This document shows, piece by piece, positions 1-43,998 of a stretch of DNA of 43,998 bases (position 1 is its first letter; every line of letters begins with the position of its first letter). The position numbers and the translations under genes were made by a program. Source of the DNA: Pseudomonadota bacterium (GTDB lineage: Bacteria > Pseudomonadota > Gammaproteobacteria > Burkholderiales > Burkholderiaceae_C); contig JAFEEB010000003.1 in the NCBI GenBank assembly GCA_018241325.1, positions 5,123-49,120 of the forward strand. Reading direction: 5' to 3'. The notes under the pieces are model-generated. The model was not told where the DNA came from. It searched no databases and saw only the letters and a list, made by a program, of their open reading frames with translations.

Positions 1-91
1 CGCCGCCTTGGGACGGCCCGGCGGCAGCGCGACATGGCCCCGATGCGGCCGTGCTGCACGGCCGGTCGCACCGGATCGGGTTTTCGGTCAC
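1..91 (-). CDS. gspK: Probable minor pseudopilin GspK, N-terminal fragment (cut by left edge)
   Basis: A reading frame opens with GTG at 91-89, overlapping the TGA stop of gspJ in a 4-nt GTGA arrangement, and continues off the window. It reads MTENPIRCDRPC and then translates repeat DNA at about 1-30 that is nearly identical to the repeat inside the gspJ leader. No prepilin motif is reached before the edge. The assignment to GspK (the large capping minor pseudopilin of type II secretion) rests on gene order alone: gspK normally follows gspJ. Moderate to low confidence; the start is inferred from the overlap and from the same habit at the other junctions here. Confidence 0.45.
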   Translation of the reverse strand, partial: MTENPIRCDRPCSTAASGPCRAAAGPSQGG

Positions 92-975
92 CGCGTGCCT
101 CCGCCAAACGCGCCCAGCGTCGCCGAGGGGTCGGTGGCATAGGGGGGCGTGAGGGCCACGATCAGCGGCGGCCAGGGGGGCGTGGGGCCGTCCACCTGCA
201 GCGCGACGGCGCTGGGCAGCAGATCGACGGGCAGCGCGCTGACCGGCACGCCGGCGGGCGGCCAGACGGGGCTCCATTGGCCGGTGCCGGGGTCGAGATA
301 ACGCAAGCCGAGCGCGCTGGCGGGTGCGGCCAGCACCTGGCCGGCGGCCTGGCCCCAGGCGTCGAAGCCGGGCGCGCCGGTCCAGGGCGCGTAGCGCAGC
401 ACCAGGCGGGCGCCGCCCTCGCCCGGCTCGAGCGCCAGGCGCATGTAGTGGCGCCCGCCCAGGCCGTAGCGGGCGGGCATGACACCGATCCAGGCCAGCG
501 CATTGGGGCCGCCCTGGAAGTACGGCGCCTGGGCCGGGTTGTCGGCGTTGCCGCTGGGGTAGCGGCGCGCCGAGGCGCGGGCCAGGGCTTCGGCCAGAAA
601 GGCGTTGGCCAGGCGGTAGTCGTCGGCGTCTTCGACGCGCTGCTCGATGCGCGTTTCGACCTGGCCCATGGCGCGCAGCGCGCTGGTGAGCACCAGCATC
701 AGCATGGCCAGCAGCACCAGGGCGATCAGCACCTCGACAAGGGTGAAACCTTGGCCCCCACGCTTCGCTGCTGCGCATGCTGCGCTGCCCCCCGAGGGGG
801 CTCTCGCCGCCTTGGGACGGCCCGGCGGCGGCGAGACTTGGCCCCCACGCTTCGCTGCTGCGCATGCTGCGCTGCCCCCCGAGGGGGCCCTCGCGCCTTC
901 GGGCGGCCGTGCGGCGCTCGAGGTGCCCCCACGCTTTGCTGCTGCGCATGGCGCGCTGGCCGACGGGCGCTTCAT
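88..975 (-). CDS. gspJ: Type II secretion minor pseudopilin GspJ with a repeat-derived, very long leader
   Basis: Minor pseudopilin of the type II secretion pseudopilus, an inner-membrane and periplasmic piston component that works with GspI and GspK at the tip. The class III signal is clear: KRGGQG followed by FTLVEVLIALVLLAML, with cleavage after Gly76 and Glu at +5 of the mature protein. The mature part is about 219 residues, normal for GspJ. The start ATG (975-973) overlaps the gspI stop as ATGA, which favours it and means translational coupling. Odd: prepilin leaders are usually 6-20 residues, while this one is 76 and consists of two copies plus a fragment of an 85-90 bp repeat, so the peptide APSGGSAACAAAKRGG occurs twice. 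No usable in-frame start is evident nearer the cleavage site. Family is confident; the true start is less so. Confidence 0.85.
   Translation of the reverse strand: MKRPSASAPCAAAKRGGTSSAARPPEGARAPSGGSAACAAAKRGGQVSPPPGRPKAARAPSGGSAACAAAKRGGQGFTLVEVLIALVLLAMLMLVLTSALRAMGQVETRIEQRVEDADDYRLANAFLAEALARASARRYPSGNADNPAQAPYFQGGPNALAWIGVMPARYGLGGRHYMRLALEPGEGGARLVLRYAPWTGAPGFDAWGQAAGQVLAAPASALGLRYLDPGTGQWSPVWPPAGVPVSALPVDLLPSAVALQVDGPTPPWPPLIVALTPPYATDPSATLGAFGGGTR
749..958. repeat. Repeat family C: two tandem copies and a fragment within the gspJ leader
   Basis: Copies at about 749-837 and 838-922 share the block CCCCCACGCTTCGCTGCTGC, then a GC-rich CCCCCCGAGGGGG dyad and a GGCGGC-rich tail. A third, partial copy covers about 923-958. 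They are translated in frame as part of GspJ. A piece of the same element lies at 1-30, and a diverged copy is upstream of the acyl-CoA synthetase at about 43241-43356. Relative to the downstream gene all have the same orientation: the GCGTGGGGGC end points toward the gene start. Confidence 0.85.
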
Positions 976-1511
976 CGGGTGGCCTCGCCGGGCTGCGGCA
1001 GGCGCTGCGGGCGCAGGCTGGACAGCTCGAACGTGCGTTGCACGTCGCCGTCCTGCCAGGCCACGTCGATCCGCACCTCGTGCAGGCGGGCGGCTTGCGG
1101 CGCGGCGTTGTTGACGGCCGTGGGATAGGGCCGGCTGTCCACCGTCCAGCCGTAGCCGGCGGCCTGGCCGGTCTCATGAAGGCCCTGGGCCGGAACCACG
1201 GCGTGCGCGGCAAGCAGGGACTGCGCCAGGATCATGGCGCGCTCGTGCTGGGCCAGGTTGCTGGCCTGGCGCGCGTTGTTGCCGCTGACGCGGTAGAGCA
1301 TGCCCAGGGCCATGGCGGCGATGGCGAAGGCGACCAGGATTTCGAGCAGGGAGAAGCCAAGCTGTGATGACCGGATGCGCCGCGGGCCCCTCACCCCAGC
1401 CCCCTCCCCAGAGGGGCGAGGGAGCAAAACCCTCGCGCCGCCACGCGGACGGCCTGCTCCCTCTCCCGCTGGCGGGAGAGGGTTGGGGTGAGGGTGGCGC
1501 GCCCGCGTCAT
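972..1511 (-). CDS. gspI: Type II secretion minor pseudopilin GspI
   Basis: Minor pseudopilin that nucleates the pseudopilus tip with GspJ and GspK. The prepilin motif is SSQLG followed by FSLLEILVAFAIAAMALG, with cleavage after Gly52 if the ATG at 1511 is used; that ATG overlaps the gspH stop as ATGA. The mature protein is about 127 residues, ordinary for GspI. The first 39 codons read through a palindromic repeat (1388-1494). An in-frame GTG at 1394-1392, at the downstream end of that repeat, would give a 13-residue leader MRGPRRIRSSQLG of normal size, and it has GGGGAGGGGG a few bases upstream as a Shine-Dalgarno-like stretch. Both starts are credible. The 3' end overlaps gspJ. Confidence 0.88.
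   Translation of the reverse strand: MTRARHPHPNPLPPAGEGAGRPRGGARVLLPRPSGEGAGVRGPRRIRSSQLGFSLLEILVAFAIAAMALGMLYRVSGNNARQASNLAQHERAMILAQSLLAAHAVVPAQGLHETGQAAGYGWTVDSRPYPTAVNNAAPQAARLHEVRIDVAWQDGDVQRTFELSSLRPQRLPQPGEATR
1388..1494. repeat. Repeat family A, complete copy in the gspI leader
   Basis: Two inverted halves, CCCTCACCCCAGCCCCCTCC (1388 onward) and a GGGAGAGGGTTGGGGTGAGGG end (to 1494), each with its own small hairpin, flank about 30 bp of unique sequence. The element lies wholly inside the 5' part of gspI. Other family A copies: about 1955-2072, 3992-4081, 18124-18159, 22341-22414, 22602-22655 and 41405-41442. Confidence 0.85.
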
Positions 1512-2098
1512 GGCTCGATCGCCTCCTGCTCGACGCGGCCGGAGAACCAGTCCACGCGCAGGCGCACGCCGGTGCCGGAGGGGCGGATCAGATCGACGCT
1601 GCCGCCCGAGGCCCCGCCGCGCGGCAAAAAGCGCACGGCCAGCCGGCCACCCTGGGTGCCCTCCTCGGCGGCCATGACGGCGCGCAGCGTGAGCGGCTCG
1701 GGCACGGTGTGCTGGGGGCCGCCTTCGATGCCGAAGCTGCGGGCCTGCAAGTCCACGGTGAAGCGCGTCTCGACGCCCTGGCTTTGCGCCTGCTGGCGCG
1801 CGACGCGCAGGTCGGTGAGCACCTGGCGCACGGTGTCGCGGTATTGCACCGACTCGTGCAGGCGGCCGAAGGCGATGGGCACCAGGCCGACGACCAGGGC
1901 CATCAGGGCGATGACGACGAGCAGCTCGATGAGGGTGAAACCAGAGGCCGATCGCCTCCCCCTCTCCCGCTGGGGGCGGGTTGGGATGGGGGCTGCCGGC
2001 GCCGGCACGATCGCTGCCGATGGTGCACGCCCCAAGCCCTCACACCCGCCTTTCCCCAGCGGGGGAAGGGGCCTGCCCGCAAGGAGCCGCACGGCCAC
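1508..2098 (-). CDS. gspH: Type II secretion minor pseudopilin GspH
   Basis: Minor pseudopilin placed just below the GspIJK tip. The class III motif is SASG followed by FTLIELLVVIALMALV, cleaved after the Gly encoded at 1942-1940; the remaining beta-rich domain of about 140 residues fits GspH. The frame opens at GTG 2098, directly next to the gspG TAA stop, which would give a 53-residue leader. A GTG at 2008 would give 23 residues. Because gspG ends at 2099, any start must lie in the 1943-2098 stretch, most of which is family A repeat. Family confident, start unresolved. Confidence 0.85.
   Translation of the reverse strand: MAVRLLAGRPLPPLGKGGCEGLGRAPSAAIVPAPAAPIPTRPQRERGRRSASGFTLIELLVVIALMALVVGLVPIAFGRLHESVQYRDTVRQVLTDLRVARQQAQSQGVETRFTVDLQARSFGIEGGPQHTVPEPLTLRAVMAAEEGTQGGRLAVRFLPRGGASGGSVDLIRPSGTGVRLRVDWFSGRVEQEAIEP
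1955..2072. repeat. Repeat family A copy between gspG and the mature part of gspH
   Basis: One half (1955-1992) is a CTCCCCCTCTCCCGCTGGGG-type hairpin ending GGGTTGGGATGGGGG; the inverted other half (2037-2072) begins CCCTCACACCCGCCTTTCCC. The central spacer is unrelated to that in the gspI copy. The copy occupies the gspH leader region. Confidence 0.8.
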
Positions 2099-2536
2099 TT
2101 ACTGCTTGTTCTGGACGTCGGCGTTCTCGCCCTCGCCGCCGGGGGCGTTGTCGGCGCCCAGGGAGAGGATCTGGATGCCGCCGTTGGGGCCGGGGTTGGC
2201 GTAGCGGTAGGGGTTGCCCCAGGGGTCGGCGGGCAGGCCGCCTTTCAGGTAGGGGCCGTTCCAGCCGTTGGCCGAGGCGGGCTTGGTGACCAGCGCCTGC
2301 AGGCCCTCGGCATTGGTGGGGTAGCGGCCGACGTCGAGCTTGAACAGTTCGAGCGACTTGTCCAGGTCGGCGATCTGGATGGCGGCGGTCTTGCTCTTGG
2401 CACCGCCCAGGCGCTCCATCACGGCGGGGCCGACCAGGCCGGCAAGCATGGCGATGATGGCGATGACCACCAGCATTTCGATCAGGGTGAAGCCGCGCGC
2501 GGCGCGCGCGGCCTGGCGACGAATGAATGCGTTCAT
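2099..2536 (-). CDS. gspG: Type II secretion major pseudopilin GspG
   Basis: Major subunit of the type II secretion pseudopilus. A 15-residue leader MNAFIRRQAARAARG is followed by FTLIEMLVVIAIIAMLAGLV, with the invariant Glu5 of the mature protein. The globular part carries the expected alpha-C region (KSLELFKLDVGRYPT, GLQALV), the NGWNGPYLKGGLPADPWGNPY stretch (which forms part of the calcium-site region in this family), and a C-terminal GENADVQNKQ tail. Its 145 residues match the family. Unlike gspH, gspI and gspJ, its leader carries no repeat. It is separated from gspF by a structured 190-bp gap (2567-2725). Confidence 0.95.
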   Translation of the reverse strand: MNAFIRRQAARAARGFTLIEMLVVIAIIAMLAGLVGPAVMERLGGAKSKTAAIQIADLDKSLELFKLDVGRYPTNAEGLQALVTKPASANGWNGPYLKGGLPADPWGNPYRYANPGPNGGIQILSLGADNAPGGEGENADVQNKQ

Positions 2537-2566
2537 GAATGGATTCCTTTTTCGGTGGAGGCGTCA

Positions 2567-2725
2567 GAGGTTGAGAGTTTTTTGAGCGTGCCCGAGGGGC
2601 GCGTCCAAATGCGCCCAATCAAGGCGCGAAGCGCAGTCGTAGCTCGGGCTACGGCGAGCATTTGCAACGCCGAGTGGGTGCGTTTGGGCGTGATCAGCGG
2701 GCATGAACAAAAGACTCTCAACCTC
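2567..2725. repeat. Long imperfect hairpin element between gspF and gspG
   Basis: Outer arms at 2567-2584 and 2708-2725 are complementary in 17 of 18 positions (GAGGTTGAGAGTTTTTTG against CAAAAGACTCTCAACCTC). A second stem pairs the TCCAAATGCGCCCAATC region (about 2603-2625) with CGAGTGGGTGCGTTTGG (about 2671-2687). The apex is the perfect small hairpin GTAGCTCGGGCTAC at 2639-2652. The whole 159-bp gap could fold as one extended stem in RNA. It may be a mobile intergenic repeat or a structure that sets gspG level relative to gspF. Confidence 0.7.
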
Positions 2726-3949
2726 TCAGGCCGCCAGATCGTTGATCGACAGGATGCCCAGCAGGATGGAGACGATGATGGCGGCGATCAGCGCGCCCAG
2801 CACCAGGATGAGGATGGGTTCGAGCAGGGTGAGCGCGCGCTTGATGCCGGTTTCGACCTCGCGGTCGAGCACGTCGGCCAGCTCGTTCATCATGGGACCG
2901 ATGCGGCCGGTTTCCTCGCCCACTCGGATCAGGTTGATGGCCAAAGGTTCAAACACGCCGGTGGCCTCCATGGCGCGCACCATGCGCGCGCCCTCCTTGA
3001 CCAGGGGCGCCATCTTGGCCAGCGGCGCGCGCAGCTTGGTGTTGCCCACGGTCTCGGTGGCGATGTGCAGGCCGGTGAGCAGCGGCACGCCGTTGCCCAG
3101 CAGGGTGCCGAGCGAACGCGAGAACAGCGTCAGCTCATATTTGTAGAGCAAGGGGCCCACGACGGGCAAGGCCAGCACACGGGTTTGCCACCAGGCGCGG
3201 CCGGTGGGCGAGCGCAGCCAGCGCCAGGCCAGCCAGCCCAGCACGGCCGCGCCGATGGCAATGGCCAGGCCGTTGTGCCGAAAGCCCTGGCCCAGGGCCA
3301 TGACGATGCGGGTGGGCCAGGGCAGCGCGTCGCCCATGCCCTTGAAGAGCTTCTCGAACTGGGGCACGACGAAGCCCAGCATGCCCACCAGCGAGAGCAC
3401 GGCCACGCCCAGCAGGATGGCCGGGTACAGGGTGGCGGACACGACGCTCTCGCGCAGGCTGCGCACGCGCTCCATGTGGGCCACCAGGCGCTCGAGCACC
3501 TCGGACATCTGGCCGCTGGCCTCGCCCGAGCGCACCATGTTGATGTAGAAGTCGCCGAACAAGGCATCGTGCTTGGCCAGCGCGCGCGAGAACGGGGCGC
3601 CGCCCTTGACGTCTTCGAGCACGCCCTGCAACAGCTGTTGCACGCGGGGCTTGGCGGTCATCTCGATCAGCACGCGCAGCGCGTTGTCCAGCGCCAGGCC
3701 GGCGCGCAGCATGATGGACAGCTCGCTGGTGAAGGCCAGCACGTCGGTGCGGCCCACGGGGCCCTTGTCCACGCGCCGCGCCCGCCCGCCCACCATGACG
3801 GCGGCCGTGGCGGCGGCGTTCTCGACCTTGAGCGGCGTCAGGCCGCGCTCGCGCAGCTGGCGCAGCACGGCGTCGGCGGCGGCGGCCTGGCTGCGGCCTT
3901 CGATCAGCTGCCCGTCGGACTGGGCGGCGCGCCATGCGAATTCAGGCAT
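2726..3949 (-). CDS. gspF: Type II secretion inner-membrane platform protein GspF
   Basis: Polytopic platform protein that couples the GspE ATPase to pseudopilus assembly. Its 407 residues are the family size. It opens MPEFAWRAAQSDGQLIEGRS; two homologous GspF domains follow, each with the signature series of acidic and Pro-Gly residues (SELSIMLRAGLALDNAL in the first, RSLGTLLGNGVPLLTGL in the second). Three hydrophobic segments are seen: about 170-195, 220-245 and the C-terminal stretch at 375-400. The start ATG at 3949 has an AGGGG upstream. A family A repeat fills most of the gap to gspE. Confidence 0.94.
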   Translation of the reverse strand: MPEFAWRAAQSDGQLIEGRSQAAAADAVLRQLRERGLTPLKVENAAATAAVMVGGRARRVDKGPVGRTDVLAFTSELSIMLRAGLALDNALRVLIEMTAKPRVQQLLQGVLEDVKGGAPFSRALAKHDALFGDFYINMVRSGEASGQMSEVLERLVAHMERVRSLRESVVSATLYPAILLGVAVLSLVGMLGFVVPQFEKLFKGMGDALPWPTRIVMALGQGFRHNGLAIAIGAAVLGWLAWRWLRSPTGRAWWQTRVLALPVVGPLLYKYELTLFSRSLGTLLGNGVPLLTGLHIATETVGNTKLRAPLAKMAPLVKEGARMVRAMEATGVFEPLAINLIRVGEETGRIGPMMNELADVLDREVETGIKRALTLLEPILILVLGALIAAIIVSILLGILSINDLAA

Positions 3950-3991
3950 GACCGTGACCCCTGCGGCACGGCGCCGCCCCGTGGCGACCGC

Positions 3992-4081
3992 CCCTCACCC
4001 CTCCCTCTCCCCAAAGGGGCGAGGGCGAACGGTTGGGGGGGGTTGACCCCCTCTCCCTCTGGAAGAGGGTGGGGGTGAGGG
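3992..4081. repeat. Repeat family A copy between gspE and gspF
   Basis: Inverted halves CCCTCACCCCTCCCTCTCCC (3992 onward) and a CTCTGGAAGAGGGTGGGGGTGAGGG end (to 4081) flank a short G-rich spacer. Here the repeat stays outside the coding frames. Confidence 0.8.
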
Positions 4082-4117
4082 CCGCGGCGTTGATCGAATG
4101 CGGGGCGTCCACGGCAC

Positions 4118-5857
4118 TCATGTCTCGCCCTGATCCTGCGTCACACGCAACAATTCGTCCAGGCTGGTCATGCCGGTGGCGACCTTGCGCAGACCGTCCT
4201 CGTACAGGCTGTGCATGCCCGAGTGCATGGCCAGGGTGTGCAGGGCGCTGGCGTCCTTGCCTTGCAGGATGGCGCTGCGCATGGCTTCGTCCACCACCAG
4301 CAGCTCGTGGATGCCGGTGCGGCCCTGGTAGCCGGTGCCGCGGCAGCGCTCGCAGCCCCGGGCCTCGTACATGGGCTGGCCGGCGGCCAGAAAGCGCCCC
4401 AGGCCCGAGTCCTTGAGCAGCTCGGGCGCGGGCACCACGGGCGTCTTGCAGTGCGGGCACAGGCGGCGCACCAGGCGCTGGGCCAGCACGCCGTTGACGG
4501 TGGAGGTGATGAGGTAGCGCTCGACCCCCATGTCCTGCATGCGGATGACGGCGCTGGCGGCCGTGTTGGTGTGCAGGGTGGAGAGCACCAGGTGGCCGGT
4601 CAGGGACGATTGCACGGCGATCTGCGCGGTCTCGCCGTCGCGCATTTCGCCGATCATGATGATGTCCGGGTCCTGGCGCAGGATGGAGCGCAGGGCGTTG
4701 CCGAAGGTCAGGTTGATCTGGGTGTGGACCTGGATCTGGTTGATGCCCTCCAGCTGGTATTCGACCGGGTCTTCCACCGTGATGATCTTTTGCGAGGTGG
4801 AGTCGAGCTTGGCCAGCGCGGCGTAGAGCGTGGTGGTTTTGCCCGAGCCGGTGGGGCCGGTGACCAGCAGGATGCCGTGCGGGCGGTGCACCAGCTGGTT
4901 GAAGCGCTCCAGGGTGTCGCGCTCGAAGCCCATGTCCTCCAGGCCGAAGCGCACGCTGGCGCGGTCGAGCACGCGCATGACCACGCTTTCGCCCCACACG
5001 GTGGGCACGGTGGAGACGCGCAGGTCCAGCTCGCGCCCCTTGACGCGGATCTTGATGCGCCCGTCCTGCGGCAAGCGGCGCTCGGCGATGTCCAGGTGCG
5101 CCAGCAGCTTGACGCGCGAGCTGACGGCCGCGCCCTGCCCCGCCGGCACCACCTCGCCGGGCAGCAGCACGCCGTCCACGCGGTAGCGCACGTGCAGGCC
5201 GTCCTCGAAGGGCTCCAGGTGGATGTCCGAGGCGCGCAGCTCGATCACGCGGCCGATGAGGGTGTTGACCAGGCGGATGACGGGCGCCTCGCTGGCCAGG
5301 TCGCGCAGGTGCTCGACGAAATCGCCCGCGCCCTCCTCGTCCAGCGGGCCTTCGCCGGTGTCGGCGGCATCGGCCTCCTCGTGCTGGCGCTGCAGGGCCT
5401 TGGCGATGTCGGAGGCCAGGCCCACGGACGGGTGCACGGCCAGGCCGGTGGTCAGGTGCAGGGCCTTGAGCACGAAGGCGTCCTGCGGCGCGCGCATGGC
5501 CACGTCCAGGCGGCCGTCCTCGGCACGCAGCGGCAGCACGTGGTGCGCGCGCAAAAAGTCGGGCAGCAGGCCGGGCAGATCGGGCGGCACCTCGGCAAAG
5601 GATTCGGCCGCTACGAAGGGCAGGCCCAGGTGCTCGGCCAGCGCGCGCGCGGCGTCCAGCTCGGACACCAGGCCCAGGCTGACCAGCACGCCGTCGAGCG
5701 CGCCGCCCATCTCGTGCTGGGCCGACAGCGCGCGCTCCAGCTCGCGCGGGCCGAGCTTGCCGGCACGCACCAGCAGCTCGCCGTATTCGGGCCAGCGCAC
5801 GGTGAGGTCGGTGGTCGCGGTCGTCGCGATGAAAGAGTGGGCCTGGGAAGGGCGCAT
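4118..5857 (-). CDS. gspE: Type II secretion ATPase GspE
   Basis: Cytoplasmic hexameric ATPase that powers pseudopilus assembly. With ATG at 5857 the protein has 579 residues. An N1E-type domain (about 20-150) is followed by the catalytic core: Walker A GPTGSGKT at 334-341, Walker B-region DPDIIMIGEMRD at 396-407, and His-box SSLTGHLVLSTLHTNTA. A zinc-binding tetracysteine (C467, C470, C502, C505) is typical of GspE rather than PilT. The open frame extends upstream to 6100, but that part is Arg/Pro-rich non-coding-like sequence, so MRPSQAHSF is chosen. It is the first gene of gspEFGHIJK here; gspC and gspD are not in the window. Confidence 0.94.
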   Translation of the reverse strand: MRPSQAHSFIATTATTDLTVRWPEYGELLVRAGKLGPRELERALSAQHEMGGALDGVLVSLGLVSELDAARALAEHLGLPFVAAESFAEVPPDLPGLLPDFLRAHHVLPLRAEDGRLDVAMRAPQDAFVLKALHLTTGLAVHPSVGLASDIAKALQRQHEEADAADTGEGPLDEEGAGDFVEHLRDLASEAPVIRLVNTLIGRVIELRASDIHLEPFEDGLHVRYRVDGVLLPGEVVPAGQGAAVSSRVKLLAHLDIAERRLPQDGRIKIRVKGRELDLRVSTVPTVWGESVVMRVLDRASVRFGLEDMGFERDTLERFNQLVHRPHGILLVTGPTGSGKTTTLYAALAKLDSTSQKIITVEDPVEYQLEGINQIQVHTQINLTFGNALRSILRQDPDIIMIGEMRDGETAQIAVQSSLTGHLVLSTLHTNTAASAVIRMQDMGVERYLITSTVNGVLAQRLVRRLCPHCKTPVVPAPELLKDSGLGRFLAAGQPMYEARGCERCRGTGYQGRTGIHELLVVDEAMRSAILQGKDASALHTLAMHSGMHSLYEDGLRKVATGMTSLDELLRVTQDQGET

Positions 5858-6062
5858 GTCGTCAAGCAGTCGGCGTCCGCTCGGGGCGCGCGGTGGGGAA
5901 GAAGGGGGGCGGAAAAGACCGGGCGATTTTACGGCCCCGCGCCAGGAGTCCGGGCGGCGCACGCGACGCCGGCGGCAGCGCACGAGAAATCGGTCCATCG
6001 GGGCGCCGTCTGCTGCGCCCCTCGCTCGGCGATGGGGTTGTCGGCGCGGCCACCCGAGGCGT

Positions 6063-7268
6063 TCAAGACGGGGGCGAGCGCGAAGCGGCCTGCGGACCAA
6101 AGGGCCCGGCCCTCACCCGGCGCGCGAAGCGCTCGCGCAGGTCGGTCACGGGCCGCTCGAAGCGGTGAAAGATCAATGCCGACAGCGCCCACACCAGCAG
6201 CAGCCACAGGGGCAGCATCCAGAACAGCTGCGCCGCCGCGTCCCAGCCGCGCGCCCGGATGAGGTGCAGCATGAGCAGCATCAGGGGAAAGTGGCACAGG
6301 TACATGGAGTAGGAGTAGTCGGCCACGCGCGCCGCCCAGCGCCGCAGCGCCGGCCACGGCGCGCGGCAGGCGCTCAGCCAGGGCAGCAGCAGCGCAGTAC
6401 CGGCGGCGGGGGCGGTGATGAGGGCCAGGTCGTTGAGGCGCCCGCCGGCGAAGCCGTGCCAGTCGATCAACAGGAAGTAAAACAGGGCGCCGACGCTGCC
6501 CAGGGTCAGGGCCAGGCCCAGCAAGGCCTTCAAGCCCGGCCGCGCCGCCCACCAGCCGGGCAGCCAGCGATTGACGATGGCGGCGGCCACGCCCCAGCCG
6601 ATCGAGTCCAGGTGCAGCGCGCTCACGCGGCGGACGTTGTCGTCCCACTCGAAAAAATGGGCCGGGGCGGGCAAGGCGATGCGCGCCAGCGTGGGTGCGA
6701 GGATCAGGATGGCGGCCGCCACCGCGAACAGGTTGCGACGCTCCAGACGCGCCAGCAGGGCCACCGCGCCCAGCAGCCACGGGATGGTGAAGTAAAACCA
6801 CTCCTCGACCGCCAGCGACCAGGACTCGGCAAAGAAAAAGGGCTTGTCCTGGGCCCAGGCCAGGCTTTGCGAGAACACCAGGAACGGCCAGGCAAAGCGC
6901 CCCTCCTCGACGTGCGCCGCGGCCAGCAGGGCGTTGAGCGCCAGGAAGAGGTAGTAATTGGGAAGGGTGCGGAACCAGCGCCGCAGCCAGAAGGCGCGCG
7001 TGCTGGTCCACCAGCCGCGGCCGGTTTCGAAACTGCGGATCAGGATCGAGCCGATCAGAAAACCGCTGAGCACGAAGAACCATTCAAGCGACAGCACCCC
7101 GGCGCAGGCGCTGAGCGCGGCGCGCCAGCCCTGCCACGCGGACACGCCGGTGGACACCCCGAAGCCCAGGTAGCCGTGAAACGCCAGCACCGCCAGGATG
7201 GCCGCGGCGCGCAGCAGGTCCAGGCCGAAGTTGCGCTGCTCGCGCGACCCAGCGGATGCGGGGCTCAT
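6063..7268 (-). CDS. Membrane acyltransferase, acyltransferase 3 family
   Basis: Multi-pass inner-membrane acyltransferase (OafA/ExoP-like family) expected to add acetyl or another acyl group to a glycan. From ATG at 7268 it has 401 residues. The motif NFGLDLLRAAAILAVLAFHGY near the N terminus is the family's first helix with the conserved R and H, followed by FFVLSGFLIGSILIR and about ten hydrophobic segments. The ATG overlaps the stop of the upstream glycosyltransferase as ATGA, which fixes the start and makes it the last gene of the rml operon. The context suggests it acylates a rhamnose-containing polysaccharide or lipid; the substrate is inferred only. Confidence 0.85.
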   Translation of the reverse strand: MSPASAGSREQRNFGLDLLRAAAILAVLAFHGYLGFGVSTGVSAWQGWRAALSACAGVLSLEWFFVLSGFLIGSILIRSFETGRGWWTSTRAFWLRRWFRTLPNYYLFLALNALLAAAHVEEGRFAWPFLVFSQSLAWAQDKPFFFAESWSLAVEEWFYFTIPWLLGAVALLARLERRNLFAVAAAILILAPTLARIALPAPAHFFEWDDNVRRVSALHLDSIGWGVAAAIVNRWLPGWWAARPGLKALLGLALTLGSVGALFYFLLIDWHGFAGGRLNDLALITAPAAGTALLLPWLSACRAPWPALRRWAARVADYSYSMYLCHFPLMLLMLHLIRARGWDAAAQLFWMLPLWLLLVWALSALIFHRFERPVTDLRERFARRVRAGPFGPQAASRSPPS

Positions 7269-8089
7269 CGGTGGGGGGCACTCCCGTGCGCTGCCGCGCG
7301 CGGGGCGGGGCGAGCGCGCCAGGCGCGCCAGGCGGGCGAGCCCCACAGGCGCAGCAGGCTGCGCACGTGCCACAGCAAGGGGCGCAGGCGGCGCCGGCTG
7401 TCGCGCTGGGCCGCATGCTCGACCACGGCGGCGTCGGCGCGCACCAGGCGCCAACCGGCCTCTTGCAGGCGCAGGCACAGATCGACGTCCTCGCAATACA
7501 TGTGATAGCGCTCGTCGAAGCCATCGATCTGGGCCAAGGCGGCGCGGCGCAGCAGCAGGCAGGCGGCGTTGACCCAGTCGGGCGCCTGCCCGGCGGCCAG
7601 TTCGTGCACGCGGCCAAGCAGGTGGCGGCGCAGCAGGCGCGCGGGCGTGGGCAGCAGGCGTTCGTGATCCTGCGGATGACCGGCGGCGTCGATCTGGAGC
7701 GGATAGGCGAGGCCCGCGCGCGGCTCGGTGTCCAGCCGCTCAGCCAGCGCGGCCAGAGGGTTGCCGCGCAGGCGCAGGTCGGGGTTGAGCACGGCAAACA
7801 GCGGCTGCCCGCCGCCGGCCTGGCCGTCGAGCGCAAAGGCGCGGTTGTGGTTGGCGCCAAAGCCCAGCGGCTCGGGCGGCTGGGCGAGCAGCAGATCGAA
7901 GGGCCAGTCGTGCGCACGCCAGCGCGCGGCCCAGTCGGGCTCCGGTCGATTGAGCGTGACGATGACGCGCTTGAGCCGCGCTTCGCCCAGTGCCGCGAGT
8001 TCGCCCAGCAGGGCGTCCACCTGCGCACCATGTCCGTGACTGACGACGGAGACGGTGATGTGCGCGGGCAGCGCGGCGGGCTCGATCAT
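7265..8089 (-). CDS. Glycosyltransferase, family 2-like (probable rhamnosyltransferase)
   Basis: Cytoplasmic glycosyltransferase of 274 residues. It begins [20 protein letters not shown], the GT-A first strand; LGFGANHNRAF and FAVLNPDLRL carry the nucleotide-sugar and metal site (the NPD motif replaces a canonical DXD, as is common in rhamnosyltransferase-like members). YHMYCEDVDLCLRLQEAGW is the conserved acceptor and catalytic-base ED motif. The start ATG 8089 overlaps the rmlC stop (ATGA). Being fused by overlaps to rmlBDAC, it likely transfers rhamnose from dTDP-L-rhamnose, but the sequence does not reveal the acceptor. Confidence 0.85.
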   Translation of the reverse strand: MIEPAALPAHITVSVVSHGHGAQVDALLGELAALGEARLKRVIVTLNRPEPDWAARWRAHDWPFDLLLAQPPEPLGFGANHNRAFALDGQAGGGQPLFAVLNPDLRLRGNPLAALAERLDTEPRAGLAYPLQIDAAGHPQDHERLLPTPARLLRRHLLGRVHELAAGQAPDWVNAACLLLRRAALAQIDGFDERYHMYCEDVDLCLRLQEAGWRLVRADAAVVEHAAQRDSRRRLRPLLWHVRSLLRLWGSPAWRAWRARPAPRAAAHGSAPHR

Positions 8090-8643
8090 GGCGGCAGTTC
8101 CGCCTGCGCCAGCGGCAGGCCGGCGCGGTCCTTGGCCGACAGCAGCGGCGCGTGGATGCCATGCGCCGCCAGCGGCCACGCGATGCCGATGGTCGGGTCG
8201 TCCCAGGCGATGCAGCGCTCGTGCTCGGGCGCGTAGTAGTCGGTGGTCTTGTAGAGGAAATCGGCCGACTCGCTGAGCACCACGAAACCGTGCGCCAGGC
8301 CGGCGGGGACCCACAGCTGGCGCTGGTTCTCGGCCGTCAGCTCGACGCCGACCCAGCGCCCGAACGTGGGCGAGGCGCGGCGGATGTCCACGGCCACGTC
8401 GAACACCGCGCCGGCCGCGACGCGCACCAGCTTGCCCTGCGGCTGCCGAAGCTGGTAGTGCAGCCCGCGCAGCACGCCCCGGGCCGATCGGCTGTGGTTG
8501 TCCTGCACGAAGTCGATGTCCAGGCCGCTGACGTCGGCAAAGGTGCGGCGGTTGTAGCTCTCCATGAAGAAGCCGCGCGCGTCACCGAACACCTTGGGCT
8601 CGAGGATCAGCACGCCCTCGATCGCGGTCGCGCTCGCCTTCAT
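8086..8643 (-). CDS. rmlC: dTDP-4-dehydrorhamnose 3,5-epimerase RmlC
   Basis: Third enzyme of dTDP-L-rhamnose synthesis; epimerises C3 and C5 of dTDP-4-keto-6-deoxyglucose. The 185-residue cupin has the family signatures: [15 protein letters not shown] near the start, [18 protein letters not shown] with the catalytic His in GLHYQ, GKLVRV, the [18 protein letters not shown] strand, and [13 protein letters not shown]. The conserved Tyr lies in [13 protein letters not shown]. The start ATG 8643 overlaps rmlA as ATGA. Order B-D-A-C is a known arrangement of the rml genes. Confidence 0.96.
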
Positions 8644-9539
8644 GGGCGCTGCCCCGGCGCCGGCCCGCGCAGCAGGCGCTGCAGATAGGCGCCATAGCCG
8701 CTCTTGGCCAGCGGCTGGGCCAGGCGCTCGAGCTGCGCGGCGTCGATGAAGCCGCGGCGCCAGGCGATCTCCTCGGGGCAGGCGACCTTCAGGCCCTGGC
8801 GGCGCTCGAGCGTGGCGATGAACTGGCCGGCGTCCAGCAGGCTGTCGTGCGTGCCGGTGTCCAGCCAGGCGTAGCCGCGCTGCATGATCTGCACGTTGAG
8901 CTGGCCGTGCTTGAGATAGCGTTCGTTGACGGCGGTGATTTCCAGCTCGCCGCGCGCGCTGGGCTGGATCGACTTGGCGATATCCACCACCTGGCCGTCG
9001 TAAAAATAAAGGCCGGTGACGGCGAAGTTGCTGCGCGGCTGCTGCGGCTTTTCCTCGATGCTGATGGCGCGCCCGCCGGTGTCGAACTCGACCACGCCGT
9101 AGCGCTCGGGGTCGTGCACGTGGTAGGCGAACACCGTGGCGCCTTCGCTGCGCGCGTGGGCATTGGACAGCAGCAGCTCGAAGTCGTGGCCGTAGAACAG
9201 GTTGTCGCCCAGCACCAGCGCGCTGGGCGCGCCGCCGACGAATTGCTCGCCAATGATGAAGGCCTGCGCCAGGCCGTCGGGGCTGGGCTGCACGGCGTAT
9301 TGCAGGTGGATTCCCCAGGCGCTGCCGTCGCCCAGCAGCTGCTGAAAGCGCGGCGTGTCTTGCGGCGTGCTGATGATCAGGATGTCGCGCATGCCGGCCA
9401 GCATGAGCGTGGACAGCGGGTAGTAGATCATCGGCTTGTCGTACACCGGCAGCAGTTGCTTGCTGATGGCCAAGGTGGCCGGGTGCAGGCGGGTGCCGGA
9501 GCCGCCGGCCAGGATGATGCCTTTGCGTTGGATGGTCAT
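8640..9539 (-). CDS. rmlA: Glucose-1-phosphate thymidylyltransferase RmlA
   Basis: First enzyme of the pathway: joins dTTP and glucose-1-phosphate to give dTDP-glucose. With ATG 9539 the protein has 299 residues. The N terminus [20 protein letters not shown] is the pyrophosphorylase nucleotide loop, followed by [28 protein letters not shown] and [20 protein letters not shown]. Family-typical length and motifs throughout. The start codon overlaps the rmlD stop as ATGA, so translation is probably coupled. Confidence 0.96.
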
Positions 9540-10438
9540 GGGGTTTGCAGAATTTCGCCCAGCATGCGGTTCACGCCATCTTGCCAAGGCGGCAGCGCGA
9601 GGCCGAACGCGGCGCGCAGCTTGCGCGTGTCCAGCCGCGAATTGTGCGGCCGGCGCGCCGGGGTGGGAAAGTGGCTGGTGGCCACGGGGACAACTTCAGT
9701 TGCTTTGAATTCGATAGCTGGTTGCGCTTGTCTGGCCTGCGCCAGAACGTGATTTGCATATGAAAACCAGGTCGTCTCGCCGGCCGCGGCCAAATGATAG
9801 AGGCCCGCCTTGTCCGGCGCGCGCAGCACCTGCGCGATGGCGTGGGCGCTGACGTCGGCGATCAGCTCGGCGCCGGTGGGCGCGCCCCATTGGTCGTCGA
9901 TCACCGTGAGCTGTTCGCGCTCGCGCGCTAGACGCAGCATGGTCTTGGCGAAGTTGCCGCCGCGCGCGGCGTAAACCCAGCTGGTGCGCAGGATCAGGTG
10001 CGCGCAGCCCGCTTGCACGATGGCCTGCTCGCCCGCCCGCTTGGTGCGGCCATACGCATTGAGCGGGCCGGTGGCGTCGTCCTCGTGCCAGGGCGTTTGG
10101 CCGCTGCCGTCGAACACATAGTCGGTGCCGTAGTGCACCAGCAGCGCGCCGCTGGCGGCGGCCGCGCGCGCCAGCACGGCGGGGGCCTGGGCGTTGATGC
10201 GCGCGGCCTGATCGGGCTCGGATTCGGCCCGGTCGACGGCGGTGTAGGCAGCGGCGTTGACGATGACCTGCGGCTTGACGGCTCGCACCGTTGCGGCCAG
10301 GCCGTCAAGATCGGCCAGATCGCCGCACAGGCCATCCGCGCCGTGGCGATCCAGCGCAACGAGCCGGCCCAGCGGCGCCAGGCTGCGCTGCAGCTCCCAG
10401 CCGAGCTGGCCGTTTTTGCCCAGCAGCAGGATGTTCAT
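9536..10438 (-). CDS. rmlD: dTDP-4-dehydrorhamnose reductase RmlD, with a repeat inside the coding sequence
   Basis: Final step of dTDP-L-rhamnose synthesis, an NAD(P)H-dependent reduction of the 4-keto group. The 300-residue short-chain dehydrogenase fold begins [16 protein letters not shown] (nucleotide loop), with the catalytic YGRTK and the YGTDYVFDG and [13 protein letters not shown] signatures. The start at 10438 overlaps the rmlB stop (ATGA). Odd: codons for about residues 224-249 ([19 protein letters not shown]) coincide with a copy of intergenic repeat family B at about 9691-9767, read in frame without a stop. Flanking motifs are intact, so the enzyme is probably active. Confidence 0.95.
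9691..9767. repeat. Repeat family B copy inside rmlD
   Basis: The plus strand reads TTGAATTCGATAGCTGGTTG, then CGCTTG, a short loop, TGCGCCAGAA and GTGATTTG, matching the copy at 36792-36856 almost position by position. Other family copies: about 15783-15843, 20764-20820, 21624-21681 and 32288-32345. Confidence 0.75.
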
Positions 10439-11505
10439 GCGCCGGCTGCCGCTCCATATTGCGTCGCCACCCAGTCGCGGTAAGCGCCCGACTGCACTTG
10501 GGCCACCCAATCGGGGTGATTGAGATACCACTGCACGGTCTTGCGGATGCCGGTCTCGAAGGTCTCGGCCGGGCGCCAGCCCAGTTCGCGCTCGATCTTG
10601 CGCGCGTCGATGGCGTAGCGGCGGTCGTGGCCGGGGCGGTCCTTGACGTGGGCGATCTGGGTGCGGTAGCTCGGGCCGCCTTCGCGCGGGCGCATCTCGT
10701 CCAGCAGGGTGCAGATGGTGTGCACGATCTCGATGTTGGGCTGTTCGTTCCAGCCGCCCACGTTGTAGGTCTGGCCGGGGCGGCCGGCCTCCAGCACGCG
10801 GCGGATGGCGCTGCAATGGTCGCCCACGTACAGCCAGTCGCGCACCTGCATGCCGTCGCCATACACCGGCAAGGGCTTGCCCGCCAGGGCGTTGGTGATC
10901 ATCAGCGGGATCAGCTTTTCGGGAAAGTGATAGGGCCCGTAATTGTTGGAACAGTTGGTGGTCAGCACCGGCAGCCCATGCGTGTGGTGCCAGGCGCGCA
11001 CCAGGTGGTCGCTGGCGGCCTTGCTGGCGCTGTAGGGGCTGTTGGGCTCGTACACGTGCTGCTCGGTGAAGGCCGGGGCGCCCGGCGCCAGGCTGCCGTA
11101 GACCTCGTCGGTGGACACGTGCAGGAAGCGGAAATCGGCCTTCTCTTTTTCGGGCAAGCCGCCCCAGTAGGCGCGCGCGGCCTCCAGCAGGCGGAAGGTG
11201 CCGACGATGTTGGTGTCGATGAAGTCGCCGGCGCCGTGAATGGAGCGATCGACGTGGCTCTCGGCCGCGAAGTGCACGATGGCGCGCGGCTGGTGCTCGG
11301 CCAGCAGCCGGCCCACCAGGGCGCTGTCGCCCACATCGCCCTGCACGAAGACGTGGCGCGCATCGCCCTGCAGCGCCGCCAAGTTGGCCCGGTTGCCGGC
11401 GTAGGTGAGCTTGTCGAGGTTGAGCACCGCCTCTTGCGAGCCGGCCAGCCAGTCCAGCACGAAGTTGCTGCCGATGAAACCGGCGCCGCCGGTGACGAGA
11501 ATCAT
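10435..11505 (-). CDS. rmlB: dTDP-glucose 4,6-dehydratase RmlB
   Basis: Second enzyme of the pathway; converts dTDP-glucose to dTDP-4-keto-6-deoxyglucose with bound NAD. From ATG 11505 the protein has 356 residues, the family size. Visible motifs: [15 protein letters not shown] (nucleotide loop), [21 protein letters not shown] with the Thr-Asp-Glu catalytic set, the [12 protein letters not shown] catalytic Tyr-Lys pair, and [24 protein letters not shown] precedes the ATG by a few bases. It is the first gene of rmlBDAC-GT-acyltransferase; the promoter must lie in the 158-bp gap shared with the divergent phasin gene. Confidence 0.96.
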
Positions 11506-11663
11506 GAATGGGCCCTCCAGCCTGAGTCTGCGCGCATGACCACGCATGGACGCCATGGGCACGCCGTGTACGAAGCCTGTCATTATTTCATGCAAGACCC
11601 CGGCGTCCGTAACCGCTACAGTGTGGCCTGCAACCCCATTTGCTGCTTTCTCAAGCGTTCGCC

Positions 11664-12152
11664 ATGGCCGTCAAACCCCGCAAAAACACACCCCCGCCCG
11701 CCGCGTCGCCCGGGCCCGCGAAAGCTGGCGCGCCCCTGCACGCCCCCACGCACAACATCTGGCTGGCGGGCCTGGGCGCGCTGGCCAGCGCCCAGGCCAA
11801 CGCGCAAGCCGAGGGCGCCAAGGCCTTCGAGTCGCTGGTGGAGCAAGGCCTGGCGATGCAGGCGCGATCGCAAAAGCTGGCCAAGGAGCAATGGGCCGAA
11901 GCCGCGCAGCGCATGGGCAGCCTGACCGTCGAAGCCGGCGGCGCGGCCGGCTCCTGGGACCGCCTGGGCGGCATCTTCGAAGGTCGCGTGGCGCGCGCAC
12001 TGGCCAGCATGGGCATGCCGACCGTCGCGGAGATCGCCGCCCTGACCCGCCGCGTCGAAGCCCTGGAGCAAGCGCTGGCCGAGCGCACCCCGGCGCACGC
12101 CGCACCGGCCGAGCCTGCCGCCGCGCGCCGCAAGCCCCGCCCTGCCCGTTGA
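11664..12152 (+). CDS. Polyhydroxyalkanoate granule-associated protein (PhaF/PhaI-type phasin)
   Basis: Small amphipathic protein of 162 residues expected to coat polyhydroxyalkanoate granules. The diagnostic block [21 protein letters not shown] followed by [10 protein letters not shown] matches the poly-granule-associated phasin family, with an Ala/Glu/Gln-rich helical region to about residue 100. A short coiled coil comes near the C terminus ([20 protein letters not shown]), then a basic Ala/Pro/Arg/Lys tail suited to DNA or polymer contact, as in PhaF. ATG 11664 (MAVKPRKN) is preferred to the upstream TTG at 11640. No clear ribosome site. No pha synthase gene is in the window. Confidence 0.82.
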
Positions 12153-12183
12153 ATCCCTTGCCCGCGCTTGCTGCGCCCTTGCC

Positions 12184-13359
12184 TTGAGTCTTGCCCTTGC
12201 CTCTCCCGCGTTCGGGCCGTCGTCCCGGCGCCAGCTGCTGGCGGTCACCTTGCTGGTCGTGCTGCTTCACGCCCTGCTCTTGTTCGGGCTGCCGCGCCTG
12301 GGGCGGATCGTGAGCGCGGGCCAAAACACGCCAGCGTTCGAGACGCGCCTGATCGCCCCGCCTGCACCAACGCCCGCCGACACCCCGCGCGCGCCCGAAG
12401 CGCCGCCCGCCCCCGCGCCGCCACCCGCCCCGGCGGCCAAGCGGGCCCCCGTCGATCGCACGCCAGCGCGCCCCAGGCCCTCCAGCAAGCCACGGCCCGC
12501 ACCCGCCGGCGCCGACACGGCCACGCCAGCCGAGCCCAGCCTGTTTACCGTCAAGTCCCCGGTGGGCTTCGGCGGCGGATCGCTTGCGGTCGCCATCACC
12601 CCACCGCTGTCGGACACCCAGGCGGACGTCGTCCTGGCCTTCGAGCAGGCGCAGGACGGGGCGCCGCCGGTGCGCATCCCGCGCGCATCCTGGCTGAGTT
12701 ATCAAACCACCGGCGTCATCGGCGGGCAGCCCCTGGACACCACGACCACCCTGAACTGGCGCCAGGACGGCCGATGGTATGACGCCGAGTGGCGCCTGTT
12801 CACCAACCAGACCGGCGACCGCACGCGCATCACCACCGGCTTGCTGACGCCGCAAGGCCTGGCCCCGGTGTCGGCCCGGTTGGGCTACGAAAGCGTGCCC
12901 TCGCGCTTTGACTACGACGCGCGCAGGGTCCACTTTGGTGCCAGCGACACCAGCGCGCGCCTGAAGCCCGGGATGCAGGACCGGGTGGGCGCGCTGCTGC
13001 AACTGGGCAGCCTGCTGGCGGGCGATCCGGCGCGCTACCCCCAGGGCAGCGTCATCGAGATGCCCGCCGCGCATGAGCGCGGACCCGGACAGTGGCGTTT
13101 CGCGGTGCTGGCCGACGAAGACGTCAGCGTGCTGGGCGGCAAAAGCGTGCCCACCGTGCGCCTGCTGCACACCCCGGATGACGCGCAGGACGCGCGCATC
13201 GAGGTTTGGCTGGGCCGCTCGCTCGACTACCTGCCGGCGCGGCTGACGATCACCGAGCCCAACGGCGATCGCGTGGACTCGACGTTGAGCACCGCCATCG
13301 CCCAGCCAACCCCCACCCCCAGCGCCGCCACCGCCGTGCCGGTCACGCCGCCCCGCTGA
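12184..13359 (+). CDS. DUF3108-family protein, probably anchored in the inner membrane
   Basis: A 391-residue protein of unknown function. One membrane segment (about 16-33, LLAVTLLVVLLHALLLFGL) is followed by a Pro/Ala-rich linker (50-115) reminiscent of TonB/TolA architecture. A beta-rich DUF3108-like domain (about 130-370) has repeated YQTTG, LNWRQDGRWYDAEW and RVDSTL features, suggesting a periplasmic location. No ATG is available near the start, so TTG at 12184 is assumed; the start is uncertain. It lies 31 bp after the phasin gene and 5 bp before the TetR gene, so the three may be cotranscribed. Confidence 0.72.
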   Translation: MSLALASPAFGPSSRRQLLAVTLLVVLLHALLLFGLPRLGRIVSAGQNTPAFETRLIAPPAPTPADTPRAPEAPPAPAPPPAPAAKRAPVDRTPARPRPSSKPRPAPAGADTATPAEPSLFTVKSPVGFGGGSLAVAITPPLSDTQADVVLAFEQAQDGAPPVRIPRASWLSYQTTGVIGGQPLDTTTTLNWRQDGRWYDAEWRLFTNQTGDRTRITTGLLTPQGLAPVSARLGYESVPSRFDYDARRVHFGASDTSARLKPGMQDRVGALLQLGSLLAGDPARYPQGSVIEMPAAHERGPGQWRFAVLADEDVSVLGGKSVPTVRLLHTPDDAQDARIEVWLGRSLDYLPARLTITEPNGDRVDSTLSTAIAQPTPTPSAATAVPVTPPR

Positions 13360-13364
13360 ACGCC

Positions 13365-14054
13365 ATGACCCGCAAGGCGCCCCGTCGCACCGCCGAGCGC
13401 ATCCTGGTTGCGGCGCTGGAGCTGTTCAACCGCTTTGGCGAGCCCAACGCCTCCACCTCGATGATCGCCGCCGAGCTGCGCATCAGCCCGGGCAACCTGT
13501 ACTACCACTACCCGTCCAAGGACGAGCTGATCAACACGCTGTTCGACCAATACGACCACGGCGTGACGGAGCTGCTGGCGGCGGCCCAAGACGTGCGCGA
13601 CGTCGAGGACGCGTGGTTTTTCCTGCACTCGCTGTTTGAGCTGATCTGGCAGTACCGCTTTTTCTACCGCGACCTCAACCACCTGCTGTCGCGCAACCGC
13701 CATCTGGAGACGCACTTTCCGGCCCTCCTCATGCGCAAGAAGGCGGCGCTGCGGCACGTGCTGGACCACTTGCGCGCCGACGCATCGGCGGCCACCCCCG
13801 ACAAGCCCGCGGCAGCCGATCTCGAGCGTCGCCAGGACGCCATTGCCGCCAGCATGGTGGTGGTGCTGACCTACTGGCTGAGCTACGAATACGTGTTGCA
13901 GCCGCGCAGCGCGATGGAGCCGGAAAACGCCCAAGACGCGCTGCTGCGCGGCGCCTACCACGTCATGAGCCTGCTGTTGCCACACCTCGATGATGGCGCG
14001 CGCATGCACCTGCAAGCGCTGCTGCAGGCCTATCAGGCGCCGTCCTTGCCGTAG
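13365..14054 (+). CDS. TetR/AcrR-family transcriptional regulator
   Basis: One-component repressor of 229 residues. The N-terminal helix-turn-helix is clear: ERILVAALELFNRFGEPNAS, TSMIAAELRISPGNLYYHYP, then SKDELINTLFDQY. The C-terminal ligand domain is helical with a long aromatic stretch (WFFLHSLFELIWQYRFFYRD) that could form a hydrophobic pocket; the ligand is unknown. The start ATG 13365 lies 5 bp after the DUF3108 gene. Its 3' end overlaps the converging acyltransferase gene by 22 bp. In an acyl-CoA-rich neighbourhood a fatty-acyl ligand is plausible, but this is inference. Confidence 0.88.
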   Translation: MTRKAPRRTAERILVAALELFNRFGEPNASTSMIAAELRISPGNLYYHYPSKDELINTLFDQYDHGVTELLAAAQDVRDVEDAWFFLHSLFELIWQYRFFYRDLNHLLSRNRHLETHFPALLMRKKAALRHVLDHLRADASAATPDKPAAADLERRQDAIAASMVVVLTYWLSYEYVLQPRSAMEPENAQDALLRGAYHVMSLLLPHLDDGARMHLQALLQAYQAPSLP

Positions 14055-15118
14055 CCCAGACGGCACGCCAGCCGTCGCCCGGCCCCGATGGCCGGCTGCT
14101 CCACCCAACGCACCAACCCGCCGCACACCCCCAGCAAGGCCAGCAGCGCCACCCCTTGCGCCACCGCAGCGCCCGTGCCGGCCCAAGCGGCCGCGTTGCG
14201 AAGCCAGTCGAACATCCAGGAGTGCAGCAAATACACCGCGTAGGTCAGCCCTGACCACCAGAGCACCGCTGCGCTCACGGGCAGCCAGCGCCGCGATACC
14301 CACAGCACCACGAACAAGGCCACGGCGCGTTGCGCGAACCACGCATCCAACCAGCGCGGCTGCCACGCCTGCAGGCCGCGATCGTGCAGCACGAACACCA
14401 GCAACCCGAACGCCGCCAGCGTGACCCAACCCATCACCCGGTGCTCGGTCAGCCAGAGCACCGAACCCAGCAGCAGGAATGGAAAGTACAGCGTCCCATA
14501 GCCACGCGTCCATTCCTGGTGCGTCGGCCATGGGCCCTGCCAGAACAAGCCGACGACCACGGCGGCATATACCGCAGGCAGCAAAACGCCTTGGCGCCAA
14601 CGCACGGCGCCGCAGGCCTGCAACACCGCCATGAACACGTAAAAACCCACTTCCATGCGCAGCGTCCACTCCACCCCGCCCAGCGCATACGGTGTGCCCG
14701 TCCAGTCGCCGATCAGCAGCAGCTGTGGCCCCAGTTCGTGCCAGTCGGGGCGCTTGCCCATGACCCACAGGCCAGCGGCCTCCAGCAGCACCGCCGTGAC
14801 GTAAAGCGGGTAGATGCGAAACACCCGCTTGACCAGAAACTCCGCCGTGCGCTCGCGTTGCAGCACCTGGGTGATGACGTAGCCCGACACCAGAAAAAAC
14901 ACCAGCACGCCCACCCCGCCGCCCTGCACCCAGGGCCAAGCCAGGCGCGCCGCGCAGTGCCCGAGCGCCGCGGGATCGGCCATGGCGGCTTGCAGCGGCT
15001 CGGCAAACTTGTGACCGACCAGCACACTGACGAAGGCGAAGATGCGCAGGTAGTCCAGAAACACCACGCGCCGCGCGTCGCCGCGCGCGAAGGAGAAGGG
15101 ACGGGAGGCCGAGGTCAT
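14033..15118 (-). CDS. Second acyltransferase 3 family membrane protein
   Basis: A 361-residue polytopic protein of the same broad family as the one at 6063-7268. The N-terminal FLDYLRIFAFVSVLVGHKF carries the conserved D, R and H, VLVFFLVSGYVITQVL is the second signature helix, and about ten hydrophobic segments follow. It ends in a short cytoplasmic basic tail. It probably acylates a surface sugar. It stands alone between the TetR gene (3' overlap of 22 bp) and the divergently oriented acyl-CoA-binding protein gene, so no pathway can be assigned. Confidence 0.83.
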   Translation of the reverse strand: MTSASRPFSFARGDARRVVFLDYLRIFAFVSVLVGHKFAEPLQAAMADPAALGHCAARLAWPWVQGGGVGVLVFFLVSGYVITQVLQRERTAEFLVKRVFRIYPLYVTAVLLEAAGLWVMGKRPDWHELGPQLLLIGDWTGTPYALGGVEWTLRMEVGFYVFMAVLQACGAVRWRQGVLLPAVYAAVVVGLFWQGPWPTHQEWTRGYGTLYFPFLLLGSVLWLTEHRVMGWVTLAAFGLLVFVLHDRGLQAWQPRWLDAWFAQRAVALFVVLWVSRRWLPVSAAVLWWSGLTYAVYLLHSWMFDWLRNAAAWAGTGAAVAQGVALLALLGVCGGLVRWVEQPAIGAGRRLACRLGYGKDGA

Positions 15119-15194
15119 CGCCCGGCGATTATCCCGAGTCGCCCGTGCGGCACGCTACCATGCGCACCCCGCCCACTCTGGCACGCGAGCCCTC

Positions 15195-15449
15195 ATGTCC
15201 GACCTCAAAACCCGCTTCGACCAGGCCTTTGCCGACTCGCAAAAGCTGACCACCCGCCCCGACAACGCCACGCTGCTCAAGCTGTATGCCGCCTACAAGC
15301 AGGCCACCGAGGGCGACAACGAGCGCGACAAACCGGGCTTTGCCGACCTGGTGGCGCGCGCCAAGTGGGACGCGTGGAAGAAGCTCGAGGGCACGTCCAG
15401 CGAGGACGCGATGCAGCAGTACCTCGATCTGTTCGCAACGCTGCGCTGA
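15195..15449 (+). CDS. Acyl-CoA-binding protein
   Basis: Small cytosolic four-helix protein of 84 residues that binds medium- and long-chain acyl-CoA. The sequence has the whole family pattern: FDQAFADSQKL, then LLKLYAAYKQATEGDN, KPGFADLVARAKWDAWKKLEG and a C-terminal DAMQQYLDLF. The conserved YxxYKQAT, KWDAWK and Tyr residues are the ligand-contacting positions known for this family. Bacterial copies are patchily distributed and common in Burkholderiales. It fits the acyl-CoA theme of the window; an immediate partner gene is not evident. It converges on the aminopeptidase gene with 44 bp between stops. Confidence 0.95.
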   Translation: MSDLKTRFDQAFADSQKLTTRPDNATLLKLYAAYKQATEGDNERDKPGFADLVARAKWDAWKKLEGTSSEDAMQQYLDLFATLR

Positions 15450-15493
15450 GCCGTTCCGCGCCCGAGCGGCCGAGCGACCGAGGCCAGCGCCCA

Positions 15494-16624
15494 TCAATCG
15501 GCGCGCTGCACCGCCGCCGCCGTGAGCGCGCGCATGCGCGCATCGCGCTCGGCCGCAGGCAGCGCCGCCAGCTGCTGCACGGCCGCGTGAAAGCGCGGCC
15601 AATCGCGGCCCTGCTGCGCAAACAGCGCCTCGAAGCCCGGCACCCATTCGTCGTACGCCGCCTGCAGGGCGAAGCTGGCGTTGTTGGCGTGCGCCACCCA
15701 GGCGTCGTAGCCGTCGTAGGGCATGCCGGCGGCGGCCCAGCGTGCCTTGAGCGCCTGGTAGCGCTGGCGAAAGCGCGCCATTGCTTCTGTTTTGAGAGCT
15801 AGCAGCGCAGGCTCCGACAGCCCATCCTGGCCTTTCTGTTCATAAACGGCGGCCAGCTCGGCGCGCGTGGCGCGCGTCAGCGCGCGAAACGCCTGCTGGT
15901 GCGCCTGCCAGCGCTCGTCGGCGCCGCGGGCCGCGTCGTCGGCGTGCCCGGCCAGCCACTGCGCGGCGCCCAGGCGGCCCACCGCCGTGGCGTAGGACTC
16001 GTTGAACATGGTGTCGCCCTTGGCATACACGCGCTGGTGCGCCAGCTCGTGAAACAGGATGCGCGCCAGCGCTCCCGCGGGCCAGGCGATGATGGTGGAC
16101 ACCAGCGGATCGCCGCCGGCCCAGTTCATCCAGCCCAGGGTGGAGTACGCCGGCACGCCGTACACCGTCACCTCCAGCCCGTCCTGCGCGCGCAACTCGG
16201 CCGCCAGCGCTTGCGCCGCGGCCTCGTCGTAGTAGCCCCGGTAGCCCACGCAGCCCAGCACCGGAAAGCACCAGCGCTTGAGCGTGAGCGAGTCCACCGG
16301 CGCGGCGGCCACGTTCCACACGGCGGCGGCGCGATGCAGGTCGGCGTAGCCGTGGTAGCTGGCGTTGTCGGGCAAATCCAGCGCGGTCACGGCATAGGCG
16401 CGCAGGCGCTGGGCCAGCTCCAGCCGGGCCTTCAGGACGGCGGGCGTGGCCGGGTCGCGCAGCCAGTCGCCGATGGGGCGTGCCGCGTGCATCAGCGCCA
16501 GGTGGCCCTGCACCGCCTGGGCGTAGTAGCCGATCGTGCTGCATCCGGCCAGCGCCGCGGCGGCCAGCAGCAGCAGCGCGCGCCGCCCCAAGTTGCGCCA
16601 GAAGAAAGCAAAAACAACCGTCAT
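15494..16624 (-). CDS. Putative lipoprotein aminopeptidase (zinc-dependent), containing a repeat
   Basis: Predicted outer-membrane lipoprotein of 376 residues: the signal RALLLLAAAALAGC has a lipobox with Cys28, and Ser at +2 favours the outer membrane. HELAHQRVY at 191-199 is a zinc-protease HExxH motif, and NESYATAVG shortly after supplies a candidate third ligand (Glu209). The arrangement matches the predicted aminopeptidase family of COG4324 type. The start ATG at 16624 is taken because the signal peptide begins there; the open frame upstream is antisense to the M20 gene. Residues about 262-281 (YEQKGQDGLSEPALLALKTE) are encoded by a segment resembling repeat family B at 15783-15843. Confidence 0.82.
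   Translation of the reverse strand: MTVVFAFFWRNLGRRALLLLAAAALAGCSTIGYYAQAVQGHLALMHAARPIGDWLRDPATPAVLKARLELAQRLRAYAVTALDLPDNASYHGYADLHRAAAVWNVAAAPVDSLTLKRWCFPVLGCVGYRGYYDEAAAQALAAELRAQDGLEVTVYGVPAYSTLGWMNWAGGDPLVSTIIAWPAGALARILFHELAHQRVYAKGDTMFNESYATAVGRLGAAQWLAGHADDAARGADERWQAHQQAFRALTRATRAELAAVYEQKGQDGLSEPALLALKTEAMARFRQRYQALKARWAAAGMPYDGYDAWVAHANNASFALQAAYDEWVPGFEALFAQQGRDWPRFHAAVQQLAALPAAERDARMRALTAAAVQRAD
15783..15843. repeat. Probable repeat family B copy inside the aminopeptidase gene
   Basis: Plus-strand TGTTTTGAGAGCTAGCAGCG, then CAGGCTCC, resembles the TTTGATAGCTGC-TAGCGC start of family B, and it ends in a TTCATAAA tail. It is more diverged than the other copies. It is read without a stop in the minus-strand gene. 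Confidence 0.5.
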
Positions 16625-16693
16625 GTGCGCGGCGATTTTGCGCCCGCCCGGCGGCAGTGGCAAAAGCGCGCGCAGGCGGCTAGACTGCCGACC

Positions 16694-17938
16694 ATGAACC
16701 TCATCGAACCCATCCTGGCCAACGCCGCGGCCATGACCCAAGTGCGGCGCGACATCCATGCCCACCCCGAGCTGTGCTTCGAGGAAGTGCGCACCGCCGA
16801 CCTGGTGGCCGCCAGGCTGACCGAGTGGGGCATCCCCATTCACCGCGGCCTGGGCACCACGGGGGTGGTCGGCATCGTGCAGGGGCGCGACGGCGGCAAG
16901 AATGGCCGCGCCATCGGCCTGCGCGCCGACATGGACGCGCTGCCCATGACCGAGTTCAACACCTTCGAGCACGCCAGCACGCACAAGGGCAAGATGCACG
17001 CCTGCGGGCACGACGGCCACACCGCCATGCTGCTGGCCGCCGCGCAGCACCTGGCGGCGCACCGCGACTTCGACGGCACGGTGTACCTGATCTTCCAGCC
17101 CGCCGAGGAGGGCGGCGGCGGCGCGCGCGAGATGATCAAGGACGGGCTGTTCACGCGCTTTCCGATGGAGGCGGTGTTCGGCATGCACAACTGGCCGGGC
17201 AGCGACGTGGGCACCTTCGCCGTCAGCGCCGGACCCGTGATGGCGTCGAGCAACGAGTTCAGGATCACCCTCACCGGCAAGGGCGGGCACGCCGCCATGC
17301 CGCACATGGGCACCGACCCGGTGCCGATCGCCTGCCAGGTGGTGCAGGGCTTTCAGACCATCGTCTCGCGCAACAAGAAGCCGGTGGACGCGGGCGTGAT
17401 TTCGGTCACCATGATCCACGCCGGCGAGGCCACCAACGTCATCCCCGACGCCTGCGAGATCCAGGGCACGGTGCGCACCTTCACCTACGAGACGCTGGAC
17501 CTGATCGAGCGGCGCATGAAGGAGATTGCCGAGGGCGTGGCCACCGCCTTTGGCGCGCAATGCGCCTTCGAGTTCGTGCGCAACTACCCGCCCACCGTCA
17601 ACACCGCGTACGAGGCCGAGTTCTGCCGCCAGGTGATGAGCGGCATCGTCGGCGCCGACAAGGCCGTGGCGCAGGAGCCCACCATGGGCGCCGAGGACTT
17701 CGCCTACATGCTGCAGGCCAAGCCGGGGGCGTATTGCTTCATCGCCAACGGCTCGGGCGCGCACCGCGGCCGCTACGCCGGCGGCGGCCACGACGCGGGC
17801 CCCTGCACGCTGCACAACCCGCACTACGACTTCAACGACGAACTGATCCCGCTGGGCGGCACCTACTGGGTGCAACTGGCGCAGGCCTGGCTGGCGCACA
17901 CCCCGCCGGCCGACCGGCCGATGCCCGGAAAATCGTGA
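16694..17938 (+). CDS. M20-family amidohydrolase (hippurate hydrolase-like)
   Basis: Cytosolic di-metal amidohydrolase of 414 residues from the M20D group, which removes N-acyl groups from amino acids or related amides. Metal-site residues are visible: HACGHDGH (H102, C104, H106, H109), EE at 138-139 in FQPAEEGGGG, H165 in FGMHNWPG, and a C-terminal LHNPHYDFND. The dimerisation domain lies at about 185-300. Product naming as hippurate hydrolase follows family convention; the true substrate cannot be read from the sequence. It is divergent from the aminopeptidase gene with only 69 bp between starts. A 130-bp repeat begins within 3 bp of its stop. Confidence 0.93.
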   Translation: MNLIEPILANAAAMTQVRRDIHAHPELCFEEVRTADLVAARLTEWGIPIHRGLGTTGVVGIVQGRDGGKNGRAIGLRADMDALPMTEFNTFEHASTHKGKMHACGHDGHTAMLLAAAQHLAAHRDFDGTVYLIFQPAEEGGGGAREMIKDGLFTRFPMEAVFGMHNWPGSDVGTFAVSAGPVMASSNEFRITLTGKGGHAAMPHMGTDPVPIACQVVQGFQTIVSRNKKPVDAGVISVTMIHAGEATNVIPDACEIQGTVRTFTYETLDLIERRMKEIAEGVATAFGAQCAFEFVRNYPPTVNTAYEAEFCRQVMSGIVGADKAVAQEPTMGAEDFAYMLQAKPGAYCFIANGSGAHRGRYAGGGHDAGPCTLHNPHYDFNDELIPLGGTYWVQLAQAWLAHTPPADRPMPGKS

Positions 17939-17940
17939 AT

Positions 17941-18068
17941 CACCCCCAGTCTCCACACGCTGCGCGTTGTTGCGCCAACCCCCTCAAGGGGGCATCGCCA
18001 GTGACCGGGGAAACCCCGGCCACGGCGATCGCTGGCACGGCCTGCTCCGCGGCCATCGGATTTTTCGA
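17941..18068. repeat. Repeat family D, copy 1 (after the M20 gene)
   Basis: Nearly identical in sequence and length to 42277-42404: CACCCCCAGTCTCCAC, CCCCCTCAAGGGGGCATCGC, CCGGGGAAACCCCGG hairpin, CACGGCGATCGCTGGC and CTGCTCCGCGGCCAT. Both copies start 2 bp after a stop codon in the same orientation. The CCCCCTCAAGGGGG core recalls family C, so the two may be related. Confidence 0.88.
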
Positions 18069-18123
18069 GTCTCAGGTATCGCAGATGGCTCGCGCCCCCA
18101 TCCATCTCTGACCAGATCGTCTT

Positions 18124-18159
18124 GCTCCCTCTCCCTCTGGGAGAGGGTTGGGGTGAGGG
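18124..18159. repeat. Repeat family A half-element upstream of the DUF2817 gene
   Basis: A single half, GCTCCCTCTCCCTCTGGGAG followed by AGGGTTGGGGTGAGGG. The rest of the 266-bp gap 17939-18204 is family D repeat and short unassigned sequence. Confidence 0.75.
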
Positions 18160-18204
18160 CCAGCGGCGCTTCGCTCATGACCGACCTGACCATCTATCCC
18201 CCCC

Positions 18205-19293
18205 ATGATCCCCATCCCCAGCGCCTTCTCCCCCAGCTACGCCAGAGCCCGCGTCCAGTTCCTCGAAGCGGCGGCGGCCGCCGGCACGCGCATCGAGTCC
18301 TTCAAGCACCCGCTGCCCGGCAAGGATGGCGAGCAGCTGGCCATGGACGTGGCGCTGGACGGCGCGCCCGCCAGCGAGCGCCTGCTGATCGTCAGCAGCG
18401 CCTGCCACGGCGTCGAAGGCTTTTGCGGCAGCGGCGTGCAGGTGTTCGCGCTGCACGACGACGAATGGCGCGCCAAGGCCCGCGATGCGGGGGTGGCGGT
18501 GCTCTACATCCACGCGCTCAACCCCTGGGGCTTCTCGCACGTTCACCGCGTGACGCAGGAGAACGTGGACCTGAACCGCAACTTTCACGACTTCAGCCAG
18601 CCGCTGCCCGCCAACGAGGCGTACCGTCGCGTGCACCCGCTGCTGCTGCCCGCGGTCTGGCCGCCCGACGCCGCCAACCAGGCCGCCGTGCAGGCCTTCA
18701 TTGCGCGCGAGGGCATGGCCGCCTTGCAGGCCGCCATCTCGGGCGGGCAGCACGAGTTTGAAGGCGGCCTGTTCTATGGCGGCCGCGCGCCCACCTGGAG
18801 CAACCAGACGCTGCGCGCCGTGCTGGCCCGGCACGCGGCTGCGGCGCGCCGCGTGGCCTGGATCGACCTGCACACGGGCCTGGGGCCGAGCGGCGTGGGC
18901 GAGCGCATCTGGGCCGGCGCCAACGACGCGCCCGCCGTGGCCCGCGCCAAGCGCTGGTGGGGCGAGCAAGTCACCTCGATCTACGACGGCTCGTCCACCA
19001 GCGCGCTGCTGACGGGCCTGATGTGGGAGAGCATCCCGGACGCCGCGCCGCAGGCCGAGTACACCGGCATCGCCATGGAATACGGCACCCAGCCCGTGAC
19101 CGAGGTGCTGGACGCCTTGCGCGGCGACCACTGGCTGGCCGCGCACCCCGAGGCGCCACCCGCACTGGCCGCCCAGATCAAGGCCCGCATGCTGCGCGCC
19201 TTCTACACCGACACCGACGCCTGGAAGGGCCAGATCATCAGCCAGGCGCGGCAGGCGCAGTTTCAGGCGGTGGATGGCTTGCTGGAGACCTGA
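18205..19293 (+). CDS. DUF2817 family, M14-like metallopeptidase
   Basis: A 362-residue protein of the DUF2817 group related to M14 carboxypeptidases. Likely metal and catalytic features: SSACHGVEGFCGSG (His and Glu of an HxxE-type site), ENVDLNRNFHDF (substrate Asn-Arg as in M14), WIDLHTGLGPSG (third ligand His) and AMEYGTQP with a candidate catalytic Glu. No signal peptide is seen, so it is probably cytoplasmic. The ATG at 18205 is chosen; another in-frame ATG is not nearby. It follows the M20 gene on the same strand but across 266 bp of repeats, so cotranscription is uncertain. The substrate is unknown. Confidence 0.85.
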   Translation: MIPIPSAFSPSYARARVQFLEAAAAAGTRIESFKHPLPGKDGEQLAMDVALDGAPASERLLIVSSACHGVEGFCGSGVQVFALHDDEWRAKARDAGVAVLYIHALNPWGFSHVHRVTQENVDLNRNFHDFSQPLPANEAYRRVHPLLLPAVWPPDAANQAAVQAFIAREGMAALQAAISGGQHEFEGGLFYGGRAPTWSNQTLRAVLARHAAAARRVAWIDLHTGLGPSGVGERIWAGANDAPAVARAKRWWGEQVTSIYDGSSTSALLTGLMWESIPDAAPQAEYTGIAMEYGTQPVTEVLDALRGDHWLAAHPEAPPALAAQIKARMLRAFYTDTDAWKGQIISQARQAQFQAVDGLLET

Positions 19294-19395
19294 TCCGCGG
19301 CCCGGCAGAGCACAGCGACGCCAAGATTCCCAGAGAACGAGGGCCCCGGTTTGCCGCGCTGCGCGTGTGCCTGTGCGCGGCGCGGTTTGCCGCTG

Positions 19396-20175
19396 TCAAA
19401 CCCCGCCCAGCAGCGCCTCGCGCTCCTGCGCGATCACCTGCAGGCCGTCGAAGATCAGGTTGTCGATCAGCTCGTAGGGCCGCATCATCGAGGGCATCAT
19501 CTTCCAGCCCGCGCCGCCGGTCATCAGGCACAGGGGCTCGGCCCCGCAGCGCAGGAACAGGTGGCGAAACATGCGCTCGCAGGCCCCGGCAATGGCATAG
19601 GTGCCGCCCGAGGTCAGGGCGTCGCTGGTGTTGGTCGGAAACTCCACCACGTCGCCCGTGGGCACGTGCAGGCCGGCGGTGCCCGATTCGAGCGCGCGCA
19701 GCATGATGCCGTGGCCCGGCAGGATCAGCCCGCCCAGAAAACGCCCGCTGGTGTCGATGGCCTCCACCGTCACCGCCGTGCCCACCATCACCAGCAGGAT
19801 CGGCCGCGCCGGGCCGCGCGCCAGCATGTGGTGGCGCGCGCCGATCATGGCGACCCAGCGGTCGGCGCCCAGGCGCGCCGGAAAATCGTAACCATTGGTC
19901 AGGCCCGCCTCGGCCTCCGAGGCCACCACCCAGCGCGGCTCGACCTCCCAGCGCTCCATCTGCTCCTGCACGCGGTGCTTGACGGCCTGCCCCGCCACGA
20001 TGCAGCCCAGCATGCGCGTGGGCTCGGGCAGCTTGGCCCACGCCCCTTCGGCCAGGCCGTCGAGCTGCTCCAGAAACTCCACCCCGTGCGCCAGCACCGG
20101 CGCACCCATGGCCGGGCGCTGATACAGCGTCCATTTCAGTCGCGTATTGCCGACGTCGATCGCCAAAAATGTCAT
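19396..20175 (-). CDS. coaX: Type III pantothenate kinase CoaX
   Basis: First step of coenzyme A synthesis: phosphorylates pantothenate using ATP. The 259-residue ASKHA-fold protein opens [18 protein letters not shown] (phosphate-1 loop). [15 protein letters not shown] carries the GADR motif with the catalytic Asp, [10 protein letters not shown] is the second phosphate motif, and [14 protein letters not shown] follows. Type III enzymes need a monovalent cation. ATG 20175 is preferred to an upstream TTG. A TATATT box (20189-20184 on the minus strand) lies only 8 bp before the ATG, suggesting a leaderless or nearly leaderless mRNA. birA, a frequent neighbour, is absent. Confidence 0.95.
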
Positions 20176-20243
20176 GGGGATGCAATATAAGCGCAGATGC
20201 CCGTTTTGCCCCAAGGATTTGCACCCTCGCTGCGGGCGTTACA

Positions 20244-20261
20244 GTGGACGCTTTCGTCCAC
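20244..20261. promoter_or_regulatory. Small perfect inverted repeat upstream of the BON-LysM gene
   Basis: GTGGACGCTTTCGTCCAC forms a 7-bp stem with a 4-base loop, 22 bp before the start codon and just upstream of the AAAAGGAGA ribosome site. It could be an operator or a 5' hairpin; the role is not known. Confidence 0.4.
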
Positions 20262-20283
20262 ACCACGCAAAAGGAGAATTCGC

Positions 20284-20766
20284 ATGGGATTGTTCAGTTT
20301 CATCAAGGAAGCCGGTGAGAAGCTGTTTGGCGGCAAGGAAGTCGAGCAGGCCGCGGCCAGCGGCGCGCCCAACGTGGCCGAGCTGAACCAGAAGGCGGCC
20401 GACGCCATCAAGGCCTACGTCGAGGCGCAGACCCTGGGCGTGATCGGCCTGGACGTGGGCTTTGACGGCGCCAGCGGCAAGGTCACCCTGGCCGGCAGCG
20501 CGCCCAGCCAGGAGGCCGCCGAAAAAGCGGGGCTTGCCGCCGGCAACGTGGCCAGCGTGAGCGGGGTGGACAACAACCTGCAATACCCCGCGGGCACCGC
20601 CTCGCAGTACCACGACGTGGTGCGTGGCGACACGCTCTCGGCCATCGCCAAGAAGTACTACGGCGACGCCAACAAGTACCCTGTCATCTTCGAGGCCAAC
20701 AAGCCCATGCTGACGCACCCGGACAAGATCTATCCGGGGCAGAAGCTGCGCATTCCGGCACTTTGA
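20284..20766 (+). CDS. kbp: BON and LysM domain protein (Kbp/YgaU family)
   Basis: A 160-residue protein with the E. coli Kbp (YgaU) architecture: MGLFSFIKEAGEKLFGG at the start, a BON domain at about 35-100 (GLDVGFDGASGKVTLAG, then VSGVDNNL), and a C-terminal LysM domain at about 108-158 (YHDVVRGDTLSAIAKKYYGD, IYPGQKLRIPAL). The E. coli protein binds potassium and helps at raised external potassium; whether this holds here is inference. No signal peptide is visible, so it is probably cytoplasmic. A strong ribosome site AAAAGGAGA lies 6-7 bp before the ATG. A family B repeat and an intrinsic terminator follow. Confidence 0.92.
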   Translation: MGLFSFIKEAGEKLFGGKEVEQAAASGAPNVAELNQKAADAIKAYVEAQTLGVIGLDVGFDGASGKVTLAGSAPSQEAAEKAGLAAGNVASVSGVDNNLQYPAGTASQYHDVVRGDTLSAIAKKYYGDANKYPVIFEANKPMLTHPDKIYPGQKLRIPAL

Positions 20767-20820
20767 AATTGATAGCTGCTTGCGCGCGTCGGGTGCGCGT
20801 TGCAGCCTGATTTCATCAAA
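20764..20820. repeat. Repeat family B copy at the 3' end of kbp
   Basis: TGAAATTGATAGCTGCTTGC, then GCGCGTCGGGTGCGCG and a TGATTTCATCAAAA tail. The first bases include the kbp stop codon, so the repeat joins the gene end exactly and lies directly before the terminator. Confidence 0.8.
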
Positions 20821-20821
20821 A

Positions 20822-20849
20822 CAAGGCACCTGCGGGTGCCTTGTTTTTT
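20822..20849 (+). terminator. Rho-independent terminator of kbp
   Basis: CAAGGCACC-TGCG-GGTGCCTTG makes a 9-bp perfect stem, followed at once by TTTTTT. It separates kbp from the amidase gene 36 bp downstream. Confidence 0.92.
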
Positions 20850-20885
20850 GTGCCGCACCGCGGCGTCGCGGCGTAGAGTGCCGGC

Positions 20886-22337
20886 ATGAACGCCCCCGCC
20901 GACGAGCCCATCACCGCGCTGGACGCCAGCGCCCTGTCCGACGCCATTCACGCCCGCCGCATCTCCTGTCGTGCGGTGATGCAGGCGTACCTGGAGCGCA
21001 TCGAGCGCCTGAACCCGCACTACAACGCCCTGGTGTCGCTTCGGCCACGCGACGTGCTGCTGGCCGAGGCCGACGCCTGCGATGCCGAGCTGGCCCTCGG
21101 CCACTCGCGCGGCTGGCTGCACGGCGTGCCGCAGGCCATCAAGGACCTGGCCAACGCCGCCGGCCTGCCCACCACGCTGGGCTCGCCGCTGATGCGGCAC
21201 TTCGTCGCGCGCGAGGACGGCCTGATGGTGGCGCGCATGAAGCAGGCCGGCTGCATCGTCATCGGCAAGAGCAACGTGCCCGAGTTCGGCCTGGGCTCGC
21301 ACACGTTCAACAGCGTCTTCGGCACCACCGTCAATGCCTTCGATCGACGCAAGTGCGCCGGCGGCTCCAGCGGCGGCGCGGCCGTGGCGCTGGCGCTGCG
21401 CCTGCTGCCGGTGGCCGATGGCTCGGACTTCATGGGCAGCCTGCGCAACCCCGCGGCCTGGGCCAACGTGTTCGGTTTTCGCCCCTCGCAGGGCCGCGTG
21501 CCCATGTGGCCGGTGCAGGACGTGTGGATCAGCCAGCTGGGCACCGAAGGCCCCATGGGCCGCAGCGTGCGCGACGTGGCCCGCCTGCTGGCCACGCAGG
21601 CGGGTTGGTCGGCAAATGCTCCCCTTTCAATAGCTGACGGCGCACATCTGGAGGGCGCTGAAGCCACTTTTGATCCAAAAAGCACCCGCATCGGCTGGCT
21701 GGCCGACCTGGACGGCTACCTGGCGATGGAGCCCGGCATCCTGGAGCGCTGCGCGCAGGGCCTGGGCCGGCTGCAGGCGTTGGGCTGCCCGGTGGAGCCG
21801 GCCGCGCTGGGCATGGCCCCCGAGCGCGTGTGGGACGCCTGGCTCGTCTGGCGCCGCGTGCTGGTGGCCGCGCGCATCGCGCCGTTTTTGCTGAAGGACA
21901 GCCACCGCGCCCACATCAAGCCCGAGGCGCTGTGGGAGCACGAGCAGGCCGCGCAGTGCAGCGCCGCGCAGTTCATGGCCGCCAGCGTCACGCGCACGCA
22001 GTTTCACCAGCAGATGCTGAAATTGTTCGAGCAGCACGACGTCCTGGCCCTGCCCACGGCACAGGTCTGGCCCTTCGACGCCAGCGAGCGCTGGCCGCGC
22101 CAGATCGCCGGCCGCACCATGGACACCTACCACCGCTGGATGGAGGTGGTGATCTACGCCACCTTCGCCGGCCTGCCCTGCATCAGCGTGCCGGCGGGCT
22201 TCAACGCCGCCGGCCTGCCCATGGGCCTGCAACTGATCGGCCGCCCGCGCGACGATGCGGGCGTGTTGCGGCTGGCCGCCGCCTACGAGGCGGTGATTGG
22301 CGACTGGCTGGCGGTGCAGCCGCCGATCGAGGGTTAA
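20886..22337 (+). CDS. Amidase, amidase-signature family, with an in-frame repeat
   Basis: A 483-residue hydrolase of the amidase signature family (amide to acid and ammonia). The Ser-cisSer-Lys triad is visible: Lys86 in VPQAIKD, Ser161 in the CAGGSSGGAAVALA glycine-serine loop, and Ser185 in DFMGSLRNPA, with the expected 24-residue spacing between the serines. No signal peptide, so cytoplasmic. It follows the kbp terminator, implying its own promoter in a very short gap. Residues about 247-265 (ANAPLSIADGAHLEGAEATF) are encoded by a family B repeat at 21624-21681, which lies between the catalytic core and the C-terminal part. The substrate is not predictable. Confidence 0.92.
   Translation: MNAPADEPITALDASALSDAIHARRISCRAVMQAYLERIERLNPHYNALVSLRPRDVLLAEADACDAELALGHSRGWLHGVPQAIKDLANAAGLPTTLGSPLMRHFVAREDGLMVARMKQAGCIVIGKSNVPEFGLGSHTFNSVFGTTVNAFDRRKCAGGSSGGAAVALALRLLPVADGSDFMGSLRNPAAWANVFGFRPSQGRVPMWPVQDVWISQLGTEGPMGRSVRDVARLLATQAGWSANAPLSIADGAHLEGAEATFDPKSTRIGWLADLDGYLAMEPGILERCAQGLGRLQALGCPVEPAALGMAPERVWDAWLVWRRVLVAARIAPFLLKDSHRAHIKPEALWEHEQAAQCSAAQFMAASVTRTQFHQQMLKLFEQHDVLALPTAQVWPFDASERWPRQIAGRTMDTYHRWMEVVIYATFAGLPCISVPAGFNAAGLPMGLQLIGRPRDDAGVLRLAAAYEAVIGDWLAVQPPIEG
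21624..21681. repeat. Repeat family B copy inside the amidase gene
   Basis: CCTTTCAATAGCTGACGGCG, then CACATCTGGAGGGCGCTG and a CCACTTTTGATCCAAAAA tail follow the family B layout (ATAGCTG, GCGC, spacer, complementary GCGC, A/T-rich end). It is read in frame with no stop. Confidence 0.65.
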
Positions 22338-22340
22338 CTC

Positions 22341-22655
22341 GCCGGCCCCTTGGGGAGAGCGTTGGGGCGAGGTCTTGCACCCTCGCCCCTTTGGGAAGAG
22401 GGCTGGGGTGAGGGGCAGCGGCGTTGGATGGGCCCGCTCTTGTCTGACGTTTGGCTGATTCTGCGTTCTTCGGCTGGCCGGGATGTGCGCCCGGCAGCGC
22501 AGTCCCTTTCTTTGACTCGCCAAAGAAAGGAACCAAAGAAAGCGCCCCCACGTCTGCGACCCCTGCGCTTCGCTTCGGGGCGACCCTGCGGCGCAGCCTC
22601 AAGGGGCGAGGGTGCAAGACCTCTCCCCAACCCGTTCCCCAGAGGAGCGAGGGAG
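22341..22655. repeat. Repeat-filled 332-bp gap between the amidase and the dioxygenase-rhodanese gene
   Basis: No gene is supported between 22338 and 22669. The gap holds two family A half-elements (22341-22414), a perfect 9-bp inverted repeat CCTTTCTTT-8 bp-AAAGAAAGG at 22505-22530 followed by another AAAGAAAG, a GC-rich CTGCGCTTCGCTTCGGGGCG stretch, and a further family A half (22602-22655). It lies between convergent genes. The long open frames here are repeat translations with no family resemblance. Confidence 0.75.
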
Positions 22656-22669
22656 AAAAAGTCAGTCGT

Positions 22670-23836
22670 TCAGTTCTGCTTCCACGGCAGCCCGGCCTTG
22701 CGCCAGCCGCCGAGTTGGCCGCGCTGGGCCTGCGCGTTCAAATCGCCCTCGAAGCCGCCGACGATGTTGTAGGCCGTCAGGCCCAGCTCGGTCGCGCGGC
22801 GCGCGGCGGCGATCGAGCGCACGCCGCTGCGGCACAGCATGGCCAGCGCCTTGTTGCCCTGCGCGGCGTCGCGCACCTGGGTGTCGAAGTCGGCGTTCAG
22901 GGCCATGCCCGGCCACTGCTTCCAGGCCACGGCCTGCGCGCCGGGCACGAAGCCCACCCACTCGCGCTCGGCGTCGGTGCGCACGTCCACCACCACGGCG
23001 CGGCCGGCCTGCATCCAGGCGTGGGCGGTGCCCGGCTCGATGTCGCCGGCGTAGCCCGTGGCGGGCCGCACCTCGCCCTCGGCCGGCACGGCGGCGCCCG
23101 CGTCCTGGCGCAGGCCCGAGCGCTGGTTGGCCGGCACGGCCTCGTCGATGCGGCGCGGGCGTGGCAGGTGCAGCTCGTTCATCAGGACGATGAACTCGTC
23201 GCGCGTCTTGCCGGCCAGGCGCGGGTTGGTGGCCTTCTCGACGCCGATGCTCGACTGCGCGCGCTCGTGGTAGTCGTGCGCCGGCCAGACGATGGTGGTG
23301 GCCGGCAGGGTGAACAGCTTTTGCGTGATGCTGTCGTACAGCTGGCCGGCGTCGCCCGACTGAAAGTCGGTGCGCCCGCAGCCCTGGATCAGCAGCGTGT
23401 CGCCGGTGAACACGTGCGCCGGCGCCGGCTGATCCTGAGGCGCCCACAAGAAGCACACGCTGCCCGCGGTGTGGCCGGGCGTGTGCAGCACGCGCACCGA
23501 CTCGCCGCCAAAGCGCAACGTGTCGCCGTCGTGCAGTTGCACCGCGGCCGTGCCCACGTCGCAGCCGGCCGGCGCGGCCATGCGCGCGCCGGTCAGCTCG
23601 GCCAGCTTGGCGGCGCTGGTGATGTGGTCGGCGTGCGCGTGGGTTTCCACCGTCCATTTCAGCTTCAGTCGCAGGTGCTCGAGCGCGGCCATGTCGCGCT
23701 CGAGTTGCTCCTCGACCGGGTCGATGATCAGCGCCTCGCGCGTGGCCTCGTCCACCAGGATGTAGGTGTAGGTGCTGGAGCCCGGGTCGAACAACTGGGT
23801 GGGCTGGGGTGAATCGTCGCGGGGATTGAAGCTCAT
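22670..23836 (-). CDS. Persulfide dioxygenase-rhodanese fusion protein (ETHE1-like)
   Basis: Two-domain sulfur enzyme of 388 residues. The N-terminal metallo-beta-lactamase fold (about 10-235) has THAHADH (H66, H68, D70, H71), TPGHTAG (H122), TGDTLL (D146) and WPAHDYH (H187), as in ETHE1-type iron persulfide dioxygenases that oxidise glutathione persulfide to sulfite. The C-terminal rhodanese domain (about 265-380) has the active Cys335 in LCRSGVRS. Natural fusions of this kind (PRF, characterised in Burkholderia phytofirmans) link the two steps of sulfide or thiosulfate handling. The start ATG 23836 is divergent from icmF across 182 bp containing a perfect palindrome. Probably cytoplasmic; no signal peptide. 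Confidence 0.93.
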   Translation of the reverse strand: MSFNPRDDSPQPTQLFDPGSSTYTYILVDEATREALIIDPVEEQLERDMAALEHLRLKLKWTVETHAHADHITSAAKLAELTGARMAAPAGCDVGTAAVQLHDGDTLRFGGESVRVLHTPGHTAGSVCFLWAPQDQPAPAHVFTGDTLLIQGCGRTDFQSGDAGQLYDSITQKLFTLPATTIVWPAHDYHERAQSSIGVEKATNPRLAGKTRDEFIVLMNELHLPRPRRIDEAVPANQRSGLRQDAGAAVPAEGEVRPATGYAGDIEPGTAHAWMQAGRAVVVDVRTDAEREWVGFVPGAQAVAWKQWPGMALNADFDTQVRDAAQGNKALAMLCRSGVRSIAAARRATELGLTAYNIVGGFEGDLNAQAQRGQLGGWRKAGLPWKQN

Positions 23837-23916
23837 CGGTGCAGTTTATGACTGAACGCGACTGCGCGCCAAGACCGGCCAGCCCTTGCGGACACGCGCC
23901 CTCGCGTTCCATAATA

Positions 23917-23936
23917 TGACGTTTACGTAAACGTCA
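23917..23936. promoter_or_regulatory. Perfect 20-bp palindrome in the icmF / persulfide dioxygenase intergenic region
   Basis: TGACGTTTACGTAAACGTCA is its own reverse complement. It lies 82 bp before the icmF ATG and 80 bp before the divergent dioxygenase ATG, in the only A/T-rich part of the gap. It resembles, from memory, the TTTACGT-ACGTAAA-like sites of regulators of branched-chain amino acid and acyl-CoA degradation (LiuR type), which would suit icmF. No such regulator gene is in the window. Confidence 0.7.
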
Positions 23937-24018
23937 ATTGGCGCCACGGCCGTACCCCATGGACGCGCGCGCGCCAAACTGATTCAATCCCCCCCATTGC
24001 CGCCGAGGAGACATCCGC

Positions 24019-27000
24019 ATGACTGACCTGTCCGCCGACTACAAGGCCCTGGCCGAGTACCGCCCCAAGAACAAGGTGCGCTTCGTCACCGCCGCGTCGC
24101 TCTTCGACGGCCACGACGCGGCCATCAACATCATGCGCCGCATCATCCAGGGCATGGGCGCCGAGGTGATCCACCTGGGGCACAACCGCAGCGTGGACGA
24201 GATCGTCACCGCCGCGCTGCAGGAGGACGTGCAGGGCATCGCCATCAGCAGCTACCAGGGCGGCCACGTCGAGTACTTCAAGTACATGATCGACCTGCTG
24301 AAAAAGCGCGGCGGCGAGCAGATCCAGGTCTATGGCGGCGGCGGCGGCGTGATCGTGCCGGCTGAAATCCGCGAGCTGCAGGACTACGGCGTGGCGCACA
24401 TCTTCAGCCCCGAGGACGGCCAGCGCATGGGCCTGAAGGGCATGATCGGCGAGATGGTGATGCGCTGCGACAAGGACTTGTCGGGCCACGCGCCCAAAGG
24501 CATCAAGGCCATCGAAGGCCAGAGCGAGAGCGCCTGGCGCGCGCTGGCGCAGCTCATCACCGCGCTGGAAAACGGCCACGCCGATCCGGCCCTGCTCAAG
24601 GCCGTGCAAGCCGCTGCGGCCAAGAGCAAGGCGCCCGTGCTGGGCATCACCGGCACCGGCGGCGCGGGCAAGTCCAGCCTGACCGACGAGCTGATCCGCC
24701 GCCTGCGGCTGGACCAGGACGATCAGCTCCGCGTGGCCCTGATCTCCATCGATCCGAGCCGGCGCAAGTCGGGCGGGGCGCTTTTGGGCGACCGCATCCG
24801 CATGAACGCCATCGCGCCCTGGAGCCAGGGCCAGCGCGTATTCATGCGCAGCCTGGCCACGCGCGAGGCGGGCGGCGAAGTCACGCCCGCCCTGCCCGCC
24901 ATCATTGCCGCGTGCAAGGCGGCCGGGTTCGATCTGGTGATCGTCGAGACGCCCGGCATCGGCCAGGGCGACGCGGCCATCGTGCCGCTGGTGGATGTGC
25001 CGATGTACGTGATGACGCCCGAATACGGCGCCGCCAGCCAGCTCGAAAAAATCGACATGCTGGACTTTGCCGAGTTCGTGGCCATCAACAAGTTCGACCG
25101 CAAGGGCGCCATGGACGCGCTGCGCGACGTGGCCAAGCAGATGCAGCGCAACCGCGAGGCCTTCGGCAAGCGTCCCGACGAAATGCCCGTGTTCGGCACC
25201 CAGGCCTCGCACTTCAACGACGACGGCGTGACGGCGCTCTATCAGGCGCTCAAGCCCCGCCTGGCTGCGCTGGGCCTGCCCGTCAAGGAAGGGCGCCTGG
25301 CCCCCGTCAACACCCGCCACAGCACCAGCCAGACCCCCATCGTGCCCGGCGCGCGCGTGCGCTACCTGGCCGAGATCGGCGAGACCGTGCGCGGCTACAA
25401 AAAGCGCGTGCAGGCCCAGGCCCGGCTGGCGCGCGAGGTGCAGCAACTGCACGCATCGGCGCGCATGTTGAGTGAGGACGACGCCAAGAAGAGCGGCGCG
25501 CGCGACACGGTGCAAAAGCTGGCCGAGGCGCGCGCCGAGCGCCAGGATGCCGACGCGCGCAAGCTGCTGGCGCAGTGGCCCACCATGCAAAAGGCCTACG
25601 CCGGCGACGAGTACGTGGTGAAAATCCGCGACAAGGAAATCCGCACCGCGCTCACCACCAAGTCGCTCTCGGGCACCGTCATCCGCAAGGTGGTGCTGCC
25701 CACCTTCGAGGACCACGGCGAAATTCTGAAATGGCTGATGCTGGACAACGTGCCCGGCAGCTACCCCTACACCGCCGGCACCTTCGCCTTCAAGCGCGAG
25801 GGCGAAGACCCCACGCGCATGTTCGCCGGCGAGGGCGATGCCTTTCGCACCAACCGCCGCTTCAAGCTGGTCTCCGAGGGCATGCCGGCCAAGCGCCTGT
25901 CCACCGCCTTCGACTCGGTCACGCTGTACGGCGCCAACCCCGACCCGCGGCCCGACATTTACGGCAAGGTCGGCAACTCGGGCGTGTCGATCGCCACGGT
26001 GGACGACATCAAGGTGCTGTACGACGGCTTTGATCTGTGCAGCCCGACGACCTCGGTGTCGATGACCATCAACGGCCCAGCGCCCACCATTCTGGCGATG
26101 TTCATGAACGCCGCCATCGACCAGAACCTGGCCAAGTTCAAAGCCGACAACGGCCGCGAGCCGACCGACACCGAGGCGGCAAAGATCCGCGAATGGGTGC
26201 TGGCCAACGTGCGCGGCACGGTGCAGGCCGACATCCTGAAGGAAGACCAGGGGCAAAACACCTGCATCTTCTCGACCGAGTTCAGCCTGAAGGTGATGGG
26301 CGACATCGCGCAATATTTTGTGCACCACAACGTGCGCAATTTCTACTCGGTCAGCATCAGCGGCTATCACATTGCCGAGGCCGGCGCCAACCCGATCAGC
26401 CAGCTCGCCTTCACCCTGTCCAACGGCTTCACGCTGGTCGAGGCGTATCTCGCGCGCGGCATGCACATCGACGACTTCGCGCCCAACCTGAGCTTCTTCT
26501 TCAGCAATGGCATGGACCCTGAGTACACCGTGATGGGCCGCGTGGCGCGCCGCATCTGGGCCGTGGCCATGAAGGAAAAATACGGCGCCAACGAGCGCAG
26601 CCAAAAGCTGAAATACCACATCCAGACCAGCGGCCGCAGCCTGCACGCGCAGGAGATCGCCTTCAACGACATCCGCACCACGCTGCAGGCACTGATCGCC
26701 ATCTACGACAACTGCAACAGCCTGCACACCAACGCGTACGACGAGGCCATCACCACGCCGACCGAAGAGAGCGTGCGCCGGGCGATGGCGATCCAGCTCA
26801 TTATCAACCGCGAATGGGGCCTGGCCAAGAACGAGAATCCCAACCAGGGCGCCTTCATCATCGAGCAGCTGACCGAGCTGGTCGAGGAGGCCGTGCTATC
26901 GGAATTCGAGCGCATCAGCGAGCGTGGTGGCGTGCTGGGCGCCATGGAGACGGGCTACCAGCGCGGCATGATCCAGGAAGAAAGCATGTACTACGAGATG

Positions 27001-27312
27001 CTGAAGAACTCGGGCGAGTACCCCATCATCGGCGTCAACACCTTCCGCAACCCGCACGGCGAGCCCGTGCCCGAGCACATCGAGCTGGCGCGCTCGACCG
27101 AGGAAGAAAAGCAGAGCCAGCTCACGCGCCTGGCGGACTTCCACCAGCGCCACGCCGCCGAAGCGCCCGCCATGCTGGCGCGCCTGCAGCAGGCGGTGAT
27201 CGCCAACGCCAACGTGTTCGAGGTGCTGATGGACGCGGTGCGCTGCTGCTCGCTGGGGCAGATCACGAACGCGCTGTTCGAGGTGGGCGGGCAGTATCGG
27301 CGCAGCATGTGA
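24019..27312 (+). CDS. icmF: Fused isobutyryl-CoA mutase IcmF
   Basis: Adenosylcobalamin-dependent mutase that interconverts isobutyryl-CoA and n-butyryl-CoA, fused to its own G-protein chaperone; 1097 residues, the family length. Domains in order: B12-binding domain (about 18-150) with SLFDGHDAA supplying the cobalt-ligand His32; MeaB/MeaI-like GTPase (about 200-540) with P-loop GTGGAGKS at 212-219 and NKFDRKG; and the mutase barrel (about 560-1097). By motif alignment Phe589 (YTAGTF) and Gln746 (QGQNTCIF) stand where methylmalonyl-CoA mutases have Tyr and Arg, supporting isobutyryl-CoA rather than methylmalonyl-CoA. GAGGAGA ribosome site upstream. The palindrome at 23917-23936 is a candidate operator. 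Confidence 0.95.
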
Positions 27313-27317
27313 GAGAC

Positions 27318-27334
27318 GGGCGGCCGAACCGCCC
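27318..27334. terminator. Short GC hairpin between convergent icmF and deaminase genes
   Basis: GGGCGG-CCGAA-CCGCCC, a 6-bp stem 6 bp after the icmF stop. There is no T tract, so it is at best a weak or Rho-assisted terminator. Confidence 0.35.
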
Positions 27335-27356
27335 GGTGCTGGCGCGCGGCCTCGAG

Positions 27357-27884
27357 CTACTCGAGCTGCGCACCGTGATCCCAGAACCCTCGATGGGGTG
27401 CGGCGGCCTCGTCCTCCAGCAGCGGACCCAGCACGGCGACCGCCCGCTGCCCGCGAGCGAAGACCTCGCGGCAGGGCAGGGAAAAAGTCGGGTTTTCCGG
27501 ATGGTCGCCGGTCAGGCCCAGCAGCGCGTGTTCGGACAGGGCATACACGACGCGCCCGATGCCCGTCCAGTACACCGCGCCGGCACACATGCAACAGGGC
27601 TCGGCACTGGTGTAGAGCGTTGCACGCGCCAGCTGCTGCGGGGCGCGCAGGCGGGCCGCCTTGGCCGCTGCCACCAGCTCGGCATGCTGCGTCGGATCGC
27701 CCTCGGGCGGCATCGAGTTGTTGCCCGCCTCGCTGATGACGTTGCCGTGCTCATCGGCCACCAGGGCCGCGAAGGGATGGCGTCCGCGCGCCCTGGATTG
27801 CTCCGACAGGGCAATCGTTCGGCGCAGCAGGGCCAAGTCCTGCTCCGTGGGCAACTGGGAGGCTTGAGCGGCAATGGGCGGCAT
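27357..27884 (-). CDS. Nucleoside/guanine deaminase-like zinc protein (CMP/dCMP deaminase family)
   Basis: Cytosolic zinc hydrolase of 175 residues. The catalytic pair of motifs is complete: QHAELVAAAK (zinc His and proton-shuttle Glu) and AEPCCMCAGAVYW (two zinc Cys). GNNSMPPEGDPTQHAE matches the guanine deaminase/TadA-like branch (the N-N before the substrate pocket is typical), but the exact base cannot be fixed. The ATG at 27884 is convergent on icmF. Upstream, 27885-28118 is a 234-bp gap without a recognised gene or repeat; it must hold the promoters of this gene and of the acyl-CoA synthetase. Confidence 0.87.
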   Translation of the reverse strand: MPPIAAQASQLPTEQDLALLRRTIALSEQSRARGRHPFAALVADEHGNVISEAGNNSMPPEGDPTQHAELVAAAKAARLRAPQQLARATLYTSAEPCCMCAGAVYWTGIGRVVYALSEHALLGLTGDHPENPTFSLPCREVFARGQRAVAVLGPLLEDEAAAPHRGFWDHGAQLE

Positions 27885-28118
27885 CGTCGGGATCCTTCAA
27901 AGACACCTTGAGCGGCAAGGCGACCACCCGAGAATACGGCACGCCACGCCTGAAACCGGCGTGGATCGACACACGAGCTGCGCGGTCACCGTCAATCGCC
28001 ACAGTGCAACCCAGCTTGCTGACGAACGCCGCGTGATGGTGCACACTCAAGCGACGCCGCTGTCCTTGCCGGCAAACGACTTGGGCGACGCGCGGCCATC
28101 ACACCAAGGAGACAGAGC

Positions 28119-29879
28119 ATGAGCAACGCCACGCCCTCACCATCAGCCACCGCCTTCCGCGCCGCGCGCGATCACCTGCTGACGCACCGCGAGCAGCAGG
28201 CCAAGCTGGGCGCCAGCTTTCGCTGGCCCCGATTGACGCAGTTCAACTGGGCGCTCGACCACTTCGACCGCCTGGCGCGCGAGGACGGCAATGCGCCGGC
28301 GCTGTGGATCGTGAACGAGGGCGCGGGCGAGCAGAAGATCAGCTACGCGCAAATGGCCACACGCTCCAACCAGGTGGCCAACTGGCTGCGCGGGCTGGGC
28401 GTGCGCCGCGGCGATCGCGTGCTGCTGATGCTGGGCAACGAGGTGCCGCTGTGGGAGACCATGCTGGCGGCCTTCAAGCTGGGCGCGGTGGTCATCCCGG
28501 CGTCGTCGCTGCTGACGCCCGAGGACCTGCGCGATCGCATCGAGCGCGGGCACGTGCGCCACGTCGTCGCGGGCGAGGTGCACCAGGAAAAGTTCGCGCA
28601 GGTACCCGGCGACTACACCCGCATTGGCGTCGGAAAGCCGCAGCCGGGCTGGACGGCGTTCGAGGGCGGCCGCAGCGGCAGCGAGGCCTTCACGCCCGAT
28701 GGCCCCACCCAAGCCACCGACCCGCTGCTGCTGTACTTCACCTCGGGCACCACGTCCAAGCCCAAGCTGGTGCTGCACACGCACCAGAGCTACCCGGTGG
28801 GGCACCTGTCCACCATGTACTGGATCGGCCTGAAGCCGGGCGATATCCACATGAACATCTCCTCGCCGGGCTGGGCCAAGCACGCCTGGAGCTGCTTTTT
28901 CGCGCCCTGGAACGCGGGGGCCTGCATCTTCATGCACAACGTGGCGCGCTTTGCCGCGCAGCCGCTTTTGGAGACCCTGGCGCGCTGCCACGTGGACACG
29001 CTGTGCGCGCCGCCCACGGTGTGGCGCATGCTGATTCAGGAGGGCCTGGCGGCCTGGCGCGGCAAGCTGGCCCTGCGCGAGGTGATCGGCGCGGGCGAGC
29101 CGCTCAACCCCGAGATCATCGAGCAGATCAAGGCCAGTTGGGGCCTGACCCTGCGCGACGGCTATGGCCAGACGGAAACCACGGCCATCGTCGGCAACGC
29201 GCCGGGCCTGGCGGTCAAGCCGGGATCGATGGGGCTGCCCATGCCGGGCTACCGCTTGGCGCTGCTCGACGTGAACGGCGAGGAAGCCGACGAGGGCGAG
29301 GTCTGCCTCAGGCTCGACGATCGGCCGGGCGACGCGCCCGGCGGCCACCCGGGCACCGGCCGCCCGCTGGGCCTGATGGCCGGCTACGAGGACAGCCCCG
29401 AGCGCACGGCCGAGGTGATGCACGGCGGTGTGTACCGCACGGGCGACGTGGCGCAGCGCGATGCCGACGGCTACTACACCTTCGTCGGCCGCGCCGACGA
29501 CGTGTTCAAGGCCAGCGACTACCGCATCAGCCCGTTCGAGCTGGAAAGCGCGCTGATCGAGCACGCGGCCGTGGTCGAGGTGGCTGTGGTGCCCAGCCCC
29601 GACCCGGTGCGGCTGGCCGTGCCCAAGGCCTTCATCATCCTCGCGCAGGGCAGTGCCGCCGACCGGGCGATGGCGCTCGACATCCTGGCCTTTGCGCGCC
29701 AGGCGCTGGCGCCCTACAAGCGCGTGCGCCGCATCGAGTTCGTCACCGAGTTGCCCAAGACCATCTCGGGCAAGATCCGCCGCGTGGAGCTGCGCCAGAC
29801 CGAGGCCAGCCGGCGCGAGCGCGGCGAAAAGGATGCGCACGAGTACTTCGAGGACGACTTTCCCGATCTCAAAACGTAA
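28119..29879 (+). CDS. AMP-forming acyl-CoA synthetase (medium-chain/benzoate-CoA ligase-like)
   Basis: Adenylate-forming enzyme of 586 residues that activates a carboxylic acid to its CoA thioester in two steps. Motifs: P-loop LYFTSGTTSKPK (A3), GYGQTETT (A5), VYRTGDVAQRD (A7), GRADDVFKASDYRISPFELE (A8 hinge) and the C-terminal catalytic Lys in PKTISGKIRRVELR (A10). The pattern (LASSLLTPEDLRDRI-like N terminus, SSPGWAKHAWSCFFAPW) resembles medium-chain or aryl-acid CoA ligases rather than acetyl-CoA synthetase. Ribosome site AAGGAGA lies 9 bp before the ATG. The acid is unknown; IcmF nearby suggests short branched acids, which is inference. Confidence 0.92.
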   Translation: MSNATPSPSATAFRAARDHLLTHREQQAKLGASFRWPRLTQFNWALDHFDRLAREDGNAPALWIVNEGAGEQKISYAQMATRSNQVANWLRGLGVRRGDRVLLMLGNEVPLWETMLAAFKLGAVVIPASSLLTPEDLRDRIERGHVRHVVAGEVHQEKFAQVPGDYTRIGVGKPQPGWTAFEGGRSGSEAFTPDGPTQATDPLLLYFTSGTTSKPKLVLHTHQSYPVGHLSTMYWIGLKPGDIHMNISSPGWAKHAWSCFFAPWNAGACIFMHNVARFAAQPLLETLARCHVDTLCAPPTVWRMLIQEGLAAWRGKLALREVIGAGEPLNPEIIEQIKASWGLTLRDGYGQTETTAIVGNAPGLAVKPGSMGLPMPGYRLALLDVNGEEADEGEVCLRLDDRPGDAPGGHPGTGRPLGLMAGYEDSPERTAEVMHGGVYRTGDVAQRDADGYYTFVGRADDVFKASDYRISPFELESALIEHAAVVEVAVVPSPDPVRLAVPKAFIILAQGSAADRAMALDILAFARQALAPYKRVRRIEFVTELPKTISGKIRRVELRQTEASRRERGEKDAHEYFEDDFPDLKT

Positions 29880-29995
29880 GCAAGCGCTGACCTTCGGGTT
29901 TGCCCGCGGGACGGCCCACCCGAGCCCGTGAAAAATAGCCCGCAGCGACGCCCCTGGCGCCGCTGTCCCGTATTTTTGTTCGCGAGGAGAGACTG

Positions 29996-31813
29996 ATGGC
30001 CCAACCCACCCCCAAATTGCTGCTGGCCAGCCTGGCCCTGGCCGTGCTGGCTGCGTGCAGCACCCCGCCCGCGGCCCCGCCGCCCGCCGCCGCCCCGGTC
30101 GCGGTCGCGCCGGCTGCTGCGCCGGCCCCGGCGGCCGCGCCCACGGCAGCCGCCCAGGCCGCCGCCGCGGCCTACGACTTCGACATGGACGTGTTCCACC
30201 CCGTGGTGGCACGCCATGGCATGGTGGCCACCGAGCAGGAACTGGCGTCCCGGATTGGCCTGGACGTGCTCAAGTCCGGTGGCAACGCGGTGGACGCCGC
30301 CGTGGCCATCGGCTTTGCGCTGGCCGTGGCCCTGCCCAACGCGGGCAACGTGGGTGGCGGCGGCTTCATGATGGTGTATGACGCCAAGACCGCCAAGACC
30401 GTGGCGGTGGACTTTCGCGAAGTGGGCCCGGCGGCGGCCAGCCGCGACATGTACCTGGACGCCAGCGGCAAGGTCATCGACGGCAAGTCGCTCTACACCC
30501 ACTACGCCATCGGCGTGCCCGGCACCGTGGCCGGCATGACGCACGCGCTGCAAAAGTGGGGCACACAGCCGCTGGGCAAGCTGCTGCACCCCAGCATCGA
30601 GCTGGCCGAAAAGGGCTATCCCGTCAGCGAAACGCTGGCCAAGGTGCTGCAGCAAGAGACCAAGAACATGGGCAAGTGGCCCGCCACCAAGGCCATCTAC
30701 TGGCGCAACGGCGCCCCGCTGAAGGCGGGCGACAGGCTGGTGCAAAAAGACCTGGGCCATTCGCTGCGCCTGATCGCCCGCGACGGCGCCAGGGCCTTCT
30801 ACGAGGGTGAGATCGCCCACAAGATCGCCGCCGACATGGCCAAGAACGGCAACCCGATGACGCTGCAGGACCTGAAGAACTACAAGGTGGTCGAGCGCGA
30901 GCCGGTGCGCGGCACCTACCGCGGCTACGAGATCGTCACCATGCCCCCGCCCTCCTCGGGCGGCGCGCACCTGGTGCAAATCCTCAACATCATGGAGCGT
31001 TGGCCCATCAAGGACTGGGGCCTGAACAGCGCCAACACGGTGCACCACATGGCCGAGGCCATGAAGCTGGCCTATGCCGACCGCGCCGAATACCTGGGCG
31101 ACCCGGGCTTCGTCAAGATCCCACTCAAGGGCCTGACCAGCAAGAAATACGCCGACGCGCTGGCCGCGCAGATCAGCGCCGACAAGGCCCGCAGCGCCAA
31201 GGAGATTCGCGCCGGCAAGCCCCAGCCGTATGAGAGCGACCAGACCACGCACTACTCGGTGGTGGACAAGGCCGGCAACATGGTGGCCGTCACCTACACG
31301 CTCAACACCAACTTCGGCAGCGGCATCGTGGCGCCGGGCACCGGCATCATGCTCAACAACGAGATGGACGATTTCTCGGCCAAGCCCGGCGTGCCCAACG
31401 CCTATGGCGTGATCGGCGGCGATGCCAACGCCGTGGCCGCCGGCAAGCGCCCGCTGTCGTCCATGACGCCCACCTTCGTGCTGAAGGACGGCAAGCCCTG
31501 GCTGGTCACCGGCAGCCCCGGCGGGCCGCGCATCATCACCACCGTGCTGGAGCAGATCGTCAATGGCATCGACTTCGGCATGAACCCGGCCGAGGCGGCG
31601 TCGCAACTGCGCTTTCACCACCAGTGGACGCCCGACGAGCTGCGCGTTGAAAAGGGCTTCTCGCCCGACACCATCAAGCTGCTGAGGGACAAGGGCCAGA
31701 ACGTGGTCATCAAGCCCACCATGGGCCGCACCCAGACCATCCAGGTGCAGGGCCAAGAGCTGTGGGGCTACTCCGACCCGCGCAACCCCGACGGCAAGAC
31801 GCTGGGGTATTGA
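29996..31813 (+). CDS. ggt: Gamma-glutamyltransferase, lipoprotein form
   Basis: Periplasmic Ntn-hydrolase that cleaves gamma-glutamyl bonds of glutathione and related peptides and transfers the glutamyl group. Its 605 residues form a proenzyme. The self-cleavage site precedes Thr417 in DQTTHYSVVDKAGNMV, giving a small subunit of 189 residues, the usual size. SGGNAVDAAVAIGFAL, GNVGGGGFM, PPPSSGGAHL, NNEMDDFS and LSSMTPTFV are all present. Odd: instead of a cleavable Sec signal it has a lipobox LAAC (Cys21, Ser at +2) followed by a Pro/Ala-rich spacer of about 35 residues, so the enzyme is probably tethered to the outer membrane. Ribosome site GAGGAGAG before the ATG. Confidence 0.95.
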   Translation: MAQPTPKLLLASLALAVLAACSTPPAAPPPAAAPVAVAPAAAPAPAAAPTAAAQAAAAAYDFDMDVFHPVVARHGMVATEQELASRIGLDVLKSGGNAVDAAVAIGFALAVALPNAGNVGGGGFMMVYDAKTAKTVAVDFREVGPAAASRDMYLDASGKVIDGKSLYTHYAIGVPGTVAGMTHALQKWGTQPLGKLLHPSIELAEKGYPVSETLAKVLQQETKNMGKWPATKAIYWRNGAPLKAGDRLVQKDLGHSLRLIARDGARAFYEGEIAHKIAADMAKNGNPMTLQDLKNYKVVEREPVRGTYRGYEIVTMPPPSSGGAHLVQILNIMERWPIKDWGLNSANTVHHMAEAMKLAYADRAEYLGDPGFVKIPLKGLTSKKYADALAAQISADKARSAKEIRAGKPQPYESDQTTHYSVVDKAGNMVAVTYTLNTNFGSGIVAPGTGIMLNNEMDDFSAKPGVPNAYGVIGGDANAVAAGKRPLSSMTPTFVLKDGKPWLVTGSPGGPRIITTVLEQIVNGIDFGMNPAEAASQLRFHHQWTPDELRVEKGFSPDTIKLLRDKGQNVVIKPTMGRTQTIQVQGQELWGYSDPRNPDGKTLGY

Positions 31814-31843
31814 GCGCCCGAGCGCCGCGCGCCGCCCATGCAG

Positions 31844-31866
31844 GCCCGCCGCCCGGCGGGCTTTTT
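31844..31866 (+). terminator. Rho-independent terminator of ggt
   Basis: GCCCGCCG-CC-CGGCGGGC, an 8-bp perfect stem, followed by TTTTT. It lies 30 bp after the ggt stop and 10 bp before the end of the convergent YbaN gene. Confidence 0.9.
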
Positions 31867-31876
31867 CATGGGCGCG

Positions 31877-32290
31877 CTATTCCTCCGGCCGCAGCCACAG
31901 CCAGATGCACATGCCCAGCAGGAACAGCGGCACGACGATGCGCACCCACGGCGCCACCGTGCCAAAGAGCTGCAACACCCCGGCGCTCGCCGCCATCATC
32001 ACCGTGGCAAACCACTTGGCCCCGCGCCCGATGGCGCCGCGCTCGCGCCAGCGCTGCACCGGCGGGCCAAAGCGCGGGTGGCGCAAGAGCCAGGCCTCGA
32101 ACGCCGGCCAGCCCTTGCCTGCCGCCCAGGCCGACAGCAGCAAAAAGGGCACCGTCGGCAGCACCGGCAAAAACGCGCCCACCACCCCCAGCCCGAAGGC
32201 CAGCACGGCCAGCAGACGCCACAGCGCCATCACCACGCGCTGGTGGTGGCGCCGACGCGGTGGTGCGGCAGGGACAGCGGTTTCTGGCAT
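31877..32290 (-). CDS. YbaN/DUF454-family inner-membrane protein
   Basis: A small membrane protein of 137 residues, family DUF454 (E. coli YbaN). The signature LAVLAFGLGVVGAFLPVLPTVPFLLLSAWAAGKG is present in two parts at about residues 29-60, forming two membrane segments around GAFLPVLPTTP-like turns. The LLRHPRFGPPVQRWRERGAI stretch and two C-terminal hydrophobic segments (about 93-108, 115-132) follow. Function is unknown. ATG at 32290 is preferred over the adjacent TTG. Its 5' end abuts a family B repeat, and the first codons lie within 2 bp of it. Confidence 0.85.
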   Translation of the reverse strand: MPETAVPAAPPRRRHHQRVVMALWRLLAVLAFGLGVVGAFLPVLPTVPFLLLSAWAAGKGWPAFEAWLLRHPRFGPPVQRWRERGAIGRGAKWFATVMMAASAGVLQLFGTVAPWVRIVVPLFLLGMCIWLWLRPEE

Positions 32291-32345
32291 CAAATCAGGG
32301 GCTTGCGCTTGCCTGATATGCGCAAGCAGCTATCAAATCAGGAAT
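32288..32345. repeat. Repeat family B copy upstream of the YbaN gene
   Basis: The plus strand shows CATCAAATCAGG, GCTTGCGCTTG, a short loop, GCGCAAGCAGCTATCAAATC; the minus strand therefore reads TGATAGCTGCTTGCGC. The stem CTTGCGC/GCGCAAG is perfect. It touches the YbaN start codon and sits between divergent ybaN and amn. Confidence 0.85.
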
Positions 32346-32420
32346 AGACGATCCGGCTTTCATCATAGCCAGGCGCGCCGACCGCGCCTTGACCCGTGTC
32401 ATCAAAATACCTTGTCCGCC

Positions 32421-33929
32421 ATGGACAATAGGGCGATGGAATCGCACCCGCCCTTCATCGCCCCCACCGCTTTCAACGACGCCGCCGCCGCACTGGCGCG
32501 CGCGCAAGAGATCTACCAGGCCGGCCTGGCGCACCTGCGCACGCAGTTGCAGTCCTTCATGGCTTTGCCCAAGCCACCGGCGGCCGCGCTGGCGCACGTG
32601 CGCGCCTGCTACCCCTTCGTGCGCCTGCGCACCATGCACACCACGCACCCCGACACGCGCCTGGCCTATGGCTTCGTGGCGCACGCCGGCAATTACGAAA
32701 CCACGCTGACGCGGCCCGACCTGTTTGCCGACTACTACCTGGAGCAGTTCGGCCTGCTGCTGGCCAGCCACGACGCGCCGCTGGAAGTGGGCATCAGCAA
32801 CCAGCCGATCCCCCTGCCCTTCAGCTTTGGCGACGGCGAATACTTCGACGGCGGCCTGGCGCCCTGGCAGCGCGCCATGCTGGGCGAGGTGTTCGACCTG
32901 CCCGACCTGATGGCCATGGACGACCGCATCGCCAACGGCACGCAGCTGCCGCGCGCGGGCGAGCCGCTGCCGCTGGCGCTGTTCACCGCCCCGCGCGTGG
33001 ACTATTCGCTGCAGCGCTTGCGCCACTACACCGGCACCTCGCCCGAGCACTTCCAGAACTTCGTGCTGTTCACCAACTACCAGTTCTACATCGACGAGTT
33101 CATCGCCCTGGGCGAGGCCGAGATGCGCAAGGCGGACAGCCCTTACAGCGCCTTCGTGCAGCCCGGCAACGTCGTCACGCGCCGCGCCGGCCTGCCCGCG
33201 CAGGCGGGCGACGACCGGGGCCAGGCTCCCGCGCGCCTGCCGCAGATGCCCGCCTACCACCTGATGCGGGGCGACCGCAGCGGCATCACCATGGTCAACA
33301 TCGGCGTGGGCCCCAGCAACGCCAAGAACATCACCGACCACGTGGCCGTGCTGCGCCCGCACGCCTGGATCATGCTGGGCCACTGCGCCGGCCTGCGCAA
33401 CCGCCAGCAACTGGGCGACTACGTGCTGGCCCACGGCTACGTGCGCGAGGACCACGTGCTGGACGAAGAGCTGCCCCTGTGGATCCCGGTGCCCGCGCTG
33501 GCCGAGGTGCAGATCGCCCTGCAGGACGCGGTGGCCGAGATCACCCAACTGCAGGGCGCCGACCTGAAGCGCATCCTGCGCACCGGCACCGTGGCCACCA
33601 CCGACAACCGCAACTGGGAGCTTTTGGGCGCGGGCGCGCCGCAGCAGCGCTTTTCGCAGTCGCGCGCCGTCGCGCTCGACATGGAAAGCGCGACCATTGC
33701 CGCCAACGGTTTTCGCTTTCGCGTGCCCTACGGCACCTTGCTGTGCGTGAGCGACAAGCCGCTGCACGGCGAGATCAAGCTGCCCGGCATGGCCAACCAC
33801 TTCTACCGCGAACGCGTGAACCAGCACCTGAAGATCGGCATCCGCGCGCTCGAGCGCCTGAGCGAGAACGGGCTGGACCGACTGCACAGCCGCAAGCTGC
33901 GCAGCTTTGCGGAGGTGGCGTTTCAGTGA
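32421..33929 (+). CDS. amn: AMP nucleosidase
   Basis: Cytosolic enzyme of 502 residues that splits AMP into adenine and ribose-5-phosphate, regulating the adenylate pool. An N-terminal regulatory domain (about 20-190) precedes a nucleoside phosphorylase-like catalytic domain (about 290-490) with MVNIGVGPSNAKNITDHVAV, LGHCAGLRNRQQLGDYVLA and ALDMESATIAANGFRFRVPY (the ME base- and ribose-binding motif), then CVSDKPLHGEIKLPG. E. coli Amn is 484 residues, so the length fits. Start ATG 32421 (MDNRAMESHPP) is chosen; ATG 32436 in the same frame is an alternative. Confidence 0.94.
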   Translation: MDNRAMESHPPFIAPTAFNDAAAALARAQEIYQAGLAHLRTQLQSFMALPKPPAAALAHVRACYPFVRLRTMHTTHPDTRLAYGFVAHAGNYETTLTRPDLFADYYLEQFGLLLASHDAPLEVGISNQPIPLPFSFGDGEYFDGGLAPWQRAMLGEVFDLPDLMAMDDRIANGTQLPRAGEPLPLALFTAPRVDYSLQRLRHYTGTSPEHFQNFVLFTNYQFYIDEFIALGEAEMRKADSPYSAFVQPGNVVTRRAGLPAQAGDDRGQAPARLPQMPAYHLMRGDRSGITMVNIGVGPSNAKNITDHVAVLRPHAWIMLGHCAGLRNRQQLGDYVLAHGYVREDHVLDEELPLWIPVPALAEVQIALQDAVAEITQLQGADLKRILRTGTVATTDNRNWELLGAGAPQQRFSQSRAVALDMESATIAANGFRFRVPYGTLLCVSDKPLHGEIKLPGMANHFYRERVNQHLKIGIRALERLSENGLDRLHSRKLRSFAEVAFQ

Positions 33930-33941
33930 GTTCGAGTCAAA

Positions 33942-33968
33942 GTATTACAATCGACGATCGAGTAATAC
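33942..33968. promoter_or_regulatory. Dyad upstream of the antitoxin gene (probable autoregulatory operator)
   Basis: GTATTAC (33942-33948) and GTAATAC (33962-33968) are perfect inverted arms with an inner TCGA-CGA-TCGA symmetry, 14 bp before the antitoxin ATG. AbrB-type antitoxins usually bind such sites together with the toxin to repress their own operon; this is inferred here. Confidence 0.65.
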
Positions 33969-33982
33969 AGACGGAACAAACC

Positions 33983-34219
33983 ATGAGCACCATCACCATA
34001 AAAGGCCAGGTTACCGTGCCCAAGCCCATCCGCGATGCTCTGGGCTTGACTCCGGGCTCGCAGGTTGACTTTGCGCTGAACGAGCACGATCAGGTGGTGC
34101 TTCGGCGCGCCCAACCGGTGCGCAAACGTGCCAAGACCGACCGGTTCGAGGCTGCGCGCGGCAAGGCCGACATTCGCTGGCGCACCGATGAATTGATGGC
34201 CTTGCTGCGCGAAGGCTGA
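33983..34219 (+). CDS. AbrB/MazE-fold antitoxin of a type II toxin-antitoxin pair
   Basis: A 78-residue protein whose N-terminal half is a swapped-hairpin AbrB domain: STITIKGQVTVPKPIRDALG, LTPGSQVDFALNEHDQVVL. The basic linker VRKRAKTDRFEAARGKADI and a short acidic/leucine tail (TDELMALLREG) likely wrap and inhibit the toxin. It is 10 bp upstream of a PIN-domain gene, the VapBC arrangement. The operator-like dyad 33942-33968 overlaps the expected promoter. Start ATG 33983 has no strong ribosome site; the upstream open frame is antisense-like extension and is discarded. Confidence 0.9.
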   Translation: MSTITIKGQVTVPKPIRDALGLTPGSQVDFALNEHDQVVLRRAQPVRKRAKTDRFEAARGKADIRWRTDELMALLREG

Positions 34220-34229
34220 TCGCACGGTC

Positions 34230-34634
34230 ATGCTGGTTGACACCAACGTCCTGCTCGACGTGCTGCAGGACGACCCGGCTTGGGTTGACTGGTCGCTGCG
34301 CCAGTTGCGCGCCCAGTCACAACTGCACCGGCTGGCGATCAACCCTGTGATCTACGCCGAATTGGCGCTTGGGTTTTCGGCGCTCGAGGCCCTCGACGCA
34401 GCACTGGAAGACTTGGGGCTGCCGTTGCTGGAAGTGCCAAGGCCGGCGCTTTTCTTGGCAGGCAAGGCCTTCGCCGAATATCGACGCCGCGGCGGCACCA
34501 AGTCGGGGGTGCTGAGCGACTTCTTCATCGGCGCTCATGCCGCCGTGGCGCGCCTGCCGATTCTGACGCGCGATACTGCGCGCTACCGCAGTTACTTTCC
34601 AAGCGTGCGGCTCGTCGCACCGAGCGACGGTTGA
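34230..34634 (+). CDS. PIN-domain ribonuclease toxin (VapC-like)
   Basis: A 134-residue PIN-domain toxin expected to cut RNA (VapC enzymes often cleave tRNA or rRNA loops). The acidic metal site is intact: MLVDTNVLLDVL (Asp4), INPVIYAELALGF (Glu about residue 45), VLSDFFIGAHA (Asp near 95) and LTRDTARY (Asp near 115). It follows the antitoxin by 10 bp. Its stop lies only 6 bp from the stop of convergent fadB. Base composition is slightly lower in GC than its neighbours, consistent with acquired TA modules, but the effect is small. Confidence 0.9.
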   Translation: MLVDTNVLLDVLQDDPAWVDWSLRQLRAQSQLHRLAINPVIYAELALGFSALEALDAALEDLGLPLLEVPRPALFLAGKAFAEYRRRGGTKSGVLSDFFIGAHAAVARLPILTRDTARYRSYFPSVRLVAPSDG

Positions 34635-34640
34635 AGTGAA

Positions 34641-36788
34641 TCAGTACTTCGGCGCAAAGGCGCGGATCGCCGCCTTCGCCACATCATCCAGCGCAAAACC
34701 CTTGCCGTGCGCCGCCGCCAGCTCGGCGCAGCGCGCCTCGAAGGCCGGGATGCCCTGCCCGTAGATGAACTGCATGGCCCCGCCCGTCCAGGCCGGAAAG
34801 CCGATGCCGAAGATGGAGCCGATGTTGGCGTCGTGCACGCTGGTGAGCACGCCTTCGGCCAGGCAGCGCGCGGTTTCAACCGACTGGCGGTAGAGCAGGC
34901 GGTCCTGGATGTCGCGCGCGTTCCAGGCCGCGCTGGGCTTTTCAAACAACGACTTCAGCTCGGGCCACAGGTGCTTCCTGGCCCCTTGCGGGTAGTCGTA
35001 GAAGCCGCCGCCGGCCGCACGTCCGTTGCGCCCCAGTTCCTTCACCATGCGCTCGACCAGCAGCTCGCCGGGCGTGGCCTCATACGTCTTGCCCTCGGCC
35101 TTGTAGTCGGCGCGGGTCTGATCCATCACGTGCACCGACAGCGACAGCGCCGTTTCGTCCAGCACCGCCAGCGGGCCCACGGGCAGGCCGGCCTGCACGG
35201 CGGCGTTCTCGATCACGGCGGCCGGAATGCCCTCGCCCAGCATGGCCGCGCCTTCCATCACGTAGGTGCCGAAGGTGCGGCTGGTGTAGAAGCCCCGCGA
35301 ATCGTTGACGACGATGGGCAGCTTGCCCAGGGCCAGCACGTAGTCGAAGGCGCGGGCGACGGTTTCGTCATCCGTCTGTTTGCCGCGGATGATCTCGACC
35401 AGCTTCATCTTGTCCACGGGGCTGAAGAAGTGAATGCCGACGAACTTGGCCGCCGCCTTGCTGGCCTGCGCCAGGCCGCTGATGGGCAGGGTGCTGGTGT
35501 TGCTGGCGAAGAAGCCCCCTTGGGCCAGCATGGGCTCGGCCTCTTGCGTGACCTTGGCTTTCAAGTCGCGCTGCTCGAACACGGCTTCGATGATGAGATC
35601 GCAGCCCTTCAGGTCCGTCGCATCGGCCGTGGGCGTGATGCGTGCCAGCAGCGCCTGCTGATCGACCGGGCTCATGCGCCCCTTGTCCACGCGCTTTTGC
35701 GTGAGCTTGGCGCTGTAGCCCTTGCCCTGCACGGCCTTCTCGGTGGATACGTCCTTCAGCACCGTGGCGATGCCGCGGCTGGCCTGCGCATACGCAATGC
35801 CCGCGCCCATCATGCCGGCGCCCAGAATGCCGACCTTGGCGGGCTTGAAACGCGGCACGTCCCTGGGGCGCGACTGGCCGCTCTTGATGGCGTTCAGGTT
35901 GAAGAAGAAGGTGTTGATCATGTTGCGCGCCACCGGGCCGGCCATCAGGCTGGCCAGATACCGGCTTTCGATGCGCGTGGCGGTGTCGTAGTCCACCTGC
36001 GCGCCTTCGACCATGGCCGAGAGTGCCGCCTCGGGCGCGGGGTAGTTGCCGTGCGTCTTGGCCGTCAGCATGGCGGGCGCGACGACCAGGCCGCCCGCGA
36101 TCTTGGGATTGGCCGGCGTGCCACCCGGAATCTTGTAGCCCTTGACGTCCCAGGGCTGCTGCGCCTGCGGGTTGGCGGCGATCCAGGCCAGGGCCCGCGC
36201 GCGCAACTCGCCATCGCTGGCCACCAGTTCATGCACCAGGCCCAGTTCGTGCCCCTGGCGCGGGTTGAACAGCTGGCTTTCCATGATGAACGGCTGCGCG
36301 CCCATCAGGCCCAGCAGGCGCGTCATCTTGGTGATGCCGGTGGCGCCGGGGATCAGGCCCAGGGTCAGCTCAGGCAGGCCGAACTGGGTCTTGGCATCAT
36401 CGACGGCGATGCGGTGGTGCGCAGCCAGGGCCACTTCCCAACCGCCGCCCAACGCGCTGCCGTTCAGGCACGCGACCACCGGAATGCCCAGCGTCTCCAG
36501 CGTGCGAAAGGCGTGCTTGAGGCGCTCGATCTCGGCGAACAGCGCGGGCGCATCGGCGCCGGTCAGGCGCATCACGCTTTTCAGGTCGGCGCCGGCAAAA
36601 AAGGTCTTCTTGGCCGAGGCCAGGATCACACCCTTGAGCTGATCCTTCTGGGCAGCGATCTGCTCCACGGCGGCGGCGATGTCGGCCTGCCACGCGGCGC
36701 ACATGGTGTTGACGGGCGAGCCCGGCTCGTCGAAGGTGATGGTGGCGATGCCATCGGCCCGTTCGCAACGCAGCGTTTGAAATGTCAT
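34641..36788 (-). CDS. fadB: Multifunctional enoyl-CoA hydratase / 3-hydroxyacyl-CoA dehydrogenase (FadB/FadJ type)
   Basis: Bifunctional beta-oxidation enzyme of 715 residues. The N-terminal crotonase domain (about 1-190) has ALGGGWEVALAAHHRIA and FGLPELTLGLIPGATG, each carrying a catalytic Glu. The NAD-binding 3-hydroxyacyl-CoA dehydrogenase domain starts near residue 315 with KVGILGAGMMGAGIAYA; GIHFFSPVDKMKLVEIIRG has the catalytic His, and a C-terminal dehydrogenase repeat ends about 710. FadB versus FadJ is not decided by sequence alone. It is downstream of the thiolase gene on the same strand, across a 218-bp gap with a strong inverted repeat, so they probably form an operon fadA-fadB in reversed order. 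Confidence 0.92.
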   Translation of the reverse strand: MTFQTLRCERADGIATITFDEPGSPVNTMCAAWQADIAAAVEQIAAQKDQLKGVILASAKKTFFAGADLKSVMRLTGADAPALFAEIERLKHAFRTLETLGIPVVACLNGSALGGGWEVALAAHHRIAVDDAKTQFGLPELTLGLIPGATGITKMTRLLGLMGAQPFIMESQLFNPRQGHELGLVHELVASDGELRARALAWIAANPQAQQPWDVKGYKIPGGTPANPKIAGGLVVAPAMLTAKTHGNYPAPEAALSAMVEGAQVDYDTATRIESRYLASLMAGPVARNMINTFFFNLNAIKSGQSRPRDVPRFKPAKVGILGAGMMGAGIAYAQASRGIATVLKDVSTEKAVQGKGYSAKLTQKRVDKGRMSPVDQQALLARITPTADATDLKGCDLIIEAVFEQRDLKAKVTQEAEPMLAQGGFFASNTSTLPISGLAQASKAAAKFVGIHFFSPVDKMKLVEIIRGKQTDDETVARAFDYVLALGKLPIVVNDSRGFYTSRTFGTYVMEGAAMLGEGIPAAVIENAAVQAGLPVGPLAVLDETALSLSVHVMDQTRADYKAEGKTYEATPGELLVERMVKELGRNGRAAGGGFYDYPQGARKHLWPELKSLFEKPSAAWNARDIQDRLLYRQSVETARCLAEGVLTSVHDANIGSIFGIGFPAWTGGAMQFIYGQGIPAFEARCAELAAAHGKGFALDDVAKAAIRAFAPKY

Positions 36789-36791
36789 GAT

Positions 36792-36856
36792 TCTATTGAT
36801 TTGATAGCTGTTCGCGCTTGCCCAACAAGCGCCAGAGCATGATTTGAATAAAAAAT
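36792..36856. repeat. Repeat family B copy just upstream of fadB
   Basis: Plus strand: TGATTTGATAGCTGTTCGCG, CTTGCCCAACAAGCGC (a small stem GCGCTTG/CAAGCGC), CAGAGCATGATTTGAAT. It begins within 4-8 bp of the fadB ATG, so it occupies the place of the leader and ribosome site. Confidence 0.85.
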
Positions 36857-36858
36857 CA

Positions 36859-37001
36859 AACAGCCGAACGCAGAGAACGCAAAGGATTCGCAGAGGGCGC
36901 AGAAGAACAGCCCAAAATTTTTATGGTTTTTTTTGCGTCCTCTGCGAAATCTCTGCGTCCTCTGCGTTTGGCTGTTCGGCTGTTCGGCTGTTCGGCTGTT
37001 C
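36859..37001. repeat. Long inverted repeat with a 4x8-bp tandem repeat between thiolase gene and fadB
   Basis: Arms 36859-36896 and 36939-36976 (AACAGCCGAACGCAGAGAAC against GTCCTCTGCGTTTGGCTGTT, continuing inward) pair over about 38 bp with few mismatches, around a loop containing a T-rich run TATGGTTTTTTTTG. The unit GGCTGTTC is then repeated four times at 36970-37001, immediately before the thiolase stop. The transcript could form a strong hairpin able to terminate or stabilise the message. Confidence 0.8.
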
Positions 37002-37006
37002 GGGCC

Positions 37007-38212
37007 TCACAAACGCTCGACAATCGTGGCAATGCCCATGCCACCACCCACGCAAAGAGTCGCCAGGCCATAGCGCAAACCACGGCGGTGCAGCTCATCG
37101 ATCAGCGTGCCCAGAATCATCGCGCCGGTCGCGCCCAGCGGGTGGCCCATGGCAATGGCGCCGCCGTTGACGTTGACCTTCTCGTGCGGCACCTTGAGGT
37201 CCTTCATGAACTTCATGGGCACGGCGGCAAAGGCTTCGTTGACCTCGAACAAATCGATCTGCTCGATCGTCAAGCCGGCCTTGGCCAGCGCTTTTTGCGT
37301 GGCGGGCATGGGGCCCGTGAGCATGATGGTCGGGTCGGCCCCCGACAGCGCGGTGGCGACGATGCGCGCGCGGGGTTTGAGGCCATGCGCCTTGGCGGCG
37401 GCCTCGCTGCCGATCAGCACGGCGGCCGCGCCATCGACGATGCCCGACGAGTTGCCCGCGTGGTGCACGTGGACGATGCGCTCGACCTGCGGGTAGCGCT
37501 CTTGCGCCACGGCGTCGAAGCCCATGGCGCCCAGTTGCTCGAAGGAGGCCTTCAGGCCCGCCAGCGCCTCCACCGTGGTGCGCGGCTTGATGAACTCGTC
37601 CTCATCCAGAAGGGTCTGACCGAGGAAGTCCTGCACCGGCACGATCGAGCCTTTGAAGTGGCCGGCCGCGCGCGCCGCTGCCGCGCGCTGCTGCGAGGTG
37701 ACGGCAAAGGCGTCCACGTCGTCGCGGCTGAAGCCTTCCAGCGTGGCGATCAGGTCGGCGCCGATGCCCTGCGGCACAAACGCCGTCTTGAGGTTGGTGG
37801 CCGGGTCCTGCGCCCAGGCGCCGCCGTCGCTGCCGATGGGCACGCGGCTCATGCTCTCCACGCCGCCGGCCACCACCAAATCCTCCCAGCCCGAGCGCAC
37901 CTTTTGCGCCGCCAGGTTGACGGCCTCCAGGCCCGAGGCGCAAAAGCGGTTGATCTGCACGCCCGCGCAGCGCCAGTCCCAGCCGGCCTTCAGCGCCGCC
38001 ACCTTGGCAATGACGGAGCCCTGCTCGCCGATGGGCGAGACCACGCCCATCACCACGTCATCGACGGCCGCGGTGTCGAAGCCGTGGCGCGTGCGCAAGG
38101 CCTCCAGCGTGCCGGCCAGCAAGTCCACGGGCTTGACCTCGTGCAGGCTGCCGTCCTTCTTGCCCTTGCCGCGCGGCGTGCGCACGGCGTCGAACACATA
38201 GGCTTCGGTCAT
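37007..38212 (-). CDS. fadA: Acetyl-CoA C-acyltransferase (thiolase)
   Basis: Thiolase of 401 residues catalysing the last step of beta-oxidation, or acetoacetyl-CoA formation in reverse. Active residues are visible: Cys91 in [11 protein letters not shown] (nucleophile), His357 in [11 protein letters not shown] and Cys387 in [27 protein letters not shown] carries the conserved NEAF motif. The upstream alternative start gives an extra 19 residues without family support; ATG 38212 ([16 protein letters not shown]) is standard. A near-palindrome at 38260-38287 lies 48 bp upstream. FadA is preferred over PhaA from its place next to fadB. Confidence 0.9.
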
Positions 38213-38259
38213 CGGGAAACTCCTGAGTGGGAATGCGGATGAAAACTGGCAGTATAGAC

Positions 38260-38287
38260 ATTTAACCAAGCAAATGCTCGATTAAAT
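38260..38287. promoter_or_regulatory. 28-bp near-palindrome upstream of the thiolase gene
   Basis: ATTTAACCAAGC-AAAT-GCTCGATTAAAT: the 12-bp arms are complementary at 10 of 12 positions. It lies 48 bp before the thiolase ATG, in the A/T-rich promoter zone. The form suits a TetR-type repressor of fatty acid degradation, but the regulator is not identified. Confidence 0.6.
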
Positions 38288-38328
38288 TGAAACCGCCCCC
38301 CATGAGCGGCCACCGGATGAATGCACTG

Positions 38329-39156
38329 TCATCCGGCTTCGTCAAAGCGTCCGTGGCGCCCCGCCCCGCCGGCAAAGCGCGCCGCGCCAGCCAGCGCGTC
38401 GCCCAGGCAGGGCTTGCCGGCATCCCACTCGCGCCGCAAGGCCTGGGGCAGCGGCCAGTCCCATTGGGTGAGCACGCTCAGGCGGTCGGCGCGCAGCGTG
38501 GCCTGCGGAAAGTCGGCCAGCTGGCGCGCCAGCGCGATGGCCGCAGCGCGCGCCGTTCCGGTGGGCACCACGCGGTTGGCCAGGCCCATGGCCAGGGCTT
38601 CGTCGGCATCCACGCGGCGCCCGGTCAGGATCAAATCCAGCGCGCGGCTTTGGCCGATCAGGCGCGGCAGGCGCACCGTGCCGCCATCGATCAGCGGCAC
38701 GCCAAAGCGCCGGCAAAAGATGCCGAAGTAGGCGTCCTGCTCCATCACCCGCAGGTCGCACCACAGCGCCAGCTCGGTGCCGCCGGCCACGGCCGCGCCG
38801 CTGACGGCGCCGATCACCGGCTTGGACAAGAGCAGCCGCGACGGGCCCATGGGGCCGCGCGGCAACGCGTCGGCGGCGTCGAAGTCCAGGTCGGCCTGAA
38901 TCTGGCGCACCTGCTCGGCGGCGTCGGGCGCCATGCGCGCGCCCGACTTCAAGTCCCAGCCGGCGCAAAAGTGGCCGTGCGCGCCGTGCAGCACGGCCAC
39001 GCGCGCCCGCGCATCGGCTTCGAAGCCGACGAACGCGGCGTGCAAGGCGCGCGCGGTGTCGGCTTCCACGGCATTGCGCACGTCGGGACGGTCCAGCGTG
39101 ACCACGGTCACGGCGTCCAGGTGTTCGATCCGGATGGAGGGGGCAGGCTTGGTCAT
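38329..39156 (-). CDS. Crotonase-family protein (enoyl-CoA hydratase/isomerase)
   Basis: Cytosolic crotonase-fold protein of 275 residues. The oxyanion-hole region is HFCAGWDLKSG and the catalytic helix GAVSGAAVAGGTELALWCDLRV has the first catalytic Glu. The second acid usual in hydratases (PE at the start of the next helix) is replaced by FCRRFGVPLIDGG, with Arg near that position, so hydratase activity is less certain; isomerase or other CoA-chemistry is possible. Divergent from livH; the intergenic gap holds a clear dyad (39179-39221). Downstream the thiolase gene starts 117 bp away, so it may share that promoter only in part. Confidence 0.87.
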   Translation of the reverse strand: MTKPAPSIRIEHLDAVTVVTLDRPDVRNAVEADTARALHAAFVGFEADARARVAVLHGAHGHFCAGWDLKSGARMAPDAAEQVRQIQADLDFDAADALPRGPMGPSRLLLSKPVIGAVSGAAVAGGTELALWCDLRVMEQDAYFGIFCRRFGVPLIDGGTVRLPRLIGQSRALDLILTGRRVDADEALAMGLANRVVPTGTARAAAIALARQLADFPQATLRADRLSVLTQWDWPLPQALRREWDAGKPCLGDALAGAARFAGGAGRHGRFDEAG

Positions 39157-39178
39157 GGGCGGGTCGTCGGTCGGGTTG

Positions 39179-39221
39179 CTAAGGGTTTGCCGGGGATGCG
39201 CCGGGCCGGCAACGCCCTTAG
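39179..39221. promoter_or_regulatory. Long dyad in the livH / crotonase intergenic region
   Basis: CTAAGGGTTTGCCGG (39179-39193) is complementary to CCGGCAACGCCCTTAG (39206-39221) with one extra base in the second arm. It is 40 bp before the livH start codon and 23 bp before the crotonase ATG. The A/T-rich AATTTTTTC follows at 39231-39239. It may be an operator or an early terminator in the livH leader. Confidence 0.6.
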
Positions 39222-39261
39222 AGTCTGACGAATTTTTTCAACGCGCAGCATTGGGGATAGC

Positions 39262-40137
39262 GTGCAGTTCATCCAACTGGTGATCAGCGGCGTGGCGCAG
39301 GGGTGCATCTACGGTCTGATCGCCCTCGGCTTCGTGCTGATCTACAAGGCCACCGAAACCGTCAGTTTTGCCCAGGGCGAGCTGATGATGCTGGGCGCCT
39401 TTCTGGGCCTGGCGGGCATGAGCATGCTGGGCTTTCCGTTCTGGCTGGCGGTGCTCGCCAGCATCCTCGCCATGGGCCTGTTCGGCGTGCTGCTGGAGCG
39501 CGTGGTGATCCGCCCGATCCTGGGCCAGCCGGCGTTTTCCATCGTCATGCTGACCATCGGCATCGGCTACGTGGCGCGCGGCGCCATCACCATGATCCCC
39601 GGCATCGGCACCGAGACCCACACCCTGCCCGTGCCCTACAAGGACCAGGTCTGGAACCTGGGCGCGCTGGTGCTGAGCGCCGAGCAGGTGGTGGTGATCA
39701 TCGTCACCGGTGTGTTGTGCATGGGGCTGTTCGCCATGTTCCGCTACACCCGCCTGGGCATCGCCATGCAGGCGGCGTCGCAAAACCAGCTGGCGGCGTA
39801 CTACATGGGCATTCCGGTCAAGCGCCTGAACGGCCTGGTATGGGGCCTGGCCGCCGCGGTGGCCGCCATCGCGGGCCTGCTGCTGGCGCCCATCACCTTC
39901 GTGCACGCCAACATGGGCTTCATCGGCCTGAAGGCCTTTCCGGCGGCGGTGGTGGGCGGCTTCGGCAGCCTGCCCGGCGCCATCGTCGGCGGCCTGGTCA
40001 TCGGCATCGTCGAGTCGCTGTCGGGCTTTTATCTGCCCGAGGGCTTCAAGGACATCGCCGCCTACATCGTGGTGCTCATCATGCTGATGGTCAAGCCCAA
40101 CGGCCTGTTCGGCGAGAAGCTCAGAAAAAAAGTTTGA
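39262..40137 (+). CDS. livH: ABC transporter permease LivH (branched-chain amino acid / organic acid type)
   Basis: Inner-membrane permease of 291 residues, first of the two Liv-type permeases. It opens MQFIQLVISGVAQGCIYGLI, the usual LivH start, with family motifs YKATETVSFAQGELMMLGAF, AASQNQLAAYYMGIPV and AFPAAVVGGFGSLPGAIVGG. About eight membrane segments. The start codon is GTG at 39262, preceded by GGGGAT. The genes livH-livM-livG-livF and a downstream acyl-CoA synthetase form one operon; in this class of loci the imported substrate is often a branched or aromatic acid, not an amino acid. A substrate-binding protein gene is not in the window. Confidence 0.93.
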   Translation: MQFIQLVISGVAQGCIYGLIALGFVLIYKATETVSFAQGELMMLGAFLGLAGMSMLGFPFWLAVLASILAMGLFGVLLERVVIRPILGQPAFSIVMLTIGIGYVARGAITMIPGIGTETHTLPVPYKDQVWNLGALVLSAEQVVVIIVTGVLCMGLFAMFRYTRLGIAMQAASQNQLAAYYMGIPVKRLNGLVWGLAAAVAAIAGLLLAPITFVHANMGFIGLKAFPAAVVGGFGSLPGAIVGGLVIGIVESLSGFYLPEGFKDIAAYIVVLIMLMVKPNGLFGEKLRKKV

Positions 40138-40146
40138 CCGCCCACC

Positions 40147-41223
40147 ATGCGCTTCATCTTCAAAACCAGTTACGAGCAGGACATCCGCCTGGCCCGGCAC
40201 GGCGGGCAGGTGTTCTGGTATGGCCTGCTGGCGCTGGCCCTGATCGCCGCGCCCTTCGCGCTGCCCGAATATTGGCTGGCGCAGCTCACCTTCGTGCTGA
40301 TCTACGGCATTGCCGGCCTGGGGCTGATGCTGCTGGCCGGCTTCACGGGGCAGTTCTCGCTCGGACATGCGGCCTTTCTGGGCGTGGGCGCCTACACGCA
40401 GGCGGTGCTGACCAACGCCGGCTGGCCCTTTCCGCTGGCCATGGCCTGCGCCGCCGCGCTGGCGGCCATCGTGGGCGTGGTGGTGGGCCTGCCGGCGCTG
40501 CGCGTCAAGGGCATCTACCTGGGCATCGCCACGCTGGCCTTCGGCTTCATCGTCGAAGAGGGCTTTGCCCGCTGGGAAAGCGTGACCGGCGGCAACGCCG
40601 GCCTGTCGGTGCAGGCGCCGGCCCTCTTCGGCTGGCCCATCGACTCCAGCGCGGGGTTTTACGCCATCTGCCTGGTCACCGCCGTGCTGGCCACGCTGGG
40701 CATCGCCAACCTGCTGCGCGCGCCCACGGGACGCGCCTTCGTGGCCATCCGCGATTCGGAGATCTCGGCGCAGAGCATGGGCATCAACCTCGCGCGCTAC
40801 AAGACGCTGTCGTTCGCCCTGTCGGCCGCGCTGGCGGGCGTGGCCGGCGCGCTGTATGCGCACAAGCTGCAATTTCTCTCGCCTGACCAGTTCAACATCC
40901 TGCAGTCGATCGACCTGCTGCTGCTCGTCGTCATCGGCGGCCTGGGCTCGATCCATGGCGCCTTTCTGGGGGCCGCATTCCTGATCGCGATGCCGCAGCT
41001 CATATCCTTGTCCAAGGACTGGCTGCCCGACGCCATCGGCCAGGCCCCCGGCCTGCAGGCGGTGGTGTACGGCGGGGTGCTGATCGCCTTCGTGCTGTTC
41101 GAACCGCTGGGCATGTACGGACGCTGGCTGAAGATGCGCACCTGGCTGCAGATGTTTCCGTTCTACCAGCGGGGCATGTTCAAGCGGCAGAAGAGTTTCC
41201 AGAAATCGGATCGCTTGAAATGA
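40147..41223 (+). CDS. livM: ABC transporter permease LivM
   Basis: Second Liv-type permease, 358 residues. MLLAGFTGQFSLGHAAFLGVGAYT is the LivM signature, followed by LPALRVKGIYLGIATLAFGF, the RAFVAIRDSEISAQSMGINL motif in the cytoplasmic loop that contacts the ATPases, and a GGLGSIHGAFLGAAFL block. About ten membrane segments. It starts 9 bp after livH, so they are tightly coupled. The C-terminal MFKRQKSFQKSDRLK tail is basic. The next gene, livG, starts after an unusually long 241-bp gap holding two repeat-type hairpins. Confidence 0.93.
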   Translation: MRFIFKTSYEQDIRLARHGGQVFWYGLLALALIAAPFALPEYWLAQLTFVLIYGIAGLGLMLLAGFTGQFSLGHAAFLGVGAYTQAVLTNAGWPFPLAMACAAALAAIVGVVVGLPALRVKGIYLGIATLAFGFIVEEGFARWESVTGGNAGLSVQAPALFGWPIDSSAGFYAICLVTAVLATLGIANLLRAPTGRAFVAIRDSEISAQSMGINLARYKTLSFALSAALAGVAGALYAHKLQFLSPDQFNILQSIDLLLLVVIGGLGSIHGAFLGAAFLIAMPQLISLSKDWLPDAIGQAPGLQAVVYGGVLIAFVLFEPLGMYGRWLKMRTWLQMFPFYQRGMFKRQKSFQKSDRLK

Positions 41224-41309
41224 ACAGGGAAATCCTTCTTTCCGCCCGATCGGTATTCCAGCCGAGGCCGAGGGCAGCGATGGCCCGTGTGGGCTTTGGG
41301 CTCCCCTCT

Positions 41310-41442
41310 GGCCGTGCCGAGAAGCGCAGCGAAGGGACACGGCCAGCGGGTGCCAGCAGAAATCACTGCCGATCGGACAACAGCGAACGAATCCACCGCC
41401 CAGCCCCTCACCCCAGCCCTCTCCCCAAAGGGGCGAGGGAGC
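41310..41442. repeat. Repeat-rich gap between livM and livG
   Basis: A hairpin at 41310-41344 (GGCCGTG, 21-bp GC loop with AAGCGCAGCGAAGGG, CACGGCC) is followed by a family A half-element at 41405-41442 (CCCTCACCCCAGCCCTCTCC to GAGGGAGC). The rest of 41224-41464 shows nothing else. The gap interrupts an operon whose other genes are closely packed. Confidence 0.75.
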
Positions 41443-41464
41443 AACACCGAAAAGGGCGCCACCC

Positions 41465-42274
41465 ATGACCGACGTCCTGCTCTCCGCCAAAAACCTCAGC
41501 GTGCGCTTCGGCGGCGTGCTGGCCGTGAACGACGTCAGCTTCGACGTGCGCCGCGGCGAGGTGTTCACCCTGATCGGGCCCAACGGCGCCGGCAAGACCA
41601 CGGTGTTCAACCTGATCAGCCGCTTCTACCAGCCCACGCAGGGCCGCATCGACTACGCCGGAGCGCAGGGCATGGTCAAGCTGACCGAGCAGCCACCGCA
41701 CCAGGTGGCCTCGCTGGGCATTGCGCGCACCTTTCAGAACATCGAGCTGTTCGAGCACGCCAGCGTGCTGCACAACCTGCTGGTGGGCCGGCACACGCAC
41801 CGGCAGACGGGCTTCTGGAGCCAGTTGCTGTTCACCCCCGCCACACGCGCGGCCGAGTTGCAGGGGCGCGAGAGCGTGGAGCGCGTGATCGAGTTGCTGG
41901 ACTTGCAGCGCTATCGCGACACCCTGGTGGCCGGCCTGCCTTATGGCGTGCGCAAGGTGGTCGAGCTGGCGCGCGCGCTGTGCGCCGAGCCGCGCCTGCT
42001 GCTGCTGGACGAACCCTCGTCGGGCCTGAACGTGGAGGAAACGGATGACATGGCCTTCTGGATCCAGGACATCGTGCACGAGCTGGGCGTCACCGTGCTG
42101 ATGGTGGAGCACGACATGGGCCTGGTCTCGCGCGTGTCCGACCGCGTGCTGGCCATGAACCAGGGCCAGATGCTGGCCATGGGCACGCCCGCCGAGGTGC
42201 AGGCCGATGCCAAAGTGGCCGAGGCCTACCTGGGATCGATCGAGGACGTGTCCTCCCTGCGGAGGGTGGAATGA
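41465..42274 (+). CDS. livG: ABC transporter ATPase LivG
   Basis: Cytoplasmic ATPase of the Liv-type importer, 269 residues. Walker A is GPNGAGKTTVFN at about 38-49, the Q-loop is IARTFQNIELFEH, the signature is PYGVRKVVELARAL (family variant of LSGGQ), Walker B is LLLLDEPSSGLN, and the switch His lies in MVEHDMGLVSRVSDR. LivG ATPases pair with LivF on the two permeases. The start ATG follows the repeat-rich gap; a weak GGGCGCC precedes it. The stop is followed 2 bp later by repeat family D copy 2. Confidence 0.95.
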   Translation: MTDVLLSAKNLSVRFGGVLAVNDVSFDVRRGEVFTLIGPNGAGKTTVFNLISRFYQPTQGRIDYAGAQGMVKLTEQPPHQVASLGIARTFQNIELFEHASVLHNLLVGRHTHRQTGFWSQLLFTPATRAAELQGRESVERVIELLDLQRYRDTLVAGLPYGVRKVVELARALCAEPRLLLLDEPSSGLNVEETDDMAFWIQDIVHELGVTVLMVEHDMGLVSRVSDRVLAMNQGQMLAMGTPAEVQADAKVAEAYLGSIEDVSSLRRVE

Positions 42275-42276
42275 AA

Positions 42277-42404
42277 CACCCCCAGTCTCCACTCGCTTCG
42301 CGATGTTCCGCCCACCCCCTCAAGGGGGCATCGCCCCTGGCCGGGGAAACCCCGGCCACGGCGATCGCTGGCCTGGCCTGCTCCGCGGCCATTCGGCTCT
42401 TTGC
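42277..42404. repeat. Repeat family D, copy 2 (between livG and livF)
   Basis: Nearly identical to 17941-18068: same CACCCCCAGTCTCCACTCG start, CCCCCTCAAGGGGGCATCGC, CCGGGGAAACCCCGG hairpin, CACGGCGATCGCTGGC and CTGCTCCGCGGCCAT. It begins 2 bp after the livG stop, as copy 1 does after its gene, and occupies most of the 174-bp livG-livF gap. Confidence 0.88.
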
Positions 42405-42448
42405 GTTTCATGCCTTGCGGGTGGCGCGCGACGCCATGGATTACTGAC

Positions 42449-43222
42449 ATGAGCAACATCGTCCTTCAACTGGCCAACGTCGAAAGCGCCTACGGCCCCA
42501 TCAAGGCCATCCGCGGCGTCAGCCTGCAGGTGCAGCAGGGCCGCATCGCCACCGTGCTGGGCAGCAACGGCGCGGGCAAGACCACCATCTTGAAAACCAT
42601 CTCCGGCATCATCGACCCGCGCAAGGGCAGCGTGCATTTCAAGAGCACGGACATCACCGCCAGGGACCCGGCCTTCATCGTGCAGCAGGGCCTGATGCAC
42701 GTGCCCGAGGGGCGCGAGGTGTTTCCTCTGCTGTCCGTGCACGACAACCTGCTGATGGGCGCCTACACCCGCCGTGACCGCGACGGCGTGGCGCGCGACA
42801 TGGAGCAGGTCTATGCCTACTTCCCCATCCTCAAGGAGCGCAGTGCGCAGGACGCGGGCCTCCTGTCGGGCGGCCAGCAGCAGATGCTGGCCATCAGCCG
42901 CGCGCTGATGGCCAGCCCCGAGCTCATCCTGCTGGACGAGCCCAGCCTGGGCCTGTCTCCCAAGCTGACCAAGGAAATTTTCGAGATCGTGGTGCGCATC
43001 AACCGCGAGCGCGGCACCACCATCTTGCTGGTGGAGCAAAACGCCAACATGGCGCTGAACGCCGCCGACGACGGCTACGTGCTGGAGAACGGCCGCATCG
43101 TGATGGAAGACACCTGCGCCCACCTGCGCGAGAAGGAGGACATCAAGGAGTTCTACCTGGGCATGAAGGAGTCCGGCGTGCGCGGCGAGCGGCGCTGGAA
43201 GAAGAAGAAAACTTGGCGATGA
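42449..43222 (+). CDS. livF: ABC transporter ATPase LivF
   Basis: Second cytoplasmic ATPase of the Liv importer, 257 residues. Walker A is GSNGAGKTTILK, the Q-loop region QQGLMHVPEGREVFPLLSV is characteristic of LivF (PEGR), the signature is LLSGGQQQMLAISRAL, Walker B is LILLDEPSLGLSP, and VEQNANMALNAADDGYVLENG holds the switch region. The start ATG 42449 (MSNIVLQLANVESAYG) is chosen over the upstream ATG at 42401, whose extension falls in repeat sequence. The C terminus ends in a Lys-rich RRWKKKKTWR tail. Confidence 0.95.
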   Translation: MSNIVLQLANVESAYGPIKAIRGVSLQVQQGRIATVLGSNGAGKTTILKTISGIIDPRKGSVHFKSTDITARDPAFIVQQGLMHVPEGREVFPLLSVHDNLLMGAYTRRDRDGVARDMEQVYAYFPILKERSAQDAGLLSGGQQQMLAISRALMASPELILLDEPSLGLSPKLTKEIFEIVVRINRERGTTILLVEQNANMALNAADDGYVLENGRIVMEDTCAHLREKEDIKEFYLGMKESGVRGERRWKKKKTWR

Positions 43223-43240
43223 ACGAATCCATGGACACAC

Positions 43241-43356
43241 ACCTGAGCCGCCGCCGGGCCGCCCCAAGACGGCGAACGCCCACGGCGCCGACGAAGTCGG
43301 GGCCCCTTCCCCGACCGGGGGCAGCGCAGCAGGCGCAGTCGCGCAGCGTGGGGGCG
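43241..43356. repeat. Repeat family C copy between livF and the acyl-CoA synthetase
   Basis: Diverged copy of the gspJ-leader repeat: GCCGCCGGGCCGCCCCAAGA, a CCCGACCGGGGG dyad, GCAGCGCAGCAGGCGCAG and a GCGCAGCGTGGGGGCGCC end, which runs directly into the ATG. The G-rich terminus sits at the ribosome-site distance from the start codon, as in the gsp operon. Confidence 0.75.
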
Positions 43357-43358
43357 CC

Positions 43359-43998
43359 ATGAGCAATTTGTGGGACCTGTCGCGCATCCAGCCGCGCACC
43401 GACATCGTGGTGCCGGGCGACACCATCGCCGCCATGTTCTGGAACGCGGTGGCCCAGCGCGGCGACGCCATCTGGCTGCGCGAGAAGGATCTGGGCCTGT
43501 GGCGCAGCTGGAGCTGGACGCAGGTGGGCGAAGCCGTGGCCGAGATCGCCGGCGGCCTGATGAGCCTGGGCCTGGCCGCGGGCGAGACCGCCTCGATCCT
43601 GTCCAACACCGTGCCCGAATGGGTGCTGGCCGATCTGGCCGTGCTGTCCTGCAGCGGCGTGGCCAACGGCATCTACCCCACCGACGCCGCAAGCCAAGTG
43701 CACTACCTGTGCGAGGACTCACGCACCCGCGTGCTGTTCGTCCAAGACGACGAGCAGCTCGACAAGGCGCTGGAGGTGCGCGAGCAATTGCCGCTGCTCG
43801 CCAAGATCGTCGTGTTCGACATGGAGGGCCTGCGCGACATGCAGGACCCGCAGGTCATCAGCCTGGCGGCCCTGCGCGAGCGGGGGCGCGCCTACAACCA
43901 CCAGCATCCGGATGAGCTCAAGCAGCGCGTGGCGGCCGTGCAGCCCGAGGACCTGGCGATCCTGGTCTACACCTCGGGCACCACCGGCAAGCCCAAGG
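43359..43998 (+). CDS. AMP-dependent acyl-CoA synthetase, N-terminal part (cut by right edge)
   Basis: The frame opens at ATG 43359 (MSNLWDLSRIQPRTDIVVPG) and is uninterrupted for 213 codons to the window end, in which the A3 P-loop VYTSGTTGKPK is just reached. Earlier motifs: DTIAAMFWNAVAQRGDAIWL, RSWSWTQVGEAVAEIAGGLM, NTVPEWVLADLAVLSCSGVA and ANGIYPTDAASQVHYLCEDS, the last typical of long-chain acyl-CoA synthetases (FadD15-like group) rather than acetyl-CoA ligases. Its position directly after livF suggests it activates the acid imported by the Liv system. The C-terminal half, with the adenylation hinge and catalytic Lys, is not visible. Confidence 0.88.
   Translation, partial: MSNLWDLSRIQPRTDIVVPGDTIAAMFWNAVAQRGDAIWLREKDLGLWRSWSWTQVGEAVAEIAGGLMSLGLAAGETASILSNTVPEWVLADLAVLSCSGVANGIYPTDAASQVHYLCEDSRTRVLFVQDDEQLDKALEVREQLPLLAKIVVFDMEGLRDMQDPQVISLAALRERGRAYNHQHPDELKQRVAAVQPEDLAILVYTSGTTGKPK

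Follow-up and report, generated by a model that had tools for sequence, protein, structure and literature searches.

The window, meaning the whole stretch of 43,998 nucleotides that was analysed, comes from a genome that groups with the genus Ottowia and carries on its minus strand the pseudopilin genes of a type II secretion system (T2SS). Repeats of two families, A and C, lie in and around the starts of several of these genes:

1 to 91, minus strand: presumed gspK start, GTG at 91-89 (GTGA overlap with gspJ), with the tail of an A repeat at 1-57; runs past the window edge into a run of N
88 to 975, minus strand: gspJ, starting at ATG 975 in an ATGA overlap with gspI; 76-residue leader, Gly codon at 750-748 (PF07963)
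750 to 961: three A repeat copies in the gspJ leader (750-816, 837-903 and a diverged copy from 921), from a direct-repeat search
972 to 1511, minus strand: gspI, starting at ATG 1511 in an ATGA overlap with gspH; 52-residue leader, Gly codon at 1358-1356 (PF07963)
1381 to 1501: paired C repeat within the gspI leader (arms 1381-1408 and 1474-1501), from a repeat search; strong predicted RNA hairpin across the leader
1392 to 1394, minus strand: alternative in-frame GTG of gspI (13-residue leader), inside the C repeat and its predicted stem
1508 to 2098, minus strand: gspH reading frame opening at GTG 2098, true start uncertain; Gly codon at 1942-1940 (PF12019, PF07963)
1958 to 2001 and 2028 to 2071: arms of an inverted repeat pair in the gspG-gspH spacer or gspH 5′ region, from an inverted-repeat search
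2099 to 2536, minus strand: gspG, major pseudopilin, 15-residue leader (TIGR01710 over cut-off)
3989 to 4084: C-type inverted repeat pair in the gspE-gspF spacer (C core match G000:C33:9183-9203)

Leaders of the individual pseudopilins

The subunits were identified by family matches: TIGR01710 for GspG and PF12019 for GspH score over their cut-offs, the operon order agrees, and the NCBIfam equivalogs for GspI, GspJ and GspK give matches with scores under the cut-offs. The prepilin N-terminal motif (Gly, hydrophobic stretch, Glu at +5) is recognized by PF07963 over its cut-off in gspG, gspH, gspI and gspJ, and not in gspK. An earlier reading made from the letters of this DNA (the sequence-only reading) had placed repeats in the leaders of four neighbouring genes, gspH to gspK, and had described the leader of gspG as normal; reading the 15 residues of that leader bears out the last point. 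Of the four repeat leaders, gspJ is firm, gspI is probable, gspH is unsupported and gspK is undecidable.

In gspJ the earlier description of a 76-residue leader with two copies of one peptide was right, and a shorter third copy can be added to it: the peptide SGGSAACAAAKRGGQ occurs twice, and the three A copies that encode the series are spaced 87 and 84 nt apart, both multiples of 3. Between ATG 975 and the Gly codon there is no further in-frame ATG, GTG or TTG. The ATGA overlaps were likewise correctly said to have been kept, at gspI (ATG 1511) as well as gspJ (ATG 975), and most of the stretch from start to Gly in both genes is multicopy repeat DNA that is open in frame. These features (the identity of the repeats, the overlap and the open frame) can be read off the window itself. 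For gspI we conclude from the sequence that the gene probably carries a translated repeat leader. The ATGA overlap and the repeat-filled frame open to the Gly codon stand, but an internal GTG (13-residue leader) or a further in-frame TTG (24-residue leader) could serve as the start instead. RNA of the gspI leader is predicted to fold into a hairpin of -100 kcal/mol (z -5.98 against shuffles), and the GTG at 1394, with the purine stretch that precedes it, is embedded in its stem. The window and G025 share the gspI insertion, and the gaps in their alignment, of 3, 3 and 39 nt, each amount to whole codons; the gspI rows of L003 and L034 are a single shared event, so independent events are fewer than rows.

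The proposal of a 53-residue repeat leader on gspH was rejected. An uncoupled spacer separates gspG from gspH: among 24 long gaps at the loci measured, none has a coupled start and 10 have an in-frame stop. In-frame GTG and TTG starts within the proposed leader would, moreover, give leaders of 23 and 32 residues. For gspK, A repeats do lie in the leader region as claimed, and 70 N of an assembly gap inside the array (L003 5053-5122) hide the leader frame. A second T2SS operon in the same genome encodes gspJ2 with a 112-residue leader and a presumed gspK2 with an 80-residue leader, both in frame. The A repeats of gspJ1 and gspJ2 are in opposite orientations and are therefore separate insertions. 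Leaders of gspI1, gspJ1, gspJ2 and gspK2 have net charges of +8 to +17, a range that fits the cytoplasmic side.

Repeat families in the window genome and its congeners

Both families are multicopy, and copies are found between and within genes. In the 3.82 Mb genome the C core has 144 matches with up to 3 mismatches (1 in the backwards-read control), and the A core has 20 with up to 2 mismatches (0 in the control). Five of the 20 A cores fall in pseudopilin leader regions, eight within seven other open reading frames (ORFs) and one at the N terminus of a lolD-like ORF. The claim that the repeats are specific to leaders thus does not stand: pseudopilin leaders are one class of site within a wider pattern that includes other ORFs, several of which hold A or C repeats internally. 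Among these is a UvrA-like ORF, whose residues 164-261 align to the interval from chain residue 441 to 446 of 2r6f as an insertion (the alignment ahead of it is weak). Like this segment with respect to 2r6f, the repeats of gspI and gspJ are in-frame insertions absent from homologues, here the short alleles of congeners. In the window's own operon every junction from E>F to I>J holds inverted or direct repeats and J>K holds A repeats; the gaps at K>L, L>M and M>N are short.

A k-mer repeat census over 13 sources from the same genome gave 33 clusters at the strict threshold. A search for Y1 transposases (RAYT) found one PF01797 gene in the genome; within the mismatch limits applied, its 3.3 kb locus contains neither an A nor a C core. 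By eye, no GTAG or CGTC tag is evident before the hairpin in the A or C repeats.

Other repeats occupy the same place in other congeners. The gspJ leader DNA of G002 has 39 other matches in its genome (81-95% identity) and that of G003 has 40 (72-97% identity); both are in frame, and neither matches the leaders of the window genome beyond a 15-nt stretch. These copy-number counts leave out L208, L042, L049, L212 and L264, and the leader of G028 was matched to the C repeat of the window genome only. The G002 gspJ leader appears by eye to have a GTAG-like start.

Reading frames at the junctions of relatives

Many of the compared genomes are draft assemblies. At short junctions, a coupled in-frame start is present at H>I in 61 of 61 loci measured, at I>J in 63 of 67 and at J>K in 53 of 62, which indicates that the overlap is ancestral. 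Comparison with relatives, which the sequence-only reading had proposed as a search for repeat-free alleles, indeed finds short leaders at the same overlaps in most of them. Counted from the overlap start, leaders of related pseudopilins span 6 to 134 residues.

Sixteen long coupled junctions (>90 nt) were measurable, including gspJ2 and gspK2 of the window genome; the L119 row listed under H>I is in fact gspJ2 and was excluded from the junction count, the second operon having been measured by hand. The frame is kept in 5 of 7 at H>I, 3 of 3 at I>J, 4 of 4 measurable at J>K and in gspJ2 and gspK2, or 14 of 16 overall (binomial p 1.2e-5 against 1/3). None of the 16 gaps has an in-frame stop, as against 10 of 24 at G>H (Fisher p 0.003). 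This conservation of frame across species is, like the short alleles of congeners, a matter of direct comparison. The gspI of L048, where gspH is apparently frameshifted, was counted out of frame, and the frame of L043 gspI does not match its overlap start; the J>K gap of L048 is negative and belongs to neither the short nor the long class. Of the 14 long leaders that are in frame, 12 contain at least one internal in-frame ATG, GTG or TTG from which a shorter product could start; the two exceptions, which lack any such codon, are the window's gspJ and the gspK of L049. Mature domains were assessed on length alone, and unusual lengths are found in GspG of L208 (144), L238 (197) and L239 (192), GspH of L048, L119 and L241, GspI of L119 and L241, GspJ of L048, and GspK of L225 and L259. 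The gspJ of L048 also looks frameshifted.

Probable origin and tolerance of the repeat leaders

We think it likely, on the strength of these comparisons, that mobile repeats have inserted in frame into the leaders of Ottowia minor pseudopilins and are translated and then cleaved off, leaving the mature protein unchanged. Small mobile repeats of more than one family (REP- or MITE-like) would insert into the short leader segments of these genes. Since translation would reach gspI, gspJ and often gspK through an ATGA-type overlap with the upstream gene, mostly frame-keeping, stop-free insertions would persist. The overlap start would be used in vivo, and the translated repeat would form a long, basic, Gly/Pro/Ala/Ser-rich leader in the cytoplasm; the prepilin peptidase would cleave even such a long precursor and release an unchanged mature pseudopilin, so the insertions would be nearly neutral. 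The earlier suggestion that in-frame repeats are tolerated in the removed leader is supported by the 14 of 16 junctions with frame kept, by the different repeats of G002 and G003 and by the second T2SS operon. A broader proposal has about even chances in our judgement: prepilin leaders may time and again shelter unrelated mobile repeats, with proteolysis discarding the translated element much as introns or inteins are removed. ATGA coupling would filter for stop-free insertions of 3n nucleotides, and tandem expansion in units of 87 nt (29 codons) could then lengthen the leader freely, for which the two T2SS operons of the window genome, with the repeat in opposite orientations, are the example.

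The repeats could instead be ordinary intercistronic REP-like spacers, with the genes starting in or after the repeat and the long leaders being read-through ORFs in GC-rich DNA. Such spacers would account for gspH and for L043 gspI, and for gspI of the window if GTG 1394 is used; the internal start codons in all but two of the 14 in-frame long leaders point the same way, and many N-terminal REP ORFs are perhaps non-coding, with downstream starts, according to part of the text of PMC3733652. We nevertheless find this rather unlikely, given that gspJ of the window offers no in-frame start after ATG 975 and before its Gly codon, that 14 of 16 long coupled junctions keep the frame without an in-frame stop, unlike G>H, and that the gspI GTG and its purine stretch are buried in the predicted stem (-100 kcal/mol, z about -6). 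A codon model was rejected as proof on its own, since the leaders, being repeat DNA, score as non-coding-like. It seems improbable that the repeats are retained because their hairpins or the long leaders tune how minor pseudopilins, required only at low levels, are translated or processed. The gspI leader RNA (z -5.98), the gspH 5′ region (z -2.5) and the run of repeats from E>F through J>K, with short K>L, L>M and M>N gaps, favour such tuning, but folding of the gspJ leader RNA, over its first 137 nt, is no stronger than that of shuffled sequences (z -0.18), and short leaders in most congeners imply that any effect is dispensable. Possible, if doubtful, is that prepilin leaders are not special and that repeats occupy any tolerant in-frame spot of any gene. 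The A cores in seven other ORFs and at the lolD-like N terminus agree with this; against it, leader regions hold 5 of 20 A cores in a very small part of the genome, and within the genus long junctions are commoner at prepilin genes (11 of 47) than at K>L, L>M and M>N (1 of 42; Fisher p 0.004), although numbers are small.

Translated bacterial repeats are already known; what is new is their recurrent landing in prepilin leaders, of which no account was found in the literature searched. Rickettsia palindromic elements (RPE) are likewise short palindromic repeats in frame within conserved protein genes, and an RPE-bearing guanylate kinase is active with altered affinity (both from part of PMC2229807); RPE-1 elements at N termini are expressed in vivo (part of PMC3733652). 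They differ in host, and the several Ottowia copies lie in a leader expected to be removed by a peptidase; the likeness is one of placement. GTAG/CGTC REPs also occur within genes, uvrA included, and encode N-terminal stretches, but two C-core words are absent from the accessible text of that paper, and its section 15 does not mention prepilin leaders (PMC3733652). ERIC and YPAL elements are fused in frame to ORFs, and an element is reported to form part of the signal peptide of YPO1552; YPO1552 is a putative exported protein, and the available portion mentions neither class III leaders nor recurrence in several species (PMC2229807). Type 4 pilins of Streptococcus sanguinis have leaders of variable length, reported as very long in the major pilins, with a repeat origin unmentioned in the accessible part of PMC10191384.

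If our preferred reading is true, peptidase-removed leaders of translationally coupled genes are a class of segment that tolerates mobile repeats, which processing then erases. For annotation, no fixed rule is safe, whether repeat-derived N termini are trimmed or kept, and the coupled frame needs to be examined at each junction. The leaders of 6 to 134 residues also form a natural length series in which the effect of leader length on prepilin targeting and cleavage is testable.

Repeat DNA in the leaders of the window operon

The left end of the window holds a type II secretion (T2SS) operon on the minus strand that runs gspE, gspF, gspG, gspH, gspI, gspJ and then a presumed gspK:

2536-2099, minus strand: gspG
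2098-1508, minus strand: gspH open reading frame (ORF)
1511-972, minus strand: gspI, ATGA overlap with the preceding gene
975-88, minus strand: gspJ, ATGA overlap with the preceding gene
first bases only in the window, minus strand: presumed gspK, GTGA overlap with gspJ

The ATGA overlaps that the sequence-only reading described as kept are present at gspI and gspJ (gspK has GTGA). The window spans 5123-49120 of contig C33. Base 1 lies directly after a run of 70 N with an A repeat on either side, so the assembly gap falls within an A array. Family A is a unit spaced 87 or 84 nt, and family C is an inverted arm pair. In the window's own genome of 3.82 Mb, the A core has 20 matches when up to 2 mismatches are allowed (reversed control: 0), and with up to 3 allowed the C core has 144 (reversed control: 1). 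Among 29 genomes of the genus, C copies range from 0 (in 5 genomes) to 148 per genome, while the reversed control for C gave 0 to 5, save 36 in genome G001. The repeats are real, and their occurrence in leaders is not chance similarity. Neither an A nor a C copy adjoins the sole Y1 transposase gene found in the own genome; beside this gene (contig C39, locus L275) another repeat is visible by eye (ATGGGGTCAGATC and variants) that belongs to neither family. The gspF-gspG spacer (2556-2736) also holds an imperfect inverted repeat, whose 65-nt arms are 75% complementary and which contains no A core and no C core among the 100 of 144 C cores listed.

For gspJ there is no in-frame ATG, GTG or TTG between the ATG at 975 and the cleavage Gly. 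The gspI leader has an in-frame GTG at 13 aa and a TTG at 24 aa, both within the repeat, and gspH has one TTG (32 aa) besides GTG codons at 23, 51 and 53 aa; for the window's gspK the N run makes the frame arbitrary. The gspI leader RNA is predicted to fold at -100 kcal/mol (z -6), and because the GTG and its preceding purine stretch fall in the predicted stem, independent initiation there would be less likely. For gspJ, folding of the leader's first 137 nt is no stronger than that of shuffled sequence (z -0.18).

Coupling and reading frame across relatives

Genes gspG to gspK were placed on loci of the genus (28 congeners available) and of the wider family. Each junction was described by its in-frame starts and by its gap, which runs from the upstream stop to the cleavage Gly (gspG to gspH, or G>H, 62 rows; H>I, 68; I>J, 70; J>K, 68). 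A start was called coupled if it was in frame and preceded the end of the upstream stop by 1 to 8 nt, and a gap long if it exceeded 90 nt. At gaps of 90 nt or less, coupled starts occur in 61/61 rows at H>I, 63/67 at I>J, 53/62 at J>K and 3/38 at G>H. Coupling is therefore ancestral at H>I and I>J, largely so at J>K, and seldom seen at G>H. The check proposed from sequence alone, a search for repeat-free alleles in relatives, succeeded for gspJ, whose leader is short in the genomes closest by this gene (12 aa in G025, 10 aa in G020, 11 aa in G017). For gspI it succeeded in part: G017 has a 14-aa leader, the window's insertion is shared by G025, and for G020 there was no H>I row.

Long gaps are commoner at the prepilin junctions: in the first operon of the genus they make up 11/47 rows at H>I, I>J and J>K (12 if H>I of L048, a locus of genome G003, is counted as long) versus 1/42 at K>L, L>M and M>N (p 0.004). 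L>M is likewise coupled, yet none of its 13 rows is long. The prepilin junctions in the rest of the family set number 156, and only 3 have a long gap. Mature domains, assessed by length alone, span 128-132 residues in GspG, 142-153 in GspH, 122-136 in GspI, 192-233 in GspJ and 243-295 in GspK, bar outliers (GspG at loci L208, L238 and L239; GspH at L048, L119 and L241; GspI at L119 and L241; GspJ at L048; GspK at L225 and L259).

Where long gaps are coupled, the frame is mostly kept: 5/7 at H>I, 3/3 at I>J and 4/4 at J>K, the window's own J>K row being a fifth that is unmeasurable. With gspJ2 and gspK2 of the own genome's second T2SS operon added, 14 of 16 are in frame (p 1.2e-5 versus one third), a count that holds fewer events than rows, since the window and the G025 locus share one gspI insertion, and that includes L208, L042, L049, L212 and L264, whose long leaders may or may not be repeat DNA. 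The out-of-frame pair is gspI at L043 and at L048. In L048, gspH itself seems to be frameshifted, and an ATGA that would give an 11-aa leader can be seen. The same gspH seems shortened (117), and gspJ extends to 550 residues, into gspK, which suggests frameshifts or assembly errors in that T2SS. G>H serves as an internal control, with the same operon and genomes but without coupling and without frame constraint: its long gaps have a coupled start in 0/24 and an in-frame stop in 10/24, versus 0/16 at coupled junctions (p 0.003).

Translation could also begin inside the leaders, as internal in-frame starts exist in 12 of the 14 long leaders that keep the frame (exceptions: window gspJ and L049 gspK). 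The window and G025 have the same C pair in their gspI leaders, the alignment gaps between these leaders (3, 3 and 39 nt) are all multiples of three, and the internal GTG is kept in both; a gspI start supplied by the repeat is possible in these two genomes.

Separate insertions at one site

The second T2SS operon of the own genome (locus L119, contig C73) repeats the pattern:

L119 4900-5240: gspJ2, A-repeat leader of 112 aa with an 87-nt period; its ATG shares one base with the gspI2 stop
just after gspJ2: presumed gspK2 (named by position and hydrophobic start only), A-repeat leader of 80 aa, ATGA

In an NCBIfam check of gspG2, gspH2, gspI2 and gspJ2, the GspH2 and GspJ2 matches fell below cut-off. 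A is common to the gspJ leaders of the two operons, at about 80%, and is oppositely oriented in them, so their repeats are separate insertions. In G002, the gspJ leader region (399 nt) contains a second element with matches at at least 2 places and an element of about 170 nt that, with 40 of 165 candidates scored, matches at least 39 other places in the 2.9 Mb genome at 81-95% identity; the latter (locus L037) resembles a recently active MITE. In G003, the gspJ leader region has at least 40 matches elsewhere in the genome at 72-97% (40 of 376 candidates scored). From the ATGA start the frame is open to the Gly over 134 aa in G002 and 97 aa in G003, and neither leader matches those of the own genome at E 0.01. 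Three species thus have distinct repeat sets at one site, the gspJ leader. The own C repeat has a match of 81-84% in the gspI leader of G028.

Leaders within a wider repeat pattern

One source places GTAG and CGTC REPs inside ORFs, including uvrA, considers many N-terminal REP stretches of ORFs possibly non-coding, and reports expression of an N-terminal RPE-1 in Rickettsia (PMC3733652). In-frame fusions of RPE, ERIC and YPAL elements, one partly forming a signal peptide, are reviewed in another (PMC2229807). The sequence-only reading knew of no description of repeats specifically in class III leaders of four neighbouring genes, and none in prepilin leaders was found in the literature searched, which covered few subscription papers. 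A further source describes leaders as cytoplasmic, variable in length and very long on S. sanguinis major pilins, with the prepilin peptidase cutting after the Gly (PMC10191384). Repeats, overlaps, open frames, frame conservation and short alleles are all demonstrable in the DNA; on the mechanism we propose, the coupled start would be used, the long precursors would be cleaved, and leader insertions would be near-neutral.

The placement is not specific to leaders: the same repeats also lie within other ORFs of the own genome, and pseudopilin leaders are one case of something broader. Fifty own-genome repeat loci, made up of every A core (20) plus the 30 C cores, out of 144, that match exactly, were examined with a Viterbi model of codon usage. 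Of the A cores, 5/20 lie in pseudopilin leader regions (3 in gspJ, 1 in gspK of undefined frame, 1 in gspJ2), 1/20 N-terminally in a lolD-like ORF, 8/20 within seven other ORFs and 6/20 between genes or unresolved.

Own-genome loci L060, L063, L064, L066, L068, L069/L095, L070, L084, L091-L093, L098 and L103: A and C repeats inside non-pilin ORFs

ORFs with internal repeats have Pfam matches to GlnE, FtsX-like permease, CobQ, UvrA and penicillin-binding protein domains, and others we take by eye to be phosphoglycerate kinase (pgk), acyl-CoA dehydrogenases, a histidine kinase, UvrD-like, LpdA (in a linker) and LolD. When the UvrA-like ORF is compared with the solved UvrA 2r6f, its repeat-holding residues 164-261 lie between 2r6f positions 441 and 446. 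The CobQ ORF (L069/L095) has several repeat insertions: one separates the nucleotide-binding N-terminal stretch from GGEIGSAQ, and a long repeat array precedes the amidotransferase domain.
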